Part shown: positions 1 to 64,000 of the stretch, piece after piece | Layout: each line of letters opens with the position of its first letter | How positions within the stretch are numbered: the first letter of the stretch is position 1 | Source of the DNA: a virus | DNA: 64,000 bases | Virus record (IMG/VR): IMGVR_UViG_3300031576_000011 | Location: 1-64,000 of that record | Direction: 5' to 3' (one strand) | Notes under the pieces: model-generated | Seen by the model: the letters and a program-made list of their open reading frames with translations, nothing else | Told to the model about the DNA's origin: nothing | Database searches by the model: none | Translations under genes and position numbers: made by a program

Positions 1-417
1 GCCGTTCGCCGTCGGTTGACCGCAGTCCGCGTACGCGGGGCAGCCCTCGCGCTGGCATTTGTTCTCTGGACAGGGCTGGGGATCGTCCCACCCGAGCACC
101 TCGAATGCATCCTCGAGCGCAGAGAGTCCGCCGGTGTAGTAGCACGGCGCGCCGTCCTTCGTTCCGGTGTAGGCGAACTGGCGAACCATGCTCTCGAGAG
201 CTTCCCGGCGGGCGCGCGCGGCATCGCCGCCGGCTCGCTCGGCCTGGGCCAGCGCCAGGTAGAGATCGAAGTGCAGCGAGCACGCGGGCCCCACCAGGCC
301 GGAGAACTGGAACCGGCACGTGCAGCTCCCGTCCGGGAGGACGGCCACGCCCGGCTTCTTCCCGCGCGCCAGGATGTCGGCCGGGTCCGGGTCGGGCGCG
401 CCGGCCGATGTCGCCAC
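1..417 (-). CDS. Hypothetical protein, 3' part outside window
   Basis: The reading frame starts with GTG a few bases after the stop of the upstream gene and stays open to the window edge (139 codons seen). The visible part is soluble, with two cysteine clusters, one early (CTC around residue 35) and one near the edge (PCPENKC...GCPAYADC), which suggests zinc binding. No family is recognised with confidence. It is the last visible member of the minus-strand cassette, and tight spacing argues for co-transcription with the upstream genes. Confidence 0.6.
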   Translation of the reverse strand, partial: MATSAGAPDPDPADILARGKKPGVAVLPDGSCTCRFQFSGLVGPACSLHFDLYLALAQAERAGGDAARARREALESMVRQFAYTGTKDGAPCYYTGGLSALEDAFEVLGWDDPQPCPENKCQREGCPAYADCGQPTANG

Positions 418-421
418 GGCG

Positions 422-1198
422 CTACCCACCGAGCGCCTCCGGTGGCAGCACGATCGGCGGTCCCATCACCGCCTGCTTCACGACGTCCGGATTCGGCTCG
501 TGGCCGTCCGGGCCCGGCCCGCTCACGACCTCGTAGTTCGCGTCCGCGTCGTCGAGCCCGCAGTCCCCGCGCCGCAGGTGCTTCGCGCAGAATCCCCGCA
601 CGTCCTCGGAGAACACCGGATCCGTCGCGTGTCCCTGGTGGCAGTACCGCTTCTTCAGGCGGTAGACCGAGACGTGGGGGTTCGCGCACCCGGGCTGCGC
701 GCAGAGCGTCTTGAGGGGGCTCGGATCTGAGCCATGGTCCCCGGACTGGATCCACGCGAACGGCAGATGGCCAGCCGCGACCAGGAGATCGGTGGGCGCC
801 CCGTCGTAGCTGCTGGACCACACGGGGTGGCCCTTCCAGCTGAAGGTGATCGCGCCGACCTTCCGTGTCACGATCGCGGCCGTCCACTTGCCGGTGATGA
901 AGTCGCCGTAGAGCTCCGGGTACACGAAGGCCATCGCGCCCTTCAGGTCGATGTAGGTGCTGACGAGGCGCCAGTCGGCGCGGTGCTCCTCGCGGACGTA
1001 GAGGCCAGCCCCGAAGCGCCACTCGTTGCCGCTCAACCCGCTAGTCTTGTAGCGCTCGATGATCGCGAGATGCAAGAAGGCGTGGGCCAGCGCCTCCTCG
1101 CGATTGATCGGCACGACGGTCTTGGGGACGGGCGCGACGAACAGCACCTCATCGATGCCGTAGTCGTCCTCGTGCCGGCAGAAGAACCGCTTGTTCAT
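422..1198 (-). CDS. Conserved hypothetical phage protein, 258 aa
   Basis: The start ATG overlaps the stop of the upstream gene (ATGA) and has an AGGAGG ribosome site about 5 bases before it, so the much longer upstream open frame is not used. The first two thirds look like a compact globular domain (MNKRFFCRHEDDYGIDEVLF and on). The C-terminal third contains several cysteines and histidines (CAQPGCANPH, YCHQGH, FCAKHLRRGDC) that probably hold zinc. No catalytic motif is recognised. It is translationally coupled in the minus-strand accessory operon. Confidence 0.7.
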   Translation of the reverse strand: MNKRFFCRHEDDYGIDEVLFVAPVPKTVVPINREEALAHAFLHLAIIERYKTSGLSGNEWRFGAGLYVREEHRADWRLVSTYIDLKGAMAFVYPELYGDFITGKWTAAIVTRKVGAITFSWKGHPVWSSSYDGAPTDLLVAAGHLPFAWIQSGDHGSDPSPLKTLCAQPGCANPHVSVYRLKKRYCHQGHATDPVFSEDVRGFCAKHLRRGDCGLDDADANYEVVSGPGPDGHEPNPDVVKQAVMGPPIVLPPEALGG

Positions 1199-1761
1199 GA
1201 TGCCTCCTGGGGCTCCGTCGGGTCCGGCGCGTCGGCCGCGGCCCCGGCGCGCGCCCGCCAGTAGGTGCGGCTGCGGTGGACGCGGGCACACCGGATCTTC
1301 AGGCGAATCGCATCGGACCGCCACCGCTCGATCTGGGCCACCAGAAGCGCGTCGCGCTCGGCCGACTTCATGGCCGGCACACTCGCCGCGATCTCGGGCA
1401 GGCCGGGCTCCTCCGGGATCTCCGCCTGCTCGAGCATCGCGCCGGTCGCCGCGGCCGAGACCCGCTCGGCGGCCTGGGCCCGCGTGCGCAGCGCGTCCCG
1501 GGACTCCCGCAGCCCCGCCACCACCTGGTTGAGCTTCGCCAAGTGCTCCCGCTGCTTCTCGATCCGCTCGTGCCACCAGATCCGCTCCGTTTCTGGGATC
1601 GGGTGCCGCAGCGCCACCGTGGCGCCGCCCTCGGCGAGCGCCGTCATTCCGCGCTCGATGACTACCGCCTCGTCCGGCGTGATCCACCGCCGACTCCGCA
1701 GCGCGTCGTGCAGGATGCGCACCGCCTTCTCGTGGGCCTCCTGCGCCGGCACGTTAGCCAC
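1195..1761 (-). CDS. Hypothetical coiled-coil protein, 188 aa
   Basis: The GTG start overlaps the TAA stop of the upstream gene. The central part (about residues 60-110) is a charged, leucine-rich stretch that should form a coiled coil, followed by a basic, tryptophan-containing C-terminal helix (RWRSDAIRLKIRCARVHR). There is no enzymatic motif. Both ends overlap neighbouring genes, so it is a member of the co-translated cassette. Function unknown. Confidence 0.6.
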   Translation of the reverse strand: MANVPAQEAHEKAVRILHDALRSRRWITPDEAVVIERGMTALAEGGATVALRHPIPETERIWWHERIEKQREHLAKLNQVVAGLRESRDALRTRAQAAERVSAAATGAMLEQAEIPEEPGLPEIAASVPAMKSAERDALLVAQIERWRSDAIRLKIRCARVHRSRTYWRARAGAAADAPDPTEPQEAS

Positions 1762-2122
1762 GGGGGCCCTCCATGCCAGGGATGTTCGTCTGGACCTTGT
1801 GGCCCGCGTTGCGCAGCCCCTCGATCTCGTCCACCAAGGTCAGGTGCTTCTCCGCGAGCTGGGGGTTTCGGCGCTTCAGGCGCTGCACGATCGCGTAGAC
1901 GATCCCGGGACCGCCCTCCTTCGCCTGCGCGAGCATCATGCCCCAGCGTTCGGCCCAGATGCAGAGCACCGCCAACTCGTGCTGGTTGATCGCGATCGTG
2001 AGGTCGTTCGCGTGGGCGCACGGCAGGCCGGTGGTCCCGCAGTTCGGGCAGGCGGCGAGCCCCTTGAAGGATGGGATCTCGATGCCACAGAGGGTGCAGA
2101 AGCCCTCGCCGCGCTCAGACAC
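1754..2122 (-). CDS. Zinc-ribbon phage protein, 122 aa
   Basis: The protein begins with a zinc ribbon (CTLCG near residue 9, CPNCG near residue 25), followed by a helical segment with the pattern INQHELAVLCIWAERW. That pattern matches a family of small phage proteins I have seen annotated only as hypothetical. The GTG start overlaps the stop of the DUF3307-like gene upstream. A nucleic-acid-binding role is possible but is not shown by the sequence. Confidence 0.65.
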   Translation of the reverse strand: MSERGEGFCTLCGIEIPSFKGLAACPNCGTTGLPCAHANDLTIAINQHELAVLCIWAERWGMMLAQAKEGGPGIVYAIVQRLKRRNPQLAEKHLTLVDEIEGLRNAGHKVQTNIPGMEGPRG

Positions 2123-2465
2123 AGAGCCACCACCAGATCATCTTGCAGGCGACGTGCATCGCTTGGTCGCTGTGAATGTCGATCCAGCCTTCGCACTTCG
2201 AGAAGTCGATCACCCAGTGGGCCACGGTCTCCGCGAGCCCGAGCCAGACGCTTCCGGTCGCCAGCGTCACGGCGGCCCCGTGCATGATCGCGTGGGCCGT
2301 CAGAGCGTAGGGCCAGATGATCTGCGGCCTCTGGCCAGGCGGCGCGAAGGCCGCGGAGTCTCGGTGGCGGTTCTTCATCTTCGCGAGCGCGTCCGACTGC
2401 GCCCAGAAGTCGCCGACGGCGTGCCCGACCACCAGCCACCAGAGCATCGTCCAGTCGGGCATCAT
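2115..2465 (-). CDS. DUF3307-like membrane protein, 116 aa
   Basis: The protein has hydrophobic helices with the typical DUF3307 pattern: WWLVVGHAVGDFWAQSD at the N-terminus, a YALTAHAIMHG segment, then an AETVAHWVIDFSKC segment. It is therefore predicted to sit in the inner membrane. The start was chosen at the double ATG (MMPDW), which agrees with the beginning of the family domain. It lies between the HD hydrolase and the zinc-ribbon gene. The biochemical role of the family is unknown. Confidence 0.7.
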   Translation of the reverse strand: MMPDWTMLWWLVVGHAVGDFWAQSDALAKMKNRHRDSAAFAPPGQRPQIIWPYALTAHAIMHGAAVTLATGSVWLGLAETVAHWVIDFSKCEGWIDIHSDQAMHVACKMIWWWLCV

Positions 2466-2490
2466 GCGGCCACCATCTCGGCCATCGCGG

Positions 2491-3009
2491 TCACGGAGTC
2501 GGCTCCTCGAGTCGATCACAGAGGACCAGGACATCGCCGGCGAGCCCCTCGTCCGCCTGCGCGATCACCTGCACCAGCTTCCGGCTCTCGTCGGCGTAGA
2601 GGCGCCGGAAGTCCGGCGGGGCCGCGCCCATGTCCCGGAGGTTGTCGTAGCGGTCCGCCAGCTTGATTCGCTGAATGTCCTCGATCTCGTGCGCCAGCCG
2701 CTCGCGATCCATCGCCTTGCGGGCCGCGCGGTTCGCGCCCGAGGTCTTGCTCGTGTTCGTGAGTCCGCGCACGAGGTTCTCGATGCCCCAGCCGAACTCC
2801 CTTCGGATGTCCTCGAGCGTGATGGGCGTGTCCTCCACCACGTCGTGGAGCCACGCGGCGATGATGAGATCCTCGCGCGCCCACCGGACGGTCACGATCG
2901 CGGCGACACGGCCCGGGTGGTAGATGTAGGGCTCGCCACCGTAGCGGCGCACCTGGCCGACGTGGGCGCGACCCGCGAAGGCGGCGGCTTGCAGCACGAG
3001 ATTGGTCAT
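2491..3009 (-). CDS. HD-domain hydrolase, MESH1/SpoT-like
   Basis: The protein (172 aa) resembles the small metazoan-SpoT-homologue type of (p)ppGpp hydrolase. Visible signatures are YGGEPYIYHPGRVAAI (substrate and metal site), AAWLHDVVEDTP (the HD metal-binding motif with the VEDT extension) and IKLADRYDNLRDM (the second conserved segment of the HD fold). The ATG has a GGAG upstream. Related phage proteins are predicted to degrade alarmones or related nucleotides in the host cytoplasm, which could keep replication going under stringent conditions. Specificity for ppGpp is inferred from family resemblance only. Confidence 0.8.
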   Translation of the reverse strand: MTNLVLQAAAFAGRAHVGQVRRYGGEPYIYHPGRVAAIVTVRWAREDLIIAAWLHDVVEDTPITLEDIRREFGWGIENLVRGLTNTSKTSGANRAARKAMDRERLAHEIEDIQRIKLADRYDNLRDMGAAPPDFRRLYADESRKLVQVIAQADEGLAGDVLVLCDRLEEPTP

Positions 3010-3374
3010 GGTTCGTCTCCAGACCGGGGTGGTAACGGCGCGCCCTTGTATCGCCCGTTCCAGAGCCGCTGGAACACGTCGGTCTCCCAGCGGCCCCACC
3101 GCCGGCGCCACATGCGAGTGCCGTACCGCGCCACGTACCAGCAGGCCACCACGATCTGTTCGCGCGTGATGGCGTAGTCGCGCTGGATCGCGACCGCGCT
3201 CGATCCGCCCCACCACAAATCGGCGATCAGGTCCACCGACAGGCGGTGCCCCCCGATGCAGGGCCGGCCGCTGCACCGACCCGGCGAGACCCAGACGCAT
3301 GGGTGCTGGTTCCACCAGCGCGTCACTCGGGCCCAGGCCCGCCGCTGGGCCGCGCTCGGCCTTCGATAGATCAT
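3006..3374 (-). CDS. DUF433-like HTH protein
   Basis: This 122-aa protein carries a DUF433-type segment: CIGGHRLSVDLIADLWWGG followed by a helix-turn-helix with DYAITREQIVVACWYVARYG. DUF433 proteins resemble antitoxins of VapB type and are usually DNA-binding. There is no neighbouring toxin candidate of the expected type, so here it may simply be a regulator. Both ends overlap neighbours by 4 bases, so it is translated as part of the cassette. Confidence 0.7.
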   Translation of the reverse strand: MIYRRPSAAQRRAWARVTRWWNQHPCVWVSPGRCSGRPCIGGHRLSVDLIADLWWGGSSAVAIQRDYAITREQIVVACWYVARYGTRMWRRRWGRWETDVFQRLWNGRYKGAPLPPRSGDEP

Positions 3375-4180
3375 TCGGGCTTCTTCTCCTCTGGCGGGAA
3401 GCGCGTCTCGATGCGCTCTCGGAGCTCGTGGAGTTCCCGCGTCCGTTCCTCCGAGGACGCGAAGAGATCGGCGATCAGTCGGCGAAGCCGGTCGCCGCAC
3501 TTGGGGCCCCAGCGCGCATCCTCGACCGCGGCCCGGATCAACGTCCCGACCGGGGGCTTCAGCAGGATCGCGAGTTCGTTCCAGGTGCCCACCCCGAGCT
3601 TCATCAGCACGTCCTCCTGGGCCTCCTGCAGCGCCTGTAGCCGGTCGTACGCGTCGGACCGATCCTGCCGGATCGCGTCGTGGCCGGACGTGTCGCGGCC
3701 CTCCTTCAGGCCCTCGGCGTGGCCTTCCACGCGCGCCTGGTGGATGAGCCCGAAACTCTTCTGGATGAGCCTCGCCCACAGTTCCCTCCCGGGAGTGCCA
3801 ACGCGCAGGACGGCGGGATGCGCGATCTTCAGGCGCTTCCGCGCCGGGAGCATCAGGCCCCAGCCAGTCGGCAACTCGGACGTCAACACGACGGCTGGGG
3901 CCGCCACGATGTACCACTCGTCACACGACGTGACGGCGCGCGCCGACTTCTCCGGGTCCTTGAGTTCGACCAGCCAGTCCGCGCGGCTGGCCTTGATCTC
4001 GTGGCCGCGCAGCGTGTGTCCGCGCGACTGCCACAGGTTCAGGGCGAGGCAGTCCACGCGCCGGTTGTCAGCCAACGTGGCCTCGAAGATGGTCGCCCAC
4101 TCGCGGGACTTGCCCTCGTCCGGTTCGTAGGTCGCCTCGAGCGCGGCAACCAGCCTCGGGGTGGTCCAGGGCTCGCTCAC
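3371..4180 (-). CDS. MmcB-like PD-(D/E)XK-type protein, 269 aa
   Basis: The GTG start overlaps the stop of the upstream gene (GTGA). The N-terminal half contains the MmcB-family core: RVDCLALNLWQSRGHTLRGHEIKASRADWL, shown here only in parts as RVDCLALN and GHEIKASRADWL, followed by CDEWYIVAAP. MmcB proteins are linked to translesion DNA repair and have a restriction-endonuclease-like fold, with the D of RVD and the E.K of HEIK as likely active-site residues. The C-terminal half is a charged helix likely to coil. The cellular target is not known. Confidence 0.7.
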   Translation of the reverse strand: MSEPWTTPRLVAALEATYEPDEGKSREWATIFEATLADNRRVDCLALNLWQSRGHTLRGHEIKASRADWLVELKDPEKSARAVTSCDEWYIVAAPAVVLTSELPTGWGLMLPARKRLKIAHPAVLRVGTPGRELWARLIQKSFGLIHQARVEGHAEGLKEGRDTSGHDAIRQDRSDAYDRLQALQEAQEDVLMKLGVGTWNELAILLKPPVGTLIRAAVEDARWGPKCGDRLRRLIADLFASSEERTRELHELRERIETRFPPEEKKPE

Positions 4181-4527
4181 GGGGCCTCCGGCGCAATCGC
4201 CGGAACCGGCAGCGCCGAAATCGACCGCCGGCACTCCCGGCACATCCATCCCAGCCTTTCCGTCGGGAATCGAGTGGTGGTGACCAGCGCCCAGCCGTTC
4301 TCTGGATCGAACACGCCCGCCTCGATCCGGAGCGACGCGTCGTCGCCGTCGCGTCCGATCTTGCGCTCTTCCGTGAAGATCGCGAACTGCTGCTCGCGTC
4401 CGCAGAAGGCGCAGACCGTGCGCCGCGCGACCTCCTGCAGATCGACCATGAAGCGATCGATGATCGCCACGAGCCGATCGCGCACTTGCGCGAGCGTGCA
4501 GGGTTCAGGCGTCAGTTCGTCGCTCAT
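4177..4527 (-). CDS. Zinc-ribbon hypothetical protein, 116 aa
   Basis: A strong AGGAGA ribosome site stands 6 bases before the ATG. The protein has an N-terminal helix (LAQVRDRLVAIIDRF) and then two CxxC knuckles, CAFCG near residue 40 and CRECRR near residue 100, which probably form one zinc ribbon with a long insert between its halves. No family is recognised. It overlaps its downstream neighbour by 4 bases. Confidence 0.6.
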   Translation of the reverse strand: MSDELTPEPCTLAQVRDRLVAIIDRFMVDLQEVARRTVCAFCGREQQFAIFTEERKIGRDGDDASLRIEAGVFDPENGWALVTTTRFPTERLGWMCRECRRSISALPVPAIAPEAP

Positions 4528-4754
4528 GGCGTCTCTCCTTGTTTCTCGACCGGCCCGCACCAGCGCCCCGAGATCGCCTCGGGGCCCAGTTGGCCGCTCA
4601 CCAGGTGCCGTGGCCCCACCAGCATGGCGGCCGCCTCGCCGTTCCGGATCTCCACGCGCGGATCGTACGGTCCTCCCGCCAGGTCTAGGTTCTCGTCGCC
4701 GGCCTGGAAGATCCGGTTACACCCGAAGCAGCGGTACTCGGCCGGGGTGGTCAT
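4524..4754 (-). CDS. Small zinc-finger protein, 76 aa
   Basis: The start ATG overlaps the stop of the upstream gene. Near the N-terminus there is a CFGC knuckle (residues 9-12) and near the C-terminus a single RWC. The protein is otherwise short and polar. Position in the overlapping cassette supports it as a real gene. No function can be assigned. Confidence 0.55.
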   Translation of the reverse strand: MTTPAEYRCFGCNRIFQAGDENLDLAGGPYDPRVEIRNGEAAAMLVGPRHLVSGQLGPEAISGRWCGPVEKQGETP

Positions 4755-5140
4755 CCCACGACCAGCCCGCAACTCGCACACCGCGTACCGACCGCCGCGT
4801 CCGCGCCGCCGGCGCACAGGCAGTACCGCTCGGCCTCGCGCACGTGCGCGGGCTTCGCCGCCTCGACCTTCGCGTCGCGCAACTTGGCCGGTGCGGCCCG
4901 GGAGCACGTCGGGCACACGGCGCGGCCGCTCGGGCCCACGCCATGCTCCCGCACGCAGACGTGACCGCACGCGAAGACGAGCCGCCAGCCGCCGTCCACG
5001 CGTTCGGCGGAGGTCACGAGTCGGCAGACGTCGGCGGAGGGCGGGACGTGCTTCCGCAGCGACCAGGCGATGAGCCCGTTCTGGCGCGTCGCGTGGGCCT
5101 TGCGGCTCGCGTTCTCCTGGGCGCGCGTCGGATCTCTCAC
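4751..5140 (-). CDS. Zinc-binding hypothetical protein, 129 aa
   Basis: The GTG start overlaps the stop of the upstream gene. There are three cysteine/histidine pairs: CGHVCVREHG in the middle, CPTCS shortly after, and CLCAGG...CASCG at the C-terminus. The pattern suggests a small treble-clef or double-ribbon protein that could bind nucleic acid. It is co-translated with neighbours on both sides. No family is recognised. Confidence 0.55.
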   Translation of the reverse strand: MRDPTRAQENASRKAHATRQNGLIAWSLRKHVPPSADVCRLVTSAERVDGGWRLVFACGHVCVREHGVGPSGRAVCPTCSRAAPAKLRDAKVEAAKPAHVREAERYCLCAGGADAAVGTRCASCGLVVG

Positions 5141-5511
5141 GTCCGAAGCTCCCGCAGGCACTCTTCGATCACGGCCAGCCGGCGCGACGGATCGGTGGGC
5201 ACGGACTTCGCCGCCAGCTCGCAGATCTGGCAGACGAACGCCGTGTCGCCGTCGTGGGGCTTCGGCACGATCCGCGCGACCTCCTCGGACACCGTCAGGC
5301 AATCGATCGTCTCGGCCCGGTTCAGCATGGCCTTCACCGCGCCAGCCACGCGGGCCTGGACCATCGTGGGCCACCACCGCGGGTCTCCGAGCCCGCTGTC
5401 GCCGAGCAGTCCCAACGCGCGGATCGCCCTCGCGTCGCCCCCCACCGCGAGGCCAAGCAACAGGCGGCCGGCGGCGTCCCTGGTTGGCAGCACCTCGTTC
5501 TCGGCCGTCAC
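5137..5511 (-). CDS. Hypothetical protein, 124 aa
   Basis: The GTG start overlaps the stop of the gene upstream (GTGA). The protein is mostly helical, with one CQIC pair in the C-terminal third and an ALGLLG repeat-like helix in the N-terminal half. No conserved domain is recognised. Support comes from its length, codon use in line with neighbours and the coupled start. Confidence 0.5.
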   Translation of the reverse strand: MTAENEVLPTRDAAGRLLLGLAVGGDARAIRALGLLGDSGLGDPRWWPTMVQARVAGAVKAMLNRAETIDCLTVSEEVARIVPKPHDGDTAFVCQICELAAKSVPTDPSRRLAVIEECLRELRT

Positions 5512-5846
5512 GACTGGTACTGCTCCATGTCCTCGTCGCACTTCGTGCAGCGCTGCGGATCGTCGCTCGATGTGATCGTCATCCGCTGGCACCGCGCGCA
5601 GGAGAAGATGTGGCACGTTGGGAAGTGCGTCCGCACCGAGGCGGCCGCCTCGAGCAGCCTGGCCTCGATCGTCGCCCGGATCTTCTCGCGCGTCTCCGTG
5701 TCGTTCGGCTGGCCCTCGAACATCTGCAAGTCGGCGCGCACGACCCGAACGACGCGACGCACCGCGCGGCGGCGCCCCCACCATCGCCAGAGCCGGCGGA
5801 GCGGGTTCAGTGGAGCAGTTCCCGGTGGACGAGCCCGTCCGCCCAT
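5508..5846 (-). CDS. Basic protein with C-terminal zinc ribbon, 112 aa
   Basis: The first 40 residues are very arginine-rich (RRLWRWWGRRRAVRRVVRVVR), with tryptophans that could touch membrane or nucleic acid. The C-terminus holds a zinc ribbon, CARCQR and CTKCDED. It overlaps the upstream gene by about 40 bases, more than usual in this cassette, so the true start may lie a little further downstream. Function unknown. Confidence 0.5.
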   Translation of the reverse strand: MGGRARPPGTAPLNPLRRLWRWWGRRRAVRRVVRVVRADLQMFEGQPNDTETREKIRATIEARLLEAAASVRTHFPTCHIFSCARCQRMTITSSDDPQRCTKCDEDMEQYQS

Positions 5847-6091
5847 CTCATGTGGAGGTGCGCGTGCGCGACCAGTCCGTCCTCGAGCCAGAACTGGATC
5901 TCGGCCCGTTCGACCCTCAAGGAATCGGCGCCCACGCCGCTCGCGCCGGCCCGACGGTAGACCCAGATCGCGTCGGTGCGGTCGTCCGGGATCCCGGCGA
6001 TCGCCTCGAGCTCGGCTGCGGGCATCCGGAGCATCTCACCCGCGAGGAGGGCGCGGAAGGGGAAGGGCTTGGCGAGGTTCTGGCTACTCAT
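5807..6091 (-). CDS. Hypothetical protein, 94 aa
   Basis: The ATG overlaps the stop of the nucleotidyltransferase gene (ATGA). The sequence is a mix of short strands and helices and ends in a tryptophan- and histidine-rich segment (HAHLHMRWADGLVHRELLH). No family is recognised. Coupled translation with the nucleotidyltransferase upstream makes a related role possible but unproven. Confidence 0.5.
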   Translation of the reverse strand: MSSQNLAKPFPFRALLAGEMLRMPAAELEAIAGIPDDRTDAIWVYRRAGASGVGADSLRVERAEIQFWLEDGLVAHAHLHMRWADGLVHRELLH

Positions 6092-6831
6092 GCCCGCACC
6101 CGCTCGCGCAAGAGGTCCATGACGACGTGCTCCGCCAACTCGTGGTCCGGTCCGGCCGGGAGCGGGCTCGTGTCGACCAACGCGAAGACCTCGTGATCGT
6201 ACGCCTGCATCTTGGCCAGGAACTCGTCGCGGGGGTAACCTCCCGATCGGATCTTGAGGATCTCGGCGCGGTCGGACTCTGGCAGTCGCACGACGAGTGC
6301 TCCGGTGCGGAACAGGTGTTCGCTCATGCGAAGCAGCCGGTAGGCGTTGGCGCCGTGCTTCGTGTTCCAGCCGTACTGCTCGATCAGCGCCTTCCCCACG
6401 GCCCCACACTTCCGCGTGGTCTCGCCCGCGATCCGGCGCAAGTCGCCCTGCGCGAAGCCGCCGAGGGTGCGCTTCAGGTGTCGCCCGAGGAACGTCGCGC
6501 GGATTTCCAGCAGCGCCAACCAGGCGGGCCCCGCGTACTCGATCACGTCGGACGGGTAGAAGAGCATCTCGAGTGGCAGCGGCGATCCCGCGAGGCAGAG
6601 GCGCACGAAGTGCCGGAGCTCGAAGGCCGTCGCGTCGAGCGGCGTGGCCTCGGCGTGGGACTCGATCGTGTGCAGCCCGAGGATGTGCTCGGGGTCCGGG
6701 AGGAAGACGCCGCGCACGTCGAGGTCGCTGGTCGGCATGCGCGTGCCGTAGGCGGAGGAGCCGGCCCGCGCGAGGAAGATGCAGTTGCGCCGCCAGGGGC
6801 CGTCGTGCTGGAAGGCTTCCGTGGGGGTCAT
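6088..6831 (-). CDS. Predicted nucleotidyltransferase (Pol beta superfamily)
   Basis: The protein (247 aa) has the Pol beta nucleotidyltransferase signature: AGSSAYGTRMPTSDLDVRG, where GSSAYG is the nucleotide-binding loop and the two aspartates of SDLDVRG are metal ligands. A third acidic residue is expected in the TAFELR strand. It matches the family of stand-alone predicted nucleotidyltransferases common in large phages, whose substrates are unknown. The start was placed at the ATG overlapping the stop of the HNH gene; upstream codons are not needed by the fold. Confidence 0.85.
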   Translation of the reverse strand: MTPTEAFQHDGPWRRNCIFLARAGSSAYGTRMPTSDLDVRGVFLPDPEHILGLHTIESHAEATPLDATAFELRHFVRLCLAGSPLPLEMLFYPSDVIEYAGPAWLALLEIRATFLGRHLKRTLGGFAQGDLRRIAGETTRKCGAVGKALIEQYGWNTKHGANAYRLLRMSEHLFRTGALVVRLPESDRAEILKIRSGGYPRDEFLAKMQAYDHEVFALVDTSPLPAGPDHELAEHVVMDLLRERVRA

Positions 6832-7271
6832 CGGCAGGAACACTCCGCGATTAGGCCCAAGCGGCGTTCGATCTCGAGGCGCGCGCAGTTCGCCCGACGC
6901 CGCGCCTCGGCCTCGTCGTGCGCAGCCGGGATCAACCGCGCCTGCCCCCGTTTCCGGTCGCGGCTCGCGCCCGCACGGGCGACATGGAGCCCGACGTCGA
7001 TCCGAAGGTGGCATCGGTTACACATCGCACGAAGATGCGATGGATTCGCGCAGAGTGGGTCGCACTCGCAGAGGTGCGCGGTCGTCAACATGACTCGCCC
7101 GCCGGCCCATTTCGCCGGCGCGCGGTCCCGCTCTGTGCAGCGCCGCGGTCCGCCGGTTGTCCGGTGGAGTCCGCACTCGCCGCGGCACTCGCATTGCCCG
7201 GCCGCTCGGACCTCGCGGATCTGCTTCGCGACCGACTTCCAGTTCGCCGGGTAGGCGGCGTGGTCACCCAC
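6828..7271 (-). CDS. HNH-type nuclease, 147 aa
   Basis: The protein begins YPANWKSVAKQIREVRAAG, followed by a zinc knuckle CECRGEC, then LTTAHLCECDPLCANPSHLRAMCNRCHLRID. This matches phage HNH proteins of the YPxNW type, in which the usual HHLD is here replaced by AHLC; the asparagine of CANPSHL and the histidine of CHL complete the motif. The GTG start (GTGGGTGAC) defines the N-terminus. Such proteins may act in packaging or as homing nucleases. The variant first histidine region leaves activity uncertain. Confidence 0.75.
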   Translation of the reverse strand: MGDHAAYPANWKSVAKQIREVRAAGQCECRGECGLHRTTGGPRRCTERDRAPAKWAGGRVMLTTAHLCECDPLCANPSHLRAMCNRCHLRIDVGLHVARAGASRDRKRGQARLIPAAHDEAEARRRANCARLEIERRLGLIAECSCR

Positions 7272-7308
7272 GGTTGCCTTCCATGGTTGTTGATGCTACT
7301 CTGACGCC

Positions 7309-7722
7309 GTGGGCGTGGTCCACTTCGGTTCCCGAAATCCGAACTGGCGCGGCGGTCGCGTCGTCGCCAGTAACGGATACGTTCTCGTGCGGCGACCTGG
7401 GCACCCGCTCGCGGACGTCCGCGGGTACGTTTACGAGCACCGCCTCGTTGCGTGCGCGATCCTCGGTCGCCTCCTGCGTCCGGGCGAGCACGTCCACCAC
7501 AAGAACCACAACAAGCGCAACAACCGCCGCGACAATCTTGAGGTGGTCACGCCACCCACGCACGGCGTCCGACATCGCGCCGCGGGCTGCCGCCGCAGGC
7601 TGCCCGGTCAGTGCAACCCGACGGTGCGCTGCGCCTGCGGATGTGGCGCGCGTCTGCGTCACTTCGACGTGTGGGGACGCCCCAGGAAGTACGTGACCGG
7701 GCACAACACCGGCGCACGGTAG
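7309..7722 (+). CDS. HNH homing endonuclease on the opposite strand
   Basis: This 137-aa protein is the only plus-strand gene in the first 12 kb. It has the NUMOD/HNH_3 pattern: GYVLVRRPGHPLADVRGYVYEHRLV, then LGRLLRPGEHVHHKNHNKRNNRRDNLEVV with HVHH, the asparagines and the following NL as active-site elements. A CRxxG...CACGCG segment near the C-terminus may bind zinc. The GTG start has no strong ribosome site. Its orientation and the 9-base direct repeat (TCACCCACG) on both sides suggest insertion of a homing gene into the minus-strand operon. Confidence 0.8.
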   Translation: MGVVHFGSRNPNWRGGRVVASNGYVLVRRPGHPLADVRGYVYEHRLVACAILGRLLRPGEHVHHKNHNKRNNRRDNLEVVTPPTHGVRHRAAGCRRRLPGQCNPTVRCACGCGARLRHFDVWGRPRKYVTGHNTGAR

Positions 7723-7761
7723 CGTCGCGTCGGTCCACTCGATCTTCGTGCGATCACCCAC
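7723..7761 (-). pseudogene. 5' remnant of a Gp37/Gp68-like (DUF5131) gene
   Basis: A GGAGG ribosome site at a 9-base distance leads into a GTG whose first 13 codons read MGDRTKIEWTDAT. This is the diagnostic beginning of phage Gp37/Gp68 (DUF5131) proteins, which usually continue WNPxxGC. Here the match stops after 13 codons, exactly where the plus-strand HNH gene begins. The frame continues open only as a shadow of that gene. I read it as the stub of a gene whose body was removed or displaced. Confidence 0.55.
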
Positions 7762-7782
7762 GTGCCGGAGCCTCCGCGTCGC

Positions 7783-8160
7783 TCACGTGCGCGGCCCCAC
7801 GCCCGAGTAGGGCTTCGCGTGGCCCTTCTCGATCATCACGAGGTTGATCGCCTTTTCCATGAGCGGTTCGCCCTTCTCGCCGACCGGGAACACCTCCACC
7901 AAGAGGCGCCCGTACTTCTCGCGCTTGTCCTTGTGCGTTCGGACGTACACGGACTTGTGGAGCACGAGTTCGGCCAGGAAGTCGCGAGCCGCGACTCCCG
8001 GCGTCTTGTCCGCGACCCCGTGGAGCTCCGGCGTGTTGATCCCCAACAGCCGGACCACCTCGCGCTTCCAGACCGAGCATCCGAGATCGAGCTGGAGCAC
8101 GCAGGTGTCCCCGTCGATCACCTTCTCGACGATCGCGAAGTAGCGGTACTCGTGGGCCAT
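7783..8160 (-). CDS. Thermonuclease (SNase-like), 125 aa
   Basis: The protein has the staphylococcal-nuclease fold signature: VEKVIDGDTCVLQLDLG, then VVRLLGINTPELHG, then KYGRLLVEVF. The aspartate of DGDT, the arginine of VRLLGINTPE and the glutamate of TPE match the calcium and phosphate ligands. The usual final segment is present (INLVMIEKGHAKPY). It probably cleaves host or competing nucleic acid in the cytoplasm, since no signal peptide is seen. Length is typical for the single-domain family. Confidence 0.85.
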   Translation of the reverse strand: MAHEYRYFAIVEKVIDGDTCVLQLDLGCSVWKREVVRLLGINTPELHGVADKTPGVAARDFLAELVLHKSVYVRTHKDKREKYGRLLVEVFPVGEKGEPLMEKAINLVMIEKGHAKPYSGVGPRT

Positions 8161-8168
8161 GGGTCCTC

Positions 8169-8576
8169 CTACTGTGCGGCCGACTCCGGTGTGCCAGCGG
8201 GCTGGGCGGGCGCGGCCGCGGGCGTGACCGGCCCGTTCTGTGGCGCCGCGTCAGCCGGCGGTGGCGTCGGGGGCTTGATCCCGTGCGCGTGGCACCCAGC
8301 GGCGAAGGACGTCGCGTACTCCTCGAACACCTGCTGGCACAGCGCCATCCCGGCCGCGAAGCCTTGGCGCTGCGCGACGTTCGTCGTGACCATCCCGAGG
8401 AGGCTGACGCAGACGCTGGTCACGAGTTCGGCCTGGTTGAAGGGCTGGCCCGCGGCGGACTCACGCGCCGCCCGGATGAACCGCGTGGCGATGTTCGCCG
8501 CAACGGCCTGCAGCGCCTGGCGCTTGGCCTCCTTCGCGGGATCGATGATTCGTGTGGGCGGGGGCGTATCGTTCAC
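8169..8576 (-). CDS. Hypothetical protein with proline/alanine-rich tail
   Basis: This 135-aa protein starts with a GTG that overlaps the stop of the upstream gene. The N-terminal 90 residues are helical (AVAANIATRFIRAARES, FAAGMALCQQVFEEYATSFAAG). The last 35 residues are a disordered proline/alanine stretch. No family is recognised. It resembles the upstream neighbour in size and helical character. Confidence 0.5.
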   Translation of the reverse strand: MNDTPPPTRIIDPAKEAKRQALQAVAANIATRFIRAARESAAGQPFNQAELVTSVCVSLLGMVTTNVAQRQGFAAGMALCQQVFEEYATSFAAGCHAHGIKPPTPPPADAAPQNGPVTPAAAPAQPAGTPESAAQ

Positions 8577-8914
8577 GCGGCACCTCCTGTGGGGGCCTCG
8601 GGCGCGGGCTTCGGGAAGAGCCCTGGGATGTCCGCGAGCGTCGCGCTGAGTCCCTTCTCGAACTTGGCGAACTCCTCGCGGGCGTACTCGAGCCCGCCCA
8701 TCTTGACCATGGTGCGGAGGATCGCGGACATCGACATCAGGTGGACCCAGATCAGGACGCGCTCCATCCGCATGCCGTTGGCCTTCGAGATCTCCGCGGC
8801 GGCCGCCGTGATCTGGCCGCAGATGCTCTGGATCAGGAGCGCGGTGCAGGCGTGGACGCGATCCTCCGGGGTGCGCGGGCCGCCCTCGGCTTCGTTCGTG
8901 GGGTCCTCAGCCAT
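8573..8914 (-). CDS. Hypothetical helical protein, 113 aa
   Basis: The ATG-initiated protein contains a helical core with methionine-rich hydrophobic patches (LIWVHLMSMSAILRTMVKM) that could be a membrane-associated or buried helix. It ends with a short proline/alanine tail similar to that of the next gene. There is a 4-base overlap with that gene. No family recognised. Confidence 0.5.
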   Translation of the reverse strand: MAEDPTNEAEGGPRTPEDRVHACTALLIQSICGQITAAAAEISKANGMRMERVLIWVHLMSMSAILRTMVKMGGLEYAREEFAKFEKGLSATLADIPGLFPKPAPEAPTGGAA

Positions 8915-8983
8915 CTGCGTGCGATCCTCGCAAATCGCCGGCCGTGCCCCAAGAGGTTACGGCGTGTCCGGTCGCGCCGTGTC

Positions 8984-9181
8984 CTACTGGCCGCGAGACA
9001 GTCGGCGCGCGCGCTTCTGCACGCAGGCCCGGCACCAGGCCAGGGCGGCGTCGGCGGCGACGCGGATCGTGAGGTCGGCGCCGCACTCCGCCACGTTCGG
9101 GACCGGCGACTCGACGTGGGCGCGATCGTCGCCCGCGGTGAATCGTGGGCCGGTCTGGATCTGGACGGGGATGCTGGGCAT
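8984..9181 (-). CDS. Small hypothetical protein, 65 aa
   Basis: An AGGAGAG ribosome site precedes the ATG. The protein is polar, with a single CRAC knuckle near the C-terminus followed by a basic tail (QKRARRLSRG). It is separated from both neighbours by short gaps, so it is less certain than the overlapping genes of the cassette. Confidence 0.45.
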   Translation of the reverse strand: MPSIPVQIQTGPRFTAGDDRAHVESPVPNVAECGADLTIRVAADAALAWCRACVQKRARRLSRGQ

Positions 9182-9214
9182 CGAACTCTCCTCGCGCCGC
9201 GCGCGGGCCAGAGT

Positions 9215-9445
9215 CTAGCACGCAGGAGGCGTGTTGCCGGATCCCAGGCCACGATACCGCGCGAGGACGCGGTCCCCCATCTTCTCGACCCGATAGAAGT
9301 GGCGCCGCACGAACTCGGGAGCCGGATGCGGATCCGGTGGGGAGTCCGAGCGGAAGAACGTGATCCATCCCGGGATCTCCTTCTGGGCGTTCCGCCACTC
9401 GATTACGAGCCCGTCGCGCGGTCCCCCAAAGCACTCGATCCTCAC
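9215..9445 (-). CDS. Small hypothetical protein, 76 aa
   Basis: The GTG overlaps the stop of the zinc-finger gene upstream (GTGA). The sequence begins VRIECFGGPRDGLVIEW, a beta-rich pattern, and has an FVRRHFYRVEKMGDRVLARYRG segment at the C-terminus. Similar short proteins accompany DNA-metabolism genes in actinophages, but I do not recognise a named family. Confidence 0.55.
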   Translation of the reverse strand: MRIECFGGPRDGLVIEWRNAQKEIPGWITFFRSDSPPDPHPAPEFVRRHFYRVEKMGDRVLARYRGLGSGNTPPAC

Positions 9446-9864
9446 TTCGTCGACGCCACGTACTCGGGATGCTTCGTCCGGATGTGCCGCGCGACCTGGT
9501 GGAACGTCCGGTGGCACGCCGGGCACACCCCGTGGCAGGCCCGGCGCTTGAGGCGTGCGAAGTGCCCCTTCTCGGCCGCGACCTGGCGCTTGGCCGTGTC
9601 GAGCTCGACGCGCAGATGGCGGGCCCCCACCTGCTCACCCTCGAGCGCGGCGCGGAGCTTCGCGGCCTCGCGCTCGAGCTGCCGTTCCCGGGACTCGCCG
9701 TAGCACTGGGGGTGGCCGTTGGGGCAGCAGAAGGTCTGGCCGTCGCCGCGTCGACGCTCCATGAACTCTCTTGACAGGGCGAAGTGCGTCCCGCACACCG
9801 AGCAAGAGAGCGGCGTGAAGTAGACGATCTGCGTCGTCCCGGCGTCCAGCGTGATCGCGCTCAT
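9442..9864 (-). CDS. Zinc-finger protein with central coiled coil, 140 aa
   Basis: The ATG has an AGGAG upstream and overlaps the stop of the preceding gene. The protein has three cysteine-rich parts: CSVCGTHF, then FCCPNGHPQC, and a C-terminal CPACHRTFHQVARHIRTKH that is a classical C2H2-like finger. Between them runs a charged coiled coil (about residues 60-100). This layout suggests a nucleic-acid-binding dimer. A similar two-finger layout occurs in the neighbouring HTH protein. Confidence 0.65.
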   Translation of the reverse strand: MSAITLDAGTTQIVYFTPLSCSVCGTHFALSREFMERRRGDGQTFCCPNGHPQCYGESRERQLEREAAKLRAALEGEQVGARHLRVELDTAKRQVAAEKGHFARLKRRACHGVCPACHRTFHQVARHIRTKHPEYVASTK

Positions 9865-10370
9865 GTCGTGCTCCTCGCGGCGCTCGCCGCGTCGAACTTC
9901 TCCAGGTAGCGCCGAACCAGCTCGGCGCCGTCGCCACCGAGGATACACCGAACAGAAGCACACCCGCGTCCCGTCGAGGCGTGGTCGACTCGGGCCTGAC
10001 CACCCAAGAACAGCGTCACGCGAGACGGGTAGACGCGCCGGCAGCACGTCGGGCAGAGTCGGCCCTCGGCGCGGGCCTCGCGGTGCCACCGCGCCGGTTC
10101 CATCCGGCCGAACTTCCGATGGCAGGCCGGGCACACGAAGTCCGCGAGCGTTGGGAACGCCTCGACGGATCGCTGCCAGGATCCCCCAGGCTCCTTCTCG
10201 GCGGCATGCAGCACGGCTACGCCCAGGCGCTCGACGCCACGCCGATTCGGGATGCAGTTGCGCTCCCAGGCAGACCAGGTCGTCTCGCACACGCCGGCGA
10301 CGGCCGCGGCCTTCCGGACGCTCCACCCGAGGCAGTTGCGGAACTCGCGCACCGCCTCGCCGAACGTCAA
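9861..10370 (-). CDS. HTH plus zinc-ribbon DNA-binding protein, 169 aa
   Basis: The N-terminal 50 residues form an Xre-like helix-turn-helix (FGEAVREFRNCLGWSVRKAAAVAGVCETTWSAWE). They are followed by CPACHRKFGRMEPARWHREARAEGRLCPTCCRR, a zinc-finger pair. The C-terminus contains CASVRCILGG. It is probably a regulator of the early cassette or of a host promoter. The direct DNA-binding role follows from the HTH pattern; the operator is unknown. Confidence 0.7.
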   Translation of the reverse strand: MTFGEAVREFRNCLGWSVRKAAAVAGVCETTWSAWERNCIPNRRGVERLGVAVLHAAEKEPGGSWQRSVEAFPTLADFVCPACHRKFGRMEPARWHREARAEGRLCPTCCRRVYPSRVTLFLGGQARVDHASTGRGCASVRCILGGDGAELVRRYLEKFDAASAARSTT

Positions 10371-10726
10371 GCGGCACGCGGGAACATCACGACCCAGATG
10401 GACTTCCCCCCCACGACCATCGGCATGGCGTCGGACATGACGCGAGAGGCCGTGGCGAGGATCAGCGCGTGGACGCGCGCGTGCTTCGCGACGCGCCGGA
10501 GGTCGTCAACGAGCGGCGTCGTCGGCCCGCGGAGTCGGCATGCGATCGCGATGCCATCCACGAGCAGATCGACGCGCGCGTGTCCCAACCGGACGCGCGC
10601 GTACACGACCGGCACGCTGAGGGCCCGCGCGATGTGCTCCCGCAGCGCCTCGTCGGTCTTGCCGCGGAAGGAGGTCGCGCACTCTCGAAGCGTGTCGCAG
10701 ATCCGGCGCTCGAGTTGGCTGACCAT
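10367..10726 (-). CDS. Hypothetical protein, possible nuclease-like fold
   Basis: This 119-aa protein has a core of VYARVRLGHARVDLLVDGIAIACRLRG followed by helices, shown here in part as HARVDLLVDGIAIACR. The D and the strand IAIACR sit where PD-(D/E)XK proteins keep their catalytic D and E-x-K, but the second motif is CR here, so activity is doubtful. The ATG overlaps the stop of the Dam-like methylase gene (TGATG), so the two are co-translated. Confidence 0.5.
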   Translation of the reverse strand: MVSQLERRICDTLRECATSFRGKTDEALREHIARALSVPVVYARVRLGHARVDLLVDGIAIACRLRGPTTPLVDDLRRVAKHARVHALILATASRVMSDAMPMVVGGKSIWVVMFPRAA

Positions 10727-11277
10727 CAGGGCGCTCCCGTCGCCGCGAAGAGGCGCGCCTGGGCCGGCACCGGAGCGGGCGGCTCGATGCGGAGAACGCA
10801 CTCCTGGGCGCGCAGGCGCAGGCGACGGAGGCCCGCCTGGACCGCGACCGCGTCCTCGCGCGACCAGACGACCAGCACAGAGGGGTGGCTGGCCGCACCG
10901 TCGATGCGGTAGGGCGTGTCCGGCAGCGTGAACCGGAGGCGGCCGCGAATGAAGAAGACCGAGCACGCGCGCATCCAGACGTTGTCCCACCACCAGCGGG
11001 TGTCCGTGCGCGCGAACAACAGCGCGACGCCGCGGCCGTGTTCGGCCATCCTGGCGGCCCACAGCCCGGCCTTGGAATACGGCGGGTTGCACCACACCCT
11101 GCCTTCCCATTCGGCCGCCAGCCCGTCGTCTGGGAGCGAGATCATGCGGGTGGCCGTCGCCCACGGCGGGATGACGGCGGCACACGGATCGAGATCGAAC
11201 GGGCCGAGCCGCTCGACGATCGGCCGCGGCGTGAGCCAGTCGTCGCGCCGTCCCACCGCCGATCCTTCTGGGCTCAC
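10726..11277 (-). CDS. Phage DNA N6-adenine methyltransferase (Dam-like)
   Basis: The 183-aa protein has the layout of the phage-type DNA N-6-adenine methyltransferase family: an N-terminal WLTPRPIVERLGPFDLDPCA segment and the catalytic VWCNPPYSKAGLWAARM, where NPPY is motif IV. The last conserved block is SVFFIRGRLRFTLPD. It methylates adenine using S-adenosylmethionine, probably to protect phage DNA. A GTG start is supported by the family start (SPEGSAVGRRDDWLTP). A second, unrelated D12-type methylase is encoded in the head module. Confidence 0.85.
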   Translation of the reverse strand: MSPEGSAVGRRDDWLTPRPIVERLGPFDLDPCAAVIPPWATATRMISLPDDGLAAEWEGRVWCNPPYSKAGLWAARMAEHGRGVALLFARTDTRWWWDNVWMRACSVFFIRGRLRFTLPDTPYRIDGAASHPSVLVVWSREDAVAVQAGLRRLRLRAQECVLRIEPPAPVPAQARLFAATGAP

Positions 11278-11287
11278 GGTCGCGATG

Positions 11288-11515
11288 TTACACCCGCGTG
11301 GGCGGCTCCCCGTGCGAAGCGAACTCGACGACGTCCTGCGGCTCCACCAGTCCGTTGTCTCCGAGCCAGATCGCGATCTCGCTGCGGACTTCCTCGGTCA
11401 CGATCGCGGGGTCGTACGTCACCTTCACGTGCAGGCGCTCGGGCTCCAGTCGGCTGTAGGAGATCCCGAGGATCCCGGGCTCGTGGAGGATCGGGTGCCA
11501 CAGGTGCGCGTTCAT
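11288..11515 (-). CDS. Hypothetical protein, 75 aa
   Basis: The ATG overlaps the stop of the upstream ASCH-like gene. The protein alternates strands and helices (LHVKVTYDPAIVTEEVRSEIAIWLG) and ends with a basic tail. No family recognised. It lies immediately before the methylase gene, 10 bases away, and may be cotranscribed with it. Confidence 0.5.
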   Translation of the reverse strand: MNAHLWHPILHEPGILGISYSRLEPERLHVKVTYDPAIVTEEVRSEIAIWLGDNGLVEPQDVVEFASHGEPPTRV

Positions 11516-12135
11516 CTCGGCGCTCCTCTCGATTCGAGTTCCAGCGTGAGCGCCCAGACGATGGGGTTGTGCTCCCAGGCCTTGCGTACCGCGTGGACGC
11601 CGGTCCGGTGCCGCGACCACCAGTACTTCCGGAACCGCGCGACCGGATCGCCGGCCTGCGCCTTCGCGTCGGCCTCGGCATCGCCGCAGGATCCCAGATC
11701 GGATCCACCGTGCGTCCACCAGTAGTCCACACCTTCTGCGGTCGCGTCGGCCGCCACGATCTCGTGGATCCGATGCGTGCGCACGGCCGAGAGCTTCGCG
11801 CTCGCGCGCACGAACAGGCTCGGCATCGCCATCGGATTCTCCCAGAGGCTGTGGGGGATCCAGCGTCCGCGAGACGTCACGCCGTCGGTCCAGATCTCGT
11901 TCAGGACGCCGTCTGGAAGGCTGATGTCGTTGCGCTTCCCCAGGAATTGGTGCGGCCCATCCGCGAGGTAGAATGGCTTCCGATCGAACGCCATCCAGTG
12001 CTCGACGAGATCGGCGAAGTGGCCGGGCCGGTAGATCTTGGGCTGGCCCGGACTCCACGCGACGCGCGTCTGGGTCTTCACGCCGGCGAGGACCGCCGCA
12101 TGCATGACGACCGGAAGCAAGAGCCGGTGGCGCAC
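11512..12135 (-). CDS. ASCH/morphogenesis-like phage protein
   Basis: The protein contains the pattern VMHAAVLAGVKTQTRV at the start, SPYG-like replaced by GRWIPHSLWENP in the middle, then AMPSLFVRASAKLSAVRTHRIHEIVAADATAEGV and a C-terminal FRKYWWSRHRTGVHAVRKAWEHNPIVWALTLE. This is the common phage protein related to ASCH domains, with an RNA-binding-like beta barrel. The start is uncertain: GTG at 12135 was preferred because the family has about ten residues before MHAAV; TTG at 12144 and ATG at 12105 are alternatives. It is the first gene of the minus-strand cassette. Confidence 0.65.
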   Translation of the reverse strand: MRHRLLLPVVMHAAVLAGVKTQTRVAWSPGQPKIYRPGHFADLVEHWMAFDRKPFYLADGPHQFLGKRNDISLPDGVLNEIWTDGVTSRGRWIPHSLWENPMAMPSLFVRASAKLSAVRTHRIHEIVAADATAEGVDYWWTHGGSDLGSCGDAEADAKAQAGDPVARFRKYWWSRHRTGVHAVRKAWEHNPIVWALTLELESRGAPR

Positions 12136-12300
12136 CGGCCCCAACCACGCAAGTACCGCTCCGGCCGCCGCCGCCGGTAGCGGCGGTTACGCGGTTGCCG
12201 GTTGCGGCAACCTTGTTTCCGGCGGCCACGCCCGACCGGCCCGGCCGGCTGGCACGCCCAATGCGAGAACGGCGGTGGCGCCGCGCGCCCGAAAGGCTGT
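12136..12300. promoter_or_regulatory. Divergent intergenic region with two inverted repeats
   Basis: This gap separates the minus-strand cassette from the first plus-strand genes, so promoters for both directions are expected here. Two hairpin-capable repeats are visible: CCGCC/GGCGG around 12171-12186, and a perfect 7-base stem GGTTGCC/GGCAACC at 12193-12212 with a 6-base loop. They may be operators of a phage repressor. No clear sigma70 boxes were found by eye. Confidence 0.4.
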
Positions 12301-12480
12301 ATGCCCAACGCCTCAGAGACCGTCCCGCAGGAAGAGCTCCGGGTCTGGCGCATGCGCCACGACCATCATCGGCTTCACCGCACCGAGGCGAACGACGAGC
12401 ACGTCGCCGCGATCTTCCTCGTGTGCCTCGACTGCAAGACCGCGTACCTGATCGATACCGTCGAGGGCGAGCGTGGGTGA
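12301..12480 (+). CDS. Small zinc-ribbon-like protein, 59 aa
   Basis: The ATG has an AAGG upstream, at the end of a GC-rich leader. The protein contains CLDC in the C-terminal half and an HDHHRLHR histidine cluster that may complete a metal site. Its stop overlaps the GTG start of the next gene (GTGGGTGA). Family not recognised. Confidence 0.5.
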   Translation: MPNASETVPQEELRVWRMRHDHHRLHRTEANDEHVAAIFLVCLDCKTAYLIDTVEGERG

Positions 12481-12670
12481 CCGGCCGGCGCCCGAGTCGT
12501 TCCCGGGAACTCTCCGCGATGTCTTCGCGGGGCTCGCGATGCAGGAGTTCCTGCGCACACACATGCCCCTCGACCTCGATGTGGATTCCGGCCTCGCCAA
12601 CGACATCGGGTTGGCCGCCTACCAGATCGCCGAGGGGATGCTGCGGGCCAGACAGGTCGTAGGAGGTTGA
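12473..12670 (+). CDS. Small hypothetical protein, 65 aa
   Basis: A GAGGGCGAG ribosome site precedes the GTG. The protein has the pattern LAMQEFLRTHMPLD...ANDIGLAAYQIAEGMLRARQ, which resembles a family of small phage/prophage proteins that consist of an AMQ-helix followed by an AAYxIAdaML helix. The family has no known role. The stop codon lies at the edge of the inserted IS element, whose end is at about 12667. Confidence 0.6.
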   Translation: MGDRPAPESFPGTLRDVFAGLAMQEFLRTHMPLDLDVDSGLANDIGLAAYQIAEGMLRARQVVGG

Positions 12671-12800
12671 CACTCTGCTGGGGCTAAAGCCCCGCAGATT
12701 CTTCCTTCAACCCCAGATGCACCGCACTCCGAAGAATACGATGGCTGACTCCAGGTCCAGAAGCAGCAACCGCGTGTCCCGCGGCCAGAATGTTTCGTGC
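12667..12800 (-). ncRNA. Predicted omega/re RNA of TnpB
   Basis: In IS605-type elements the guide RNA of TnpB overlaps the 3' end of the gene and runs through the right-end hairpin. Here the tnpB stop codon lies inside the loop of the hairpin at 12675-12697, so a scaffold RNA ending at about 12667, followed by guide sequence from the flank, is expected. The limits are estimates and transcription is not shown. Confidence 0.4.
12675..12697. repeat. Right-end hairpin of the IS element
   Basis: The stem consists of CTGC and GGGGC paired with GCCCC and GCAG, with one bulged T and the loop TAAA. The tnpB stop codon is in the loop. Confidence 0.75.
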
Positions 12801-13859
12801 GGCGTTCACGTCCCGGTTGTGCGTCGCGCCGCAAGCGGCACACGTCCACTCGCGTTCGTCCAACCGCAGTCGCTCGCGGATCATGCCGCAGGCGCCACAG
12901 GTCTTGGACGAGGGGAAGAACCGATCCACCTTCACGAGATCCCGCCCGTACCAGGCGCACTTGTATTCCAGCATCCGCACCAGTTCGGACCAGCCCGCAT
13001 CGGCAATCGCCCGCGAGAGGCGCCGGTTGCGCACCAGCCCACGCACGTTCAGATCCTCGACCACGACCGCTTGGTTTTCGCGAACGAGTCGGGTGCTCAA
13101 CTTGTGGAGATGATCGCGGCGCCGATCGGTGACGCTGGCGTGCAGGCGCGCGAGTTTCCTTCGGACCTTCTGCCAGTTCGCCGAGCCCTTGATCTTGCGG
13201 GCGAGCGCGCGGGAGAGCCGGCGCTTGCGCTCCAGTTCCCGCGCGTCGTGCCGCGGATTGGGGATCTTCTCGCCGGTCGAGAGCGTGGCGAGGTCGTGCA
13301 GGCCGAGGTCAATCCCCACAGCCGCACGGACCTTCTTCAGGGGCCGGACGGTCGGGTCGTCACAAAGGATCGAGACGTGCCAGCGGCCCGCGGCGTCCAG
13401 GCTCACGGTCACAGACGAGGGCTCGGCGTCCGTGGGCAGCGGCCGGCTCCACCGAATCTTGAGCGGCGCGTCCATCTTGGCGAGCGTCAGGCGCTCGCCA
13501 TCCCATCGGAAGGCGTTCCGCGTGTAGGTCGCGGAGCCGCCGTGCTTGCGCCGCTTGAAGGTCGGGTACTTGGCGCGCTTGGCGAAGAACGCGGCGTAGG
13601 CTTTCTGGAGGTGGCGGAGCGTCTGTTGCAGCGGGATGCAGGAGACGTCGTTCAGGAAGGCGAAGTCCGGATCGCGTTTGAGCGCCGTCAGGCCGCGGTC
13701 CTGCGCGGCGTAGGAGACGGACTTCTTGGCGGTCGTCCATGCCTCGGACCGCTCGCGGAGCGCACGGTTATAGACCAGCCGCACGCAGCCGAAGGTGCGG
13801 CGCAGGAGCGCCGCCTGCGCGTCGGTCGGATAGAAACGATAGCGGAAGGCCCGCAGCAC
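12684..13859 (-). CDS. tnpB: TnpB RNA-guided nuclease, apparently intact
   Basis: The 391-aa protein has all parts of TnpB: an N-terminal helical/WED-like region (FRYRFYPTDAQAALLRRTFG), RuvC-I GIDLGLHDLATLS with D184, RuvC-II VVVEDLNVRGL with E268, a zinc ribbon CGACG...CAACG (residues 321-343), and RuvC-III HNRDVNAARNIL with D350. No catalytic residue is missing and length is typical. TnpB cuts DNA at a site next to a target-adjacent motif, guided by the RNA made from the element's right end, and so maintains the element. It lies opposite in orientation to the plus-strand recombinase. Confidence 0.92.
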   Translation of the reverse strand: MLRAFRYRFYPTDAQAALLRRTFGCVRLVYNRALRERSEAWTTAKKSVSYAAQDRGLTALKRDPDFAFLNDVSCIPLQQTLRHLQKAYAAFFAKRAKYPTFKRRKHGGSATYTRNAFRWDGERLTLAKMDAPLKIRWSRPLPTDAEPSSVTVSLDAAGRWHVSILCDDPTVRPLKKVRAAVGIDLGLHDLATLSTGEKIPNPRHDARELERKRRLSRALARKIKGSANWQKVRRKLARLHASVTDRRRDHLHKLSTRLVRENQAVVVEDLNVRGLVRNRRLSRAIADAGWSELVRMLEYKCAWYGRDLVKVDRFFPSSKTCGACGMIRERLRLDEREWTCAACGATHNRDVNAARNILAAGHAVAASGPGVSHRILRSAVHLGLKEESAGL

Positions 13860-13916
13860 GGTTACAGTATTGCTGTCGTGTCTGGAAAGTGCAAGTCTTC
13901 GGAGGCGACGCTTCCT

Positions 13917-13939
13917 CCGCTGGGCCTAAAGGCCAGCGG
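13917..13939. repeat. Left-end hairpin of the IS element
   Basis: The stem pairs CCGCTGG with CCAGCGG and continues with CC/GG around the loop TAAA, with one bulged G. The bulge and the loop copy the design of the right-end hairpin, which supports that both belong to one element. Confidence 0.75.
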
Positions 13940-13957
13940 CTTCCGCGTCGTCATTTT

Positions 13958-14692
13958 GTGACGAGGCGCGCGATCATCTACGTCCGGTGCAGCACGGCGG
14001 AGCAGGCGGACGAGGGCGTCAGCCTGCAGGCGCAGGAGGATCGGTGTCGTGCCTACGCGGCGCTCCGCGATCTCGAGGTCGCGGCCGTCGTGGCAGACCC
14101 CGGGGTCTCCGGCGGCACGCCGCTGGCTGAGCGGCCCGGCGGGGCCCGGATGCTCGCGGCGATCGCGGGCGGCGTCGGCGTGGTGATCGGACTGAAGCTC
14201 GACCGGCTCTTCCGCGACGCGGTCGACTGCCTGGTCATGGTGCGGGGCTGGGAGCGCGCGGGGGTCGCCCTGCACCTCTGCGATCTGGGTGGCAACGCGA
14301 TCGATTCGAGCTCCGCGGCCGGCCAGTTCATGCTTCTGGTGCTCGCCGGCGTGGCCGAGATGGAGCGCAACCGCACGCGGGAGCGCACGCGCGAGGCGCT
14401 GGCCTGGATGAAGAAGAACCACGAGGTGTACGGACCCATCCCGTTCGGATTCCGCCGCGCGTGCGGCCACCCCGACCACCCGGATGGGCCCGAGGCGCTG
14501 CCCGAGGTGTGCCGTCGCCTGGTCCCTGACGCCGAGGCCGCGCGGACGCTGGCGCGCGCGCGCGCGCTTCGAGGCGCCGGCGGCTCCTATCGGGACATCG
14601 CCCGGACCCTCAATCTCGAGGGCCGACGCGCGGCGCAGGGTGGGGGCTGGCATGCGAGCACCGCTCGCGGCATCCTGTTGGCCTGCGCATGA
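13958..14692 (+). CDS. Serine recombinase (resolvase/invertase type)
   Basis: The 244-aa protein has the serine recombinase fold: YVRCSTAEQADEGVSLQAQ with catalytic S12, an arginine-rich FRDAVDCLVMVR region after LKLDRL, and EMERNRTRERTREAL at the end of the catalytic domain. A short C-terminal DNA-binding domain with SYRDIARTLNLEGRRAAQGGGWHASTARGIL follows, much smaller than in large phage integrases. The GTG start has no ribosome site, and the IS element ends just upstream, so its native 5' end may have been displaced. It may mediate integration, inversion or resolution; no attachment site could be identified by eye. Confidence 0.85.
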   Translation: MTRRAIIYVRCSTAEQADEGVSLQAQEDRCRAYAALRDLEVAAVVADPGVSGGTPLAERPGGARMLAAIAGGVGVVIGLKLDRLFRDAVDCLVMVRGWERAGVALHLCDLGGNAIDSSSAAGQFMLLVLAGVAEMERNRTRERTREALAWMKKNHEVYGPIPFGFRRACGHPDHPDGPEALPEVCRRLVPDAEAARTLARARALRGAGGSYRDIARTLNLEGRRAAQGGGWHASTARGILLACA

Positions 14693-15441
14693 ACCACGAA
14701 CTCGTCCTCGAGTGGATGGCTCGCATCCGCGAGGCGAATCGCGGATCGCCATTCAGCGAGCAGACCTTCAGACTCCCGGTCGGCGACGCGCTGTGGGTGG
14801 CCGCCACCGACTCCCGGGTGATGGTGCTGGTGCCGGCGTACCTGGCGCCGGGCCTTCAAGGCGGACCGACGACGCAAGTCGATGCGATCCTGGAGATCCT
14901 CGACAGGCACCCGATCTCGGATCCGCCGGACCTGGTCGGTCGTGTGTCCGATCTGAAGAAGTGGACGGGACTCCCCGAGTGGGTGGCGAAGTGCCCCACG
15001 TGCGTGGAGGACCCGAAGTTCGTTCGCCCGCCGTGCCGCGAGTGTCTCGGGTCCAAGATCCGTCGCTGCGTCTGCCAGTGCGGGGACGAGCACGAGGTCG
15101 AGTGCATGGAATGCACCGGGACCGGGCTCTGGGTCTGCGCGACGTGCGAGGACGAACGCATCGTGACGCCTGATCCGCGCGGCGGAATCCTGAAGAGCAC
15201 CCACCGGCCGCTCGCCGTCGTGATCGATCGGAACCTGCTGGCCCGCGCGCTCGATCCCATGGACGAGCATGCGATGGTCTCGGTCTGGCTCGGGAAGGAT
15301 GCGACGGATTGCCTGCGGTTCGTGATTCAGGACGGCGCCGACCCCATCCACGTGCTGTTGATGCCGTGGACGCATCCCGAGCCCGAGGCGAACCGTGGCG
15401 CGCCGGTCTTCGGCGAAGAGCATGCGGTCGCCGCTCCGTGA
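14689..15441 (+). CDS. Protein with DnaJ-like CxxC repeats, 250 aa
   Basis: The ATG overlaps the stop of the recombinase gene (ATGA). In the middle are CPTCVEDPKFVRPPCRECLG, then CVCQCG, CMECTGTGLWVCATCE, a set of CxxC(x)G motifs resembling the DnaJ zinc-finger domain. The N- and C-terminal parts have no recognised fold. The zinc domain may bind unfolded protein or nucleic acid. It forms a small plus-strand operon with the genes leading to TerL. Confidence 0.65.
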   Translation: MNHELVLEWMARIREANRGSPFSEQTFRLPVGDALWVAATDSRVMVLVPAYLAPGLQGGPTTQVDAILEILDRHPISDPPDLVGRVSDLKKWTGLPEWVAKCPTCVEDPKFVRPPCRECLGSKIRRCVCQCGDEHEVECMECTGTGLWVCATCEDERIVTPDPRGGILKSTHRPLAVVIDRNLLARALDPMDEHAMVSVWLGKDATDCLRFVIQDGADPIHVLLMPWTHPEPEANRGAPVFGEEHAVAAP

Positions 15442-15728
15442 CCGCGACGCGGCGGTCGCGGAAGGATCTCGCGATCCGGCTCCGCGAAGCGCGGGCACGC
15501 CGACGCTGCGAGTGCCTGAGCTGCACGCGGCACTCCGGGCGCTGCGAGGCGCACCACGGATCCGGGCGGGCAGGCGCCCGGACGTTCCTCTCGGTGGTCT
15601 GGCGGTGCGGGAGCCATTCCTGCGTGAACTCGGACCACGCGTTCGTGACGTGCGCGCCCTGCGCCAGTACCATCCCGAACGGCCCGGTGGCCAGCGCATG
15701 CCAGTTCGAGGTGTCGCTCCCTTCCTGA
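15438..15728 (+). CDS. Small zinc/HNH-like protein, 96 aa
   Basis: The GTG overlaps the stop of the upstream gene. Cysteine-histidine pattern: CECLSC, CEAHHGSGRAG, WRCGSHSC, HAFVTCAPC. The AHH followed by CGSHSC resembles a degenerate HNH nuclease or a treble-clef zinc finger of phage origin. The protein lies just upstream of TerL, where HNH proteins that help packaging are often found, but the motif is too divergent for a firm call. Confidence 0.5.
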   Translation: MTATRRSRKDLAIRLREARARRRCECLSCTRHSGRCEAHHGSGRAGARTFLSVVWRCGSHSCVNSDHAFVTCAPCASTIPNGPVASACQFEVSLPS

Positions 15729-16138
15729 GCCGGGTCGAGGTCGAGGGCGGCCGCTTCTCGTGGCGGGTCGTCGGCTACCGGCCGATGCCGCCCAACCGCC
15801 TGCGCGGCTGGCATTGGTCCGGGCTCCTGAAGCAGAAGCGGAAGTGGCAGCGCATCTACCTCGTGGCCGAGGGCCGACTCGAGGTGGCGCGCACGTGGCG
15901 GCCGGGCCGCATGCGGGGTCCCATCCTGCGCGAGTGGCCGCCGCACAAGGACGAAGACGGCGCCCATGCCTCGCTCAAGGCCCCCCTCGATGTGCTTCGG
16001 GAGAACCTGGTCCTGGTCGACGACTCGCCGGCGTGGTTGAGCGGATTCCGTTACGAGCCGCTACCGGAGCCACCGGACTGGGCGATGGGCGAGACCGGGT
16101 TCGAGTTGATCCTTGAGGCGGCGCATGGCGGCCCGTAG
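15698..16138 (+). CDS. Possible RusA-like Holliday junction resolvase
   Basis: The 146-aa protein overlaps the end of the previous gene by 31 bases. Near the C-terminus the pattern LKAPLDVLRENLVLVDDSPAWLSGF resembles the RusA active-site region, where D.L...LVDDSP holds metal-binding aspartates. The usual upstream D of the DxDN motif is not clear here. It directly precedes TerL, and junction resolution before packaging would fit, but the call rests on one motif. If wrong, it is an unknown protein. Confidence 0.45.
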   Translation: MPVRGVAPFLSRVEVEGGRFSWRVVGYRPMPPNRLRGWHWSGLLKQKRKWQRIYLVAEGRLEVARTWRPGRMRGPILREWPPHKDEDGAHASLKAPLDVLRENLVLVDDSPAWLSGFRYEPLPEPPDWAMGETGFELILEAAHGGP

Positions 16139-18731
16139 GCTCCATGCGCCGTCGGGCGCCACGGTCCGGCCCGGCCAGACGGGGCGCCGCGCGGAAGCGG
16201 CGCTCGCCGAGATCACGCTGGTCGAGGGCCTGGGCACGATCGATGACGTCAAGATCGATCTCGAGGACTACCAGGTCGTCTTCATGCTCGCGTCCTCACG
16301 TTTCCGGCTCGTCGAGAAGGCGCGGCAGACCGGATTCAGTTGGATCTTCGCGGCGGAGGCCGTGGCGCGCGCGCACCTGCGGCCGACCTACACGGCGAAC
16401 TTCGTGTCGTACAACCTCGACGACGCGAAGGAGAAGATCCGCTACGCCAAAATGATCGCCGAGTCCCTGCCACTGTCGTTCCGGAAACCGATGGTCGAGG
16501 ACGCGAAGACCCACCTGGGCTTCCTCGATAAAGCGACGCGGCAGACCGCCCTCCTCCGATCGCACCCGTCGCGGGCGCCGCGCGGCAAGGGCGGCGACAT
16601 CTATCTCGACGAACTCGCGCACTACCAGGCCGACCAAGAGGTCTACAAGGGCTCGGCCGCACTCATCGCCAGGCATCCGCTGGCCCAGCTGACGGTGTGC
16701 TCGACCCCCGCGGGTCGGCGCGGCGTGTTCTGGGAGATCGCGCGGCAGGAGACCGAGAAGACGTATCCCGGATATCACCGACAGCGCGTACCCTGGTGGC
16801 TGTCGCGCCACTACTGCCGCGACGTCGCGGCCGCGATGAAGGCCGGCATCGGCAACCTGCCCACAGCTTCGCGGGTCGAGGCGTGGGGCACCCCGGCCAT
16901 CGTGGAGCAGTTCGACTCGCTGCTCCTCGAGGACTTCCAGCAGGAAATGGAATGTTTCAGACCCGGCACCCTGATTCTGACCGATCGCGGACCAGAACCG
17001 ATCGAGCGCATCTTGGTCGGAGACGTCGTTCGCACGCACCGCGGGCGAGTGCATGCGGTGACGGGGACCTCGGCGCGGCCCTATCGTGGCCCCCTCGTCG
17101 AGATCACGACGCACCACACGAACATGCCGTTGTGCGCGACGCCGAACCACCCGCTGCTCACCGTTCGATTCCCGCGGTGCCGCTACGGATCTCGGAAGCG
17201 CGCGTACCCGTGGTCGTCTGCCACGTGCCCAGATCGCCCCAGGATGATGCCGAAGCCCGCGTTCCGTCGAGCCGACCAGATCGGCGAGCAGGATGTGCTG
17301 CTGTACCCGATCCAGAAGCCGACGGCGTCCGCCCCGCGTCGAGTCAGAATCGCGGACCACTTCACGATTCCGCCTGGATTCAAGAGCAAGAATCACATTC
17401 CGGAGATCGTGACGCTCGATCGCGACATGCTCCGACTCGCCGGGTACTTCCTGGCCGAGGGTTCAATCTCCGGCGCGGCATCCCGGATCGTCTTCTGCTT
17501 CGGGGCGCACGAGCGCAGGTACGCGACCAGAGTCCGCGCCGCGATTCGTCGAGTCTTCGGGATGAAGTCGGACGAATGCCTCGTGAAGTCGTCCAGAATC
17601 GTCGGCGTGAACTCCGTGGTCGTAGCCGGGCTCTTCGCCGATCTATTCGGAAGAAAGCAAGAGGCGCGCGCGATTCCCGACCCATGGCTGAACCTGCCGA
17701 TCGGCCGCTTGCGCGTGTTGCTCGATGCGTACATCGACGGCGAGGGGTTCCGGCGGCCCGATCAGGAGGGCTGCAGCACGATCTCGCGGAAGCTCGCCTA
17801 CCAGGTCCGGGATCTCTACGCGCGGGCCGGCGCAGTGCCCTCCATTCGATCCGTCGGGACGAAGCCGGTGCGCGGCGAGATCGGTGGCCGACATGTCTGG
17901 GTCAAGCCGCATCACGAGGTGAGGATCTTCCACCGCGCCACCGAGGATCCGCGCGGTGTGCGCGGCTGGAACGACGGGCGCTATCTGTATCTCCCGGTGC
18001 GTGGAGTCCGTCGCCGATCCTACCGAGGCCCGGTTTATAACCTCCAGGTCGCCGGCGATCAGTCCTACGTCGCGGGTAGCCATGCGGTCCACAACTGTGA
18101 ATTCGTCGACGAAGCCCACTCCTTCTTCCCGTGGGAGTTGATCCTGCCGGCGGCCAAGGACATCACGCTGCACACCGACTTCCACGACTGGACCGTGTCC
18201 GGCCGCCTGGTCGCGGGGTATGACGTCGGCCGGAAGCGGGACCTGGCCGCGCTCGTCATCACGGAGACGATCGAGGACCAGGAGTTCGTGCGGCTCTGCC
18301 AGGGCTGGGCGCGGCGGCCGTTCGAGGAGCAGATGGCCAGCCTCTGCGAGATGCTCGACGTGCTGCCCATCGCGGTGCTGCACATCGATCCGAGCGGCAT
18401 CGGCATGCAACTGGCCGAGGCGCTGGTCAACAAGTACGGCGCGCATCGGGTGCGGGCCGACGCGTTCACGCTGCAGTCCAAGGAAATGTGGGCGACGGAC
18501 CTCAAGATCAAGATGGAGCGGCATCAGCTCACGCTGCCGAAGAACCGGGATCTCCTCACGCAGATGCACGCGATCCGGAAGACGGTGGGCGCCGGCGGGA
18601 AACCACAGTTTGACTCCGAGCGGAACGCGCGCCATCATGGCGACTTGTTCTGGGCGCTGGCGCTCGCGACCCAGCGGGAACGTACGGGGGTCGCGAAGCC
18701 CACGCTCTGGACCGTGAGGGTGATCGGTTGA
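16125..18731 (+). CDS. Large terminase subunit (TerL) with intein
   Basis: The 868-residue precursor is a packaging terminase interrupted by an intein. N-terminal ATPase: VEKARQTGFSW (Walker A-like, about 65-73) and DIYLDELAHY (Walker B, about 158-167). C-terminal RuvC-like nuclease: VAGYDVGRKRDLAALVITE with D700, IDPSGIGMQ, and HHGDLFWALALA near the end. The intein occupies residues 277-657, splitting the conserved segment QEMECEFVDEA just before its Cys. After splicing TerL is about 487 residues, a normal length. The ATG was preferred to an upstream TTG because GAGG stands at a suitable distance. Confidence 0.93.
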   Translation: MAARRLHAPSGATVRPGQTGRRAEAALAEITLVEGLGTIDDVKIDLEDYQVVFMLASSRFRLVEKARQTGFSWIFAAEAVARAHLRPTYTANFVSYNLDDAKEKIRYAKMIAESLPLSFRKPMVEDAKTHLGFLDKATRQTALLRSHPSRAPRGKGGDIYLDELAHYQADQEVYKGSAALIARHPLAQLTVCSTPAGRRGVFWEIARQETEKTYPGYHRQRVPWWLSRHYCRDVAAAMKAGIGNLPTASRVEAWGTPAIVEQFDSLLLEDFQQEMECFRPGTLILTDRGPEPIERILVGDVVRTHRGRVHAVTGTSARPYRGPLVEITTHHTNMPLCATPNHPLLTVRFPRCRYGSRKRAYPWSSATCPDRPRMMPKPAFRRADQIGEQDVLLYPIQKPTASAPRRVRIADHFTIPPGFKSKNHIPEIVTLDRDMLRLAGYFLAEGSISGAASRIVFCFGAHERRYATRVRAAIRRVFGMKSDECLVKSSRIVGVNSVVVAGLFADLFGRKQEARAIPDPWLNLPIGRLRVLLDAYIDGEGFRRPDQEGCSTISRKLAYQVRDLYARAGAVPSIRSVGTKPVRGEIGGRHVWVKPHHEVRIFHRATEDPRGVRGWNDGRYLYLPVRGVRRRSYRGPVYNLQVAGDQSYVAGSHAVHNCEFVDEAHSFFPWELILPAAKDITLHTDFHDWTVSGRLVAGYDVGRKRDLAALVITETIEDQEFVRLCQGWARRPFEEQMASLCEMLDVLPIAVLHIDPSGIGMQLAEALVNKYGAHRVRADAFTLQSKEMWATDLKIKMERHQLTLPKNRDLLTQMHAIRKTVGAGGKPQFDSERNARHHGDLFWALALATQRERTGVAKPTLWTVRVIG
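16953..18095 (+). mobile_element. TerL intein with LAGLIDADG homing endonuclease
   Basis: The 381-residue intein starts with Cys (CFRPGTLILTDRG, block A), has CATPNHPLLT (block B with the conserved histidine) and ends with VYNLQVAGDQSYVAGSHAVHN followed by the +1 Cys of the host protein (blocks F and G). Between them are two LAGLIDADG motifs, LAGYFLAEG at about residue 160 and LLDAYIDGEG at about residue 259. All splicing residues are present, so it should be active. It is in frame with TerL. Confidence 0.92.
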
Positions 18732-20569
18732 TCCGAGACATGCTCAAGGCCCTGTGGGGGCGCGTCGCGAAGGCCGATGCGCCCGAGGGCACGGTCCTCG
18801 GACGCTTCAAGGCGCACCTCGCGAGCGTGGGCGTCCAGACGAACGCGCTGGCCCCGGACGACGCCGTGTTGCGGCAGTTCAACGAGCACGGCGCGCTCGA
18901 GCCGCCGCTGGCCTTCGAGTCCCTGGTCGCCCTCTACTTCGCGAGCAACAGCCTCCAGCCGAACATCGCGGCCTACAAGACCAACATCGACGGCTTCGGC
19001 TGGCGGCCGGAACCCACGATCGACTTCAACGCGGGGAATGCGCTCGAGCTCGTGAAGAACCTGCTCACCATGCGGGGGGGCGGCACCGAACCGGACCAGA
19101 CGACGCTCGAGCAGACGTTCGCGACCTGGAAGAAGGAAGCCGCGATCGAGCGCGCGCGGATGGTCCACTTCTTCGAGTACCTGAACACCGAGGACACCTG
19201 GACCGCGATCCGGCAGAAGATGCGCCAGGACTACGAGATCCTGGGCAACGCGGCGTGCGAGATCGTGCGCAACGCCGAGGGCGAGCTCGCGCTGCTGAAT
19301 CCGGTCCCGTTCGTCACCATGCGCATGCTGCCGCTCGACGACCACGCCATCGAGGTCGAGGTCCCGCACAAGACCGACGACGTCACGATCGAGACGACCA
19401 AGATCCGCAAGCGGTTCCGGCGCTACGTCCAGATCCGGGACAATCTGGTGGTCTACTTCAAGGAGCTCGGGGACCCCCGGACGTTCTCGTCGAAGAGCAA
19501 TATCCAGTACCAGAGCGTCGAGGCGTTGCAGGCCGCGGAGCCGGACGTGGCGCCGGCCACCGAGATCTGGCACCTGAAGCAGGACGCGCCGAACGAGGCG
19601 TACGGCGTCCCGCGCTGGATCGGGAACCTGCTGTCGGTGCTCGGGAGCCGGAGCTCGGAGGAGGTCAACTACTCCTACTTCGAGAACAAGTCGATCCCGC
19701 CCATGGTGCTGATCGCCGAGGGGGGCCGGTTCGCCGCGGACGGGGTCAAGAAGATCGAGTCGTTCATCGAGAACAACATCCGCGGGAAGCAGAACTTCCA
19801 CAAGATCCTGATCCTCGAGTCGGAGCCCGACCCGGCGGGGAAGACGGCAGGGCGCGTCAAGATCGTGCCCCTCATGAGCGCGCAGGCCCAGGACGCGCTG
19901 TTCCAGCGGTACGACCAGAACAACATTGACAAGGTAGGCGCGGCCTTCCGCATGCCCGGGATCCTGCGCGGGCAGATGAAGGAGCTGAACCGCGCCACGA
20001 GCGAGGTCGCGCTCGGATTCGCGGAGCAGCAGGTGTTCGGGCCGGAGCGCGAGATGTTCGACGCGATCGTGAACCGCCGGATCGTGCCGCGGCTGGGCAT
20101 CCGGTTCTGGAAGCACAAGTCGATCGGGCCGCGGGTCAGCGATCCGGCCGTCATGACCGAGATCCTCAACAAGCTGGTGACCGCGGGCGTGCTCATGCCG
20201 GACGAGGCGCGGGACCACGCGCCCGAGGTGCTGGGCCGCGCACTCGCGCGACGCGACGACAAGTTCCTGAGGCAGCCCCTGCGGCTGTCGCTCGCCGAGA
20301 TGCGCGCGACGGGATCGCTCGAGCCCGGTGGCGAGACGAAGGCCGAGGGCGACCTGACGGCCGCGGAAGTCGCGGGTCCACCGGGCAGCGCGAACGGTCG
20401 GCCTCGCCGGCGCAGCCGCCGCATCGAGGATCTGGCCGCCGAGATCTGCGAAATCCGGGCGGCGGTCGAGGCGCGCGAGCTCGAGGAAGAGACGTTGCGC
20501 GTGCCGGCTGGGCAGTTCCGGCAGTGGCTGGAGACCGAGAAGCCCGGGGCGAAGACGCCCACACGATAG
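18728..20569 (+). CDS. Phage portal protein, 613 aa
   Basis: It follows TerL with a 4-base overlap (TTGA), the normal place for a portal gene. Recognisable parts are FNEHGALEPPLAFESLVALYFASNSLQPNIAAYK, shown in part as LVALYFASNSLQPNIAAY (capsid-exposed start), SYFENKSIPPMVLIAEGG (clip/stem area) and FRMPGILRGQMKELNRATSEVALGFAEQQVF, shown in part as MKELNRATSEVALGFAEQ (the wing/crown region of SPP1/PBSX-type portals). The portal forms the dodecameric DNA channel at one capsid vertex. The C-terminal 100 residues are charged and likely disordered. Confidence 0.9.
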   Translation: MIRDMLKALWGRVAKADAPEGTVLGRFKAHLASVGVQTNALAPDDAVLRQFNEHGALEPPLAFESLVALYFASNSLQPNIAAYKTNIDGFGWRPEPTIDFNAGNALELVKNLLTMRGGGTEPDQTTLEQTFATWKKEAAIERARMVHFFEYLNTEDTWTAIRQKMRQDYEILGNAACEIVRNAEGELALLNPVPFVTMRMLPLDDHAIEVEVPHKTDDVTIETTKIRKRFRRYVQIRDNLVVYFKELGDPRTFSSKSNIQYQSVEALQAAEPDVAPATEIWHLKQDAPNEAYGVPRWIGNLLSVLGSRSSEEVNYSYFENKSIPPMVLIAEGGRFAADGVKKIESFIENNIRGKQNFHKILILESEPDPAGKTAGRVKIVPLMSAQAQDALFQRYDQNNIDKVGAAFRMPGILRGQMKELNRATSEVALGFAEQQVFGPEREMFDAIVNRRIVPRLGIRFWKHKSIGPRVSDPAVMTEILNKLVTAGVLMPDEARDHAPEVLGRALARRDDKFLRQPLRLSLAEMRATGSLEPGGETKAEGDLTAAEVAGPPGSANGRPRRRSRRIEDLAAEICEIRAAVEARELEEETLRVPAGQFRQWLETEKPGAKTPTR

Positions 20570-20573
20570 GCGA

Positions 20574-21647
20574 GTGCCCGACCGTTCCGAGCCTTGGTCT
20601 CCGAGGGGCCACAACGCCTCCTCCTGGCCGGACTTCGGGGCGGCGGGCCTCGCCACCCTTGACGCACTCGGCGTGCTCCCGATGGTGAAGCAGCGCGACG
20701 ATCGCGAGGACTTCGCCCGGAAGGCCGTGTTGCTGGCTGCGGCGCTCGCGAGCACCCTGCGCCCAGAGGAGCAACGGGCGATCACCCGGATTGCGGAGAT
20801 CGTGGACCGCGAGTGGGACCGGATCGGCCCCGAGGAGCGGGCGCGCCTCCTGCGTCAGGCCGCCGACGCCATCGCGGAGATCCCGCGCGAGGTGCGGAAC
20901 GAGCTCCGGGACCGACTGCTGGCCGGGGCCGTGGCGATGGAGCGGCGCGCGCGCGTGGCCGCGATCGCGACGGCGCGGCTCGCGCAGGCGAAGCGCCCGC
21001 CGCCCGCCCAGACCGAGGCGGCCATGCGTCTGGCGGCCCCCAGCGTGGAGGCGATCGAGGGGGAGTACGCGGGCCGCGGCGACCGCTGGCACGAGCTGGC
21101 CCTCGCGCTGCTGGCCGCGGGCCTGGCCGGCGGGGTCTCGCGCGACGATCTCGCCGCCAGGCTGCGGGAGTCGGTCCAGGGCTTTCTGCGCCGCCCCGAC
21201 TACATCGTGGGGGTGGCGGCCGCCGTGCTGAACCGGGCGCGCGTCGATGCGGCCACGCGCGTGTTCGCCGAAGCGGGAGTCCAGCAGGTGATGGTGATCT
21301 CGAAGCGAGACACGAAGGTCTGTGACAAGTGCTGGGCCATGGATGGCACCGTGTTCCCCCTCGCGCCGATCCGTGGCCTGCTGGACGCGCTCGCGGGTCT
21401 GCGCGATCCCGATGCGGTCGCGCGTCGGAATCCGTTCCTGCGCGAGGGGCGGGACGCGGAGGGCCGCCGGATCGTCTACCTGCAAGAGGGCGATCGCCGG
21501 ACGGTCGTGGCCCAGGTGCTCGCGTCCGGCGAGGGCGGCGAACGGGGGCGCTTCGGATCGAAGATGTCGGCGATCGAGTTGCTCGCGCACGGGATCGGCC
21601 CGCCGCCGTACCACCCGATCTGTCGGTGCCGCCTCGTTCCGGCTTGA
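20574..21647 (+). CDS. SPP1 gp7/Mu F-like head morphogenesis protein
   Basis: The 357-aa protein ends with the family signature: SKRDTKVCDKCWAMDGTVFPL followed by PPPYHPICRCRLVP, with the zinc-binding cysteines of the minor head protein domain. The N-terminal two thirds are helical and alanine-rich. Such proteins bind the portal and are packaged in the capsid in a few copies. It starts with GTG 4 bases after the portal stop. Confidence 0.85.
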   Translation: MPDRSEPWSPRGHNASSWPDFGAAGLATLDALGVLPMVKQRDDREDFARKAVLLAAALASTLRPEEQRAITRIAEIVDREWDRIGPEERARLLRQAADAIAEIPREVRNELRDRLLAGAVAMERRARVAAIATARLAQAKRPPPAQTEAAMRLAAPSVEAIEGEYAGRGDRWHELALALLAAGLAGGVSRDDLAARLRESVQGFLRRPDYIVGVAAAVLNRARVDAATRVFAEAGVQQVMVISKRDTKVCDKCWAMDGTVFPLAPIRGLLDALAGLRDPDAVARRNPFLREGRDAEGRRIVYLQEGDRRTVVAQVLASGEGGERGRFGSKMSAIELLAHGIGPPPYHPICRCRLVPA

Positions 21648-21705
21648 CCCCGCGTGTCTGGCCGGTTAGGTTCGCGCGCGGGCGCGCGACTGCGCTGGGG
21701 GTCAC

Positions 21706-22185
21706 ATGGGCGAACAGGTCAACGCGGATCACTTCGCGGGCGGCGCCAAGCTCACGGACCGTGACCTTGCGCAGCGACTGAATCGTGCGAACACCATGAC
21801 AGAGACCCTCGGATTCGCCGACTACAACGGCGGGAACATCGCGAACGGGCCGATGTTCGTCATGGGGATCATCGTCCAGTCCCAGCATCGCGTGACGGCC
21901 GCCGGCTGGCTGGCGTTCCTCAGCGCCAGCGGACGCAGCGACCCCGCGGCATGGACGGCCGGCACCGCCACGGTCAAGGTGCGGGTGAACGGCGTCGTGA
22001 AGGCGTCGATCCCGATCGTGGCGCCCGGCGACGCGAGCCACGTCCACGGCGTGGGGCTGAAGTTCGATCCGGAGCAGTTCCCCGTGGTCGCCGGTGACAT
22101 CCTCGACTGCGTCTACGACATGGTGGGCTACGGGGCCGGATTTCCGAACATCTTCGGGAACGTCGGCATCGAGTACAAGCGCTGA
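21706..22185 (+). CDS. Hypothetical virion-associated protein, 159 aa
   Basis: The protein lies between the gp7-like and protease genes. The C-terminal 100 residues are a beta-rich domain (TATVKVRVNGVVKASIPIVAPGDASHVHG) like capsid- or tail-decoration proteins. No family recognised. The gene is preceded by about 58 bases with no gene. Confidence 0.6.
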   Translation: MGEQVNADHFAGGAKLTDRDLAQRLNRANTMTETLGFADYNGGNIANGPMFVMGIIVQSQHRVTAAGWLAFLSASGRSDPAAWTAGTATVKVRVNGVVKASIPIVAPGDASHVHGVGLKFDPEQFPVVAGDILDCVYDMVGYGAGFPNIFGNVGIEYKR

Positions 22186-22199
22186 TCCTCGGGAGCCGC

Positions 22200-24467
22200 A
22201 TGGCCGCCACCACCGATGTTGAGGCTTTCGATCTCTTCGATCCGGTCGCCACGGTCGACGTCGCGAAGACCGTCTGGGCCTCGCCGGCCGGGAAGAAGCG
22301 GCTGCAGCGTCGCCTTTGCGCGATGCTTCCGAAGGACCACGCGACGTTCTGCGAGCCATTCGTGGGATCGGGAGCGGTCACATTCGGCATGGAGCCAGTG
22401 GCGCGGGAGGCCGTCAACGACATCGACCCGGAGATCGCGCAGGCGTATCGGGACCTGAAGGCGCTGACCCCGGAGGAAGTCCGGGCGATGTACCGGAAGA
22501 ACTGGATCGCGAGCGCCGAGCTCTTCAAGCGGCTGGCGAAGCAGAAGCCGCCCGAGAGCCGGGTCGACCGCCTCCACCGCTTCGTCTACCTGGCGAACTT
22601 CGCGTACGGGAAGCTGCGCGGGAAGTCCTTCAACCACCACGCGGCGGGCCAGCGCGCGAAGAGCCCGGAGCGCATCGAGAAGTTCCACGGGCGCGTGAAG
22701 AACTTCGACGTCTACTGCGGCGACTACACGCCGGTGGTCCAGCAGTACGACGGGAAGGACAGCCTCTACTTCTTCGATCCGCCCTACGCGGGATCGAACG
22801 TCCAGGTCGGGGAGGACAAGTTCGACGAGGTCGCGTTCCGCAAGATTCTCGATGGCCTGCAGGGCCGATTCCTCCTGACCTACGGCGTGACGGGGAAGCT
22901 CGTCACGAAGGGATTCAACGTCCGGAGGATCCTGCCGCCCCGCTCGATCCGCACGATGCGCGGGGTCATGGGCATGAAGACGCTCCCGACCCTGCTCATC
23001 TCGAACTACGAGTTGCTGGCCAAGCGCATGTCTCCGCTGGACGACGACTGGGAGTTCGAGGACGCGGTCGCGGACGCCACCTGCGAGTTCGACAAGGCCA
23101 GGTTCCCGGCGCTCACGATGCCAGACCCCGACTACCTCGTGGCGCGCCTGGCCGCCCGGCAGCCGGCGGCGGTGCTCTCCGCGATCAACCGCGACGCACG
23201 GATCGGACTCGACCAGGCGCTGGTGAACGAGCGGGTCGTCCCCGAGCAGGATCTCAGCGTCCACGCGATCGTGAAGATGATGGCGCCGCTCGAGGTCGCC
23301 AGTCTGGATCGCCTCGAGAAGCGCTGGCAGGAGTCGCTGGACGAGATCACGCACGCGGAGTTCGTGGCGCGGGAGGCGTCTGGCGAGGGCCCGTTCCGGT
23401 TGTACCCGCTGGTGCTGGTGCGGCAGTTCGCGGAGCCACGGCTGATCGAGGATCGCGTGGGCGAGGCGAAGCGTGGTGGGCCAGGCGCGCTCGCGCGGCC
23501 GCATCCGTGCAAATACTGCGACGCGGAGGCGACGCGGGCGCTGATCTGGGCCGACGGGCGCGCGTTCATCCCGATCTGCCCGGACCACGAGGCGAAGGCG
23601 CGGGACACGATCGCCGAGAATCACGACACGGTGTGCGAGGTCCGCGATCTGCCGGTCCACGACGAGAAGTCGGAGCGGCGGCCCGGGGAGTCGGTGTCGG
23701 AGTGCGTGGCGCGCAAGATCCCGATTCTGATCGAGGAAGGGATGCCGCAGGCCCAGGCCGTCGCCGTGGCGCATCGGCTGTGCGGGGCCCCGAAGCCCAC
23801 CGCGAAGGCCGAGTGGACCACCGCGTACATCAACGACCTCGCCGACGCTGCCTTCTTGCACATCTCGGCCGGCGGGAAGAAGGACGCCGACGGGAAGACG
23901 GTCCCGCGCTCGCTGCGGCACTTCCCGGTGCGCGACAAGGACGGCACACTCGATCTTCCGCACCTGCGGAACGCGATCGCTCGCATCCCCCAGACCACCG
24001 CGCCGGACCTGAGTGCGCAGGAACGCGAGCGGTTGCAGGCCGAGGCGCGGAGCCTGCTCGATCAGACGCAGAAGAGCGACACGCACCACATCCGACTCAT
24101 CAAGGCGGAGCGTAGTTCCGACGAGGAGCGGTTTGTCCTCGGCGTCGTGCTCGAGCCAGAGGTCGAGGACACGCAGGGCGACATCTACTCCCCAGAGGAA
24201 GTTCGCAATGCGTGCCACCACTTCATGGAGGACGCGCGCAAGATCGGCTACATGCACCGGAGCCTCCTGGGGCAGGGCGCGGCCATCCTCGAGAACTACA
24301 TCACGCCGGTCGCGTTCCAGATCAACGGGCAGGCCGTGAAGGCCGGGACCTGGCTGCTGGGCCTGCGAATCCACGACAAGGGCGTGTGGCAGGACATCAA
24401 GGACGGCACGATCACCGGGTACTCGATCGGCGGCTCGGCACTTCGGCAAGAAGACGAGGGGAAGTAG
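22200..24467 (+). CDS. D12 DNA adenine methylase fused to XkdF-like prohead protease
   Basis: The 755-aa protein joins two activities. Residues about 1-275 are a D12-class adenine methyltransferase: FCEPFVGSGAVTFGM (SAM-binding motif I, residues 50-64) and YFFDPPYAGSN (motif IV, about 191-201). The middle holds CKYCDAEA...CPDHE, a zinc knuckle, and a RHFPVRDKDGTLDLPHLRNA segment seen in phage proteins next to proteases. The last 115 residues match the XkdF family (ERFVLGVVLEPEVEDTQGDIYSPEEV, shown in part), a predicted serine protease that matures proheads. No stop or frameshift separates the parts. Its place between gp7-like and capsid genes fits the protease. Confidence 0.82.
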   Translation: MAATTDVEAFDLFDPVATVDVAKTVWASPAGKKRLQRRLCAMLPKDHATFCEPFVGSGAVTFGMEPVAREAVNDIDPEIAQAYRDLKALTPEEVRAMYRKNWIASAELFKRLAKQKPPESRVDRLHRFVYLANFAYGKLRGKSFNHHAAGQRAKSPERIEKFHGRVKNFDVYCGDYTPVVQQYDGKDSLYFFDPPYAGSNVQVGEDKFDEVAFRKILDGLQGRFLLTYGVTGKLVTKGFNVRRILPPRSIRTMRGVMGMKTLPTLLISNYELLAKRMSPLDDDWEFEDAVADATCEFDKARFPALTMPDPDYLVARLAARQPAAVLSAINRDARIGLDQALVNERVVPEQDLSVHAIVKMMAPLEVASLDRLEKRWQESLDEITHAEFVAREASGEGPFRLYPLVLVRQFAEPRLIEDRVGEAKRGGPGALARPHPCKYCDAEATRALIWADGRAFIPICPDHEAKARDTIAENHDTVCEVRDLPVHDEKSERRPGESVSECVARKIPILIEEGMPQAQAVAVAHRLCGAPKPTAKAEWTTAYINDLADAAFLHISAGGKKDADGKTVPRSLRHFPVRDKDGTLDLPHLRNAIARIPQTTAPDLSAQERERLQAEARSLLDQTQKSDTHHIRLIKAERSSDEERFVLGVVLEPEVEDTQGDIYSPEEVRNACHHFMEDARKIGYMHRSLLGQGAAILENYITPVAFQINGQAVKAGTWLLGLRIHDKGVWQDIKDGTITGYSIGGSALRQEDEGK

Positions 24468-24472
24468 CCTCT

Positions 24473-24501
24473 TGACAGGTCTGGCCTCCGGTGGTCTACT
24501 C
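24473..24501 (+). promoter_or_regulatory. Candidate sigma70 promoter before capsid genes
   Basis: A perfect TTGACA (24473-24478) is followed after 17 bases by TCTACT (24496-24501), which matches four of six positions of the -10 consensus. The next gene starts with GTG at 24516, about 15 bases later, leaving almost no leader. Perfect -35 boxes outside coding sequence are rare in this GC-rich window, which supports the call. No transcript evidence. Confidence 0.5.
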
Positions 24502-24515
24502 GCCGCCCACGTGGT

Positions 24516-25913
24516 GTGGGTAACGCATCCGATTGGTGGTTCGAGCTCTCCGCTGGGGCGCGGGATCGCCGCGCGCGGCGTCATCGCCTCTTCGACATTC
24601 GGCCCGGCGAAGTCAGCGTCGTGGATCGCGCGGCGAACCGACGGAAGTTCCTCGTGACCAAGCGGGAGGGCAGCATGAAGACCAAGACCGATGGCGCCGG
24701 AACTGATGTCGCCGTGGCGGACGGCGCGGCGGACGAGTCGGTGGACTTCGGCAAGGACCCGGCCACGCTCACCGAGGTCCAGAAGGCTGAGTCCATGCCG
24801 ACTCCAGTGAAGGCCGCGTCGACCCAGATGCTCACCGAGGCCACCGAGCGCCTGATGGCGCTGGTGAACGCGCTGCGTGACGCCAAGGCCACGAATGCGA
24901 AGGGCCCGCTGCCGCCGGCGCTCGGTCGCGAGATCAAGGCGGTCGCCGGGCTCCTGCAGGGCCTCCTGTCGAAGTTCCCCTCGGGTGCGCCGGCAGAGGC
25001 CACGGGCAAGGACCAGATGCCGCCAGAGGAGCAGGACGAGCTCGAGAAGCGGATGGATCGGATCATCGAGCGCGCCACCGCGATCAAGAGCGCGGTGCAT
25101 GGGACGGATGGCGGCAAGCGCGGCGAGGTCCCGAACGACCTGGGTCACGAGCTCAAGGCCCTCACCCACATGGCGGGTGCCGCGTGCGGCCTGGCCCCGG
25201 CCGCGGTCCGCAAGGCGCTCTGGCTCGTCGAGGCCGAGGTCGGCGCCGACGAGATCCAGAAGGAGGCCGCCGGCCTGTGCCTGCATCCGGACGTGAAGAC
25301 CGCGCTGCTCGCGCGGCTCGAGAAGGTGCTGGACGTCCTGGCGCCGACGCTGCGCGACACCTCGCGGTTCGCGGAGCGCGACTCGCTCGACTCGCCGCTG
25401 ATGCCCGACTTCCTGGTCAAGCAGGGTCGCCAGATGTCCGACGATCTCCTCGGGATCGGTCTCGAGTTCGGGATGCCGTCCGGCGCGGATCTCCCGGTGA
25501 CGGCGCCGAAGGCCGGCGCGGTCGGCCGGGCGAGCGACGTGCTCGCGGTCGTGAAGACTGGCTCGACCACGGCGGCGGCGGCCACGGCCACGGCGGCCGG
25601 GGCGGCCGCTCCCGCCGGTAACGCGGCGGCGGCGGCCCCCGCGGCGGCGCCGGCCGGGATCACGGCGGAGGCGATCGCCAAGGCGGTGCGCGACGGGCTG
25701 CTCGAGGCGTTCGCGCCGCTGGCCGGGCGCATGGACGCCATCCAGGCGGAGGCCAAGGCGCAGGGCGTCCGGATCGCCAAGATGGCCGGCGCCACCCCGG
25801 AGGGGAACGTGATTCCGGCGGGTGGGCCCAAGCCCACACCGCCGCCGAGTGGGGTCGGAACGTTCGATGCCGCCGAGGTCGCTCGGCGGAAGAAGGCCGG
25901 GCTCTGGTTCTAG
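24516..25913 (+). CDS. Prohead core/scaffold-like protein, 465 aa
   Basis: The protein starts with a segment (FDIRPGEVSVVDRAANRRKF) typical of the beginning of XkdF-like prohead proteins. It continues as long charged helices and ends with an alanine-rich linker (about residues 350-385) and a short helix plus the tail VARRKKAGLWF. This composition suits an internal scaffold that is degraded during maturation. GTG at 24516 keeps the conserved segment; an ATG at 24675 with a strong GGGAGGG ribosome site is a second possible start and could give a shorter form. Confidence 0.7.
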   Translation: MGNASDWWFELSAGARDRRARRHRLFDIRPGEVSVVDRAANRRKFLVTKREGSMKTKTDGAGTDVAVADGAADESVDFGKDPATLTEVQKAESMPTPVKAASTQMLTEATERLMALVNALRDAKATNAKGPLPPALGREIKAVAGLLQGLLSKFPSGAPAEATGKDQMPPEEQDELEKRMDRIIERATAIKSAVHGTDGGKRGEVPNDLGHELKALTHMAGAACGLAPAAVRKALWLVEAEVGADEIQKEAAGLCLHPDVKTALLARLEKVLDVLAPTLRDTSRFAERDSLDSPLMPDFLVKQGRQMSDDLLGIGLEFGMPSGADLPVTAPKAGAVGRASDVLAVVKTGSTTAAAATATAAGAAAPAGNAAAAAPAAAPAGITAEAIAKAVRDGLLEAFAPLAGRMDAIQAEAKAQGVRIAKMAGATPEGNVIPAGGPKPTPPPSGVGTFDAAEVARRKKAGLWF

Positions 25914-25952
25914 GCGAGTAGGCGCGTCACGAGGACGGTCGGAGTGCGCTCC

Positions 25953-26903
25953 ATGGGGGCGCAGGAGTTCAAGATGGTGCCCAACCGCACGCTGCTCGAG
26001 AAGGCCGACCTCGCGATCGCAGACCTCACCGTCGACGGCGGTCTGCTGGTGCCGGACCAGGCGGATCGGTTCATCCGCCTGATGATCAAGGAGTCGAGGG
26101 TGCTCTCGCTCGTCGACTCGAAGCCGATGACGGCGCCCAACGGCCTCCTCGAGACCCTGCGGTTCTCGGGGCGCGTTCTGAAGCCTGGCGTCGAGGCGAC
26201 GGCCCTCCCGGTGGCGGCGCGGTCGAAGCCGGATCTCACGAAGCGCGAGATCGTGTCCAAGCTCTACAAGGCCGAGGTCCGCCTGGACAACGAGGTGCTC
26301 GAGGACAACATCGAGAAGGAGAGCCTGAAGAACACCATCATGTCGGGGCTGGGCGAGGCCCTGTCGCGCGACCTCGAGCACGTGGTGTGGAATGGCGACA
26401 CCGCGTCGGCCGATCCGCTGCTCGCGACCCAGGACGGCGTGCGCAAGCTGGTGACGGTGACGTTCGATCAGTTGAACGCGCGGACCAACAAGGGCCTGTG
26501 GCTCGGCATGCTCAAGACGCTGCCGAGCGAGTTCCTGAACCGCAGCCGACTCATGTTCTTCACCTCGGTGAAGTCGGAGCTCGACTGGCGTGACAGCGTG
26601 TCGGAGCGCGCCACGGAGAAGGGCGACGATTCCCTCACCGGGGAGGAGCTGGCCCGGTTCCAGAACATCAAGATCCTGGCGGTGCCCGAGGCGCCGGAGA
26701 ATCTCGGCGGCCCCGCGAACCAGGGCGACGCGATCCTGACGGACCCGAAGAACATCGCGGTCCGGTTCCACCGCAAGATCCGGATCGAGTCGGACCGGGA
26801 CATCACGGCCGGCGAGCTCATCATCGTGGCGACGATGCGCGTGGGCGTGAACCTGGTCCACCCCCCGGCGGCGACGAAGGGGATCAACATCCTGGTCGGC
26901 TAG
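25953..26903 (+). CDS. Major capsid protein, HK97-fold type
   Basis: The 316-aa protein has the pattern of HK97-like capsid proteins: DGGLLVPDQADRFIRLMI near the start, an EIVSKLYKAEVRLDNEVLEDN segment (shown in part as KAEVRLDNEVLEDN), LSRDLEHVVWNGDT, and the C-terminal DPKNIAVRFHRKIRIESDRDI strand region, shown in part as NIAVRFHRKIRIESD. It is encoded directly after the scaffold-like protein and before small head proteins. ATG at 25953 with GGAG upstream was chosen; GTG at 25944 is an alternative. About 415 copies build a T=7 shell in relatives; the number here is unknown. Confidence 0.85.
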   Translation: MGAQEFKMVPNRTLLEKADLAIADLTVDGGLLVPDQADRFIRLMIKESRVLSLVDSKPMTAPNGLLETLRFSGRVLKPGVEATALPVAARSKPDLTKREIVSKLYKAEVRLDNEVLEDNIEKESLKNTIMSGLGEALSRDLEHVVWNGDTASADPLLATQDGVRKLVTVTFDQLNARTNKGLWLGMLKTLPSEFLNRSRLMFFTSVKSELDWRDSVSERATEKGDDSLTGEELARFQNIKILAVPEAPENLGGPANQGDAILTDPKNIAVRFHRKIRIESDRDITAGELIIVATMRVGVNLVHPPAATKGINILVG

Positions 26904-26954
26904 ACCGACCCGTGACCGACCCGTTCCGGGTCAAGTCCACAGGAGGAGCATCAG

Positions 26955-27266
26955 ATGGCCGCGACGATCACGCTCGTGCAGTCCGCTGGCAAGCAGCCGA
27001 TGGCCCCGACCTTCGCGCGGCGCCTCACGGTGCTGGGCGACGTGGCCTATGTGGCGGGCGGCTACTCGCTCGGGCTGGCCACGTCGTTCCCCAACGACAC
27101 GGTGGTCGCGGTGGTCGCGCAGCCGTTCTCGGCCGCGCCGCGGACCTTCGAGTTCGACTACGCCACCGGGAAGCTCAAGTTCCTCGTGGCGGCCACCGGC
27201 GCCGAGGTCGCGGGCGCCTCGGACCAGAGCGCGGTCACGGCCACGGTCCTGGTCATCACGAAGTAG
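26955..27266 (+). CDS. Putative head decoration/structural protein, 103 aa
   Basis: A strong AGGAGGAG ribosome site precedes the ATG. The protein is beta-rich and small, with no cysteines, and ends in a VTATVLVITK strand. Position right after the capsid gene suggests a decoration or head-tail protein. No family is firmly recognised. Confidence 0.6.
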   Translation: MAATITLVQSAGKQPMAPTFARRLTVLGDVAYVAGGYSLGLATSFPNDTVVAVVAQPFSAAPRTFEFDYATGKLKFLVAATGAEVAGASDQSAVTATVLVITK

Positions 27267-27297
27267 CCGGCCTCACCGGCGTCCAGGGAGGTTTCCG

Positions 27298-27702
27298 ATG
27301 GCCGCGATCACCACCCGCTTCGGTTCCGGCGGCGCCAACTTGGTGCCGGGCGGCAGCGGCGGGCAGCCAAGCCTCGCCGACGCGCTGCGCGACATCGCCG
27401 ACGACGTGGCGGCGAGCAGCGCGGGCGTCGTGCCGGCGTGGAGCGCACCCATCGCGGTCGTCGCCAACGTGGCGGTCCTGGCGACCGCGGGCTTGCTCAT
27501 GGCCGTCGACGCGGTCGTGGCCGGCGCGGCGGGCCCCAAGGCCCAGATGTTCGGCGCGCCTGGCGCCGGACAGGTGCAGGTGGCCTACGCGGGGACCGGC
27601 ATCCCGACGCTGACGTTCCCAGGGGCCGACGCCGTGACGTCGATCCGCGTCCAGCAGATCACGCGGCCCGCGAGCTACACGGTCCTGACCACCAAGGCGT
27701 AG
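27298..27702 (+). CDS. Hypothetical structural protein, 134 aa
   Basis: A GGGAGG ribosome site stands upstream of the ATG. The first part is glycine-rich and flexible, followed by a helical ALRDIADDVAASS segment and a beta-rich C-terminal half (IPTLTFPGADAVTSIRVQQI). It lies between capsid and tail-fibre-like genes. Structural role inferred from position. Confidence 0.55.
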   Translation: MAAITTRFGSGGANLVPGGSGGQPSLADALRDIADDVAASSAGVVPAWSAPIAVVANVAVLATAGLLMAVDAVVAGAAGPKAQMFGAPGAGQVQVAYAGTGIPTLTFPGADAVTSIRVQQITRPASYTVLTTKA

Positions 27703-27711
27703 CCTCGCGGG

Positions 27712-27963
27712 ATGGCCGACGGGACGTACGTCACCAGGAATCTCTCCCTGGCGGCGTACCTCTCGGAGTTCGGGGGGCTCCCGCTGCGGAAGGGCGGTCG
27801 CACGCCTGGCGGTGACTTCGAGTTCGTGCTCGAGGACCCATCTGGACGGGGGGAGTCGCTGGCGGTACAGTGGGTCAACTCCTGCTGCCGGAGGTTCGAG
27901 GATCGGGTGCTGGCGCTGAAGACGCTCCTGCGCTCTGGCGGCAGTGGGGGCGGGCGGGGGTAG
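27712..27963 (+). CDS. DUF5659-like small protein, 83 aa
   Basis: The sequence has the pattern YVTRNLSLAAYLSEFG...GDFEFVLEDP...RRFEDRVLALKTLLR. This matches small phage proteins (DUF5659-like) with a TxNLxLAAYL start and a C-terminal lysine/arginine helix. Function unknown. It ends in a glycine-rich tail and is 4 bases upstream of the next gene. Confidence 0.6.
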   Translation: MADGTYVTRNLSLAAYLSEFGGLPLRKGGRTPGGDFEFVLEDPSGRGESLAVQWVNSCCRRFEDRVLALKTLLRSGGSGGGRG

Positions 27964-27966
27964 CGC

Positions 27967-28341
27967 ATGGCCGTCGCGTTCCGTAGCGCTGGCACCAAGG
28001 TCACCAATCCGTTCGTCGTGGACGGGAATCCGAACGGCTCGGCGCCTGTCGCGGCGCGCATCTTCGAGTGCGCGGACGTCGCGCCGCACGGCGCCCGCAC
28101 CCAGGCTGCCCGGTACTACCTGACGTTCACGAACCCCGCCGCCGGCCCGGTGCTTGACGTGACGCCCTGGATCTTCGACGAGACCAGGAGCAAGTGGGTG
28201 GCGCTCTCGACCGCGCTTGCCGTGGCCGAGCATCAGTTGTTCGTCGTGACCGACGTGGCAGGTGCCCGCGTGTTCTTCCAGCTCACGAACCTCGCGGTCG
28301 GCACCGCGGACTCGGTCGAGATCATGGCGGTGGCCACGTGA
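27967..28341 (+). CDS. Structural protein, paralogue of the gene at 30003-30362
   Basis: The 124-aa protein shares a pattern with the protein encoded at 30003-30362: ARIFE near the start, then FTNPAAGPVLDVTPWIFDETRSKWVALS, shown in part as AGPVLDVTPWIFDETRSKW, and a C-terminal ARVFFQLTNLAVG. Both look like small beta-sandwich domains of virion proteins. The two copies flank the glycine-rich adhesin gene. Likely surface or fibre accessory proteins; not proven. Confidence 0.6.
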   Translation: MAVAFRSAGTKVTNPFVVDGNPNGSAPVAARIFECADVAPHGARTQAARYYLTFTNPAAGPVLDVTPWIFDETRSKWVALSTALAVAEHQLFVVTDVAGARVFFQLTNLAVGTADSVEIMAVAT

Positions 28342-29738
28342 GCTTCCGCGCGGGAACCCGCCGCGCCGGCATCGGCGGCTCGCCAGGCGTCACGGATCAC
28401 GGGCTTCTCTTGGGCCTGGCCGACGACGATCACCCGCAATACGAAGACGCCATTCCAGGCGGCAACCGCTGGAAGCAGCCCGTGCGCGTGGCCACCGTCG
28501 CCGCCGGCACGCTCGCCACGTCCTTCGAGAACGGGGACACCATCGACGGCGTCGTCCTCGCGACCGGGGACGCGATTCTCATCAAGGACCAGGCGAGCGC
28601 GATCGAGAACGGCCTCTACCTCGTCAACGCCTCTGGCGCCCCGACGCGACGCTCCGACGCCGACGGCGCGGGAGAGCTGGACGCCGCCGCCGTCTTGGTC
28701 GAAGAGGGCACCGTCAACGCGGACACTGGGTGGATCCAGACGTCCGACAACGTGACGCCAGGGACCCACGCGAACGCGTGGACCCAGTTCAACGCAGCGG
28801 GCGCCGCACCCATCCAGAACACCTTCTTCGGCAGCGGCTCCGACGGCGACGTCACGATCGCCGCCCCCACGACGCTCACGCGCCCCATGTTCTACAACAA
28901 CCTGACGGTCAACGCGGCCCTGACCGTGGCCGGACACGGGATTTATGTGAAGGGCACGCTCACGATCGGTGCGGCCGGGACCATCATCGCCCCGGGAACC
29001 GCCGCAGCCACCGGGGCCGCTGGTGCGGGCGGGGTCGGCGGCGTTTCCGGATTCGGCGGATCTGGTGCCGCGGCCGGGTACACCATCGGCGGCTCGGTAT
29101 TTGGCGAGGGTGGTGGCGGCGGGTTCGGCGATGGTGGCACCGCCCCGAACGGTAGCGGCGCACCCGGCGGTGCCAGTCCCTTCTTGTACGCGCGTCTGGG
29201 TGGCATTGGTGGCGCGAGTGGCGCTGGCGGCACTTCTGGTGGCGCTGGAGGCGCCGGAGCCGCCTCAGAGGCCAGCGCCACATTTCTCAAGATCGAGTCC
29301 CTGCACAGTGTCTTTCGCGCCGAGGTGCTTGGGGTTCTTCGTGGGGGTGCCTCCGGTGCCTGTGGCGGTGGGGGCGGCGCGGGGGCGACGGGTGGCGGGG
29401 GCGGTGGTGGCGGGGGTTCCTCGGCTGGTGGCGTCGTGGTGATCTTCGCGAACACCTTCAACAACCTGGGCGCGATCAGCGTAGCCGGAGGGGCCGGGGC
29501 CACCGGTGGTGCGGGTGAGGCGCCGGATGGGGGCGGCGGTGGGGGGTCTGGCGGAGGCGGAGGCGGCTACGTGTATCTGGTCTACTCGACCCTCACGGCG
29601 CTCGGGACCATCACGCGCACGGGCGGGGCGGCCGGAGCGGCGGGCGCGGGCTTCCCGGCCGGTGCGGTGGGTTCGGCGGGGGCTGCGGGTGGCCTGTGCC
29701 AGATCGACCTCACGGCCGGGACGGTTGTGGTATCCTAG
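28338..29738 (+). CDS. Glycine-rich tail fibre/adhesin-like protein, 466 aa
   Basis: The GTG start overlaps the upstream stop (GTGA). Residues about 15-35 contain the fibre motif HGLLLGLADDDHPQYE. A middle domain follows, with KDQASAIENGLYLVNASGAP and FFGSGSDGDVTI. From residue about 215 the protein is dominated by glycine runs (VGGVSGFGGSG, GGGGGAGATGGGGGGGGGSS) with short hydrophobic segments between. Such glycine-rich regions form polyglycine-II-type sandwiches in the S16 gp38 adhesin, where variable loops bind receptors. A receptor-binding role is inferred from this resemblance. Confidence 0.7.
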   Translation: MSFRAGTRRAGIGGSPGVTDHGLLLGLADDDHPQYEDAIPGGNRWKQPVRVATVAAGTLATSFENGDTIDGVVLATGDAILIKDQASAIENGLYLVNASGAPTRRSDADGAGELDAAAVLVEEGTVNADTGWIQTSDNVTPGTHANAWTQFNAAGAAPIQNTFFGSGSDGDVTIAAPTTLTRPMFYNNLTVNAALTVAGHGIYVKGTLTIGAAGTIIAPGTAAATGAAGAGGVGGVSGFGGSGAAAGYTIGGSVFGEGGGGGFGDGGTAPNGSGAPGGASPFLYARLGGIGGASGAGGTSGGAGGAGAASEASATFLKIESLHSVFRAEVLGVLRGGASGACGGGGGAGATGGGGGGGGGSSAGGVVVIFANTFNNLGAISVAGGAGATGGAGEAPDGGGGGGSGGGGGGYVYLVYSTLTALGTITRTGGAAGAAGAGFPAGAVGSAGAAGGLCQIDLTAGTVVVS

Positions 29739-29801
29739 CGCGGTCGGTTCCGTTGGCGGCGATCGGTCGGCGGGGCGGTTTCTGAGGCCAGGAGGCGTGC
29801 G

Positions 29802-29981
29802 ATGGGCATCGGCTTCAACGTGATGCAGCGGCTCGGGGAGGTCGGCATCGAGATCACCCGCGGCAAGATCGAGAAGGCGCACCGGCAGGGCAAGTCCGCC
29901 GAGATCGCCGGGCTCGTGAAGGCGCAGATGGACTGCTTCGATCGCCGCAAGGACCCGTACACCGACGACGACCGAGTCTAG
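29802..29981 (+). CDS. Small charged protein, 59 aa
   Basis: A perfect AGGAGG stands 7 bases before the ATG. The protein reads MGIGFNVMQRLGEVGIEITR at its start, followed by a lysine-rich helix and an acidic end (DPYTDDDRV). It fills the gap between the adhesin and the structural paralogue. No family recognised, but ribosome site and codon use support it. Confidence 0.6.
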   Translation: MGIGFNVMQRLGEVGIEITRGKIEKAHRQGKSAEIAGLVKAQMDCFDRRKDPYTDDDRV

Positions 29982-30002
29982 TCAGGCCAGGAGGACTTCC
30001 GC

Positions 30003-30362
30003 ATGTCGATGGCCTTCAAGCCGATGGCCGTGGTCACGGTGGCGGACGCCACCGACCCCAACACCACGGCGCCGGCCGCGGATCGCATCTTCGATGTGGG
30101 TCGTCGCACCGAGTCGGAGGAGCTCGCCGACGGCGTTGGCTTTTTCCTCGATTTCACGGCCGGCGCGGGGCCGACCGCCGACGTCGAGGTGTGGATCCTC
30201 GATCGGAACAGCGAGAAGTGGGCGCTGGTGACGAGCTTCGCGGCGCTGGCCGAATTCGTCTATAAGGCCGTGCGTACGATCCGGTCTGCGGAGGTCTTCA
30301 TCCGGTACACGGCGATCGCGGGCGCCCCGACGAACGTGCGCGCGCGGGTCGCGTCGATCTAG
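30003..30362 (+). CDS. Structural protein, paralogue of the gene at 27967-28341
   Basis: The 119-aa protein has an AGGAGGAC ribosome site. Its central part, AGPTADVEVWILDRNSEKWALV, and the following AEVFIRYTAIAG align with the protein encoded at 27967-28341. The two probably arose by duplication around the adhesin gene. A beta-sandwich virion role is inferred. Confidence 0.6.
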   Translation: MSMAFKPMAVVTVADATDPNTTAPAADRIFDVGRRTESEELADGVGFFLDFTAGAGPTADVEVWILDRNSEKWALVTSFAALAEFVYKAVRTIRSAEVFIRYTAIAGAPTNVRARVASI

Positions 30363-30385
30363 GCGCGGCGCGCCGGGGGTGATGC

Positions 30386-30517
30386 GTGCCGAGCCTCGGC
30401 CTCCCAAACCTCCAGGGCATCTACGACCATGGCCTCGCCACGCCTACGGTCGTCACGCTAGACGCCACGTGCGGCGGGATCCAGCGTGTTGGGCCGAACT
30501 TCTCGGAGGTGGCGTAG
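30386..30517 (+). CDS. Very small ORF, 43 aa
   Basis: A GTG-initiated frame reads VPSLGLPNLQGIYDHGLATP at its start and ends SEVA, with its stop overlapping the GTG of the next gene (TAGTG). It fills an otherwise empty space in a gap-free operon. Weak ribosome site; moderate confidence only. Confidence 0.4.
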   Translation: MPSLGLPNLQGIYDHGLATPTVVTLDATCGGIQRVGPNFSEVA

Positions 30518-30909
30518 TGCCCACGGCCCGGATCGGTCCGACCGGAGCGATCCCGTTCTCCCAGATCGTCGAGGCGACGGGGGACATCACCACCGTGTCC
30601 GCGACGGACGTCTTCGTGACGGACATGTCGATCACGCCAGTCGCGGGCGTCTATGAGGTCGTCTTCTCCGCGAGCCTTGAGAACTCGAACGCGGCGGGCA
30701 TCATGTTCGTCTCGATCTATTCCGGTGGTGTGCAGCAGGCGGCGTCGGAGCGCGAGATCGACGCACCGGGCTCGAACGAGTCGAGTGACGTGACCTCCAT
30801 CGCGCGCGTGACCGTGAACGGCACTCAGGCGATCGAAGCACGTTGGCGTCGTACCGCCGGGACGGCCATGATGCACGAGCGGCAGTTGCGGATCCAGGCG
30901 GTGTCCTAG
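30517..30909 (+). CDS. Hypothetical beta-rich virion protein, 130 aa
   Basis: The GTG overlaps the upstream stop. The protein resembles small phage proteins of jelly-roll type: VSATDVFVTDMSITPVAGVYEVVFSASLEN, shown in part as SITPVAGVYEVVFSASLEN, then IMFVSIYSGGVQQAASEREI and RRTAGTAMMHERQLRIQAV. Similar domains occur at the ends of fibre proteins and as capsid fibres. Structural role inferred. Confidence 0.6.
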   Translation: MPTARIGPTGAIPFSQIVEATGDITTVSATDVFVTDMSITPVAGVYEVVFSASLENSNAAGIMFVSIYSGGVQQAASEREIDAPGSNESSDVTSIARVTVNGTQAIEARWRRTAGTAMMHERQLRIQAVS

Positions 30910-31529
30910 TGCCATTCAACCAGGACTTCCCGAACAAGGCCTGCTACGCGAGCAAGCTCCACGAGGAACTCGTGGCTACGCCCGGCATCACGACCGCGAT
31001 CGACTCGGTCCAGTACCTGCGGGCAAGCAACCTCACCAGGATCGTCTGGAGCGCGACGCCCTCGTCGGCTGAGCAGTCCGCCGCGTCCGCGACGGTCGCG
31101 GCACATGTCACGACCGCCATGGCCTTCCGGCTCCACGCGCCGGCCACGATCGTGCCCGGCGAGGTGGCGGTGACGGCGACCGTCGGGCTCTGGCAGGTGC
31201 TCGGCGGCGTGGTCACGCGGCCCGACTTCTTCGGGCCTCTGGCCAACCTGTTCGGTCGGTGCGTGCTCGAGTATCGATCGACTGGCGGAACCCTGAAGAT
31301 GCGCCTCGTGGAGCGGAAGCCAGGCAGCACGGAGGTCGTCGTCTCGGCCGATCCCAAGGTCCTCGCCGACACCGGGGGTCTCTGGACCGTCGCGCGCTTC
31401 GACACGATCACGGCCCTACGCGCCAACACCAACGTCTACCGCCTCGAGGCGCAGTTGAACGGCGCGGTCTCGGCGGACGTCAGGTTCGTGAGCCTCTCGC
31501 TGCTCGAGGCGGTGAGCAAGACCGCATGA
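30909..31529 (+). CDS. Hypothetical virion protein, 206 aa
   Basis: The GTG overlaps the upstream stop (TAGTG). The protein starts with a polar segment and continues with beta-rich sequence without cysteine clusters or enzymatic motifs. Its position in the run of virion genes suggests a structural role. No family recognised. Confidence 0.55.
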   Translation: MPFNQDFPNKACYASKLHEELVATPGITTAIDSVQYLRASNLTRIVWSATPSSAEQSAASATVAAHVTTAMAFRLHAPATIVPGEVAVTATVGLWQVLGGVVTRPDFFGPLANLFGRCVLEYRSTGGTLKMRLVERKPGSTEVVVSADPKVLADTGGLWTVARFDTITALRANTNVYRLEAQLNGAVSADVRFVSLSLLEAVSKTA

Positions 31530-32842
31530 TCGAAGCCGTCACTGGCGCCTCGCTCGTTCTCGAGCTCGTCCTGGCGGACGGCTCGACCACCCGCTTCCCA
31601 CGGGCCACGGTCTACGACTCGGCCGGCGCGCTCCATGCCACCGTCAACCTCACGCACGTCGCCACCGGGCTGTACCAGGGCTCGTACACGCCCGCCGTTG
31701 CGGGCCACTTCTCGGCCATCTTCATCGTCTACACCGACGCGGGCCACACGACGGTCGCGAACCAGTACGACCGCGAGGCCGAGCACATCCTCGTCCGGGG
31801 CGCCCTCGCGACCGCCTCGGCGCTCGCGACGGTACAGGCCGACACGGATGACATCCAAGGGCGGATCCCGGCGGTGCTCGTCGGCGGTCGCATCGACGCC
31901 TCGGTGGGCGCGATGGCGGCGAACGTCTTGACGGCGACCTCCATCGCGGCTGACGCCATCACGGCGTCCAAGATCGCCCCAGACGCGATTGGAGCGAGCG
32001 AACTGGCGGCCGACGCCGTCGTCGAGATTCAGAGCGGACTGGCGACGGCCGCCGCCGTGGCTGGCGTGCAGGCCGACACGGACGACCTCCAGACCCGACT
32101 CCCGGCGTCCCTCTCTGGCGGCCGGATGCGCTCTCAGGTCGAGGGGATGGACGCCGACGTCATCACGGGGGCGAGCATCGCGGCGGGCGCCATCACGAGC
32201 AGCGAGGCGCCGGCGCTCGCGAACCTCGACGCCGCCGTCTCGAGCCGCGCGGTCCCTGGAGACGCCATGGACCTCGTGCCCGGATCGGTGGATGCCGGCG
32301 CGATCGCCACCGACGCCATCGATGCGGACGCGATTGCCGCCTCGGCCGTGGCCGAGATTCAGGCTGGACTCGCCACCGCCGCGGCCGTGGCCGGTGTGCA
32401 GGCCGACACGGATGACATCCAGGGGCGGATCCCGGCCTCGCTGTCCGGCGGCCGGATCCGGTCGCAGGTGGAGGGCCTCGACGCGGACACGGTGACGGCC
32501 GCGGCGCTGGCGGCCGACGCCGTGACGGAGATCCAGGCCGGCTTGGCGACGGCGGCCGCGGTCGCGAGCCTGACCGGCGCCTCGGTCCTGGCGACGACGA
32601 CGGTCGCGGCCGGGAGCACGGCGACAAACGTCCGGACCACGCTCACCCAGGCCGACGGCTTCTTCGACGACGCGGTCCTGCTCGTCTTCAACGTGAGCGG
32701 GCCGGCGGTGCGCCAGATCGAGCGCTACCTGAACGCCAACGGGGCGTTCACGCCCGACAGGGCGCTGCCGTTCATCCCCATGATCGGCGACACCGTCTTG
32801 GTCCTCGCCAGCCCCGGACCGCGGGCGGGAGGCTTGGGCTAG
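31526..32842 (+). CDS. Repeat-containing tail fibre-like protein, 438 aa
   Basis: The first 95 residues form a beta-sandwich-like domain. Then comes a series of related segments, each built as VQADTDDIQGRIPA, SGGRIRSQVEG, DADVITG and ADAIT, alternating with the unit SSRAVPGDAMDLVPGSVDA. The last 90 residues form a different domain (FFDDAVLLVFNVSGPAVRQIERY). The repeats suggest a trimeric, elongated fibre shaft. The same units occur in the next protein, so DNA between the two genes is partly duplicated. Confidence 0.65.
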   Translation: MIEAVTGASLVLELVLADGSTTRFPRATVYDSAGALHATVNLTHVATGLYQGSYTPAVAGHFSAIFIVYTDAGHTTVANQYDREAEHILVRGALATASALATVQADTDDIQGRIPAVLVGGRIDASVGAMAANVLTATSIAADAITASKIAPDAIGASELAADAVVEIQSGLATAAAVAGVQADTDDLQTRLPASLSGGRMRSQVEGMDADVITGASIAAGAITSSEAPALANLDAAVSSRAVPGDAMDLVPGSVDAGAIATDAIDADAIAASAVAEIQAGLATAAAVAGVQADTDDIQGRIPASLSGGRIRSQVEGLDADTVTAAALAADAVTEIQAGLATAAAVASLTGASVLATTTVAAGSTATNVRTTLTQADGFFDDAVLLVFNVSGPAVRQIERYLNANGAFTPDRALPFIPMIGDTVLVLASPGPRAGGLG

Positions 32843-33856
32843 ATGTGGTTCACCAAGCAGACCGACGGATTCCGGGTCTGGTTCGCCGTGAAGAAGCCGG
32901 CCGGCAATCTTCGGACGGGCATTCCGGCCGGGGAGTTCATGGCGACGGTTGTGAACCCGTCCGACTCGGCTAGCCTCACGCCTGCGGTCGCAGAGTCCGC
33001 CACGAAGCCTGGGCTCTACTCACTGTTCGTGACGCCGGCGTTCCTTACGGCGCACGGGAACGGGGAGTACGGCGTGGTGGTCGAGGTGCTGGCCACGGCG
33101 CCCGTGTTGAAGGACGTCATCGGCGATGTGCTCATGGTGACCTCGCAGGATCTCGACACGCTCGCGACGGCGGCGCAGGCGACGTCGATCCAGGCCGACA
33201 CCGATGACATTCAGGCCCGGTTGCCTGCGTCGCTCGTGGGCGGGCGGATGCGCTCGCACGTGGAGGCGATGGACGCCGACGTGATCGGCGCGGCCCAGAT
33301 CGCCGCCGGGGCGATCACGGCCTCCGAGGCGCCCGCCCTAGCGAACCTGGACGCCACCGTCTCCTCGCGCGCGGTCCCAGGCGACGCGATGGACCTAATC
33401 CCGGGATCGGTGGATGCGGCCGCGCTCGCCGCGGACGCGGTGGCCGAGATCGCCGACGGCGTGTGGGACGAACCCCTCGCCGGGCACTTGGCCGCCGGCT
33501 CGACCGGGAAGGCGCTCGACGACGCCCAGGACGCCGGCAGCCCTGCGCAGATCGCGGCGGCGGTCTGGGACGAGGCGCTCCCTGGGGCGCACGCCGCAGG
33601 CTCTGCCGGCGAGCGTCTGGCGACGACCGACGATCGGGTGGACGTCGTCGTGAGCACGCGCGCCGAACTCACTCGCCAGGTGCTCATCGAGAAGATCCTG
33701 CGGAACAAGCTCATCACGGATCCCGTCGCGGGCACCATCACGATCTTCGACGACGACAGCGTCACCCCGCTCATCACCGCCGCGCTGTTCGAGGACGTCG
33801 CGGGCACGCAGACCTACCGCGGCTCGGGCGCCGACCGGCGGAACAGGATGACGTAG
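32843..33856 (+). CDS. Repeat-containing tail fibre-like protein, 337 aa
   Basis: The protein shares units with its upstream neighbour: IQADTDDIQARLPASLVGGR, EAPALANLD and SSRAVPGDAMDLIPGSVDA. After them come two copies of a VWDE-type unit (IADGVWDEPLAGHLAAGSTGK and AAAVWDEALPGAHAAGSAGE), common in phage structural proteins. The C-terminal part (ILRNKLITDPVAGTITIFDDD) is a domain shared by many phage tail accessory proteins. Start directly after the upstream stop. Confidence 0.65.
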   Translation: MWFTKQTDGFRVWFAVKKPAGNLRTGIPAGEFMATVVNPSDSASLTPAVAESATKPGLYSLFVTPAFLTAHGNGEYGVVVEVLATAPVLKDVIGDVLMVTSQDLDTLATAAQATSIQADTDDIQARLPASLVGGRMRSHVEAMDADVIGAAQIAAGAITASEAPALANLDATVSSRAVPGDAMDLIPGSVDAAALAADAVAEIADGVWDEPLAGHLAAGSTGKALDDAQDAGSPAQIAAAVWDEALPGAHAAGSAGERLATTDDRVDVVVSTRAELTRQVLIEKILRNKLITDPVAGTITIFDDDSVTPLITAALFEDVAGTQTYRGSGADRRNRMT

Positions 33857-33857
33857 C

Positions 33858-34130
33858 GTGGCTGCCACCATCACCGCCCACGGGTACGGCCGCAGCGGGG
33901 GCCTGATCCCGTCGTTCGGCTACGGTCTCGCGCCCATCGTGCGCGTCCCGGCCGTGGCGATCATGCTGATCGGTGCGGACCCTTCGGTACGTATCCTCGT
34001 CGGTGCGGATCCATCGATACGTACCCTCGTGGGTGCGGACCCGTCGGTACGTACCCTCGTCGGTGCGGACCCGTCGGCGATCGTGCTCGAGGGTGCCGAC
34101 CCGAGTAGAATCACGCTGGAGGGCGAGTAG
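33858..34130 (+). CDS. Decapeptide-repeat protein, 90 aa
   Basis: The GTG-initiated protein begins with a short glycine/tyrosine-rich segment and continues with five tandem copies of a ten-residue unit, consensus GADPSVRTLV. The regular length and the conserved small and hydrophobic positions suggest a solenoid. The repeats are also nearly identical at DNA level (30-base units), so copy number may change by recombination. No function known. Confidence 0.6.
   Translation: MAATITAHGYGRSGGLIPSFGYGLAPIVRVPAVAIMLIGADPSVRILVGADPSIRTLVGADPSVRTLVGADPSAIVLEGADPSRITLEGE
33972..34121 (+). repeat. Five tandem 30-bp repeats inside a gene
   Basis: Units begin with GGTGCGGAC at 33972, 34002, 34032 and 34062, and with the variant GGTGCCGAC at 34092. 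Three units contain TACGTA. The period is a multiple of three, so the reading frame is kept. Confidence 0.85.
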
Positions 34131-34132
34131 CG

Positions 34133-34477
34133 ATGCCCGACGTCGTCTTCGGACCCACGAAGGTCGGCGACCGCAAGGACGCGCTTCTCCTTCAACTCAA
34201 GCACGGCGACGGCACGCCGGCGGACCTGACCGGCCTCACGACGGCCGACGTCCGCATTCACATCAAGAATCTCGTGACCGGGGTCGTGCAGCAGTCGAAC
34301 GTGAGCGCGATCGTGACGCCGGCGAGCGGGATCGTGCGCTACGACCCGACGGCGGCGGACGTGGCCGAGATCCGGGACTACGAGATCGAGGTGAAGGTCA
34401 CGTTCTCGGTGGGGATCACGAAGCGGTTCCCGAACTGCGATCGGTTCCTTTGGCCGGTGGTCGCCAACCTCGCGTAG
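34133..34477 (+). CDS. BppU-like/structural protein, 114 aa
   Basis: The sequence pattern VGDRKDALLLQLKHGDGTPADLTGLTTADVRIHIKN, shown in part as LTGLTTADVRIHIKN, matches the beta-sandwich domain found in phage baseplate upper proteins and many short phage proteins (an all-beta domain that starts with D-x-x-P-x-L-x-x-Q-L). The C-terminal part (VRYDPTAADVAEIRDYEIEV) continues the sheet. Virion or fibre-base role inferred. Confidence 0.6.
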   Translation: MPDVVFGPTKVGDRKDALLLQLKHGDGTPADLTGLTTADVRIHIKNLVTGVVQQSNVSAIVTPASGIVRYDPTAADVAEIRDYEIEVKVTFSVGITKRFPNCDRFLWPVVANLA

Positions 34478-34487
34478 GATGTAGCCC

Positions 34488-35462
34488 ATGGCGTACTGCA
34501 CGCTCACCGATCTTCGGGACGAGGGGTTCGCCAAGTGCGACGTCACGGACCGCCGCGCCCAGAGTAAGCTCGACGACGCGGCGGCGCTCATCGAGTCGCT
34601 GCTGGGTCAGTGGTTCGAGCCGCGGGCGCTGACCATCCGGGTGGATGGGCGCGGCACGAGCGAGCTTCTGCTCGAGACCCCGATCATCTCGGTGGCCGAG
34701 GTGCGGGTCGTGAACTTCGATGGCACGCTGCAGGAACCCATCCCGGCGACCGAATACGTGGTCTACAACCGCCACCTGTCCATGGGCCTGCTGAATCCCG
34801 ACGATCGGCAGAACCCGCGGATCGCGTTCACCGGCACGAAGTCGTGGATCGCGCCTGGCCATCCCCTGCCGGGGGTGACCCGGTCCGAGCGCTTCTTCCA
34901 CGAGGAGCGCCAGAACTTCCAGATCCTCGGCAGGTTCGGCTACACGGATCCGAGCTTCGCGGTCGCGCGCGCCATCGCCTCCGGGGTGGGGGACGCGCTC
35001 ACGGCGCCGAAGACCCTGAAGATGGTCAACGCGGCCTTCACGGGCGCCGACGTCGGGGCCACGCTCACGATCACCGGAGCAGTGAATGGCGCCAACAACG
35101 CGGCCCGCACCATCGCGGCCGTCCTGGCCGCCGACACGGTCGAACTCACGCCCGAGACGATCGTGACCGAGGCCGCCGGCTTCACGGCATCGATCGCGGC
35201 GTTCCCACAGACCGGCGTCACGCCGCGGGCGATCAAGCAGGCGTGCCTGCTCCTGGCGGCCAAGAACATGGCGACGCTGTCGGAGCGCGATGCCACCGAC
35301 CTGGCCTCCGGGCGAATCGAATCCATGAGCGTGCGCGATCAGTCCCTCAAGTTCAGCGAGGATCCGCGCATCTCTTCGGGCATGGCCTACTTGACCGGCG
35401 ATCCCGAGGTCGACGCGCTCCTGATCGGCTTCCGAAGGCAGCTCTCGCTCGGGGCGGCCTGA
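34488..35462 (+). CDS. Head-tail connector (gp6-like) with inserted domain
   Basis: The first part has the head-completion pattern: MAYCTLTDLRDEGF, then KLDDAAALIESLLGQWFEPR. The C-terminal part (VTPRAIKQACLLLAAKNMATL and the last helix DALLIGFRRQL) completes the helical connector fold. Between them there is an insert of about 120 residues with a beta-rich domain (FTGADVGATLTITGAVNGA). The insert makes it longer than usual gp6-like proteins (about 100-200 aa). It would form a ring below the portal. Confidence 0.7.
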   Translation: MAYCTLTDLRDEGFAKCDVTDRRAQSKLDDAAALIESLLGQWFEPRALTIRVDGRGTSELLLETPIISVAEVRVVNFDGTLQEPIPATEYVVYNRHLSMGLLNPDDRQNPRIAFTGTKSWIAPGHPLPGVTRSERFFHEERQNFQILGRFGYTDPSFAVARAIASGVGDALTAPKTLKMVNAAFTGADVGATLTITGAVNGANNAARTIAAVLAADTVELTPETIVTEAAGFTASIAAFPQTGVTPRAIKQACLLLAAKNMATLSERDATDLASGRIESMSVRDQSLKFSEDPRISSGMAYLTGDPEVDALLIGFRRQLSLGAA

Positions 35463-35977
35463 TGGCGTTCCTCGGCCGGGCCATCTTTCCGATGCGGATC
35501 GTGATCCGGCAACTGCTCACGAACACCACACGGGCGGCATCGGGTTATGACGATCGCTTGCGCGAATTCAAGATGGTCGACACCAACAGCGACGGCATCG
35601 GGACGCCCGCCCGCAGCGAGAGCGCCGAGCTCGTGATCCCCGGCCAGGTGACGACCCGGGTGCTGGATCGCGGCGATCAGCGCGAAGGCGGGCGCGTTCC
35701 TGAAACGCCCAATCTCGAAGTGACGCTGCACCGGCGCGACCTGAAGGCCGCGGGCCTTCTGGCGGCGGACGGACGATGCAAGATCGTGCCAGGCGACCGG
35801 CTGGTGCGCATCGAGAGTCGGTCCGGCGACGTGATTCAGGACTTCCCGGATCCCCCGGGGATGTACCTGGCCAGCAGCCGGGTGTCGGGGTTCCTGGGAT
35901 CGACCGCCAATCTGGTGGTCTGCACCTTCACGGACCGCCGCGAGGCGCCGGGCGAGCCGGTGGAGACCCAGCTCTAG
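35462..35977 (+). CDS. Hypothetical head-tail/tail protein, 171 aa
   Basis: The ATG overlaps the stop of the connector gene (TGATG). The protein is beta-rich (SAELVIPGQVTTRVLDRGDQ, KIVPGDRLVRIESRSGDVI) and precedes the tail-completion-type gene. Position and size fit a stopper or tail-completion protein, but no family motif is clear. Confidence 0.6.
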   Translation: MAFLGRAIFPMRIVIRQLLTNTTRAASGYDDRLREFKMVDTNSDGIGTPARSESAELVIPGQVTTRVLDRGDQREGGRVPETPNLEVTLHRRDLKAAGLLAADGRCKIVPGDRLVRIESRSGDVIQDFPDPPGMYLASSRVSGFLGSTANLVVCTFTDRREAPGEPVETQL

Positions 35978-36684
35978 TGGCCCGCCCCCTCTCGGGCATC
36001 GTTCCTGGGCCCGAGCACTTCCGGGTGCCACGCCGATTCGTCGGCGGATTCAGTCCCGCGAGGCTGCTGCCGAGTTCGGTCCGCCCCACGCCGGGGCCTG
36101 GCGGACGCATGCGATTCCACGTCGTCCGCACGGGACCGGACTGGGATCGGCTCAGGAAGATCTTCACGCGGCTGCGGACCTGGCCCGTCGACAAGACTGC
36201 GGAGGGGATCGCCCGCTTCCTCGTGGCGCGGACCCGGGAAGGCATCCTGCGTGGCGCCCCTGGCGGGAAGCAGTTCAACCGCCTCGCCGCGTTCACGATC
36301 GCGCGGAAGGGCCACGACCGCCCCCTCATCGACACCCGGCAACTGCTCGAGGCGTTGCGGGCCGAGCGGATGGGCCAGGGGCGCAACTGGTCCCAGTGGT
36401 ACGCGGGCATCCCCGCGGACCTTCCGCACCGCGAGCCGCGCCGGATCGCCGGATTCACCCCGGAGCGCCTGATCGCGATCCGGCGGACGATCGCCCGGAT
36501 CGGCGCCTTCCACGAGTTCGGGTTCCGCCCCAGCAAGATCCAGACGACCCGTCCATTCCTGGGGCCCACGCTCGAGAGCGAGCGCCAGACCATCGAGCAG
36601 CTCGCCGAGGCCAGGCTCGCCCAGTGGATCGGGCTGGATGGCCCGCGCATGCCGCCACGGTCGGGTGGTATCTTTCGGGTGTAG
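35977..36684 (+). CDS. Tail completion/virion morphogenesis protein
   Basis: GTG at 35977 overlaps the upstream stop; an internal ATG at 36109 (MRFHVVRTGPDW) may be the real domain start. The pattern NRLAAFTIARKGHDRPLIDTRQL and IGAFHEFGFR matches phage virion morphogenesis/HK97 gp10-like proteins, in which a KGHDRPL..T..L segment and H-E-F-G near the end are typical. Such proteins close the tail or the neck during assembly. Confidence 0.65.
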   Translation: MARPLSGIVPGPEHFRVPRRFVGGFSPARLLPSSVRPTPGPGGRMRFHVVRTGPDWDRLRKIFTRLRTWPVDKTAEGIARFLVARTREGILRGAPGGKQFNRLAAFTIARKGHDRPLIDTRQLLEALRAERMGQGRNWSQWYAGIPADLPHREPRRIAGFTPERLIAIRRTIARIGAFHEFGFRPSKIQTTRPFLGPTLESERQTIEQLAEARLAQWIGLDGPRMPPRSGGIFRV

Positions 36685-37572
36685 ATGCCGCCCCCCACCG
36701 TCACGTCCGTGTCCCCGTCCTCGGGGCTCTCGCGCGGCGGCTCCCTGGTGTTCGTGAACGGCACGAACTTCGCCACCGTTGGGGCGGTGACCGTGTCGTT
36801 CGGCACGCGCCTGGCGACCAGCGTCGAGGTCCGATCTGCGACGAAGCTCTCCTGTCTGCCCCCGCGCGGCGAGATCGCGCTGGGTGCCACGTCGCTGGCC
36901 GTCACGGTCACGGTCACGAACGTCGTGGCCGCCGAGAGTGACTTCCTGGCCTCCGCGTACACCTACCGACGTCCGGACCTCACGGTGGAGTCCCACCTGC
37001 TGACGGTGATCCGGACGCTCATGACCCGTATGTCGGAACAGTTGCTCGAGAACACGGTGCTGACCACGCACACGGACTTCGACCTGGCGACGTCCGATCT
37101 CCAGAACCGGGTGGAGCTGGCGAAGGTGCCGGTGGTCATCCTGGCGGGTCCCACGCTCATCCCCCACCGGATCGTGAACTACAACGACCGGCCTCCCGTC
37201 TTCACGGGCAGCCCCAACCCCACGGCCTACAAGAAGTACGACCAGCACCGGGCCGTCACCCTCGAGTTCGACGTCCGGATCCTCTCGAAGGCCAAGAGCG
37301 AGCTGCTGAACCTGGTCCACCAGGCCATGGCCTTCCAGATGGGGAACGAGATGCTGGAAGTCCTCCGAGACCCCTTGAACCCGGGGGCCGGCTCGGTACA
37401 CTACCCGCTTATGGTCGTGGGGGAGTTCGTGGCGGCGGATCGGCCGTCCAGGGCCAACCTCCGCGAGGCCGTCGGGCGCTGGAGTGTGGAGGGCGTGCTG
37501 ATCGAGGACGGCGACCTCGTCGAGGACTACCCGACGGTCGACGTCACCACGCTGACGACCGAGGCGTTGTAG
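36685..37572 (+). CDS. IPT/TIG domain fused to tail-terminator-like domain
   Basis: Residues about 1-85 form an IPT/TIG immunoglobulin-like domain (VTSVSPSSGLSRGGSLVFVNGTNF, shown in part as SPSSGLSRGGSLVFVNGTNF). The remaining 200 residues (LTVIRTLMTRMSEQLLENTV onwards) look like the tail-terminator or neck protein that precedes the sheath gene in many myophages. The Ig-like domain is an extra that often decorates phage particles and helps surface binding. The start is directly after the upstream stop. Confidence 0.65.
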   Translation: MPPPTVTSVSPSSGLSRGGSLVFVNGTNFATVGAVTVSFGTRLATSVEVRSATKLSCLPPRGEIALGATSLAVTVTVTNVVAAESDFLASAYTYRRPDLTVESHLLTVIRTLMTRMSEQLLENTVLTTHTDFDLATSDLQNRVELAKVPVVILAGPTLIPHRIVNYNDRPPVFTGSPNPTAYKKYDQHRAVTLEFDVRILSKAKSELLNLVHQAMAFQMGNEMLEVLRDPLNPGAGSVHYPLMVVGEFVAADRPSRANLREAVGRWSVEGVLIEDGDLVEDYPTVDVTTLTTEAL

Positions 37573-37581
37573 GAGGGGACG

Positions 37582-39156
37582 ATGGCGGAGCTCCTGTCTT
37601 CGAAGATCGTCGTCGTCGAGCGTCCCCCGGTCCTCCGCACGATCCCTGGCCAGCCGACGGCAATCGCGTCCACGCCCGTCGTGACGGAGAAGGGTCCGGT
37701 CCGGACGCCCTCCCGTACCACGAGCTTCGAAGAGTGGGTCGGGATCTACGGGGGCTACATCGCGGCCTCGAAGTCCGCGGCGATCATCGAGAAGGCGTTC
37801 CAGAACGGGCTGCGCGATCTCTGGACGTCGCGGGTGGTCCACTACACGGACATCACCAACCCGCTGACCAAGACCTCGGCGAAGGCCCAGGTCATCATTC
37901 CCGACTCCACGCCGGCGAACACGCTGCAGGTGGACGGGAAGTACGACGGCGCCTACGCGAACGGCCCGACGACCACGCAGGTGATCGTGGCCAACGCGAG
38001 CAACGGCGCGGCCGCGAATTACAACCTGGCGGTCAAGTACAAGGGCGTGGTCATCGAGGTCTTCCCGAACGTCGTGAACACGGCGGGGCTCCCCAACTCC
38101 GTGGACACCGTCGTGAACGCGACGGGCACCGGATCGAAGTACATCGCCGTGACCCGGCTGCTCACGACCCGTCCGGTGAACGGGACGTACAACCCCACGG
38201 GCGGGAACGACGGGCTCACCGGGCTGGCGGACACCGACTACACGGGCAGCCAGGCGGGCGGGACCGGGGTGTACGCCTTCGACGCCACGCAGGGCCTGCG
38301 CCTGATGTTCGCGCCGGATCGCCTCACCAGCGCCGTCGAGAACGCGATCATCGACTACTGCGAGGTGACGCGGAACGGCTCGATCTTCCCGGTCGTGGAC
38401 CTCCCGGCTGGCCTGACGGTGAACGCGGCCATCACCCACGTGGAGACCACGGCCCTGCTGCTGAACAAGTCCGAGTTCGGCGTCGTGTACCACCCGCACC
38501 TGAAGATCCTGAACCCGAGCCGGTCCGTGTTCGGGGACACCGACGAGATCGTGGTCCCGAGCTCCGGGCACCTGGTCGGGCTGTTCGCGCAGGTGGACGG
38601 GGCCCGCCCTGGCGGAGTCCACGACGAGCCCGCCGGCATCGAGCGCGGGATCCTGATCGGCGTGACCGGCCTCGAGTCCGACGAGGTGCTGGACGAGCGG
38701 AAGCGCGACCTCCTGTACCCGAAGCGGATCAACCCGATCCATTCCGATCCGGGCATCCCGATCTACGTGGACGGGGCGCGTGTGCTCAAGGGCGACAGCA
38801 ACTTCCCGACGGTCGCGCAGCGCCGCGGCGTGATCGACATCGAGCAGTCGATCAAGGACGGGCTGCAGAGCATCCGGTTCCGGGCGAACGACGAGGAGAC
38901 GCGCGAAGAGGTCTCCCGCACGATCTTCGCGTTCCTGCTCACGAAGTTCAACCAGAAGGCGTTCCGCGGTTCGACGCCCGAGACCGCGTTCTTCGTGGAC
39001 GTCTCCGAGGAGATCAACCCGCCGACGGAGCGCGAGGCGGGGCGCCTGAACGTGAAGATCGGGCTCGCGACCCAGCGGCCGATCGAGTTCATCGTGCTCA
39101 CCTTCCAGCAGGATCTCCGGGACCTCGAGGCCCAGTTGGCGTCGGCGGGAGCCTAG
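37582..39156 (+). CDS. Contractile tail sheath protein, 524 aa
   Basis: The C-terminal half has clear sheath signatures: GVHDEPAGIERGILIGVTGLE, RRDLLYPKRINPI-like KRDLLYPKRINPIHSDPGI, then TVAQRRGVIDIEQSIKDGLQ, and FLLTKFNQKAFRGSTPETAFFVD. The N-terminal half contains EEWVGIYGGY and strand-rich domains. Copies stack around the tail tube and shorten on contraction to drive the tube into the cell. GGAGGGGACG precedes the ATG. This gene shows the phage is a myovirus. Confidence 0.92.
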   Translation: MAELLSSKIVVVERPPVLRTIPGQPTAIASTPVVTEKGPVRTPSRTTSFEEWVGIYGGYIAASKSAAIIEKAFQNGLRDLWTSRVVHYTDITNPLTKTSAKAQVIIPDSTPANTLQVDGKYDGAYANGPTTTQVIVANASNGAAANYNLAVKYKGVVIEVFPNVVNTAGLPNSVDTVVNATGTGSKYIAVTRLLTTRPVNGTYNPTGGNDGLTGLADTDYTGSQAGGTGVYAFDATQGLRLMFAPDRLTSAVENAIIDYCEVTRNGSIFPVVDLPAGLTVNAAITHVETTALLLNKSEFGVVYHPHLKILNPSRSVFGDTDEIVVPSSGHLVGLFAQVDGARPGGVHDEPAGIERGILIGVTGLESDEVLDERKRDLLYPKRINPIHSDPGIPIYVDGARVLKGDSNFPTVAQRRGVIDIEQSIKDGLQSIRFRANDEETREEVSRTIFAFLLTKFNQKAFRGSTPETAFFVDVSEEINPPTEREAGRLNVKIGLATQRPIEFIVLTFQQDLRDLEAQLASAGA

Positions 39157-39197
39157 TCGCGTCGCGTCGGCCCGCGTAGCGGGCCGGGAGGAGTCGG

Positions 39198-39728
39198 ATG
39201 CCCGTCATCGCCACGTCCACGCTGGTCAAGCAGCGGCTCCGGTTCATCGTCGAGATCCCGGGCGTCAACGGGTCGCCCCCGCTGCGCGCGCGGTTCCGCA
39301 CCTGCTCCGAGCTTTCGTTCGAGGTCGCGCCGTCCGAGATCCGGCACGGCGGGTCCGTCATCCCCTACTCGCAGCCCGCTGGGGTCACCTACACCCCGGT
39401 CACGCTCGAGATGGGCGCCACGAACGACGGGCGGCTGTTTCTGTGGGCCATGCAGTGCGCCCTGGCGGGTGGCGGGATCGGCGGGGCGGGCGACGCCCAC
39501 AAGCGGATCGTGGATATCGTCGAACAGGACCGGACGGGGCTGACCATCAACCGCTGGCGGTGCTTCAACGCGTGGGTGACCAAGTTCGTCGCCGGCGACT
39601 GGGACAACGAGTCGAACGACTTCCTGATCTCGTCGGTGACCCTGAAGTACGACTTCTTCGCGCCCACGCTGATGCAGGGCCAGCCCGCGATCGCGGAGGT
39701 CGCGCGGATCGCCGCGCGCCTCGGGTAG
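39198..39728 (+). CDS. Tail tube protein (gp19-like), 176 aa
   Basis: The gene follows the sheath gene, as usual. The sequence has the gp19/tail tube pattern: FIVEIPGVNGSPPLRARFRTCSELSFEV near the start, YTPVTLEMGATNDGRLFLWAM in the middle, and NRWRCFNAWVTKFVAGDWDNESNDFL, all shown in part at most: GATNDGRLFLWAM and NAWVTKFVAGDWDN. The protein forms the inner tube through which DNA passes. GGGAGGAG ribosome site upstream. Confidence 0.88.
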   Translation: MPVIATSTLVKQRLRFIVEIPGVNGSPPLRARFRTCSELSFEVAPSEIRHGGSVIPYSQPAGVTYTPVTLEMGATNDGRLFLWAMQCALAGGGIGGAGDAHKRIVDIVEQDRTGLTINRWRCFNAWVTKFVAGDWDNESNDFLISSVTLKYDFFAPTLMQGQPAIAEVARIAARLG

Positions 39729-39782
39729 CATTGGACCGCCCGCGGGGGCGCGGGCAACGTCGCGTCGCGTCAGGAGGATCGC

Positions 39783-40598
39783 ATGCCAGAGCTCACGGGG
39801 TTTCCCAGCGGCCTCGCCGTCGAGGTCCGGGAGTTCTCGGTCGGGGACCGAGATGCCATGCTGGCCGAGCGGGAGCGCCCTGGGCCCCGGACGGTGGAAC
39901 AGGCGGCGGCCGAGGAACGGCCGATGGAGCCCATCACGCGGGTGCTGCAGAGCACCTGGGTCCGCACGATCGACCCGGCGCACTACAAGTTCTCGGACGG
40001 GCGCTTCGACATCCGGAAGCTGCTCGACGGGGACCGCTGGTACTTCCTGCTGCAGCACCGCCTCATGACCTGGGGCAAGATCGCGCACATGCCCCTGATC
40101 TGCCGGCGGAAGCACGCGTGGGAGCACGCGTTCGACCTCTCGCTGGCGCCGATCCTGACGATCCGTCCGGAGGTCGCCAAGGCGCTGGCGGGCGGCCAGC
40201 CGCTCGAGTTCCTGCTGCCGCGCTCGCAGCGCCGGATCTGGTTCCGGCTGCTCGACGGCGAGATCGGGGACCGGATCGCCGAGGACATCGAGGCGTATCC
40301 CATGGACCCGGAAACCGTCGCGCTGGCCGCGCGCATCGTCAAGGTCGATGGCTGGGACGACAAGACGGGCCTCGACGCGAAGACCGGCCTCGACTTGAAG
40401 ACCTGGGTGAAGCAACTGCCCATGGCTGACGATGAGGCGTTCCGGGACCACCTCGAGGCGGTCGAGCCGGGGGTCGACTTCGAGGCGGACGTCGCGTGTC
40501 CCGCGTGCGGGCTGGTCGTGCCCGTGGATGCGACCGATGCCCCGGATTTTTTCCCGACCCGGCGACAGCGGCGGCGGCGCATGAGGCCGAAATCCTGA
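39783..40598 (+). CDS. Tail assembly chaperone, 0-frame product
   Basis: The 271-aa protein lies between tail tube and tape measure genes, where tail assembly chaperones are encoded. Its middle has RFDIRKLLDGDRWYFLLQHRLMTWG and its end holds a zinc knuckle CPACGLVV. Near the C-terminus the slippery heptamer T TTT TTC (40547-40553) allows a -1 shift into a second open frame, giving a longer product. The last 15 residues of the 0-frame form (RRQRRRRMRPKS) are a basic tail absent from the shifted form. Confidence 0.8.
   Translation: MPELTGFPSGLAVEVREFSVGDRDAMLAERERPGPRTVEQAAAEERPMEPITRVLQSTWVRTIDPAHYKFSDGRFDIRKLLDGDRWYFLLQHRLMTWGKIAHMPLICRRKHAWEHAFDLSLAPILTIRPEVAKALAGGQPLEFLLPRSQRRIWFRLLDGEIGDRIAEDIEAYPMDPETVALAARIVKVDGWDDKTGLDAKTGLDLKTWVKQLPMADDEAFRDHLEAVEPGVDFEADVACPACGLVVPVDATDAPDFFPTRRQRRRRMRPKS
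40547..40553 (+). promoter_or_regulatory. Programmed -1 frameshift site TTTTTTC
   Basis: In the 0 frame the codons are GAT TTT TTC, so P- and A-site tRNAs can both re-pair after a one-base slip (X XXY YYZ with T TTT TTC). The -1 frame is open from here to 40759. Position in the tail chaperone gene just before the tape measure is the classical place for this event. Confidence 0.75.
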
Positions 40599-40759
40599 TG
40601 CTCCTGCAGCGGCGGCCGATGCAGACGGCCTTGGGCCTCACGTACGCCGACATCCTGCAGTTGCCGGTGCATCGCGCGCGGGCGATGTGCGAGTGGCTGG
40701 CCGAGCGGTGGGAGGCGGAGGCTGCGGAACTCGGTAGACTGCCTCGCGGAGGCGCCTGA
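40553..40759 (+). CDS. Frameshift extension of the tail assembly chaperone
   Basis: After the -1 shift, 68 codons are added: the product continues PDPATAAAAHEAEILMLLQR and ends with a helical ADILQLPVHRARAMCEWLAERWEAEAA segment. This helix resembles the C-terminal helices of frameshifted tail chaperones that bind the tape measure protein. The stop overlaps the tape measure start (TGATG). The stretch lacks a good independent start, which supports synthesis only by frameshifting. Confidence 0.75.
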   Translation, partial: PDPATAAAAHEAEILMLLQRRPMQTALGLTYADILQLPVHRARAMCEWLAERWEAEAAELGRLPRGGA

Positions 40760-42576
40760 TGCCCATCGGCCTTGGGATCACCGTCTTCCTGCGGGACCTC
40801 GCTTCGACCGGGATCGACCGGCTGGATCGGGGCTTCGGCCGGTTCGTGAACACGGTCGACCGAGGCGCCGCCGGCCTCGCCGAGTCGGCGATGAACGTCG
40901 GCGTGGCCGGCCGGACCGCCGCGCTCGGGGCGGTGGCGGGGATCACGGCGGTGGGGGCCGGCCTCCTGGCGGCGGCCGCAACCGAGGGCGAGTTCGAGCG
41001 CCAGTTGCGGTTCGCGGCGTTCGCCGCCAATGCGACCACCGACGAGATGGAGGAGATGCGGGCGACGGCCCTTGGCGTGGCGCGCGCCTTCGCCGTCGCG
41101 CCGGTCGAGGTCGCCCGCATGGAGTCGATCCTCGCCCGGTTCGGGCTCACGGCCAAGGAGACGACCGAGATTGTCCGGCCGGCGGCCGCGCTGCTCGCGG
41201 CCTCCCTCGGCGAGCTTGGGCCGGACAAGGCCGGTGGCCTGCTGATCCAGACCCTCAAGACCTTCAACATTCCGGCCACCCAGGCGAGTCGCGTGGCCGA
41301 TCAGCTTTCCGAAGCGGTCATCAGCAGCGCGCTCGACTTCAAGAAGCTCGACCTCGCGCTGTCGATCGCGGGCCCCAGCATGACGAACTTCGGTGCGAGC
41401 CTCGAGGAGACGCTCGTCCTGCTCGGCCTCACCCGCGACGTGATCTCGCGGGTGGAGCGTGGCGGTACGGGGCTCTCCCGGGTGTTCGAGGAGCTCTCGA
41501 AGAAGGAGAAGCAGCGCGAGGTCCAGGCCCGCTTCGGTATCCGGGTCACGGACGAGACGGGGAAGCACTTCCGGAACGCCACCGACATCATCGCGGAGCT
41601 CGCCGCCGCGCTGTCGGGGATGGGCGAGGTGCAGCGCGCGGCCGCCTTGGAGTCGCTGTTCGGACGCGAGGCGACGCGCGAGTTGCTCGCCCTCACGCAG
41701 CGTCTGGGCAGCTCGCTGGGGGGCGGCGCCGCGACCGCGGAAGGCTTCGCGGCCGCGATGCGGGACATGGTGAAGGCCAACCGCGCAGCCACCGGCACGA
41801 CGGAGAAGCTCATCCAGACCCAGGAGGGGACGTTCCCCAGGGCGCTGGAACGCCTGAAGGTGTCGTTCGCGGAGTTCGGGATCGAGGCGGGCAAGGCCCT
41901 GAACGAGAACCTGGTCCCCGCCATGATGGCGCTGTCTGACACGATCAACAGCGTGACCGAATTCCTGCGGGAGCTCTCGCCGGAGACGAAGTCCTTCCTC
42001 GGCTGGGTCTTCGCCGCCACGGTCGCCGTCGGCGGGCTGACGGCCGCCATCACGGCGATGGGATTCGCGATCCGTGGGGTCGGGTTCGGGCTCGGGGGAC
42101 TCGGGCTCGGCCGCCTGCTTGGGCGCGGGGCGGCGGGCGCCGGGGGCGCGGTTGGAGGCGGGCTGGCGGCAGGGGCAGCCGGCGCGGCGGGTGCGGCAGG
42201 CTTCCAGGTCACCGCTGCAGGGATCGGCACGCAGCTCTCGCCAGCGGCCAGACTGGCGGCGGCCGGGGCGGCCACCGCCCCTGGACTCGGCGCAGGCGTC
42301 GGCGGGGTGATCGCCCCCATCGGGATCGCGGCGCTGCTGACCGAGATGATCGCTGGCCCAATTGCGGCGGCGATCGATGCGGCGAGTCAGCGAAGTTTCG
42401 AAGCGACCCAAGAAGCCGCGAACCGCCGAGCCGTGGCCGAAACCGAAGCCCTGCGAGGGGAGTCGGAGATCGTGATCGAACTCGACGGAGCCGCGGTCGG
42501 ACACCTCATGGGCGCGCGGGTGGCGAGGGAAACCAAGCGGCGCTTCGGCGCCCAGGTGCGCGAGGGGATGCGGTAG
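40759..42576 (+). CDS. Tail tape measure protein (TP901 type), 605 aa
   Basis: The pattern AAATEGEFERQLRFAAFAANATTDEMEEMRATALG and the following GADKAGGLL-type segment (LGPDKAGGLLIQTLKTFNI), then SLEETLVLLGLTRDVISRVERGGTGLSRVF, shown in part as SLEETLVLLGLTRD, match the TP901 tape measure core. After it come LKVSFAEFGIEAGKALNENLVPAM and alanine/glycine-rich hydrophobic helices (about 415-530) that probably span the membrane on ejection. At 605 residues the tail would be short to medium (about 90 nm at 1.5 angstrom per residue). Confidence 0.85.
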   Translation: MPIGLGITVFLRDLASTGIDRLDRGFGRFVNTVDRGAAGLAESAMNVGVAGRTAALGAVAGITAVGAGLLAAAATEGEFERQLRFAAFAANATTDEMEEMRATALGVARAFAVAPVEVARMESILARFGLTAKETTEIVRPAAALLAASLGELGPDKAGGLLIQTLKTFNIPATQASRVADQLSEAVISSALDFKKLDLALSIAGPSMTNFGASLEETLVLLGLTRDVISRVERGGTGLSRVFEELSKKEKQREVQARFGIRVTDETGKHFRNATDIIAELAAALSGMGEVQRAAALESLFGREATRELLALTQRLGSSLGGGAATAEGFAAAMRDMVKANRAATGTTEKLIQTQEGTFPRALERLKVSFAEFGIEAGKALNENLVPAMMALSDTINSVTEFLRELSPETKSFLGWVFAATVAVGGLTAAITAMGFAIRGVGFGLGGLGLGRLLGRGAAGAGGAVGGGLAAGAAGAAGAAGFQVTAAGIGTQLSPAARLAAAGAATAPGLGAGVGGVIAPIGIAALLTEMIAGPIAAAIDAASQRSFEATQEAANRRAVAETEALRGESEIVIELDGAAVGHLMGARVARETKRRFGAQVREGMR

Positions 42577-43259
42577 TGGCCCTGCCGTACGCCAGCCTCA
42601 CGGACATGCTGCGCAAGGAGCGGCTGTTCTGCCAATTCAATCCCGAGACGCTCGACGAGTCCCTCGAGGTGGACTGGACGTCGCACCTCCCGCTCGGGGG
42701 CAGCCGCGAGATCTCGCACTACAACGGGACGCGCAGCGTGCGGATCCCGCTCACGCTCTACTTCACGATCGTGGGCCGCCCCGGCAACGGCGTCCCAGGC
42801 TTCTCGGATCTGCTGGTGGCCACGAGCGAAGCCGGAGGGTCGCCAGGCATCGAGTTCGGGCTGGCGGCCGCTGGCCAGCGCGGACCGGCCGTGGTGCGGC
42901 AGAGCCTCGCGGGGCCCGAACGGTTCCTCAAGGCGCTGTGCTACAAGAACGGCGGGCCAGGGGCGCGCGGAGGATTCAGCACCGAGCCGCCCACCGTGAT
43001 CTTCGATTGGCCCGGCATCGTCCGGCTCGAGGGACACCTGCTCCGGTTGCGGACCCGGTATCAGCAGTTCTCGACCGAGGATCTGCGCGGGCTGTTCCTC
43101 GTGGCTGAGACGGAGTTCCGCGAGGATGCGGCCGAGGGGATCGGGAACGAGGACGTCCGGGTGAAGGGCTCCAATCGGTCGCCGACGCTGCTGCCGCATC
43201 GCATTCAAGAGCCGCCAGAGCAGAAGTTGATCGTCCAGTTCACGAGGCCGGGCGTGTGA
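42576..43259 (+). CDS. Baseplate-associated protein, 227 aa
   Basis: The gene starts with GTG on the upstream stop (TAGTG). It is followed by a LysM-type protein, as in other contractile-tail phages where a tube-initiator/baseplate protein and a LysM protein follow the tape measure. The sequence (FNPETLDESLEVDWTSH..GGSREISHYNGTRSVRIPLTLYF) resembles this tube-initiator type. It probably connects tail tube and hub. Confidence 0.7.
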   Translation: MALPYASLTDMLRKERLFCQFNPETLDESLEVDWTSHLPLGGSREISHYNGTRSVRIPLTLYFTIVGRPGNGVPGFSDLLVATSEAGGSPGIEFGLAAAGQRGPAVVRQSLAGPERFLKALCYKNGGPGARGGFSTEPPTVIFDWPGIVRLEGHLLRLRTRYQQFSTEDLRGLFLVAETEFREDAAEGIGNEDVRVKGSNRSPTLLPHRIQEPPEQKLIVQFTRPGV

Positions 43260-43564
43260 TCAATCCCTCCCCCAATTCGCGCAACCTCGCCAACCGTGTC
43301 GTTACCGACGCGGCCGGACGCGAGCTCTACGAGATCCGGACGCCCATGCCGTACGCCCCGGTGCCAGGCATCGCGCGGGCCATTATCCAGGCCGGCGACT
43401 CGCTGTTCGCGATGGCCTACCGGGCCTACGGCAGCGCCCAGCTCTGGTGGGCGATCGCGGACTTCAATGAGATCTTCGACCCCACGACGGAGACGACGCC
43501 GGGCCGCGAGATCCTGATCCCGCCCCGCGACTACGTCGAGGCGTGGCTCTCGAGGAGCGAATGA
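43256..43564 (+). CDS. LysM-like baseplate protein (gp53/X-like), 102 aa
   Basis: The pattern IIQAGDSLFAMAYRAYGSAQLWWAIADFNEIFDP...PGREILIPPRDYVEAW, shown in part as GDSLFAMAYRAYGSAQLWW, is a LysM-like domain of contractile-tail baseplate proteins. The GTG overlaps the stop of the previous gene. It probably stabilises the hub. Confidence 0.8.
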   Translation: MINPSPNSRNLANRVVTDAAGRELYEIRTPMPYAPVPGIARAIIQAGDSLFAMAYRAYGSAQLWWAIADFNEIFDPTTETTPGREILIPPRDYVEAWLSRSE

Positions 43565-44910
43565 CCGGGCGCGGCCCCTACCTACGGATCCGGACCAGCC
43601 ACGGCTTCGGCGGCTCGCCCCAGCCGCTGCCGGAGTCGATCCTCGAACGCATCCTCTCGGTGGAGGTGCTCGACTCCGATCTGGGGATGGACGAGATCAC
43701 CGTCACGTTCGACAACGCGGACCTCGCGCTGTGGGGCCAGGCCATGTCGCGCGCGGCGCTGGCGTTCAACACGCGCTGGCACATCCAGTTCGGCTGGGAG
43801 GGCGGCACGCTCAGCCCCATCCGGGCCTTCCTCGTGAAGAGCCTCAAGGGGAACCGAACGCTGACGATGCGCGCGTACGGGGGAGCCGCCGTGCGGCTCG
43901 ACTACCCGGCCCGGCACGTCGTGTTCCGGAACTCCGGCGGCGACGGCAAGATCACGCGCTCCCAGGTGGCGCGCCAGATCGCGCTGGAGGCCGGGCTGGT
44001 CGTAGAGACCGGAGCGATCCAGACCACGTTCGGCGAATTCGAGTCGATCACCCAGCACGGGATCTCCGACGGCGCCATGCTGACGAAGATGGCGGACGAC
44101 CTCGGGTTTGTGTGGTGGGCCAAGGATTTCGGGGACGACCGGGCCTACTTCTTCTTCGGGCAGCGCGAGATGGACAAGCGCGCTGACCGCCGGATCGACC
44201 TCGGCGACGAAGGCGTCGTGGGGGAGCCGGAGATCGAGGTCGACGTCTTCCAGATCCCCAACACGGCGATCTCCCTGACGATCGATCCGCTGAACAATGT
44301 CCTGAAGGAGCACGAGGGCTCGAACGACGCAACGGAGCGGGCCGTGTCGGGGTCCTCGACGCCGATCTCCAAGGACATCGCCGGCCAGAACACGGTGGAG
44401 CCGCACGAGGGCGGGACCATCCCCTCACTGCCCGCGATGTCGGAGAAGCGCCTCGAGGAGGAGATCGATGGGCTGTTCAAGAAGGTGGAGGAGAACCTGA
44501 TCCGGATCCGCCTGACCGTGGTGGGGGATCCCTCGATCGCGGTGGGCCACACGCTCGAGCTCGTGGGGTTCGGACAGGCGCTCGACAGCTCCCCGCAGTC
44601 GCCGGGTGGCGGCAACTACTACGTGTCGGAGGCCAGGCACCGGATCCGGCAGGGAGGCGGCTTCCTCACGGAGTTGTCCCTGATGCGGAACGCGCTCGGG
44701 GACTTCGACGTGCCGGCGAAACGCGACCGCCTGCGGGCGCGCGTGGCGTCGGAGCGGCGGGCCGCCCAGGGCGGCGTCACGACGCCGTCGGCCCCTGGCG
44801 TGCCGCCCGTCGCCGTGGCGGATCGCACCTTGGGGACCTCCCCGGACGCGGAGTCCGTGAAGGTCCCGGTGCGGGCGGTCGGATTCTCCACGGGAAGCAC
44901 CGGGCAGTAG
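43561..44910 (+). CDS. Baseplate hub protein (gpD/gp27-like), 449 aa
   Basis: The first part (ILSVEVLDSDLGMDEITVTFDNADLALW) and the later DGAMLTKMADDLGFVWW match late control gene D/VgrG-type hub proteins, with the beta-barrel domains that form a pseudo-hexameric ring under the tail tube. It lies between LysM and spike genes. The C-terminal 80 residues are charged and likely flexible. ATG overlaps the upstream stop. Confidence 0.8.
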   Translation: MTGRGPYLRIRTSHGFGGSPQPLPESILERILSVEVLDSDLGMDEITVTFDNADLALWGQAMSRAALAFNTRWHIQFGWEGGTLSPIRAFLVKSLKGNRTLTMRAYGGAAVRLDYPARHVVFRNSGGDGKITRSQVARQIALEAGLVVETGAIQTTFGEFESITQHGISDGAMLTKMADDLGFVWWAKDFGDDRAYFFFGQREMDKRADRRIDLGDEGVVGEPEIEVDVFQIPNTAISLTIDPLNNVLKEHEGSNDATERAVSGSSTPISKDIAGQNTVEPHEGGTIPSLPAMSEKRLEEEIDGLFKKVEENLIRIRLTVVGDPSIAVGHTLELVGFGQALDSSPQSPGGGNYYVSEARHRIRQGGGFLTELSLMRNALGDFDVPAKRDRLRARVASERRAAQGGVTTPSAPGVPPVAVADRTLGTSPDAESVKVPVRAVGFSTGSTGQ

Positions 44911-44911
44911 C

Positions 44912-45571
44912 ATGTCCGACTTCGGACCCCCCTTCTTCGGTATGTACCTCGGACGGGTCGCGGAAACCGCGGACCCGCTCAAGCTGGGGCGGATCCGACC
45001 GATCGTGCCGGCCATCGCGGGCGCCGCGAAGATGGGGTGGGCCTCCCCGCTCGGGACCGTCGGCGGCGGTGCGAAGGACCGCGGCCTCTTCGCCGTGCCG
45101 CCGTTCGGGGCCCTCGTGGCGGTGTTCTTCGACGCCGGGGACGTGGACTCCCCCTACTACCTGGCGGGCCCATGGGCCGCCCCGTCAGGGGCGCCGGATC
45201 CTCCCGTGCCCTCCCAGATTGCGCCGGCGCTCGGCACCCAGGGAGATCCCAAGCACGTGGTGTGGGAGACGGAGAAGTTCAAGGTCACCTTCGCGGGCGG
45301 CTCCACCGACAAGATGCGGATCGAGAGCAAGTCCACGCCTGGGAGCTACGTGGAGATCGACGGGGCGACGGGTAAGATCGTCCTCTCGACGACCGATCTG
45401 CGTCTGGCGGACGCCGCGGCGGTGGAGGCCATCATCCTGGGCACGTCGTTCCAGACCTTCTTCAACGCGCACATCCACAGCGGCGTCACCACCGGCGCTG
45501 GGTCGAGCGGCGCCCCAGTGACGGCGATGCCGGCCTCCCTCCTATCGGCGAAGGCGAAGGTGGGCGCGTAG
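44912..45571 (+). CDS. Baseplate spike protein (gpV/gp5 OB-fold), 219 aa
   Basis: The N-terminal OB-fold shows MYLGRVAETADPLKLGRIRPIVPAI and LFAVPPFGALVAVFFDAGD, each seen in spike proteins of phage Mu/P2 type. The C-terminal part (YVEIDGATGKIVLSTTDLRL and HIHSGVTTGAGSSGAP) is the expected beta-helix/tip with an HxH metal motif. The spike pierces the outer layer of the host envelope. Confidence 0.85.
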   Translation: MSDFGPPFFGMYLGRVAETADPLKLGRIRPIVPAIAGAAKMGWASPLGTVGGGAKDRGLFAVPPFGALVAVFFDAGDVDSPYYLAGPWAAPSGAPDPPVPSQIAPALGTQGDPKHVVWETEKFKVTFAGGSTDKMRIESKSTPGSYVEIDGATGKIVLSTTDLRLADAAAVEAIILGTSFQTFFNAHIHSGVTTGAGSSGAPVTAMPASLLSAKAKVGA

Positions 45572-46074
45572 TGCCGATCAAGCCCGAGCAGGACTTCCTC
45601 GGATCGACGCCAGCATTCCCGTTCCGGGAGGCCGACGCCGGTCTACCGGACCTTGCCTTCGTGTCTGGCGAGGCGGCGGTCGCGGCCGGGATCGGCTTCC
45701 TGCTGCGCACGGCGCCAGGCGATCTGCCGTTCGATCCGGAGCTTGGGATGGATCCGGAAGTGCTCCGGTTCGACCCGGCGGACCCCGGCACGGCGAGCGA
45801 CGCCCACGCGATGATCGCCGCGTCGATCATCCGGGGCGAGCCCCGCGCCACGGCCGTGCGCCCAGAGATCGTGGTGGACCCCCACCAGAACCGTCTGGAC
45901 ATCCACCTCGCCTACCGCACGATCCAGCGGGACGTCCCTGGCAACCAGGTTCGCCTGCCTTCGGGCAAGCACGAGGACATCCTGAAGCAGCCGGACACGC
46001 GGCGGCTCGCGATCCAGGGCTACTTCGACTCGATCACGATCGCGCTCGGCATCGGGCGCACGGGGAGCGCGTAG
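45571..46074 (+). CDS. Baseplate wedge protein (gp25-like), 167 aa
   Basis: The gene starts with GTG on the upstream stop (TAGTG) and is directly followed by the J-like gene. The middle contains AAVAAGIGFLLRTAPGDLPFDPELGMDPE, shown in part as TAPGDLPFDPELGMD, the gp25 pattern of a helix followed by G.....P..G. The protein starts sheath assembly at the baseplate. Confidence 0.85.
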   Translation: MPIKPEQDFLGSTPAFPFREADAGLPDLAFVSGEAAVAAGIGFLLRTAPGDLPFDPELGMDPEVLRFDPADPGTASDAHAMIAASIIRGEPRATAVRPEIVVDPHQNRLDIHLAYRTIQRDVPGNQVRLPSGKHEDILKQPDTRRLAIQGYFDSITIALGIGRTGSA

Positions 46075-47553
46075 ATGGCCACGACCCCGACGAATATCCC
46101 GCTCATCCCCGCGCCGACCGACTACACGGCTGCGGACTTCGACGCGTGCCTCGTCGCGGTCCAGAACGCCATGAGCACGGCGTTCCCCCAGTGGACGGAC
46201 TACAACCGGGCGGCCGCCGGGAACAACGTGCTCCGCGCCTTCTGCCACCTGGCCGACATCGTCACGAAGTATCAGAATGACCAGGGCCGGGAGGCCGGCT
46301 GGGCGACCGTCAAGCGCCGGAGGAACGCGATCGCGCTCGGGCGTGGGGTGGGGATCCGCCTGAAGGGCATCTCGGCCGCGACCGTCGATCTGACGTTCTC
46401 GATCCCGGCGGCGCTGACCCGGGACGTGCTGATCCCGCGCGGCACCCGGGTCTCCACGTCCGGGCAGGAGACGGCGCTCGAGTTCTTCACGACGGCGGAC
46501 GCGCGGATCCTCGCGGGGGCCACCAGCGTCATCGTGTCGGCCCGCAACGCGAAGCCGCGGGCGGAGACCCTGACCTCAACGGGACTACCGGACCAGCGTC
46601 TGCCCACCGCCTTCCTGGGCTTCGTCGAGGGCTCCGCCGTCGTAACGATCGCGAGCGACATCTGCGTGCCGGTGTCCAACTTCTTCGCCTCGGGGCCCAC
46701 CAGCAAGCACTACATGGTGCTCGTGGATGAGGAGGACCGCTTCTCGCCCCTGTTCGGGAACGGCACCAACGGCGCGGTCCCGGCGGTCGGGGACGTGGAC
46801 ATCGCCTACGAGACCGGCGGCGGGGCCGGCGGCAACGCGGGGGTCGGCACCATCGACGCGCTGGTCAGCACGCTGTTCGACACGGGGGGCAACGCGATCA
46901 ACGCGAGCGTCACCAACGTCTCGGCCGCCGCCGGCGGTTCGGACCGGGAGACGGTGGAGCAGGCGCGCCGCCGGGTTCCCGGCGCCATCCGCGCGCTCAC
47001 CCGCACGGTGGCGCGAGAGGACTTCGAGATCGTGGCGCTGGGCGTCCCAGGCGTCGCTCGGTCGATGATGCTGACGACCGACGAGGATGCCACGGTGCTG
47101 GACAACCACGGCCAGCTCGTGATCGTGCCGGTCGGGGGCGGGGCCCCGTCGACGACGCTCAAGGACCAGGTCAAGGCCGAGGTCACGACGGTGTTCCCGA
47201 CGATGCTGACGTTCAAGGTCGACATGACCGATCCGACCTACCTCACCGTGAACGTGTCGTGCCAGGTGAAGAAGCGGCCGAACTTCACGAACACCCAGGT
47301 CGAGGCGAACATCACCGCGGCGCTGACCGCGTTCTTCGCGATCCAAGACGCGGACGGAGCGCCGAACCCGGCCATCGACTTCGGTCAGAACCTGACCGAC
47401 GGACTGCTCGCGTGGTCCGACATCTTCGCGGCCGTGCGCGGGGCCACCGGGGTGCAGCGGGTGGAGGAAGACACCTTCGTGCCGGCGGACGACGTGGTGG
47501 TCACGAAGAAGCAGTTCCCGGTGCTCGGGACGGTCACGGTGACCTTCCTGTAG
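46075..47553 (+). CDS. Baseplate J-like protein, 492 aa
   Basis: The N-terminal part (TPTNIPLIPAPTDYTAADFDACLVAVQNAMS) and the core (VARTLTREDF-like RALTRTVAREDFEIVALGVPGVARSM) match the J/gp6 baseplate wedge family. The usual pattern VDIAYETGGGAGGNAGVGTI lies in the middle. The protein forms the wedge part of the baseplate. Confidence 0.88.
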   Translation: MATTPTNIPLIPAPTDYTAADFDACLVAVQNAMSTAFPQWTDYNRAAAGNNVLRAFCHLADIVTKYQNDQGREAGWATVKRRRNAIALGRGVGIRLKGISAATVDLTFSIPAALTRDVLIPRGTRVSTSGQETALEFFTTADARILAGATSVIVSARNAKPRAETLTSTGLPDQRLPTAFLGFVEGSAVVTIASDICVPVSNFFASGPTSKHYMVLVDEEDRFSPLFGNGTNGAVPAVGDVDIAYETGGGAGGNAGVGTIDALVSTLFDTGGNAINASVTNVSAAAGGSDRETVEQARRRVPGAIRALTRTVAREDFEIVALGVPGVARSMMLTTDEDATVLDNHGQLVIVPVGGGAPSTTLKDQVKAEVTTVFPTMLTFKVDMTDPTYLTVNVSCQVKKRPNFTNTQVEANITAALTAFFAIQDADGAPNPAIDFGQNLTDGLLAWSDIFAAVRGATGVQRVEEDTFVPADDVVVTKKQFPVLGTVTVTFL

Positions 47554-47562
47554 GAGGGCGAG

Positions 47563-47928
47563 ATGGCAGCGATCAAGAGCGCGGTGTCGATCTTCACGGC
47601 GCAGGCGCTGGCCGGCGACAGCGGCGTCACGACCTCCGGCTGGCTCAACCTCGACACCCGGTACGGCGGGATCGTCCAGGGGAAGGTCACGAACGGCGGC
47701 ACCACGCTCGGCAAGGGCGCGGTCATCCAGGCGCAGATCTCGCCCAACCAGGCGGCGGGGGCCGAGGCCGACTTCGAGTGCCGGCGCGTCATGGGCAAGG
47801 ACGCGTCCGAAGTCACGACGTTCGAGATTCGGATCCCGCCCGAGGTCCAGAACCTGCGGCTCAAGGTGAACCGCGGGGATGCGGCCGCCACGATCGACGC
47901 GATCTTCTCGAGGTTGGACGAGGTCTAG
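47563..47928 (+). CDS. Small baseplate/fibre-linked protein, 121 aa
   Basis: The protein is beta-rich (YGGIVQGKVTNGGTTLGKGAVI, EVTTFEIRIPPEVQNLRLKV) and lies between the J-like and I-like genes. It looks like a small Ig-like domain that may decorate the baseplate. GGAGGG precedes the ATG. No family firmly recognised. Confidence 0.6.
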   Translation: MAAIKSAVSIFTAQALAGDSGVTTSGWLNLDTRYGGIVQGKVTNGGTTLGKGAVIQAQISPNQAAGAEADFECRRVMGKDASEVTTFEIRIPPEVQNLRLKVNRGDAAATIDAIFSRLDEV

Positions 47929-47931
47929 GCC

Positions 47932-48681
47932 ATGGCCGAGGTCTGCGAAAAGGACCCCTGCGACCCGAAGGCGGACCCGTCACTGGCGGTCGCGCTGCTC
48001 GCCAACGCCACGCCCGTGGCCACGGACACGGCGCCGGACGACTGCGAGCTCGACCGCGACTTCCGGATGCGGTCGCTGTTCCCCCGCCGGGTGATCGGGG
48101 ACGACGAGGACTCGCCCGAGCCCTTCATCAGCCGGTTCCTCGACGCGCTGGACGCGGAAGCCAACGCGATGTTCCACCGGGTGGACTGCTTCCCAACCAT
48201 CGCCGATCCCCTCCGGTGCCCGGCGCCCCTGCTCGATCAGTTGCTCTACCACCTGGGGAACCCCTTCATCCTGGAGGAGGGGATGCCCGCGGACCGGAAG
48301 CGCATGCTCGCGCTCTCGCTCTTCACGATCTACGCGCTGAAGGGCACGTGCTACGCCATCATCGGGGCCGTCCGGCTGATCTACCGGGTCGAGGTCACCG
48401 AGTGCGTGCAGCCCAACATCGAGTGCTGGATCCTGGGGATCGACACCCTCAACCAGACGGCGATCCTCTGTCCCAGCACCGCGGCCGGGCGGCGCTCGTT
48501 CTCGATCATGGTCCACAGGAACCTCACCGACACGGAGCGGGCCCAGATCCGGAACGTCGTGAACTACCTGAAGCCGGCGAACACGCACTTCATCCGGATC
48601 ATCGAGCCGGGATCGCCGGGACACGTGGCTCACTGGGTGCTGAGAAAATCAAAGCTTAATCTGAATGCTTTCCTCCATTAG
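47932..48681 (+). CDS. Tail protein I-like (P2 gpI type), 249 aa
   Basis: The pattern FISRFLDALDAEANAMFHRVDCFPTIADPLRCPAPLLDQLLYHLGNPF, shown in part as LLDQLLYHLGNPF, and KRMLALSLFTIYALKGTCYAI match phage tail protein I, which connects wedge and fibres. The C-terminal 10 residues (KSKLNLNAFLH) are encoded by a locally AT-rich stretch unlike the rest of the gene, so the end of the gene may be a recent joint. Confidence 0.8.
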   Translation: MAEVCEKDPCDPKADPSLAVALLANATPVATDTAPDDCELDRDFRMRSLFPRRVIGDDEDSPEPFISRFLDALDAEANAMFHRVDCFPTIADPLRCPAPLLDQLLYHLGNPFILEEGMPADRKRMLALSLFTIYALKGTCYAIIGAVRLIYRVEVTECVQPNIECWILGIDTLNQTAILCPSTAAGRRSFSIMVHRNLTDTERAQIRNVVNYLKPANTHFIRIIEPGSPGHVAHWVLRKSKLNLNAFLH

Positions 48682-48776
48682 CGATCTGCTGGCCCTTTCT
48701 CCGCATGGCGCAGCTCCGCGAGCAACACGGAGCTGTGACGTCGCGTTTCGTAGGATTCATAGAAAGGCAAGACAAC
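48640..48776 (+). other. AT-rich joint before the tail fibre gene
   Basis: From about 48644 to 48770 the sequence shows runs such as GAAAATCAAAGCTTAATC and GAATGCTTTCC, in strong contrast with the surrounding GC-rich DNA. It covers the last codons of the I-like gene and the leader of the tail fibre gene. It may hold a promoter or mark the edge of an exchanged fibre cassette. Confidence 0.5.
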
Positions 48777-50228
48777 ATGGCTGCCCGTAGGGACTATTTC
48801 ATATTCCAGGCTGTCACCGAAGCAGAACTGGACGCAGGGTTCGACGGTCTCGAGTTCGCCGAGTTCAACATCAAGGCCGACGCCTTCTCCGGATCGGCCG
48901 GGTTCATCATCGCCGGCGTGACCGTGACGCAGGCTGGGGTGCCGAACCAGACGGTCCTCGTCGGCTCGTGCCTGGCCTGGGACAACCTGGGACAGCGCGT
49001 CTTCAAGTCCACGACCGGGACGGTGTTCGACTTCTCGCCCGACGACGATCCGATCAACCCCCGGATCGCGCGGCTCTACATCAAGTTCGCGCGCGCGCTC
49101 TCCGATCCCCGCGTCGATGGGCTGGGCGCCACGGTGAACTTCGTGCGCGCGGAGTCGTTCGTGCTCGAGCGCGACCTGGGCGCCGCGGCGGCCGTTCCGG
49201 TCGCGCCGGCGCTCCGGATCGACGAGTCGATCCTGCTCGCCAACATCACGATCCCGGCGGCGGCCGGCGTGATCAACAACGCGCAGATCACCACGACGAT
49301 CCAGACCCTGAACTCGAAGTTCAAGGTCCGCCAGCTCTTCGGTGCGACCCAGGGCCTCGACGACGCGTTCATCGCGGCGGCCTCGGCCTCGCCGCTGCCC
49401 ACGACGGCGAACCGGGTGGCCCTGTTGTCGGACGTCCCGGCCGGGATCGCCGGGTTCATGGGCCAGAACAAGATCGTGACGACCGGGGTCTTGGCCATCG
49501 ACATCGAGCGGTTCGATGGCGTGGACCGCACGGCCGCGAAGCGGCTGCGGCTGCGGAACCGCTCGCTCACCCTCACCGGCGGAGCCGGAGCCGTGAACGA
49601 CAAGGACTACCCGGGCGCGATCGCGCCGTCGTCGTTCCACTACATCTACGCGATTGGCGACAGCACGCTCGTCAACCCCGATGCGTCGCTGGCCTCGCTC
49701 GCCAAGGGCGCGGGATTCGCGCCATTCACGAATCCCACCCTCCCGGCCGGATACGACCTCTACCGTCTGATCGGCGTGATGCTCACGAACGGCGCCGGCA
49801 CCGACATCTTGCCGTTCCGGCAGATCAACGGCGAGGTCATCTACGACGACTCGTTCCTGGCGAACGTCTACGCCGGCGGCCTGCCGCCGGCCGCCTTCAC
49901 CGCCCTCGCGCTTGGCGGATTCGTGCCCCCGATCGCCGAGCGGGCGATCGTCGGCGTGGCCATCACGTTCGCCACGTCGCAGAACGCGATCATGGAGTTC
50001 CGGTCGCTCGGCGGGCCGACCGTCGTCAACTACACGACCCTGTTCCGCGCCGGCGCGAACGACACCCTGGACGGCGCCGTGCTCGCCGCGGACTCCGACT
50101 GGGAGAAGCGCCTGCACGTGAGCCTCACGGGCGGGATCGAGTGGCGAACCGCAGCCGGGACCGTCGGGGCCCACGCCGTCCGGGTGGACGTCCGGGGATT
50201 CGTGCCAGACCTTCACTACGACGTCTAG
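48777..50228 (+). CDS. Tail fibre protein, 483 aa
   Basis: The start motif MAARRDYFIFQAVTEAELD, just downstream of an AAAGG ribosome site, was preferred to an upstream ATG at 48705. The first half has a modular fibre pattern (LYIKFARALSDPRVDG, NNAQITTTIQTLNSKF), and the last part is a beta-rich C-terminal domain. It follows the I-like protein, as usual for P2-like fibres. It is likely to recognise the host receptor. Confidence 0.75.
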   Translation: MAARRDYFIFQAVTEAELDAGFDGLEFAEFNIKADAFSGSAGFIIAGVTVTQAGVPNQTVLVGSCLAWDNLGQRVFKSTTGTVFDFSPDDDPINPRIARLYIKFARALSDPRVDGLGATVNFVRAESFVLERDLGAAAAVPVAPALRIDESILLANITIPAAAGVINNAQITTTIQTLNSKFKVRQLFGATQGLDDAFIAAASASPLPTTANRVALLSDVPAGIAGFMGQNKIVTTGVLAIDIERFDGVDRTAAKRLRLRNRSLTLTGGAGAVNDKDYPGAIAPSSFHYIYAIGDSTLVNPDASLASLAKGAGFAPFTNPTLPAGYDLYRLIGVMLTNGAGTDILPFRQINGEVIYDDSFLANVYAGGLPPAAFTALALGGFVPPIAERAIVGVAITFATSQNAIMEFRSLGGPTVVNYTTLFRAGANDTLDGAVLAADSDWEKRLHVSLTGGIEWRTAAGTVGAHAVRVDVRGFVPDLHYDV

Positions 50229-50302
50229 CCTCGGCAGTTGCACGGGGCGCCGCAGGTGGTAGGATCTGAACCGGGTGGCCGCAGCCGCCCGTGGAGGTCG
50301 CG

Positions 50303-50671
50303 ATGGCGTTCAACGGCGGTGGGACGGCCCTGCTCGAGACCGACGAGGCCGTCCCAGTCAGGCTCTCGAAGGTGCTCTCGGCCCTCACGGCGGGGGCGAA
50401 GGTGCTGGTGGACGAGCAGCTCACGGGCCCGGCGACGCTCTTCGACCTGGCCCCGCATGTCGCGTCGATCGCGGCCCCCAAGCTCGGGCTGCTGGTCTGC
50501 GACGGCGACGGGGCGCGGCTCAAGTTCGACGGGGCCGCCGCCTTCACCGCGAAGGCGTTCAAGGTGTTCCTGTTCGAGCTCGCGGCGACGCCGTCCGGCG
50601 TCTTCGATCTCGAGCTCGAGATCCAGGGCGCGACCCAGCAGCGCGTCCAGTTCTTCGTCATCGGCGACTAG
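50303..50671 (+). CDS. Hypothetical protein, 122 aa
   Basis: A GGAGG ribosome site precedes the ATG. The protein is beta-rich with a jelly-roll-like look (FKVFLFELAATPSGVFDLEL...QRVQFFVIGD). It follows the tail fibre gene and may be a fibre chaperone or accessory. No family recognised. The 74 bases before it contain an inverted repeat (GGGTGGC/GCCGCCC) and a weak promoter-like pair TTGCAC/TAGGAT. Confidence 0.55.
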   Translation: MAFNGGGTALLETDEAVPVRLSKVLSALTAGAKVLVDEQLTGPATLFDLAPHVASIAAPKLGLLVCDGDGARLKFDGAAAFTAKAFKVFLFELAATPSGVFDLELEIQGATQQRVQFFVIGD

Positions 50672-50674
50672 GAC

Positions 50675-50986
50675 ATGCGTGCGCCCTCCTACGCCCTCGC
50701 GCTCCTTTCCGTGTTCCTGGCGGTCCCAGGATGCGGGAAGGCGCTCGTCGCCAAGGACCATCCCATCGCGGTCGCGGCGCACTCCAACACGGAGGATCTC
50801 CGTGGCATCCGCGCCGAGGTGGTTGGGTTGCTCCCGGAGGCGTCGCGTTCCACGTGGAACACTCGCCTGATCGCCTACGTCGTCCGGTCGCTCTCCATCG
50901 AGGCGGGGCTGGCCGGCGACACCGACTTCGACGTGCGCCGCGCGCTCACCGAAGAGCAGGGGAAGACGGATGCCGGAACTCGCTGA
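50675..50986 (+). CDS. Small predicted lipoprotein, 103 aa
   Basis: The N-terminus is a signal peptide (basic start, hydrophobic ALALLSVFLA) ending in the lipobox VPGC, so Cys20 would be lipidated after cleavage. The mature part is polar. Location after the fibre genes and before membrane proteins is typical for a lysis cassette, in which such lipoproteins may act as outer-membrane spanins. No partner is proven. Confidence 0.6.
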   Translation: MRAPSYALALLSVFLAVPGCGKALVAKDHPIAVAAHSNTEDLRGIRAEVVGLLPEASRSTWNTRLIAYVVRSLSIEAGLAGDTDFDVRRALTEEQGKTDAGTR

Positions 50987-51266
50987 GGTCATCGCCGACG
51001 CGAAGGACGTGCTCCGGGACGCCCGGATCACCCCGGAGGTTCTCGACTCCGCGCTCGACATCCTCGAGCTCGCCAAGACGCTCGCCGAGAAGGACGCGCT
51101 CGACATCACCGACCTCCTCAGCGGCGACCCGAAGGCCGACCGGGCGATCTTCGAGGCGGCGAAGGTGCAGGCCGAGATCGGGCGCTCGATCGACTGGAAG
51201 GCCGTGGGGAACCTCGCGTTCCAGGTTGCGGGCGCGCTGGCGAAGGTCGCCGCGGTGTTGGTGTAG
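50970..51266 (+). CDS. Hypothetical helical protein, 98 aa
   Basis: The protein is almost entirely helical (ELAEVIADAKDVLRDARI...LDILELAKTLAEKDAL), ends with an alanine/valine-rich hydrophobic helix (LAFQVAGALAKVAAVLV), and overlaps the lipoprotein gene by 17 bases. Possibly a holin or an anti-holin partner; the hydrophobic end is short for a full membrane span. Confidence 0.5.
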   Translation: MPELAEVIADAKDVLRDARITPEVLDSALDILELAKTLAEKDALDITDLLSGDPKADRAIFEAAKVQAEIGRSIDWKAVGNLAFQVAGALAKVAAVLV

Positions 51267-51274
51267 GAGGCGGA

Positions 51275-51526
51275 ATGAGCGATGCGACGCCAGCGACGGC
51301 GGCCCCAGGTGCGGTGGCCCGCAAGCGCAAGCCGTTCTGGCGGAGCCACAAGGTCTGGGCGGCGGCGCTCGCGGCCGCGGTCCCGATCCTGAACCGCCTG
51401 CTCAAGATCGAACTCTCGCCAACCGAGGTGGCCGAGGCCATGGCGCCGTTCCTGGCCCTGATCGGCGTCGAGGGGGGCGCCGACCTCGCCAAGGTCTGGC
51501 ACGAGGCGAAGCGGGCCAACGCGTAG
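51275..51526 (+). CDS. Small membrane-associated protein, 83 aa
   Basis: The N-terminus is basic (ARKRKPFWRSHKVW), followed by AAALAAAVPILNRLL and a second hydrophobic stretch (MAPFLALIGVEGGADLA). The layout is like a small holin with two weak spans. GGAGGCGG upstream. Family not recognised. Confidence 0.5.
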   Translation: MSDATPATAAPGAVARKRKPFWRSHKVWAAALAAAVPILNRLLKIELSPTEVAEAMAPFLALIGVEGGADLAKVWHEAKRANA

Positions 51527-51633
51527 TCCACCCGTCGGACCGGGAGGCACGATGCGGTCCCTGAACGACACGGAGACCCGGCTGCTGCTCGAAGTCTCCG
51601 CGTTGGCCGCCGAAACGCGGCTGAAGGTCGAGG

Positions 51634-51909
51634 ATGCCGGATCTCGAGCCGCTGCTCCTGTCGCTGCGGGACAACATCCTGTTCCTGAAGGACAGCCTGA
51701 CCGAGCGGGGCGACGCTCAGGGCAAGTTGATCGAGGGGCTGGCCGACTCGCAGGGGAAGCTCGCGGATCGCCTGCGAACGGTGGAGCTGGAGCAAGCACG
51801 CGAGTCTGGCGCCGGGTCGTCGCGCTCCTCCGCCTGGGCCGCCATCGCCACGGTGGTGGGCATCCTCCTGTCCCTGGTGCTCGGGGTGCTGGCCCTGGTC
51901 TTTAGGTAG
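51634..51909 (+). CDS. XhlA-like membrane protein, possible 5' frameshift
   Basis: The 91-aa protein has a coiled-coil region (LTERGDAQGKLIEGLADSQGKLADRLRTVE) shown in part as GKLIEGLADSQGKLADRLR, and a C-terminal transmembrane helix (AAIATVVGILLSLVLGVLALVF). This is the layout of XhlA/holin-like proteins. Upstream, another frame begins at ATG 51552 with a good GGGAGG ribosome site and reads MRSLNDTETRLLLEVSALAAE for about 35 codons before becoming noise, as if both belong to one gene split by a +1 frameshift near 51634. Confidence 0.55.
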   Translation: MPDLEPLLLSLRDNILFLKDSLTERGDAQGKLIEGLADSQGKLADRLRTVELEQARESGAGSSRSSAWAAIATVVGILLSLVLGVLALVFR

Positions 51910-52005
51910 GCGGCCACGGCGCGGAGGGCTGCCCACCTGGATCGGCTCCACGCGGCCTGGCAGGCCCGTGGCGGCTCAGAGGGCGACACGCCGGTCCCGG
52001 ATGGC

Positions 52006-52275
52006 TTGCCGCCCGTCGGGCAGGGCCCTGGGGGCCACAACCGGGCTGCCCGGTGGCTTCGGGCGCGCGGCTGGGTCGCGCTCAGGGATCTGGCGCTGGC
52101 CTGGAACGTGAACCGCCCCTGGCTCTGGCGACAGGCCAAGGCCGGGCGCATGCCGTACCTCCGGGTGGGCGAGCGCGCGATTTTCTTCGCGCCGAGCGAC
52201 GTCCAGAGGCACGCCGACAGACTTGCCGATCCCGGCATACGGGTTGCGGTAGACTCGGCGGAGGCTCGTCCATGA
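52006..52275 (+). CDS. Excisionase-like HTH protein, 89 aa
   Basis: The protein resembles winged-helix excisionase/MerR-type DNA-binding proteins: WVALRDLALAWNVNRPWLWRQAKAGRMPYLRVGERAIFF, in part LALAWNVNRPWLWRQAKAGR. The frame is open further upstream without an ATG or GTG, so TTG at 52006 is only a tentative start. It could be a regulator or a directionality factor for the serine recombinase. Confidence 0.6.
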   Translation: MPPVGQGPGGHNRAARWLRARGWVALRDLALAWNVNRPWLWRQAKAGRMPYLRVGERAIFFAPSDVQRHADRLADPGIRVAVDSAEARP

Positions 52276-52667
52276 GGCCGCACACGAAGCCGTACCTGGA
52301 AACCGCGATGGTACGCACCGGCCTGGGGGCCGTGGAGATCGCGGCGAAGGCCCAGATGCCACTCCGCACGCTCTACGACATCCGGACGCGGGTCTACCCG
52401 CTGCGTGCGCGCGGGCCCAACCGCGCATCCTTGCAGCGCTTGGCGGACGTTTTGCACATCGACCTCATGGTGTTGCTGCGCTGGATTGGCCTCGTGAAGC
52501 GCCGGAAGCCCAAGCCGAATCCGGACACGGCGTTGCCGCTAGTGGCAAGTCCATGTCCTGTGGCGCCGCCGCCGGTGGCGGCAAGCGAGTTGCCACTGGC
52601 GCCGGCCACGCAGACCGCCGCGTCCGGCAAAGACGGCACGGCTCATGCGACGTCGCAGGCGACATGA
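52272..52667 (+). CDS. HTH protein with proline/alanine-rich tail, 131 aa
   Basis: The ATG overlaps the upstream stop (ATGA). The N-terminal half is a helix-turn-helix of Xre type: GLGAVEIAAKAQMPLRTLYDIRTR followed by LQRLADVLHID, in part VEIAAKAQMPLRTLYDI. The C-terminal half is low-complexity proline/alanine-rich. Likely a transcription regulator. Confidence 0.6.
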   Translation: MRPHTKPYLETAMVRTGLGAVEIAAKAQMPLRTLYDIRTRVYPLRARGPNRASLQRLADVLHIDLMVLLRWIGLVKRRKPKPNPDTALPLVASPCPVAPPPVAASELPLAPATQTAASGKDGTAHATSQAT

Positions 52668-52789
52668 GACCTTGCGCGCATTGCGGGATCAGATTCTCGG
52701 CATGCAGGCCGTGGCTCGAAGGAGTCCAGCGGTACTGCATCTCGGTTGCGTGCAAGGCCATCAAGGGCCGGACCTGGAGGTTCGCGTGA
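52664..52789 (+). CDS. Tiny zinc-knuckle protein, 41 aa
   Basis: The ATG overlaps the stop of the HTH gene (ATGA), and its own stop overlaps the GTG of the nuclease gene (GTGA). The sequence starts MRPCAHCGIRFSACRPWLEG and includes YCISVACKAIKG, so four cysteines form a likely zinc site. Overlaps on both sides make it very likely real. Confidence 0.6.
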   Translation: MRPCAHCGIRFSACRPWLEGVQRYCISVACKAIKGRTWRFA

Positions 52790-53937
52790 TCAGCGAGCTC
52801 ATTCCAAAGATTGCCGCCTGGGAGGCCAGCGAGGAGAAGAGGGGCCGCTGGCGGCCGCGGTGCTCCAACAGCGGGACCGAGCGATGCGTCCGCGCGGACG
52901 TCTACTCGGCCGCGGGTGAGTCTCCAGCCCCGCTCCCTGGTCGGGCCGCTCTCATATTTTCTGACGGAAATTGGGCGGAGGAGTTGGTCCTGGACTGGAT
53001 CCGGAAGACCGCCTTCCGTGTCCACTCGGAGCAGATGGTGGTCGAGCCACTCCTGGCGCCAGGCACGCACCACGGATACACCTGCGGCCAGAAGGGCTGC
53101 GGCCAGAAGGTCGGGGCCGACGTCGTCCACGGACACATCGACGGGATCGTCACTGACCCGATGGGCCAGGATTTCCTGCTCGAGATCAAGACCGCGAACC
53201 ACTTCACGTGGGGCCGCTGGGCGAGCGGGGCGGACGCGCCGTGGGACTACATCACGCAGGCATCGCTCTACGCGATCGGCATCCGGAAGGTCAGCTCGAA
53301 CGTCGATCGGGTCCTGATCGTGATCAAGAACAAGAACACCTCGCAGTTCCTCGAGTACGTCATCACCGTGCCGAAGGAACTGGACGGTGTCACCGTGATC
53401 GAGTCGGCACTCTTCACCGAGGGCGAGCACCCGGTGCCGTTCACGGTGGCCGCGCCGACGCGCGACCGGCTGATCCCGGCCGCGGTCGTCCGCTGGCAGG
53501 ACGTCGCGCGGTTGGCCGCGGCGAAGACGTTGCCGCCCCGGCCGTTCGTCTTCGGCTACTGGAGGTGCGACTACTGCCCGTTCTCGGGCACGTGCTGGAA
53601 GGGCTACGAGGAGGAGGCGGGCGCGGCCGGGGACGCCGAGGCGAAGCTGTTGTCGCCGGAGGTCCAGGCGATGGTGCTCACGTACGTCGATCTCCGCCGG
53701 CGCCACAGCGGGCTCGAGAAGGAGAAGGACGCGCTGAACGATCGGATCTGTGTCGCGATGGCCGCGGCCGGCATCCGTCACTCCCTCGTGCCTGGGCCCT
53801 CCGGGAATGTGGACGTGAAGCTTGAGATGAAGTCGCGGAAGAAGCTGGACGCCGATCTGATCCCGGAGGCGATCGCGAAGGCGGCGACGATCGAGAAGCC
53901 CTACGAGACGCTGACGGTGAAGGAGCGCAATCGATGA
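52786..53937 (+). CDS. Cas4/RecB-like PD-(D/E)XK nuclease, 383 aa
   Basis: The nuclease core shows VHGHIDGIVTDPMGQDFLLEIKTAN, in part HIDGIVTDPMGQDFLLEIKT, where the D of HIDG and the E-x-K of EIK are catalytic. It is followed by DYITQASLYAIGI (motif with Q of the RecB family). An iron-sulfur or zinc cluster may be made by CxxC residues near the start of the domain (CGQKGCGQ) and CDYCPFSGTCW near the end. It probably processes phage DNA ends for recombination together with the next gene. GTG overlaps the upstream stop. Confidence 0.8.
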   Translation: MISELIPKIAAWEASEEKRGRWRPRCSNSGTERCVRADVYSAAGESPAPLPGRAALIFSDGNWAEELVLDWIRKTAFRVHSEQMVVEPLLAPGTHHGYTCGQKGCGQKVGADVVHGHIDGIVTDPMGQDFLLEIKTANHFTWGRWASGADAPWDYITQASLYAIGIRKVSSNVDRVLIVIKNKNTSQFLEYVITVPKELDGVTVIESALFTEGEHPVPFTVAAPTRDRLIPAAVVRWQDVARLAAAKTLPPRPFVFGYWRCDYCPFSGTCWKGYEEEAGAAGDAEAKLLSPEVQAMVLTYVDLRRRHSGLEKEKDALNDRICVAMAAAGIRHSLVPGPSGNVDVKLEMKSRKKLDADLIPEAIAKAATIEKPYETLTVKERNR

Positions 53938-55160
53938 AGTTCACGAGCCTCAAGGGTGTGTCCGACCAGCGGCGGCTGCCGCGCCTCGGCAAGATCCGGC
54001 TGGGCCTGAAGGTCCGGCGCGGGAAGCAGGAGCGGTGCCAGCACGACGACAAGGGCTCCTGCTGGTTCTGCACCTACCCGAGGGAGGTCGACTACTTCGT
54101 CGTGCCGCCCGAGGTCGCGAAGGTGTATGGGCCGCAGCCGAAGAAGCTCGAGGTCATGCTCCCGGTCGAGGCCGTGGAGACGGTCCTCCCCGTGAGCCTC
54201 AAGGCGTACCGGGCGTCGGGCCTGGTGTGCGCGGGCAACGGGGAGATCGCGGTGCGGCGCGACGAGCACGGGGCCATGATCGAACGGACCTGTCCGTGCA
54301 ACTGGCTCCAGAAGCGGTCCAAGGAGAACCCCGAAGGCGGGCGATGCGCCCGGATGGGGGTCCTCAACGTGGTGCTGCACAAGGTCATGCTCGGCGGGGT
54401 CTATCAGATCGCGACGGGCTCGTGGAACTCGATCGTCGACTGCCTCTCCGGCATGGACTACATCCGGGCGATGCTCGGCAAGGTGTCGTGGGTGCCGCTC
54501 GTACTCGAGCGGGTGCCGACCGTGGTCCAGCACACCGAGGACGGCGGGGAGTCCCGGCAGCAGACCCACTACACGCTGCGCCTCACGTTCGAGGGCGGCA
54601 TCGACTTCGTGAACGAGATCCGCGCGGAGGCGAAGCGGATCCTGGCGGCGCCGCAGCCGACGTACCTGCTGCCGGCGCCGGACGTGGATCCGGTGTCGGA
54701 TCCCCCGGATCTCGAGGAGGCCGAGGGCCCGGTGCGCGAGGCCGAGGGCCCGGTGCGCGAGGCCGAATTCACGGAGCCGCCGGAGGCCAAGCCCGCGGCC
54801 GCGGGCGCGCCCCCCGCGCCGCCCGAGCAGCCGAAGCCGGCCCAACCGGCGGAGGCGAAGCCCGCGGCCAAGCCCGCGCCGAAGCCGGCGAAGCCGGCCG
54901 CGAAGGCGCACCCGCTCGATGCGCTGGCCAGCAAGGACGAGTGCCGCGCCCTCTGGCAGCGGCTCCGCGCACTCGCCCAGACCGAGCCCGAGGCGGTCGC
55001 GGCCTGGGAGTTCCTGCTGAAGGACTACTGCGGGGTCGACTCGTCCGAGGCGCTGCGGTCCGTGAAGGTCGGGTGGATCATGGCCGAGCTCGCCAAGCTC
55101 CGGAAGCCGGAGGATCTCGCGGGGTTCCTCGCGTCGTGCCGCGAGATGCTCAAGCTCTAG
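53934..55160 (+). CDS. Hydrolase/metal-binding phage protein (RDF-like family)
   Basis: The first 235 residues match a phage family with the pattern LKGVSDQRRLPRLGKIRLGLKV, FVVPPEVAKVYGPQPKKLEVMLPVE, CPCNW, and VMLGGVYQIATGSWNSIVDCLSGMDYI (each only in part here: RRLPRLGKIRLGLKV, GGVYQIATGSWNSIVD). Members are annotated as metal-binding or as recombination directionality factors. The middle is a proline/alanine-rich linker that includes two exact copies of a 21-base repeat near 54718-54760. The C-terminal helical domain is unrelated. The serine recombinase of this phage would be a natural partner. Confidence 0.7.
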   Translation: MKFTSLKGVSDQRRLPRLGKIRLGLKVRRGKQERCQHDDKGSCWFCTYPREVDYFVVPPEVAKVYGPQPKKLEVMLPVEAVETVLPVSLKAYRASGLVCAGNGEIAVRRDEHGAMIERTCPCNWLQKRSKENPEGGRCARMGVLNVVLHKVMLGGVYQIATGSWNSIVDCLSGMDYIRAMLGKVSWVPLVLERVPTVVQHTEDGGESRQQTHYTLRLTFEGGIDFVNEIRAEAKRILAAPQPTYLLPAPDVDPVSDPPDLEEAEGPVREAEGPVREAEFTEPPEAKPAAAGAPPAPPEQPKPAQPAEAKPAAKPAPKPAKPAAKAHPLDALASKDECRALWQRLRALAQTEPEAVAAWEFLLKDYCGVDSSEALRSVKVGWIMAELAKLRKPEDLAGFLASCREMLKL

Positions 55161-55169
55161 GGATGCGTC

Positions 55170-55607
55170 GTGCCGCGCTGGATCCGCCTCCACTGCGACA
55201 TCGACCGCGAGCCCGAGTGTCGGGATCTCGACGGCGACGCGCTGCACCTGTACCTCACGCTCGTCCGGATCGCCGCCGACCGCATGGACCCTGACGGGTG
55301 GGTCGCGCCGAACCACTCGACCGTGAAGTACCTGGCCGGGCGCGCCAAGTGGAGCGGGCCGCCGGGCCCGGACGGGATGCCGGCGCCGAGCGACGAGACG
55401 TGCGAACGCGTGCGCCGAGCCTTCAACGCGCTGGCCGTCGCGGGACTGGCGAAGCGGATCGGCGTGGAGATCAAGGTGCTGGTGTTCGACCGATTCATCA
55501 ACCCGGATCTGCAGCGCGCGCGCGCGCGCAGGGAGCGAGCCGATGCCGACGCCTCCGCCCGAGTCCCAGGCCCCGAAGGACTACGTCCTGGTCCCGGTGG
55601 AGGTTGA
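55170..55607 (+). CDS. Replication-initiator-like helical protein, 145 aa
   Basis: The sequence WIRLHCDIDREPECRDLDGDALHLYLTLVRIAAD, in part PECRDLDGDALHLYLTLVRI, followed by a winged-helix-like segment (ERVRRAFNALAVAGLAKRI), resembles the N-terminal winged-helix domain of phage replication initiators. GTG start. The C-terminal part after residue 115 overlaps the next gene and is low-complexity. It may load a helicase at the phage origin. Confidence 0.55.
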   Translation: MPRWIRLHCDIDREPECRDLDGDALHLYLTLVRIAADRMDPDGWVAPNHSTVKYLAGRAKWSGPPGPDGMPAPSDETCERVRRAFNALAVAGLAKRIGVEIKVLVFDRFINPDLQRARARRERADADASARVPGPEGLRPGPGGG

Positions 55608-55872
55608 CGAGGGCGAGGTCCGGATCGCGCCCGACAAGGTCGTGCCAGTCTCGCTGCGGGATCTTGAGCACGGCCTGGTCTTTGTGGGCGTGCCGGACCA
55701 CTTGTCGCCAGCGGAGCATCGGACGCTGATCGACGCGATCCACAAGGCCCGGACGGGGCCGGCGCAGTACGTCGTGGTCACGGAGTCCGACGCGCGGCGC
55801 TGGGGGGCGTGGCGGCTGGTGCCACGCGCGCGCTACGATGCGCTGCTGCGCGAGGAGCGGCCCACCCGATGA
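55543..55872 (+). CDS. Hypothetical protein, 109 aa
   Basis: The gene overlaps the 3' end of the replication-like gene by 65 bases. The protein has a strand-rich first half (YVLVPVEVDEGEVRI) and helices in the second half. No family recognised. The stop overlaps the ATG of the next gene. Confidence 0.5.
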   Translation: MPTPPPESQAPKDYVLVPVEVDEGEVRIAPDKVVPVSLRDLEHGLVFVGVPDHLSPAEHRTLIDAIHKARTGPAQYVVVTESDARRWGAWRLVPRARYDALLREERPTR

Positions 55873-56675
55873 GCGACCCCCAGAAATCCAGGCCCCCCGG
55901 GCCCGTTGAGGGCCAAGCCTTCGCGGTGGCGCTCTCCCAGTTCATTCGGGACCACTCGGGCAAGCCCCAGGATCCGAACGCGCCGCCGGAGCCGGTGTCG
56001 GCGCTCGCGGCATCGGCGCAGTACCTCGCGCCGTTCGTCGAGCGGCTGCAGGCACTCGAGCGGGACCTCCCGCCGTTCCCTTCGAACCACGGGGGCGCCC
56101 CGTGGGCGGAGGCCGAGGCGGCGGCGCTCGACATCTCGCGTCGCGAGTCCCTCGCGAGCCTCCGCCAGCGGTTCGGTCTGCAGACGAACGCGCTCTACGC
56201 CTGGGCCGCCAAGCGTCGCTGGAAGGAGCGCCGCGCGGTGCTCTCCGAGCTGCTGGCGCGGCGGACGTCCGCGGCCGTGCTGGTCGACTCCGGCAAGGCG
56301 CTGGGCGTCGAGCCGCCGGAGAACCCCATCCGCCCGGAGAGCCTGGACGAGCGGGAGACGCGGCTGATCGACCTGTGCGAGCTCGCCTTGAAGCAGTTCG
56401 CCACCCGGCTCGGCAAGGAGGAGATCGACTTCAAGAACGGGGTCCGGGACCTCGACGTGCTCGCCCGGCTCATCGCGTTCCTGCGCGGCCAGGCCGAGCG
56501 GATCGTCGAGCGCCGGAACACGGTCTCGGTCATCGATCTCGAGCGCGCGGCCGCCCAGGTGGCGCGCCGCATGCGCACGATCGATCCCGCCCTGGCAGGG
56601 GTCGTGCGCGACGCGGAGTTCAGGCCCGCCGAGGACGGCATGCCGTCCCCGACACCGCGCGACGCCGCAGAGTAG
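55869..56675 (+). CDS. HTH protein, terminase-small-like, 268 aa
   Basis: The middle contains a helix-turn-helix: SRRESLASLRQRFGLQTNALYAWAAKRRWKERR, in part LASLRQRFGLQTNALYAWA, like small terminase subunits and transposase-type HTHs. After it follow helices (LIDLCELALKQFATRLG) that could form the oligomerisation core. It may be TerS, although TerL is 40 kb away, which would fit a circularly permuted map or a different regulatory role. It is the last plus-strand gene, converging with a minus-strand gene that overlaps its end by 56 bases. Confidence 0.5.
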   Translation: MSDPQKSRPPGPVEGQAFAVALSQFIRDHSGKPQDPNAPPEPVSALAASAQYLAPFVERLQALERDLPPFPSNHGGAPWAEAEAAALDISRRESLASLRQRFGLQTNALYAWAAKRRWKERRAVLSELLARRTSAAVLVDSGKALGVEPPENPIRPESLDERETRLIDLCELALKQFATRLGKEEIDFKNGVRDLDVLARLIAFLRGQAERIVERRNTVSVIDLERAAAQVARRMRTIDPALAGVVRDAEFRPAEDGMPSPTPRDAAE

Positions 56676-56985
56676 CGGCCTCCCGCAACTGCGCCTTCAC
56701 GTCCTCGCTCATGGGGGGCGGCGCCGGCATCATCCCGGCCGCGATCGCGGCCTTCCGCACGGCGCGATCCGCGGAGATCCCGTCGGCCATGAGGCTCCGG
56801 ACGGACGTCTCGAACGCCTCCCACTGCCGGTCCACGATCCGGTCCCCGGACGAGAGGCGCCCGAAGCGGTTGGGGCAGACCGGCGTGTGCGCACGGAAGG
56901 TCGCCGGGTCCTGGCCGGTCGCCGGGCAGCGGGCGCAGGCCCACGACGGGTTGCGCGCGAGCGGGGAGACGTAGGGCTGCTTCAC
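56620..56985 (-). CDS. Zinc-finger hypothetical protein, 121 aa
   Basis: The GTG overlaps the stop of the upstream small gene. Near the N-terminus there is a CARCP...H..VCPNRFGR zinc finger; the rest is helical (FETSVRSLMADGISADRAVRKAA). It is the last gene of the minus-strand run after the repeat array and converges with the plus-strand genes. No family recognised. Confidence 0.55.
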   Translation of the reverse strand: MKQPYVSPLARNPSWACARCPATGQDPATFRAHTPVCPNRFGRLSSGDRIVDRQWEAFETSVRSLMADGISADRAVRKAAIAAGMMPAPPPMSEDVKAQLREAATLRRRAVSGTACRPRRA

Positions 56986-57203
56986 GCGATTGCCGGTGCG
57001 GCGTCCCGGCGCGCGTCGAGCGCCCCGTAGACCGCGTCCTCGATCGTGAGCACCCATCGCTCAGGATCCCCGCCGTCCTTCGGATGCAGATCCACGATCA
57101 GGGGGCCTGGCGTTCCCACGCTGATCGTGATCTTGAACTCCGGCGTCTCCGTCGTGGCCAGATGCATCGCCAGCCACATCCGCTCGTCCCGCCTGAACTC
57201 CAT
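56982..57203 (-). CDS. Small hypothetical protein, 73 aa
   Basis: A GGAGGTGACTG leader precedes the ATG, a very strong ribosome site. The protein has alternating strands (EFKITISVGTPGPLIVDLH) and a C-terminal helix. It is the first gene downstream of the tandem array on the minus strand, about 75 bases after the last degenerate unit. No family recognised. Confidence 0.6.
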   Translation of the reverse strand: MEFRRDERMWLAMHLATTETPEFKITISVGTPGPLIVDLHPKDGGDPERWVLTIEDAVYGALDARRDAAPAIA

Positions 57204-57278
57204 CAGTCACCTCCTGCGGCACGGGCGGGACTCTGAACCCGCCGAGCGACCTGTCCGTGCCATGAGCGAGGCTAGGGG

Positions 57279-58917
57279 CTCCTCGCGGATCTTTCACGTT
57301 CCTCGGGTTCGACGGCTCGCGACTCGTAGACGTCCCTGGGTCTGGGCGGCTCGCGGTCGATTCGCGTTCCTGTCACCTTCCGGCTCGCGGGCTCCTTCCG
57401 TGCCTCCGGTACATCGGCTCGCGCTGAAGGTCCGTGCCTGTGCATCGACGGCTCGCGTGGCGTCCACGTTCCTCTCGCTCACCGGCTCGCGCGCTCCGGT
57501 CGTTCCTCTCTTCGGACGGCTCGCGAACCCTTCTCGTGCCGGTCTTCACACGGCTCGCAGGCTATCAGCGTTCCGGTTCATCTTCGGCTCGCTCGCCAGA
57601 TACGGTCCGTACCTCAAACGGCTCGCGCAACTCATACGTCCCTTACCTGCACCGGCTCGCGCCTGCGTCACGTTTCTCGGAGGGTGCGGCTCGCGTGCTC
57701 GGCTCGTGCCTCACGGTTCTCGACTCGCGCACCTCGTACGTCCCGTGGTTTCAGAGGCCCGCGACCTCGGTTCGTTCCGGTTCCTGGACGGCTCGCGCCC
57801 TTCTGGCGTCCCTCCCAGTCCTCGGCTCGCGCCGATTCTCCGTCTCGCCGGTAGTGCGGCTCGCGAACGCTTTCCGATCCTGGCCTGCCACGGCTCGCTG
57901 GCTTCCATCGATCCGATGGAGATGCGGCTCGCTCTGTCCGTACGTGCCTCGATTCCGACGGCTCGCTTCCCTTCAACGCTCCTTCCGGTGCGCGGCTCGC
58001 GCCCCCTTTCCGTTCCGAGTCCACTACGGCTCGCGCTTTGTCAACGTACCGAGATACCTTCAGCTCGCGGACGATCTCCGTTCCGGAGCGAATCCGGCTC
58101 GCTACTTCCGTACGTTCCTCGCCTCGCTCGGCTCGCGGCCTCCATGCGTTCCTTGACTCGAACGGCTCGCGCTTCCCACCACGTGCCCACTGTTATACGG
58201 CTCGCGTCGCTCCCACGACTCTCTTGTCGTTCGGCTCGCTCGGGAGTTCTCGTTCCTGCCGTCCCGCGGCTCGCTGGCAACTCACGTTCCTCGCCCATTC
58301 CGGCTCGCTGCGCCGCCTCGTCCCGGTCGTACCACGGCTCGCTTCTCTTGGACGGACCTTGGCCAGCACGGCTCGCGATCAATCAGCGCTCCTCAACTTC
58401 TTCGGCTCGCCCATCTTCCACGTGCCGAACCCTGTCGGCTCGCTCCTTCTCTTCGTGCCTCCCGTCGCACGGCCCGCGATCCTTGGTCGCCCCTCTCGTA
58501 CTGCGGCTCGCGCAGATCTGGCGTTCCTCGACCCTTGCGGCTCGCTCCTGATCCACGTACCGAGTTTCCTCCGGCTCGCGTCTAGCGAGCGTGCCTCCTT
58601 CCTCGCGGCTCGCGCACCTTCCACGTTCCGAGCGATCCCTGGCTCGCGACTCATAGACGTCCCTGGGTGTGGGCGGCTCGCGATGGTCGCACGTTCCTGC
58701 CGCATGACGGCTCGCTCCCGCTCGACGTTCCGGTGGCTCATCGGCTCGCGTCCATTTTGCGGATCTGCATGACCTCGGCTCGCTACTGGTCGGCGTGCCT
58801 AGTACCGGGCGGCTCGCGAGCGGTCCACGTTCCTTGGACAACACGGCTCGCGATCGGTTCACGTTCCTGAACGCTCTCGGCTCGCGGTAAGAGGACGGGC
58901 CGACCACGGAACGGCTA
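57279..58917 (-). repeat. TIGR-like array: about 48 units, 34-bp period, two spacers per unit
   Basis: On the plus strand each unit reads CGGCTCGC-K, 9 variable bases, CGTNCC-K, 9 variable bases (K is G or T). Block 1 is exact in 42 of 47 regular units, block 2 (CGTNCC) in about 35. Of 46 steps between block-1 starts (57313 to 58878), 43 are exactly 34 bp, the others 33 or 35. The 9-base segments differ in nearly every unit. The edge units at 57279 and 58912 are degenerate, and the latter contains the stop codon of the HNH gene. Read on the minus strand, like the adjacent genes, a unit is MGGNACG-N9-MGCGAGCCG-N9. Blocks can pair as GG/CC and CG/CG around mismatches, reminiscent of box C/D guide RNAs. 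Two short spacers per unit next to a Nop-domain gene match TIGR arrays. Processing into guide RNAs is inferred. Confidence 0.88.
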
Positions 58918-59610
58918 GTCCTTCGTCTCCTTGCGCGACCCGATCCATCTCGCCCCCTTGACCAGGTTGCATCGAAGGTGCGACGTCGCGCAGTTCTTCT
59001 TCGTGTGCGACCCGCCACGAGCAAGCGGCACGACGTGATCCAGCGAGAACGACATCGGATGCCTCCCGGCTGGCCATTGCGCGAACCGCCCGCAGAGATG
59101 GCATCGTCGTCCGTCGCGCAGGTAGACCTGGCGGGCGTCGACCTTCTCGGTGCGACTTCCGCGCATCTTGGCGCGCCGCCGATGCTGCTTCTCGGCTCCG
59201 CGTGCGCGAACCCGTTCAGGATTCTTCGCTCGATTCTCTCGATGCCACCGGTTGACCATGAGCCTATAGCGCTCGTAGTTCGCCGAGATCCATGCCAGAA
59301 TGTTTTCGCGGATCCTGGTTCGGTTGGCCTTTCGATATCGCGCAGCGTTGGCGCGAGCCCTCTCCATGTTCTCCTGCCACCAGCGTTTCGCGTACGCTCG
59401 GCATCGGTACCTGAACTTGGCGTCGCTCCGGTACTTGGATCGTCTCTCTGCGTTGTACCTGTCCTTATTCCTGGCGTAGAACCGTCGCTCGAGTCTGCGC
59501 CACTGCTTCGGGTTCTTCGACTTCCAGAGTTCGTGGTAGCAGGTACCACACCGCTCGTGGGCGTGGATCTTCCTGATTCGTCCACACTCGCAGCAGCGCC
59601 TCGTTCTCAC
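58915..59610 (-). CDS. Zinc-finger HNH nuclease coupled to the Tas-like gene
   Basis: The 231-aa protein starts with GTG overlapping the stop of the Tas-like gene (GTGA). Residues about 5-25 form a zinc finger (CCECGRIRKIHAHERCGTC). A long basic helical region with Y/N/R repeats follows (KNPKQWRRLERRFYARNKDR and similar), likely to bind nucleic acid. The C-terminal HNH domain has CHLCGRF, SLDHVVPLARGG with the catalytic histidine, then N and C of NCATSHLRCNLVKG. Its stop codon is already inside the first array unit. It could be the cleavage subunit of the array system acting in trans; the same domain layout also occurs in free homing nucleases, which is the main alternative. Confidence 0.85.
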   Translation of the reverse strand: MRTRRCCECGRIRKIHAHERCGTCYHELWKSKNPKQWRRLERRFYARNKDRYNAERRSKYRSDAKFRYRCRAYAKRWWQENMERARANAARYRKANRTRIRENILAWISANYERYRLMVNRWHRENRAKNPERVRARGAEKQHRRRAKMRGSRTEKVDARQVYLRDGRRCHLCGRFAQWPAGRHPMSFSLDHVVPLARGGSHTKKNCATSHLRCNLVKGARWIGSRKETKD

Positions 59611-60809
59611 GCAGAAGCCTCGCGGTCCATGAGGGGCGGGATCGGGGTCTGGTGTCCGAGGTGGTCGATCGCGTACGGGGCTGGAGCCGGGAGCCCCTCG
59701 AGCTCGCGCCAGACCTTCCAGACCGTTCCGCCGAACACCTTGGCGAGCCACCGCCGCGCCTGCGCGTCGATGTGCCCCTTCCTCCACCCGAGGCGTACGG
59801 ACCCGCCGGGGAGGTCGCGCCTCAGCCTGGCGAGGACGGCGCCCGTGACCATGCGTCCGGCCTCGAGGCCGGCGGTCGGCTCGATGAGCAGGCGGCCGAG
59901 CAGCCGCGGATCCGGCTGGTCGAGGCGCTCGAACATCGGCTCGCGCTTGGCGAGGCGCTCCTTCGTCTGGCGGTACAGGTCGTAGTACGCCCCGCCGGCG
60001 AGCACGAGGACGCTCGAGCACTTCCAGCTGTGGACCTTGAGGACCGGGGACCAGTTGCCCCGGACCCCCTTCTCGCGCCGCTGGATCGTCCCGTCCGGCC
60101 GCAGGCCCAGCCCGCAGTACGTCCACCACTTGCTGACCGTCGCCCAGGTGGCGATCCCGTCCGTCTCCTCGTACCAGCCCTTGGCCAGCGGCTCGTCGGT
60201 GCCGCCCCCATCGCCCTCCCCGTCCTCCTTCTCCCACGGCTTCATCCCGGGCTGCGCCGCGTGCAGTTCGCGCAGCATGACCTTCTTCCCCTGCCGCTCG
60301 AGCGCCTTGGCCTCGGACTCGTCGCGGAGCGCGTGGTAGTGGGGCCCGCCCGCGTAGGCAAGGAACCCGCCGAGGACGATCGGGCCTGCGCCCCGCACGC
60401 GCGAGAGCCAGGTCGTCCAGATCGGGTGGTCGAGGACGATCCGACTGATCGCCGCCTTGAGCTCCGCCTCGATGCGCTCGACGCGCGCGCCGAGGTAGTC
60501 GTGGAACGCCTCGGCCTTCTCCTGGGGCATGCCCGCGTCACGCTTCAGGCCCCCGATCCGGTTGCCGATCCCGATGCGGGTCGCCTGGATCTGGTAGTAC
60601 GTGTCGACGTAGAGCCGGAGCTCCGCGAGCAGCGCGCGCTTGGCGTCGCCACCCTGGACCGTGGCCCAGGTCTGTGGGATCGGCGGCGTCGCGTCCCGCG
60701 CGTCGACTTTGGAGATGCCGAGCAGCTCCTCGACCTCGCGCTTGCGACGCACGGCCTTCTTCTTCGTGGGCGTCGTGCCCAGCTTCGTCTTCGTCCCGAT
60801 GCCTCCCAT
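59607..60809 (-). CDS. Tas-like Nop-domain protein (RNA-guided DNA binding)
   Basis: The 400-aa protein starts at an ATG with AGGAG 7 bases upstream. Residues 1-40 are basic and lysine-rich (KKKAVRRKREVEELLG). Residues about 55-125 form a coiled coil, as in Nop proteins. Then comes the IS110/Nop-like domain: LSRVRGAGPIVLGGFLAY (135-152), SKWWTYCGLGL (226-236), an AYYDLYRQTKERLAKRE helix (274-290), and RKGHIDAQARRWLAKVFGG with a WRELEGLPAPAPY tail (343-379), ending in HLGH. A charged insert lies at about 160-215. No RuvC-like DEDD domain or other nuclease is present, so it is not a transposase. It resembles the nuclease-less form of TIGR-associated (Tas) proteins. An array of guide-like units follows two genes downstream in the same direction. 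Confidence 0.85.
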   Translation of the reverse strand: MGGIGTKTKLGTTPTKKKAVRRKREVEELLGISKVDARDATPPIPQTWATVQGGDAKRALLAELRLYVDTYYQIQATRIGIGNRIGGLKRDAGMPQEKAEAFHDYLGARVERIEAELKAAISRIVLDHPIWTTWLSRVRGAGPIVLGGFLAYAGGPHYHALRDESEAKALERQGKKVMLRELHAAQPGMKPWEKEDGEGDGGGTDEPLAKGWYEETDGIATWATVSKWWTYCGLGLRPDGTIQRREKGVRGNWSPVLKVHSWKCSSVLVLAGGAYYDLYRQTKERLAKREPMFERLDQPDPRLLGRLLIEPTAGLEAGRMVTGAVLARLRRDLPGGSVRLGWRKGHIDAQARRWLAKVFGGTVWKVWRELEGLPAPAPYAIDHLGHQTPIPPLMDREASA

Positions 60810-60822
60810 GTCGTACTCCTCT

Positions 60823-60837
60823 GCCGCCTGTGGCGGC
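60823..60837 (-). promoter_or_regulatory. Hairpin before the Tas-like gene
   Basis: A perfect inverted repeat GCCGCC-ACA-GGCGGC (minus strand) ends a few bases before the AGGAG ribosome site of the Tas-like gene. A stem there could influence initiation or end transcripts from upstream; no U-run follows, so it is not a classical terminator. Confidence 0.4.
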
Positions 60838-60978
60838 GTTCTGTGTCCTGGCCAGGGTCCGGGGTTGACCGCGAGGTCCCTTCCTTCGCGCGCCTGGCCT
60901 CGCGCGAGCTCGGCGACGGTCGGTGTGGCCGGAGCCGTCAGGCAGTCGTTGACGCGCACTCCCGGCGCACGCGCGGGG

Positions 60979-61731
60979 CTAGTTCAGGGTCACCAGCCCG
61001 TCGAAGAACTTCCCGATGTGCGTCCCCACCTGCAGCGCCCGCTCCGGCGGGAGCCCGCGGGCCGCGCGCGTGCAGGCGTTGTTCAGCCCCCACAGCGTGC
61101 GGGGCCGCACGTCCGTCCACGTCTCCTCCGGCGCGAAGTAGGTCTGGGCGACGCTCTTCAGCCTGCGGAGCGGGATCACCCCCTGGCGGAAGGCGTCGAA
61201 GAGCGTGGCCCGCGCCTCGAGGTCCGTGAGCGGCCACGCCTTCATGCGGTCGATCCGGATCGTCTGCTCCGCCGAGACCTTGGCGACCCGGTTCATCGCC
61301 AGCTCGCACTGGACCTCCGCGTCGAAGCCCGCGGTGTGCTTGCGGCGCAGCACGAGCACGTCGCCCGCGAAGGCCATGTTGTCGCAGACGAAGACGCGCC
61401 GGCCCACGACCAGGCTCACCGAGAACGCCTGGTCGTTCGCGCTCCGCACCCCGATCATGAGGCCGCTCTCGTCGTCGGTGGTGAGCCGCGCGTCCCCGCC
61501 AGCCCCGACCCGCTCGAAGTCGAGGATCCCGAAGAGCCGGGAGCCCTCCTTCTTCACGCCGAACTTCTGGGCCTTCAGGACGAGGCCCCGGCGCTCGGCC
61601 GCCTGCTGCAGGCGGTCGATCAGGACGGCGTGCGGCACCGGCGTGTGCCGGGGCCCCATGGATTCCGGGGGCGGCAGCGCCGCGAGATCCTCGCGCCGGA
61701 TCACGGTCGAACCCTTCATGAGCACCAGCAT
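60979..61731 (-). CDS. DUF932 protein, 250 aa
   Basis: The protein carries the DUF932 pattern found in phages and plasmids: FGILDFERVGAGGDARLTTDDESGLMIGVRSANDQAFSVSLVVGRRVFVCDNMAFAG, in part GVRSANDQAFSVSLVVG and VFVCDNMAFAG, then FDAFRQGVIPLRRL and TLWGLNNACTRAARG. The start at 61731 has AGGAG 6 bases upstream, better than upstream in-frame ATGs. DUF932 proteins are linked to DNA metabolism and often encoded near defence or anti-defence genes, but their action is unknown. Confidence 0.85.
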   Translation of the reverse strand: MLVLMKGSTVIRREDLAALPPPESMGPRHTPVPHAVLIDRLQQAAERRGLVLKAQKFGVKKEGSRLFGILDFERVGAGGDARLTTDDESGLMIGVRSANDQAFSVSLVVGRRVFVCDNMAFAGDVLVLRRKHTAGFDAEVQCELAMNRVAKVSAEQTIRIDRMKAWPLTDLEARATLFDAFRQGVIPLRRLKSVAQTYFAPEETWTDVRPRTLWGLNNACTRAARGLPPERALQVGTHIGKFFDGLVTLN

Positions 61732-61870
61732 CCGCGTCTCCTCTGGGCCGAAGCCCTTGGGCCACCGGACCATCCGGTTGCCATCGATCGGACCATCGCA
61801 AACGACGGTCCTTGCCGACGCCCGGGACGCTGGCGGCACACGCCGCTACTTACGCCAGAGCGATCACGAA

Positions 61871-64000
61871 CTATCCGGTTACGGTCGTGCCATCTGGCAT
61901 GGCCGCCGGCATCGTGGCGTTGATCAGTTGCTGCTTCCGCACCAGCAGCCCGTGAACGCGACGGTCGAGCTCGTGGTCAGCCACAAGGCGCTGCACGAGC
62001 ACGCCGCGGTGCTGCCCGATCCTGCAAAGGCGATCTTCCGCCTGCTGGTTCAGGGCCGGGGTCCAGTCTAGGGACACGAACACGACGTGCGCCGCCTTGG
62101 TCAGTGTGAGCCCTGTCCCGGCCGCCTGGATGGTGCCGGCGAGCCCGCGGTGCGTCCCGGACTGGAAGGCCGCGGCCACCTCGGCCCGCCGCTCGTCTGG
62201 GGTGTCGCCGGTGATGGTGAGCCAGCCCGGCCGCGCGGCCACGAGGTCGATCGCGGCGCGATGGGGCGAGAACACGATCAGCGGCTCCTCCGCCTCCTCG
62301 TACGACTCGACGAGCTCGAGGAGCGCCGGGATCTTCGCGGCCGAGAGCGCCGTGCGCGCCGCCGAGATCCGGCGCATCACGTCCTCGGGAATCCGGAGAT
62401 CGACTTCCAGGGCGGCCTCCGAGAGCTCAATCCCGCAGCCCCGGAGCATCTCGAGGACGTCGTCGCACATCGTGCGCGTCGCCTTGTCGATGCCGTTCAC
62501 GAGGATGTCCTGGTACCGCTTCGGCGGCAGCTCAGGGAGCACGTCCATGCGCCGCCTGCGGAGGCAGACCTTGGCCAGCAGCCCAGGGACCTCGGGCGCA
62601 GGCATGCCCCACTCATACCCCCCGAAGTAGCCCTTGCGCGCGTCGAAGAGCCGGAGGAACCGGGGCCAGGATCCGAACGCCTCCTCGGCCAGGCTGGCGG
62701 CGTGGAGCACGTACCAGAGTTCGCTCGGGCGGTTGAGCATCGGGGTTCCAGAGAGCATCCAGGTCCGTCCCATCCGGTCGAGCACCGCTCGCGACACCGC
62801 CTCGAACTTTCGTGTCCGCTTGGACTGCCCGTTCTTCACGAGGTGGCAGTTGTGGACCAGGAGACCGTTCACCGAGTACGACGGGTGCCCTGCAACCTCG
62901 AGATTGTGGACGACAACCTCGCCGCCGTCGTAGCCCAGCGCTTCAAGATCTCGTCGTTCGAGAATCTCGACACCGTCCAGCCGAGCGAAGCCAGGACGCG
63001 GTCCTTGCGCCGATCCTGCGCCTGGCGATCGAGGGCCCGGTGTGATCCGCCATCTGCCTCGATCGCCAGGCGCAGGGCCGGGATGGCGACGTCGATCTTG
63101 TAGTGACACGGGGATCCCATCCGCCTGCCAGTCCGTATCACGAAGTTCGACTCGGCCATCGGACCAAGGAATCGCAAGAGCCTCCGCTCCGGTCTGGTCG
63201 GTCCGGCGCCATTCCCGCCGCGCACCGACGGCCGATGACCCATCGCACGAAGGGTCGCCGACAGCCGTTGCCTGACCGCGGCCCGCCACATCGGGTTGCG
63301 CGTCCGCATCCGCTTTGACGAGCGCGCCGCCAGCGATGGATCCCTTCGGTTGGCCGCTCGGCCGGCCGCGCTGATCCTGGCGCGCACCTTCGCACAGTAG
63401 ACCTTGGCTCTGATCTCTGGTTGCCACATTCTCCACGTCGCCGAGCAGGATGTTCCGCAGAATCTGGTGGGCCACGGGCGGTCCGGATACAGCCTTCGAC
63501 AGTACGCGCATCGCCGTGAGGGCTTGGGATGCATGGGTAGTCATCATCCACTGTCCAGGCACTAGGTCAAGAGCGCGGCGCCAGCCACGGCCTGTCATGA
63601 ACTTGTGGTTCTGGGTGACCACGATCGTGCTATCTCCAACGGTCAGCCGCACCATGCTCCGGGCTCGGCGGACGGACAACGCGAGCACGCGTCCAGCCCC
63701 TACCGCGTTGCAGACAACCTCGCCGACCCGCACACGCTCGATCGCCTTCGGGCCGCGCGGCGTGTCCACGAGCGTCCCGGATGGAAAGCACTCGTCCGCG
63801 ATGAGGATGGTGCCATCTGGCGGCGGGCCGTACTTCTCGTGCAGCACCTCACGCCGGTGCTCCCCGGGCTTGACGACGTCTGGCAAGACGTCGTAGTTGA
63901 GTACGACCGCGTGCCCAGGCTGCGGCCAGTGGAAGGACTTGCGCCCTCGCAGCACCTCGACCTTCAGGTCCGGGCGCCACTTCGCCGCCTCCGCCCGCCA
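61871..64000 (-). CDS. SNF2-type DNA helicase with intein, 5' end outside window
   Basis: The frame is open to the window edge, so the N-terminus with Walker A is missing. Visible motifs are ILIADE|CHLVKNG (Walker B, split by the intein), WMLSGTPMLNRPSELW (motif III), IVFSPHRAAIDLV (motif IV), QAAGTGLTLTKA (motif V) and NQQAEDRLCRIGQ (motif VI with the arginine finger). The start of the visible part (WRAEAAKWRPDLKVEVLRG) also fits SNF2 proteins. Phage SNF2 helicases act in DNA replication and recombination. After splicing the visible host part is about 395 residues. Confidence 0.9.
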   Translation of the reverse strand, partial: WRAEAAKWRPDLKVEVLRGRKSFHWPQPGHAVVLNYDVLPDVVKPGEHRREVLHEKYGPPPDGTILIADECFPSGTLVDTPRGPKAIERVRVGEVVCNAVGAGRVLALSVRRARSMVRLTVGDSTIVVTQNHKFMTGRGWRRALDLVPGQWMMTTHASQALTAMRVLSKAVSGPPVAHQILRNILLGDVENVATRDQSQGLLCEGARQDQRGRPSGQPKGSIAGGALVKADADAQPDVAGRGQATAVGDPSCDGSSAVGARREWRRTDQTGAEALAIPWSDGRVELRDTDWQADGIPVSLQDRRRHPGPAPGDRGRWRITPGPRSPGAGSAQGPRPGFARLDGVEILERRDLEALGYDGGEVVVHNLEVAGHPSYSVNGLLVHNCHLVKNGQSKRTRKFEAVSRAVLDRMGRTWMLSGTPMLNRPSELWYVLHAASLAEEAFGSWPRFLRLFDARKGYFGGYEWGMPAPEVPGLLAKVCLRRRRMDVLPELPPKRYQDILVNGIDKATRTMCDDVLEMLRGCGIELSEAALEVDLRIPEDVMRRISAARTALSAAKIPALLELVESYEEAEEPLIVFSPHRAAIDLVAARPGWLTITGDTPDERRAEVAAAFQSGTHRGLAGTIQAAGTGLTLTKAAHVVFVSLDWTPALNQQAEDRLCRIGQHRGVLVQRLVADHELDRRVHGLLVRKQQLINATMPAAMPDGTTVTG
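62849..63790 (-). mobile_element. Intein in the DECH motif of the helicase
   Basis: The intein has 314 residues in the helicase frame. Block A is CFPSGTLVDTPRG, block B VVTQNHKFMTG with the TxxH motif, and blocks F/G VVVHNLEVAGHPSYSVNGLLVHN, in part LEVAGHPSYSVNGLLVHN, followed by the +1 Cys of CHLVKNG. All splicing residues are present. Between about residues 125 and 275 the in-frame sequence is low-complexity and looks like a read-through of another gene: a nuclease gene lies there in another frame. Confidence 0.88.
62869..63534 (-). CDS. Vsr/DUF559-like endonuclease nested out of frame in the intein
   Basis: The 221-aa protein starts at an internal ATG and is read in a different frame from the intein that surrounds it. 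N-terminus: zinc finger CAYCRRLYPDRPWPTRFCGTSC (in part CAYC and FCGTSC). Middle: basic helices. C-terminus: a Vsr/DUF559-like PD-(D/E)XK core with PERRLLRFLG (E117), YKIDVAIPALRLAIEADGGSH (in part KIDVAIPALRLAIEADGG; D148, E159, D161, H165), then RRKDRVLASLGWTVSRFSNDEI. This is typical of EDxHD-type homing nucleases associated with inteins and introns. It ends just inside the terminal splicing block. Confidence 0.85.
   Translation of the reverse strand: MHPKPSRRCAYCRRLYPDRPWPTRFCGTSCSATWRMWQPEIRAKVYCAKVRARISAAGRAANRRDPSLAARSSKRMRTRNPMWRAAVRQRLSATLRAMGHRPSVRGGNGAGPTRPERRLLRFLGPMAESNFVIRTGRRMGSPCHYKIDVAIPALRLAIEADGGSHRALDRQAQDRRKDRVLASLGWTVSRFSNDEILKRWATTAARLSSTISRLQGTRRTR

What the first reader, a model, noticed from the sequence alone, without database searches (positions are those of the whole stretch)
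57279..58917. A 34-bp periodic array with two conserved blocks and two 9-bp variable segments per unit: a TIGR-like guide array
Between 57279 and 58917 I count about 48 units. Steps between consecutive CGGCTCGC blocks are exactly 34 bp in 43 of 46 cases. Inside each unit a second block, CGTNCC, sits at positions 19-24. The 9-bp segments between blocks are nearly all different, so this is not a simple tandem repeat. It differs from CRISPR in that the spacers are far too short, there are two per unit and the two repeats are different. From published knowledge, TIGR-Tas systems of phages use exactly such arrays, processed into guide RNAs of about 36 nt with two short spacers that read the two DNA strands. 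Here the array directly follows a Nop-domain gene and an HNH gene. This is the strongest candidate for an unusual system in the window.
Basis: partly seen in the sequence, partly recalled or inferred. Interest (0 to 1): 0.97.

Follow-up and report, generated by a model that had tools for sequence, protein, structure and literature searches.

The report
Phage TIGR-Tas RNA-guided DNA-targeting locus
This phage carries a recently described RNA-guided DNA-targeting system, TIGR-Tas, with an unusually long store of 48 two-part guides; the family is known, but this example has shorter guide units than usual and an extra nuclease gene set exactly between the guide-binding protein gene and the guide array.

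Summary
Minus strand, 58919 to 57279: 48 units, 45 of 48 steps exactly 34 bp. Each unit reads [A/C]GCGAGCCG (edge repeat), 9-nt spacer A, [A/C]GGNACG (loop repeat), 9-nt spacer B. Both end edge repeats are truncated, as published for TIGR arrays.

The gene upstream (59607-60809) passes NCBI's curated TIGR-Tas model (113.1 bits, cut-off 100). It matches TasR (PDB 9mty, 9e-19), and its predicted fold matches TasR and TasH first. It has no nuclease domain, so it is TasA-type.

A survey of IMG/VR phage contigs found 175 arrays sharing the GCGAGCC edge. All 133 with a Tas gene in hand lie on its strand. In 101 of 102 scorable 36-bp arrays, edge and loop repeats share the same end bases.

Differences from the usual form: a 34-nt unit with a 7-nt loop repeat, shortened separately from other 34-bp loci; the longest array seen; and a free-standing HNH gene whose start overlaps the tasA stop and whose stop overlaps the array. 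None of 50 relatives has an HNH there, and its GC is low, so it is probably a homing-type passenger. A trans-acting nuclease is not excluded. No natural target was found.

The parts
57279..58919 (-). TIGR dual-repeat array, 48 units of 34 nt, read on the minus strand: edge MGCGAGCCG, spacer A (9 nt), loop MGGNACG, spacer B (9 nt)
   Evidence: co-orientation with the Tas gene in 133 of 133 related arrays
58912..58919 (-). 5'-truncated first edge repeat ACTAGCCG (AGCCG kept), overlapping the TAG stop of the HNH gene
   Evidence: the same junction (stop codon against AGCC) occurs at the Tas stop in 30 of 90 related loci
57279..57286 (-). 3'-truncated last edge repeat GCGAGGAG (GCGAG kept)
58640..58681 (-). 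unit sharing 16 of 18 spacer bases with the unit at 57313-57354 (one difference in each spacer, both at position 5)
57313..57354 (-). the other copy of that near-duplicate unit
59607..60809 (-). tasA: Nop-domain Tas protein, 400 aa (P0001; an in-frame GTG at 60959 would give 450 aa), no nuclease domain, insertion of about 65 residues at 155-222
58915..59610 (-). free-standing HNH endonuclease gene, 231 aa, GTG start overlapping the tasA stop (GTGA), TAG stop overlapping the array; GC 61.8%
   Evidence: probably a passenger

Best explanation
A phage-borne TIGR-Tas locus of the TasA (nuclease-lacking) kind. Inferred path: tasA, the HNH gene and the array are transcribed together on the minus strand; a TasA dimer binds the long precursor; an unidentified host RNase cuts within each edge repeat to give about 48 different guides of about 34 nt (half edge, 9-nt spacer A, 7-nt loop, 9-nt spacer B, half edge). 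Each guide-TasA complex melts and bends an 18-bp DNA site in which spacer A pairs with one strand and spacer B with the other. Lacking a nuclease, TasA most likely blocks transcription or replication, or biases the inheritance, of competing mobile DNA. Shown here: the array, the Tas identity, the strand, the repeat ends and the family-wide linkage. Inferred from the published family: RNA processing, guide length, two-strand targeting. Speculative: the biological role and the targets (I would put the non-cleaving interference role at about 0.55). The HNH gene is most likely a homing-type passenger.
For: Array anatomy. NCBIfam NF052498 TIGR_Tas_endo 113.1 bits over cut-off 100. phmmer to TasR 9mty_A 9e-19 and TasH 21kl_A 1.7e-4; family profile 4e-63 and 1e-46. 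AlphaFold2 model with pLDDT 80.5; its 11 Foldseek matches at E<=0.001 are all TasR or TasH chains. Related phage loci with dual-repeat arrays next to the gene. 133 of 133 arrays co-oriented with the Tas gene, median gap 43 bp; edge and loop ends identical in 101 of 102 scorable 36-bp arrays. Tas stop codon abutting or overlapping a truncated AGCC edge in 30 of 90 loci, the same junction as here. Published family features: PMC12045711.
Against: The 7-nt loop and 34-nt unit lie just outside the published 8-12 nt repeats and 36-nt guides. No intrinsic terminator was found after the array. No target was found in the phage's own 97 kb, so guide function is not shown for this locus. TasA function is itself untested in the founding paper beyond RNA binding.
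Confidence: 0.93

Rival explanations
1. A two-gene, split-TasH TIGR system: the HNH protein is the nuclease partner of the TasA-guide complex and cuts the DNA that TasA opens, replacing the HNH domain that TasH carries in one chain.
For: The HNH start overlaps the tasA stop (GTGA) and its stop overlaps the first truncated edge repeat, so the gene fills the gap without a spare base. TasH shows that an HNH can serve a Tas protein (PMC12045711).
Against: In 50 related contigs no HNH lies between Tas gene and array; one lies about 0.3 kb beyond an array. The HNH protein gave no PDB match to TasH at E<=1. It resembles free-standing phage HNH proteins. GC 61.8% and GC3 0.77 against 71.5% and 0.93 for tasA. 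The phage carries other homing-type elements.
Confidence: 0.2
2. The array is not a guide array but DNA-binding sites (iterons, partition or regulatory sites) next to an IS110-like protein.
For: Long arrays of short sites exist in phages and plasmids (general knowledge); PHROGs calls relatives 'transposase'.
Against: Two different alternating repeats with exactly 9-nt variable segments, matching end bases and strict co-orientation with a Tas gene across phages; curated Tas model and Tas structures as best matches.
Confidence: 0.03
3. A decayed or inactive TIGR locus: array and tasA persist but no longer work, the HNH insertion having broken expression.
For: A recently acquired-looking HNH gene sits between tasA and the array; no targets found in the own genome; no terminator.
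Against: tasA is full length with conserved C-terminus and strong coding signature (GC3 0.93); edge and loop repeats are almost invariant over 48 units; the reading frames and array junctions are intact.
Confidence: 0.08

Closest known systems
TIGR-TasA systems (Faure et al. 2025, PMC12045711), e.g. Flavonifractor plautii FpTIGR
   Same: Solo Nop-domain protein, co-oriented dual-repeat array, 9-nt spacers, truncated end edge repeats, edge and loop repeats sharing end bases
   Different: 34-nt unit with 7-nt loop instead of 36; 48 units where 5-15 are usual; HNH gene between tasA and array; about 65-residue insertion in the Nop region; no intrinsic terminator seen
TIGR-TasH (Salicola phage CGphi29; TasH structures PDB 21kl and relatives)
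   Same: Phage-borne; Nop part is homologous; an HNH protein is encoded at the locus
   Different: Here the HNH is a separate gene without detectable sequence match to TasH, not an N-terminal domain of the Tas protein
TIGR-TasR (PDB 9mty)
   Same: Best PDB match of the window's protein by sequence and fold
   Different: No RuvC domain in the window's protein; repeats start with [A/C]G and end in CG instead of UG and CCA
Microcystis phage Mvi-JY20 locus (PP438412, L001)
   Same: Homologous gene with an array directly downstream and the same GCGAGCC edge core; stop codon overlaps the truncated first edge
   Different: 36-bp unit, loop ACGAAACC, 8 edge repeats counted, terminator present; annotated only as hypothetical protein
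IS110 transposases and box C/D sRNP (Nop5)
   Same: Nop-type RNA-binding fold, two-part guides
   Different: No DEDD domain, no bridge RNA; Pfam Nop (PF01798) does not match

Membership tests
TIGR-Tas | Nop-domain Tas protein encoded next to the array | tested here: met
   NCBIfam NF052498 above its curated cut-off; PDB and fold matches
TIGR-Tas | Array of two distinct alternating repeats separated by two short spacers (9 nt) | tested here: met
   edge, 9 nt, loop, 9 nt in 45 of 48 units at 34 bp
TIGR-Tas | Repeat size 8-12 nt and 36-nt guide (published range and three tested systems; descriptive, not a criterion) | tested here: inconclusive
   Edge 9 nt fits; loop 7 nt and unit 34 nt fall just below. 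16 of 175 edge-matched arrays in related contigs also have 34 bp
TIGR-Tas | Edge and loop repeats share box D (start) and box C (end) bases | tested here: met
   Both read [A/C]G...CG here; rule holds in 101 of 102 scorable 36-bp arrays
TIGR-Tas | Array begins and ends with truncated edge repeats | tested here: met
   ACTAGCCG at 58919-58912 and GCGAGGAG at 57286-57279
TIGR-Tas | Rho-independent terminator after the array (described as typical, not a criterion) | tested here: not met
   No hairpin with T-run after the array; a minus-strand gene starts about 75 bp further on. Typical only, so not taken as excluding membership
TIGR-Tas | Array processed to guide RNAs bound by the Tas protein | not testable with these tools
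   Needs small-RNA sequencing
TIGR-Tas | Two spacers pair with opposite strands of one DNA target | tested here: inconclusive
   No targets found; weak family-level purine anti-correlation of spacers A and B (z -2.9), absent in the window alone
TasA subtype | Tas protein without RuvC or HNH domain | tested here: met
   No Pfam nuclease in P0001; only about 54 residues before the first long helix
TasH subtype | HNH domain fused to the N-terminus of the Tas protein | tested here: not met
   HNH is a separate gene downstream of tasA without sequence match to TasH
CRISPR-Cas | One repeat type of about 25-36 nt with spacers of similar length, cas genes | tested here: not met
   Two repeats of 7 and 9 nt, 9-nt spacers; no Cas effector family in the genes tested beside the array
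IS110 transposase | N-terminal DEDD domain plus C-terminal Nop-like domain | tested here: not met
   No Pfam or NCBIfam IS110 match for P0001

The most novel reading that the evidence does not exclude
A two-gene TIGR effector: the translationally coupled HNH protein acts in trans as the nuclease of a TasA complex loaded with 34-nt guides, so that nuclease gain in Tas systems can begin as an adjacent homing-type gene that is later fused (a route to TasH).
Probability: 0.18. Interest if true: 0.75.

Novelty: new member of a known kind. Interest (0 to 1): 0.52.

Why it matters
TIGR-Tas rests on one founding study, and its natural targets, guide supply and role are open questions. This locus offers 48 natural dual guides in one phage, the largest array among the 175 surveyed here, plus a shortened guide unit that arose separately, which would test how much of the loop repeat a Tas protein needs. 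The survey adds family-level rules that can be checked: a nearly constant GCGAGCC edge in this part of the family (the arrays were found with it, so its share among all TIGR arrays is not measured), matching repeat ends, strict co-orientation, and a stop codon that runs into the first edge repeat.

Tried and rejected
Coding repeat: rejected (period not a multiple of 3, +/-1 steps). Self-targeting: no hit with up to 1 mismatch in the phage's 97 kb. Self-avoidance: in the published geometry hits with up to 3 mismatches were low in the own genome (9 against 17.7 +/- 4.1 for mispaired spacers), but 28 related contigs with 636 units showed none (83 against 86.5), so I drop it. Targets in about 2 Mb of related phage DNA plus the window: 1081 units of other arrays matched no more often than mispaired spacers; the window's own units were tested only against its own genome. 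rRNA-like spacer composition: considered because spacers are purine-rich at 56% GC; arrays in general have spacers closer to even composition than their contig, so not pursued. Close relatives of the phage: none for window 1-25000 in the phage collection; the DUF932 neighbour found only two distant loci without Tas or array. Cellular homologues: one genome-contig scan returned none, which reflects narrow peptide patterns and is not evidence of absence. Rfam and tRNA scans of the window were empty.

Full report
OBSERVATION. On the minus strand the region reads as 48 units between 58919 and 57279. Forty-five of 48 steps are 34 bp, two are 35, one is 33. Column statistics over 45 regular units give an edge repeat [A/C]GCGAGCCG (9 nt), a 9-nt spacer A, a loop repeat [A/C]GGNACG (7 nt) and a 9-nt spacer B. 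The spacer columns are close to random; the G of the loop start and the C and G of its end are invariant. The first edge repeat lacks its 5' half (ACTAGCCG) and the last lacks its 3' half (GCGAGGAG). This is the published form of a TIGR array (PMC12045711). The period is not a multiple of three, so a coding repeat is excluded even though long open frames cross it.

THE GENE. Upstream on the same strand lies a 400-residue protein (59607-60809, P0001). Pfam alone is silent, but NCBIfam's TIGR-Tas model scores 113.1 bits against a cut-off of 100. phmmer finds TasR (9mty_A, 9e-19) and TasH (21kl_A, 1.7e-4) in the PDB, and a profile of 72 relatives finds them at 4e-63 and 1e-46, ahead of IS621 and ISCro4 transposases at about 1e-7. 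AlphaFold2 gives mean pLDDT 80.5 and all 11 Foldseek matches at E<=0.001 are TasR or TasH chains. There is no RuvC or HNH domain, so the protein is TasA-type. An insertion of about 65 residues (155-222) interrupts the Nop region relative to its nearest relatives.

RELATIVES. The Microcystis phage Mvi-JY20 homologue is followed at once by an array with the same GCGAGCC edge core, 36-bp unit and a terminator. A profile scan of IMG/VR gave 59 loci, many with 36-bp arrays beside the gene. Among 175 arrays of four or more exact edges, 155 have 36 bp and 16 have 34 bp; all 133 with a Tas gene in hand lie on its strand, at a median gap of 43 bp; and in 101 of 102 scorable 36-bp arrays the first and last bases of edge and loop repeats are the same. 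Some loci overlap on one contig, so these counts are not all independent. [quoted passage not shown] The window's repeats obey it ([A/C]G at the start, CG at the end). In a tree the window's protein joins L005 and L076 (100/95), both with 36-bp arrays, while the other 34-bp loci sit elsewhere, so the short unit arose separately here. No other array surveyed has more than 35 exact edge repeats.

THE HNH GENE. Between tasA and the array lies a 231-residue HNH protein gene. Its GTG start overlaps the tasA stop (GTGA) and its TAG stop overlaps the truncated first edge repeat. In 30 of 90 related loci it is the Tas stop codon that abuts or overlaps this truncated repeat, so the HNH gene sits exactly in that seam. 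Of 50 related contigs none has a Pfam HNH between Tas and array, and only one has an HNH near an array, about 0.3 kb beyond it (coordinates compared). The gene's GC (61.8%) and GC3 (0.77) differ from tasA (71.5%, 0.93), its relatives are free-standing phage HNH proteins, and the phage also has a Hint/intein signature in the helicase, Hint and LAGLIDADG domains in the terminase and a TnpB. A passenger is the simplest account; a nuclease working in trans with TasA is the most interesting one not excluded.

TARGETS. From the published 8-nt 3' overhang I inferred that a target reads spacer A then reverse-complement spacer B on one strand; this is my deduction, not a statement of the paper. With 0-2 bp gaps, no match with up to one mismatch exists in the phage's 97 kb. 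In about 2 Mb of related phage DNA, 1081 units of other arrays matched no more often than mispaired spacers. An apparent lack of near self-matches in the own genome did not recur in 28 other contigs. Across 1209 units the purine content of spacers A and B is anti-correlated within a unit (z -2.9), which fits spacers read from opposite strands of one site, but the effect is weak and one of several tested; in the window alone it is absent. Natural targets stay unknown.

ARRAY HISTORY. Units 58674 and 57347 share 16 of 18 spacer bases and differ once in each spacer, both at position 5. Similar near-duplicates occur in other arrays. This suggests unit duplication followed by change, or two guides against variants of one target; the data cannot tell which.

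VERDICT. A genuine phage TIGR-TasA locus, a new member of a known family, with three departures worth testing: short unit, long array, and an HNH gene in the tasA-array seam. Whether this contig is in the founding paper's supplementary table could not be checked (supplements not available).

Noticed in passing
window 12684-13859 (-): TnpB-like protein (OrfB_IS605, Cas12f1-like TNB, HTH_OrfB): a second RNA-guided nuclease family in the same phage.
   Followed up: partly
window 16113-18731 (+) and 61871-64492 (-): Hint/intein signatures in the large terminase (with a LAGLIDADG domain) and in the SNF2-like helicase.
   Followed up: partly
window 22200-24467 (+): One open frame with a D12-class N6-adenine methyltransferase at its start and a phage S78 protease at its end: an unusual fusion or insertion.
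   Followed up: no
window 33970-34103 (+): Four to five 30-bp repeats (TCGGTGCGGACCCGTCGGTACGTACCCTCG) in or near the end of a gene; 30 is a multiple of 3, so probably a coding repeat.
   Followed up: no
L131, L132, L071: Contigs of 28-51 kb with GCGAGCC dual-repeat arrays but no Tas gene found by the family profile: divergent Tas, array-only elements, or fragments.
   Followed up: partly
L002-L004, L031-L043: Tas homologues in Mycobacterium and Gordonia phages, annotated as hypothetical protein or transposase, without a dual-repeat array within 6 kb by the periodicity scan; stem-loop arrays were not looked for.
   Followed up: partly
related loci: In 30 of 90 loci the Tas stop codon abuts or overlaps the truncated first edge repeat (TAGCC, TAAGCC, TGAGCC), tying the end of translation to the start of the array.
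   Followed up: partly
window 57279-58917 and related arrays: Spacers have more even base composition than the contig (window 56% against 69% GC; 103 loci 50% against 57%) and lean to purines; spacer B positions 4 and 7 in the window almost lack T.
   Followed up: partly
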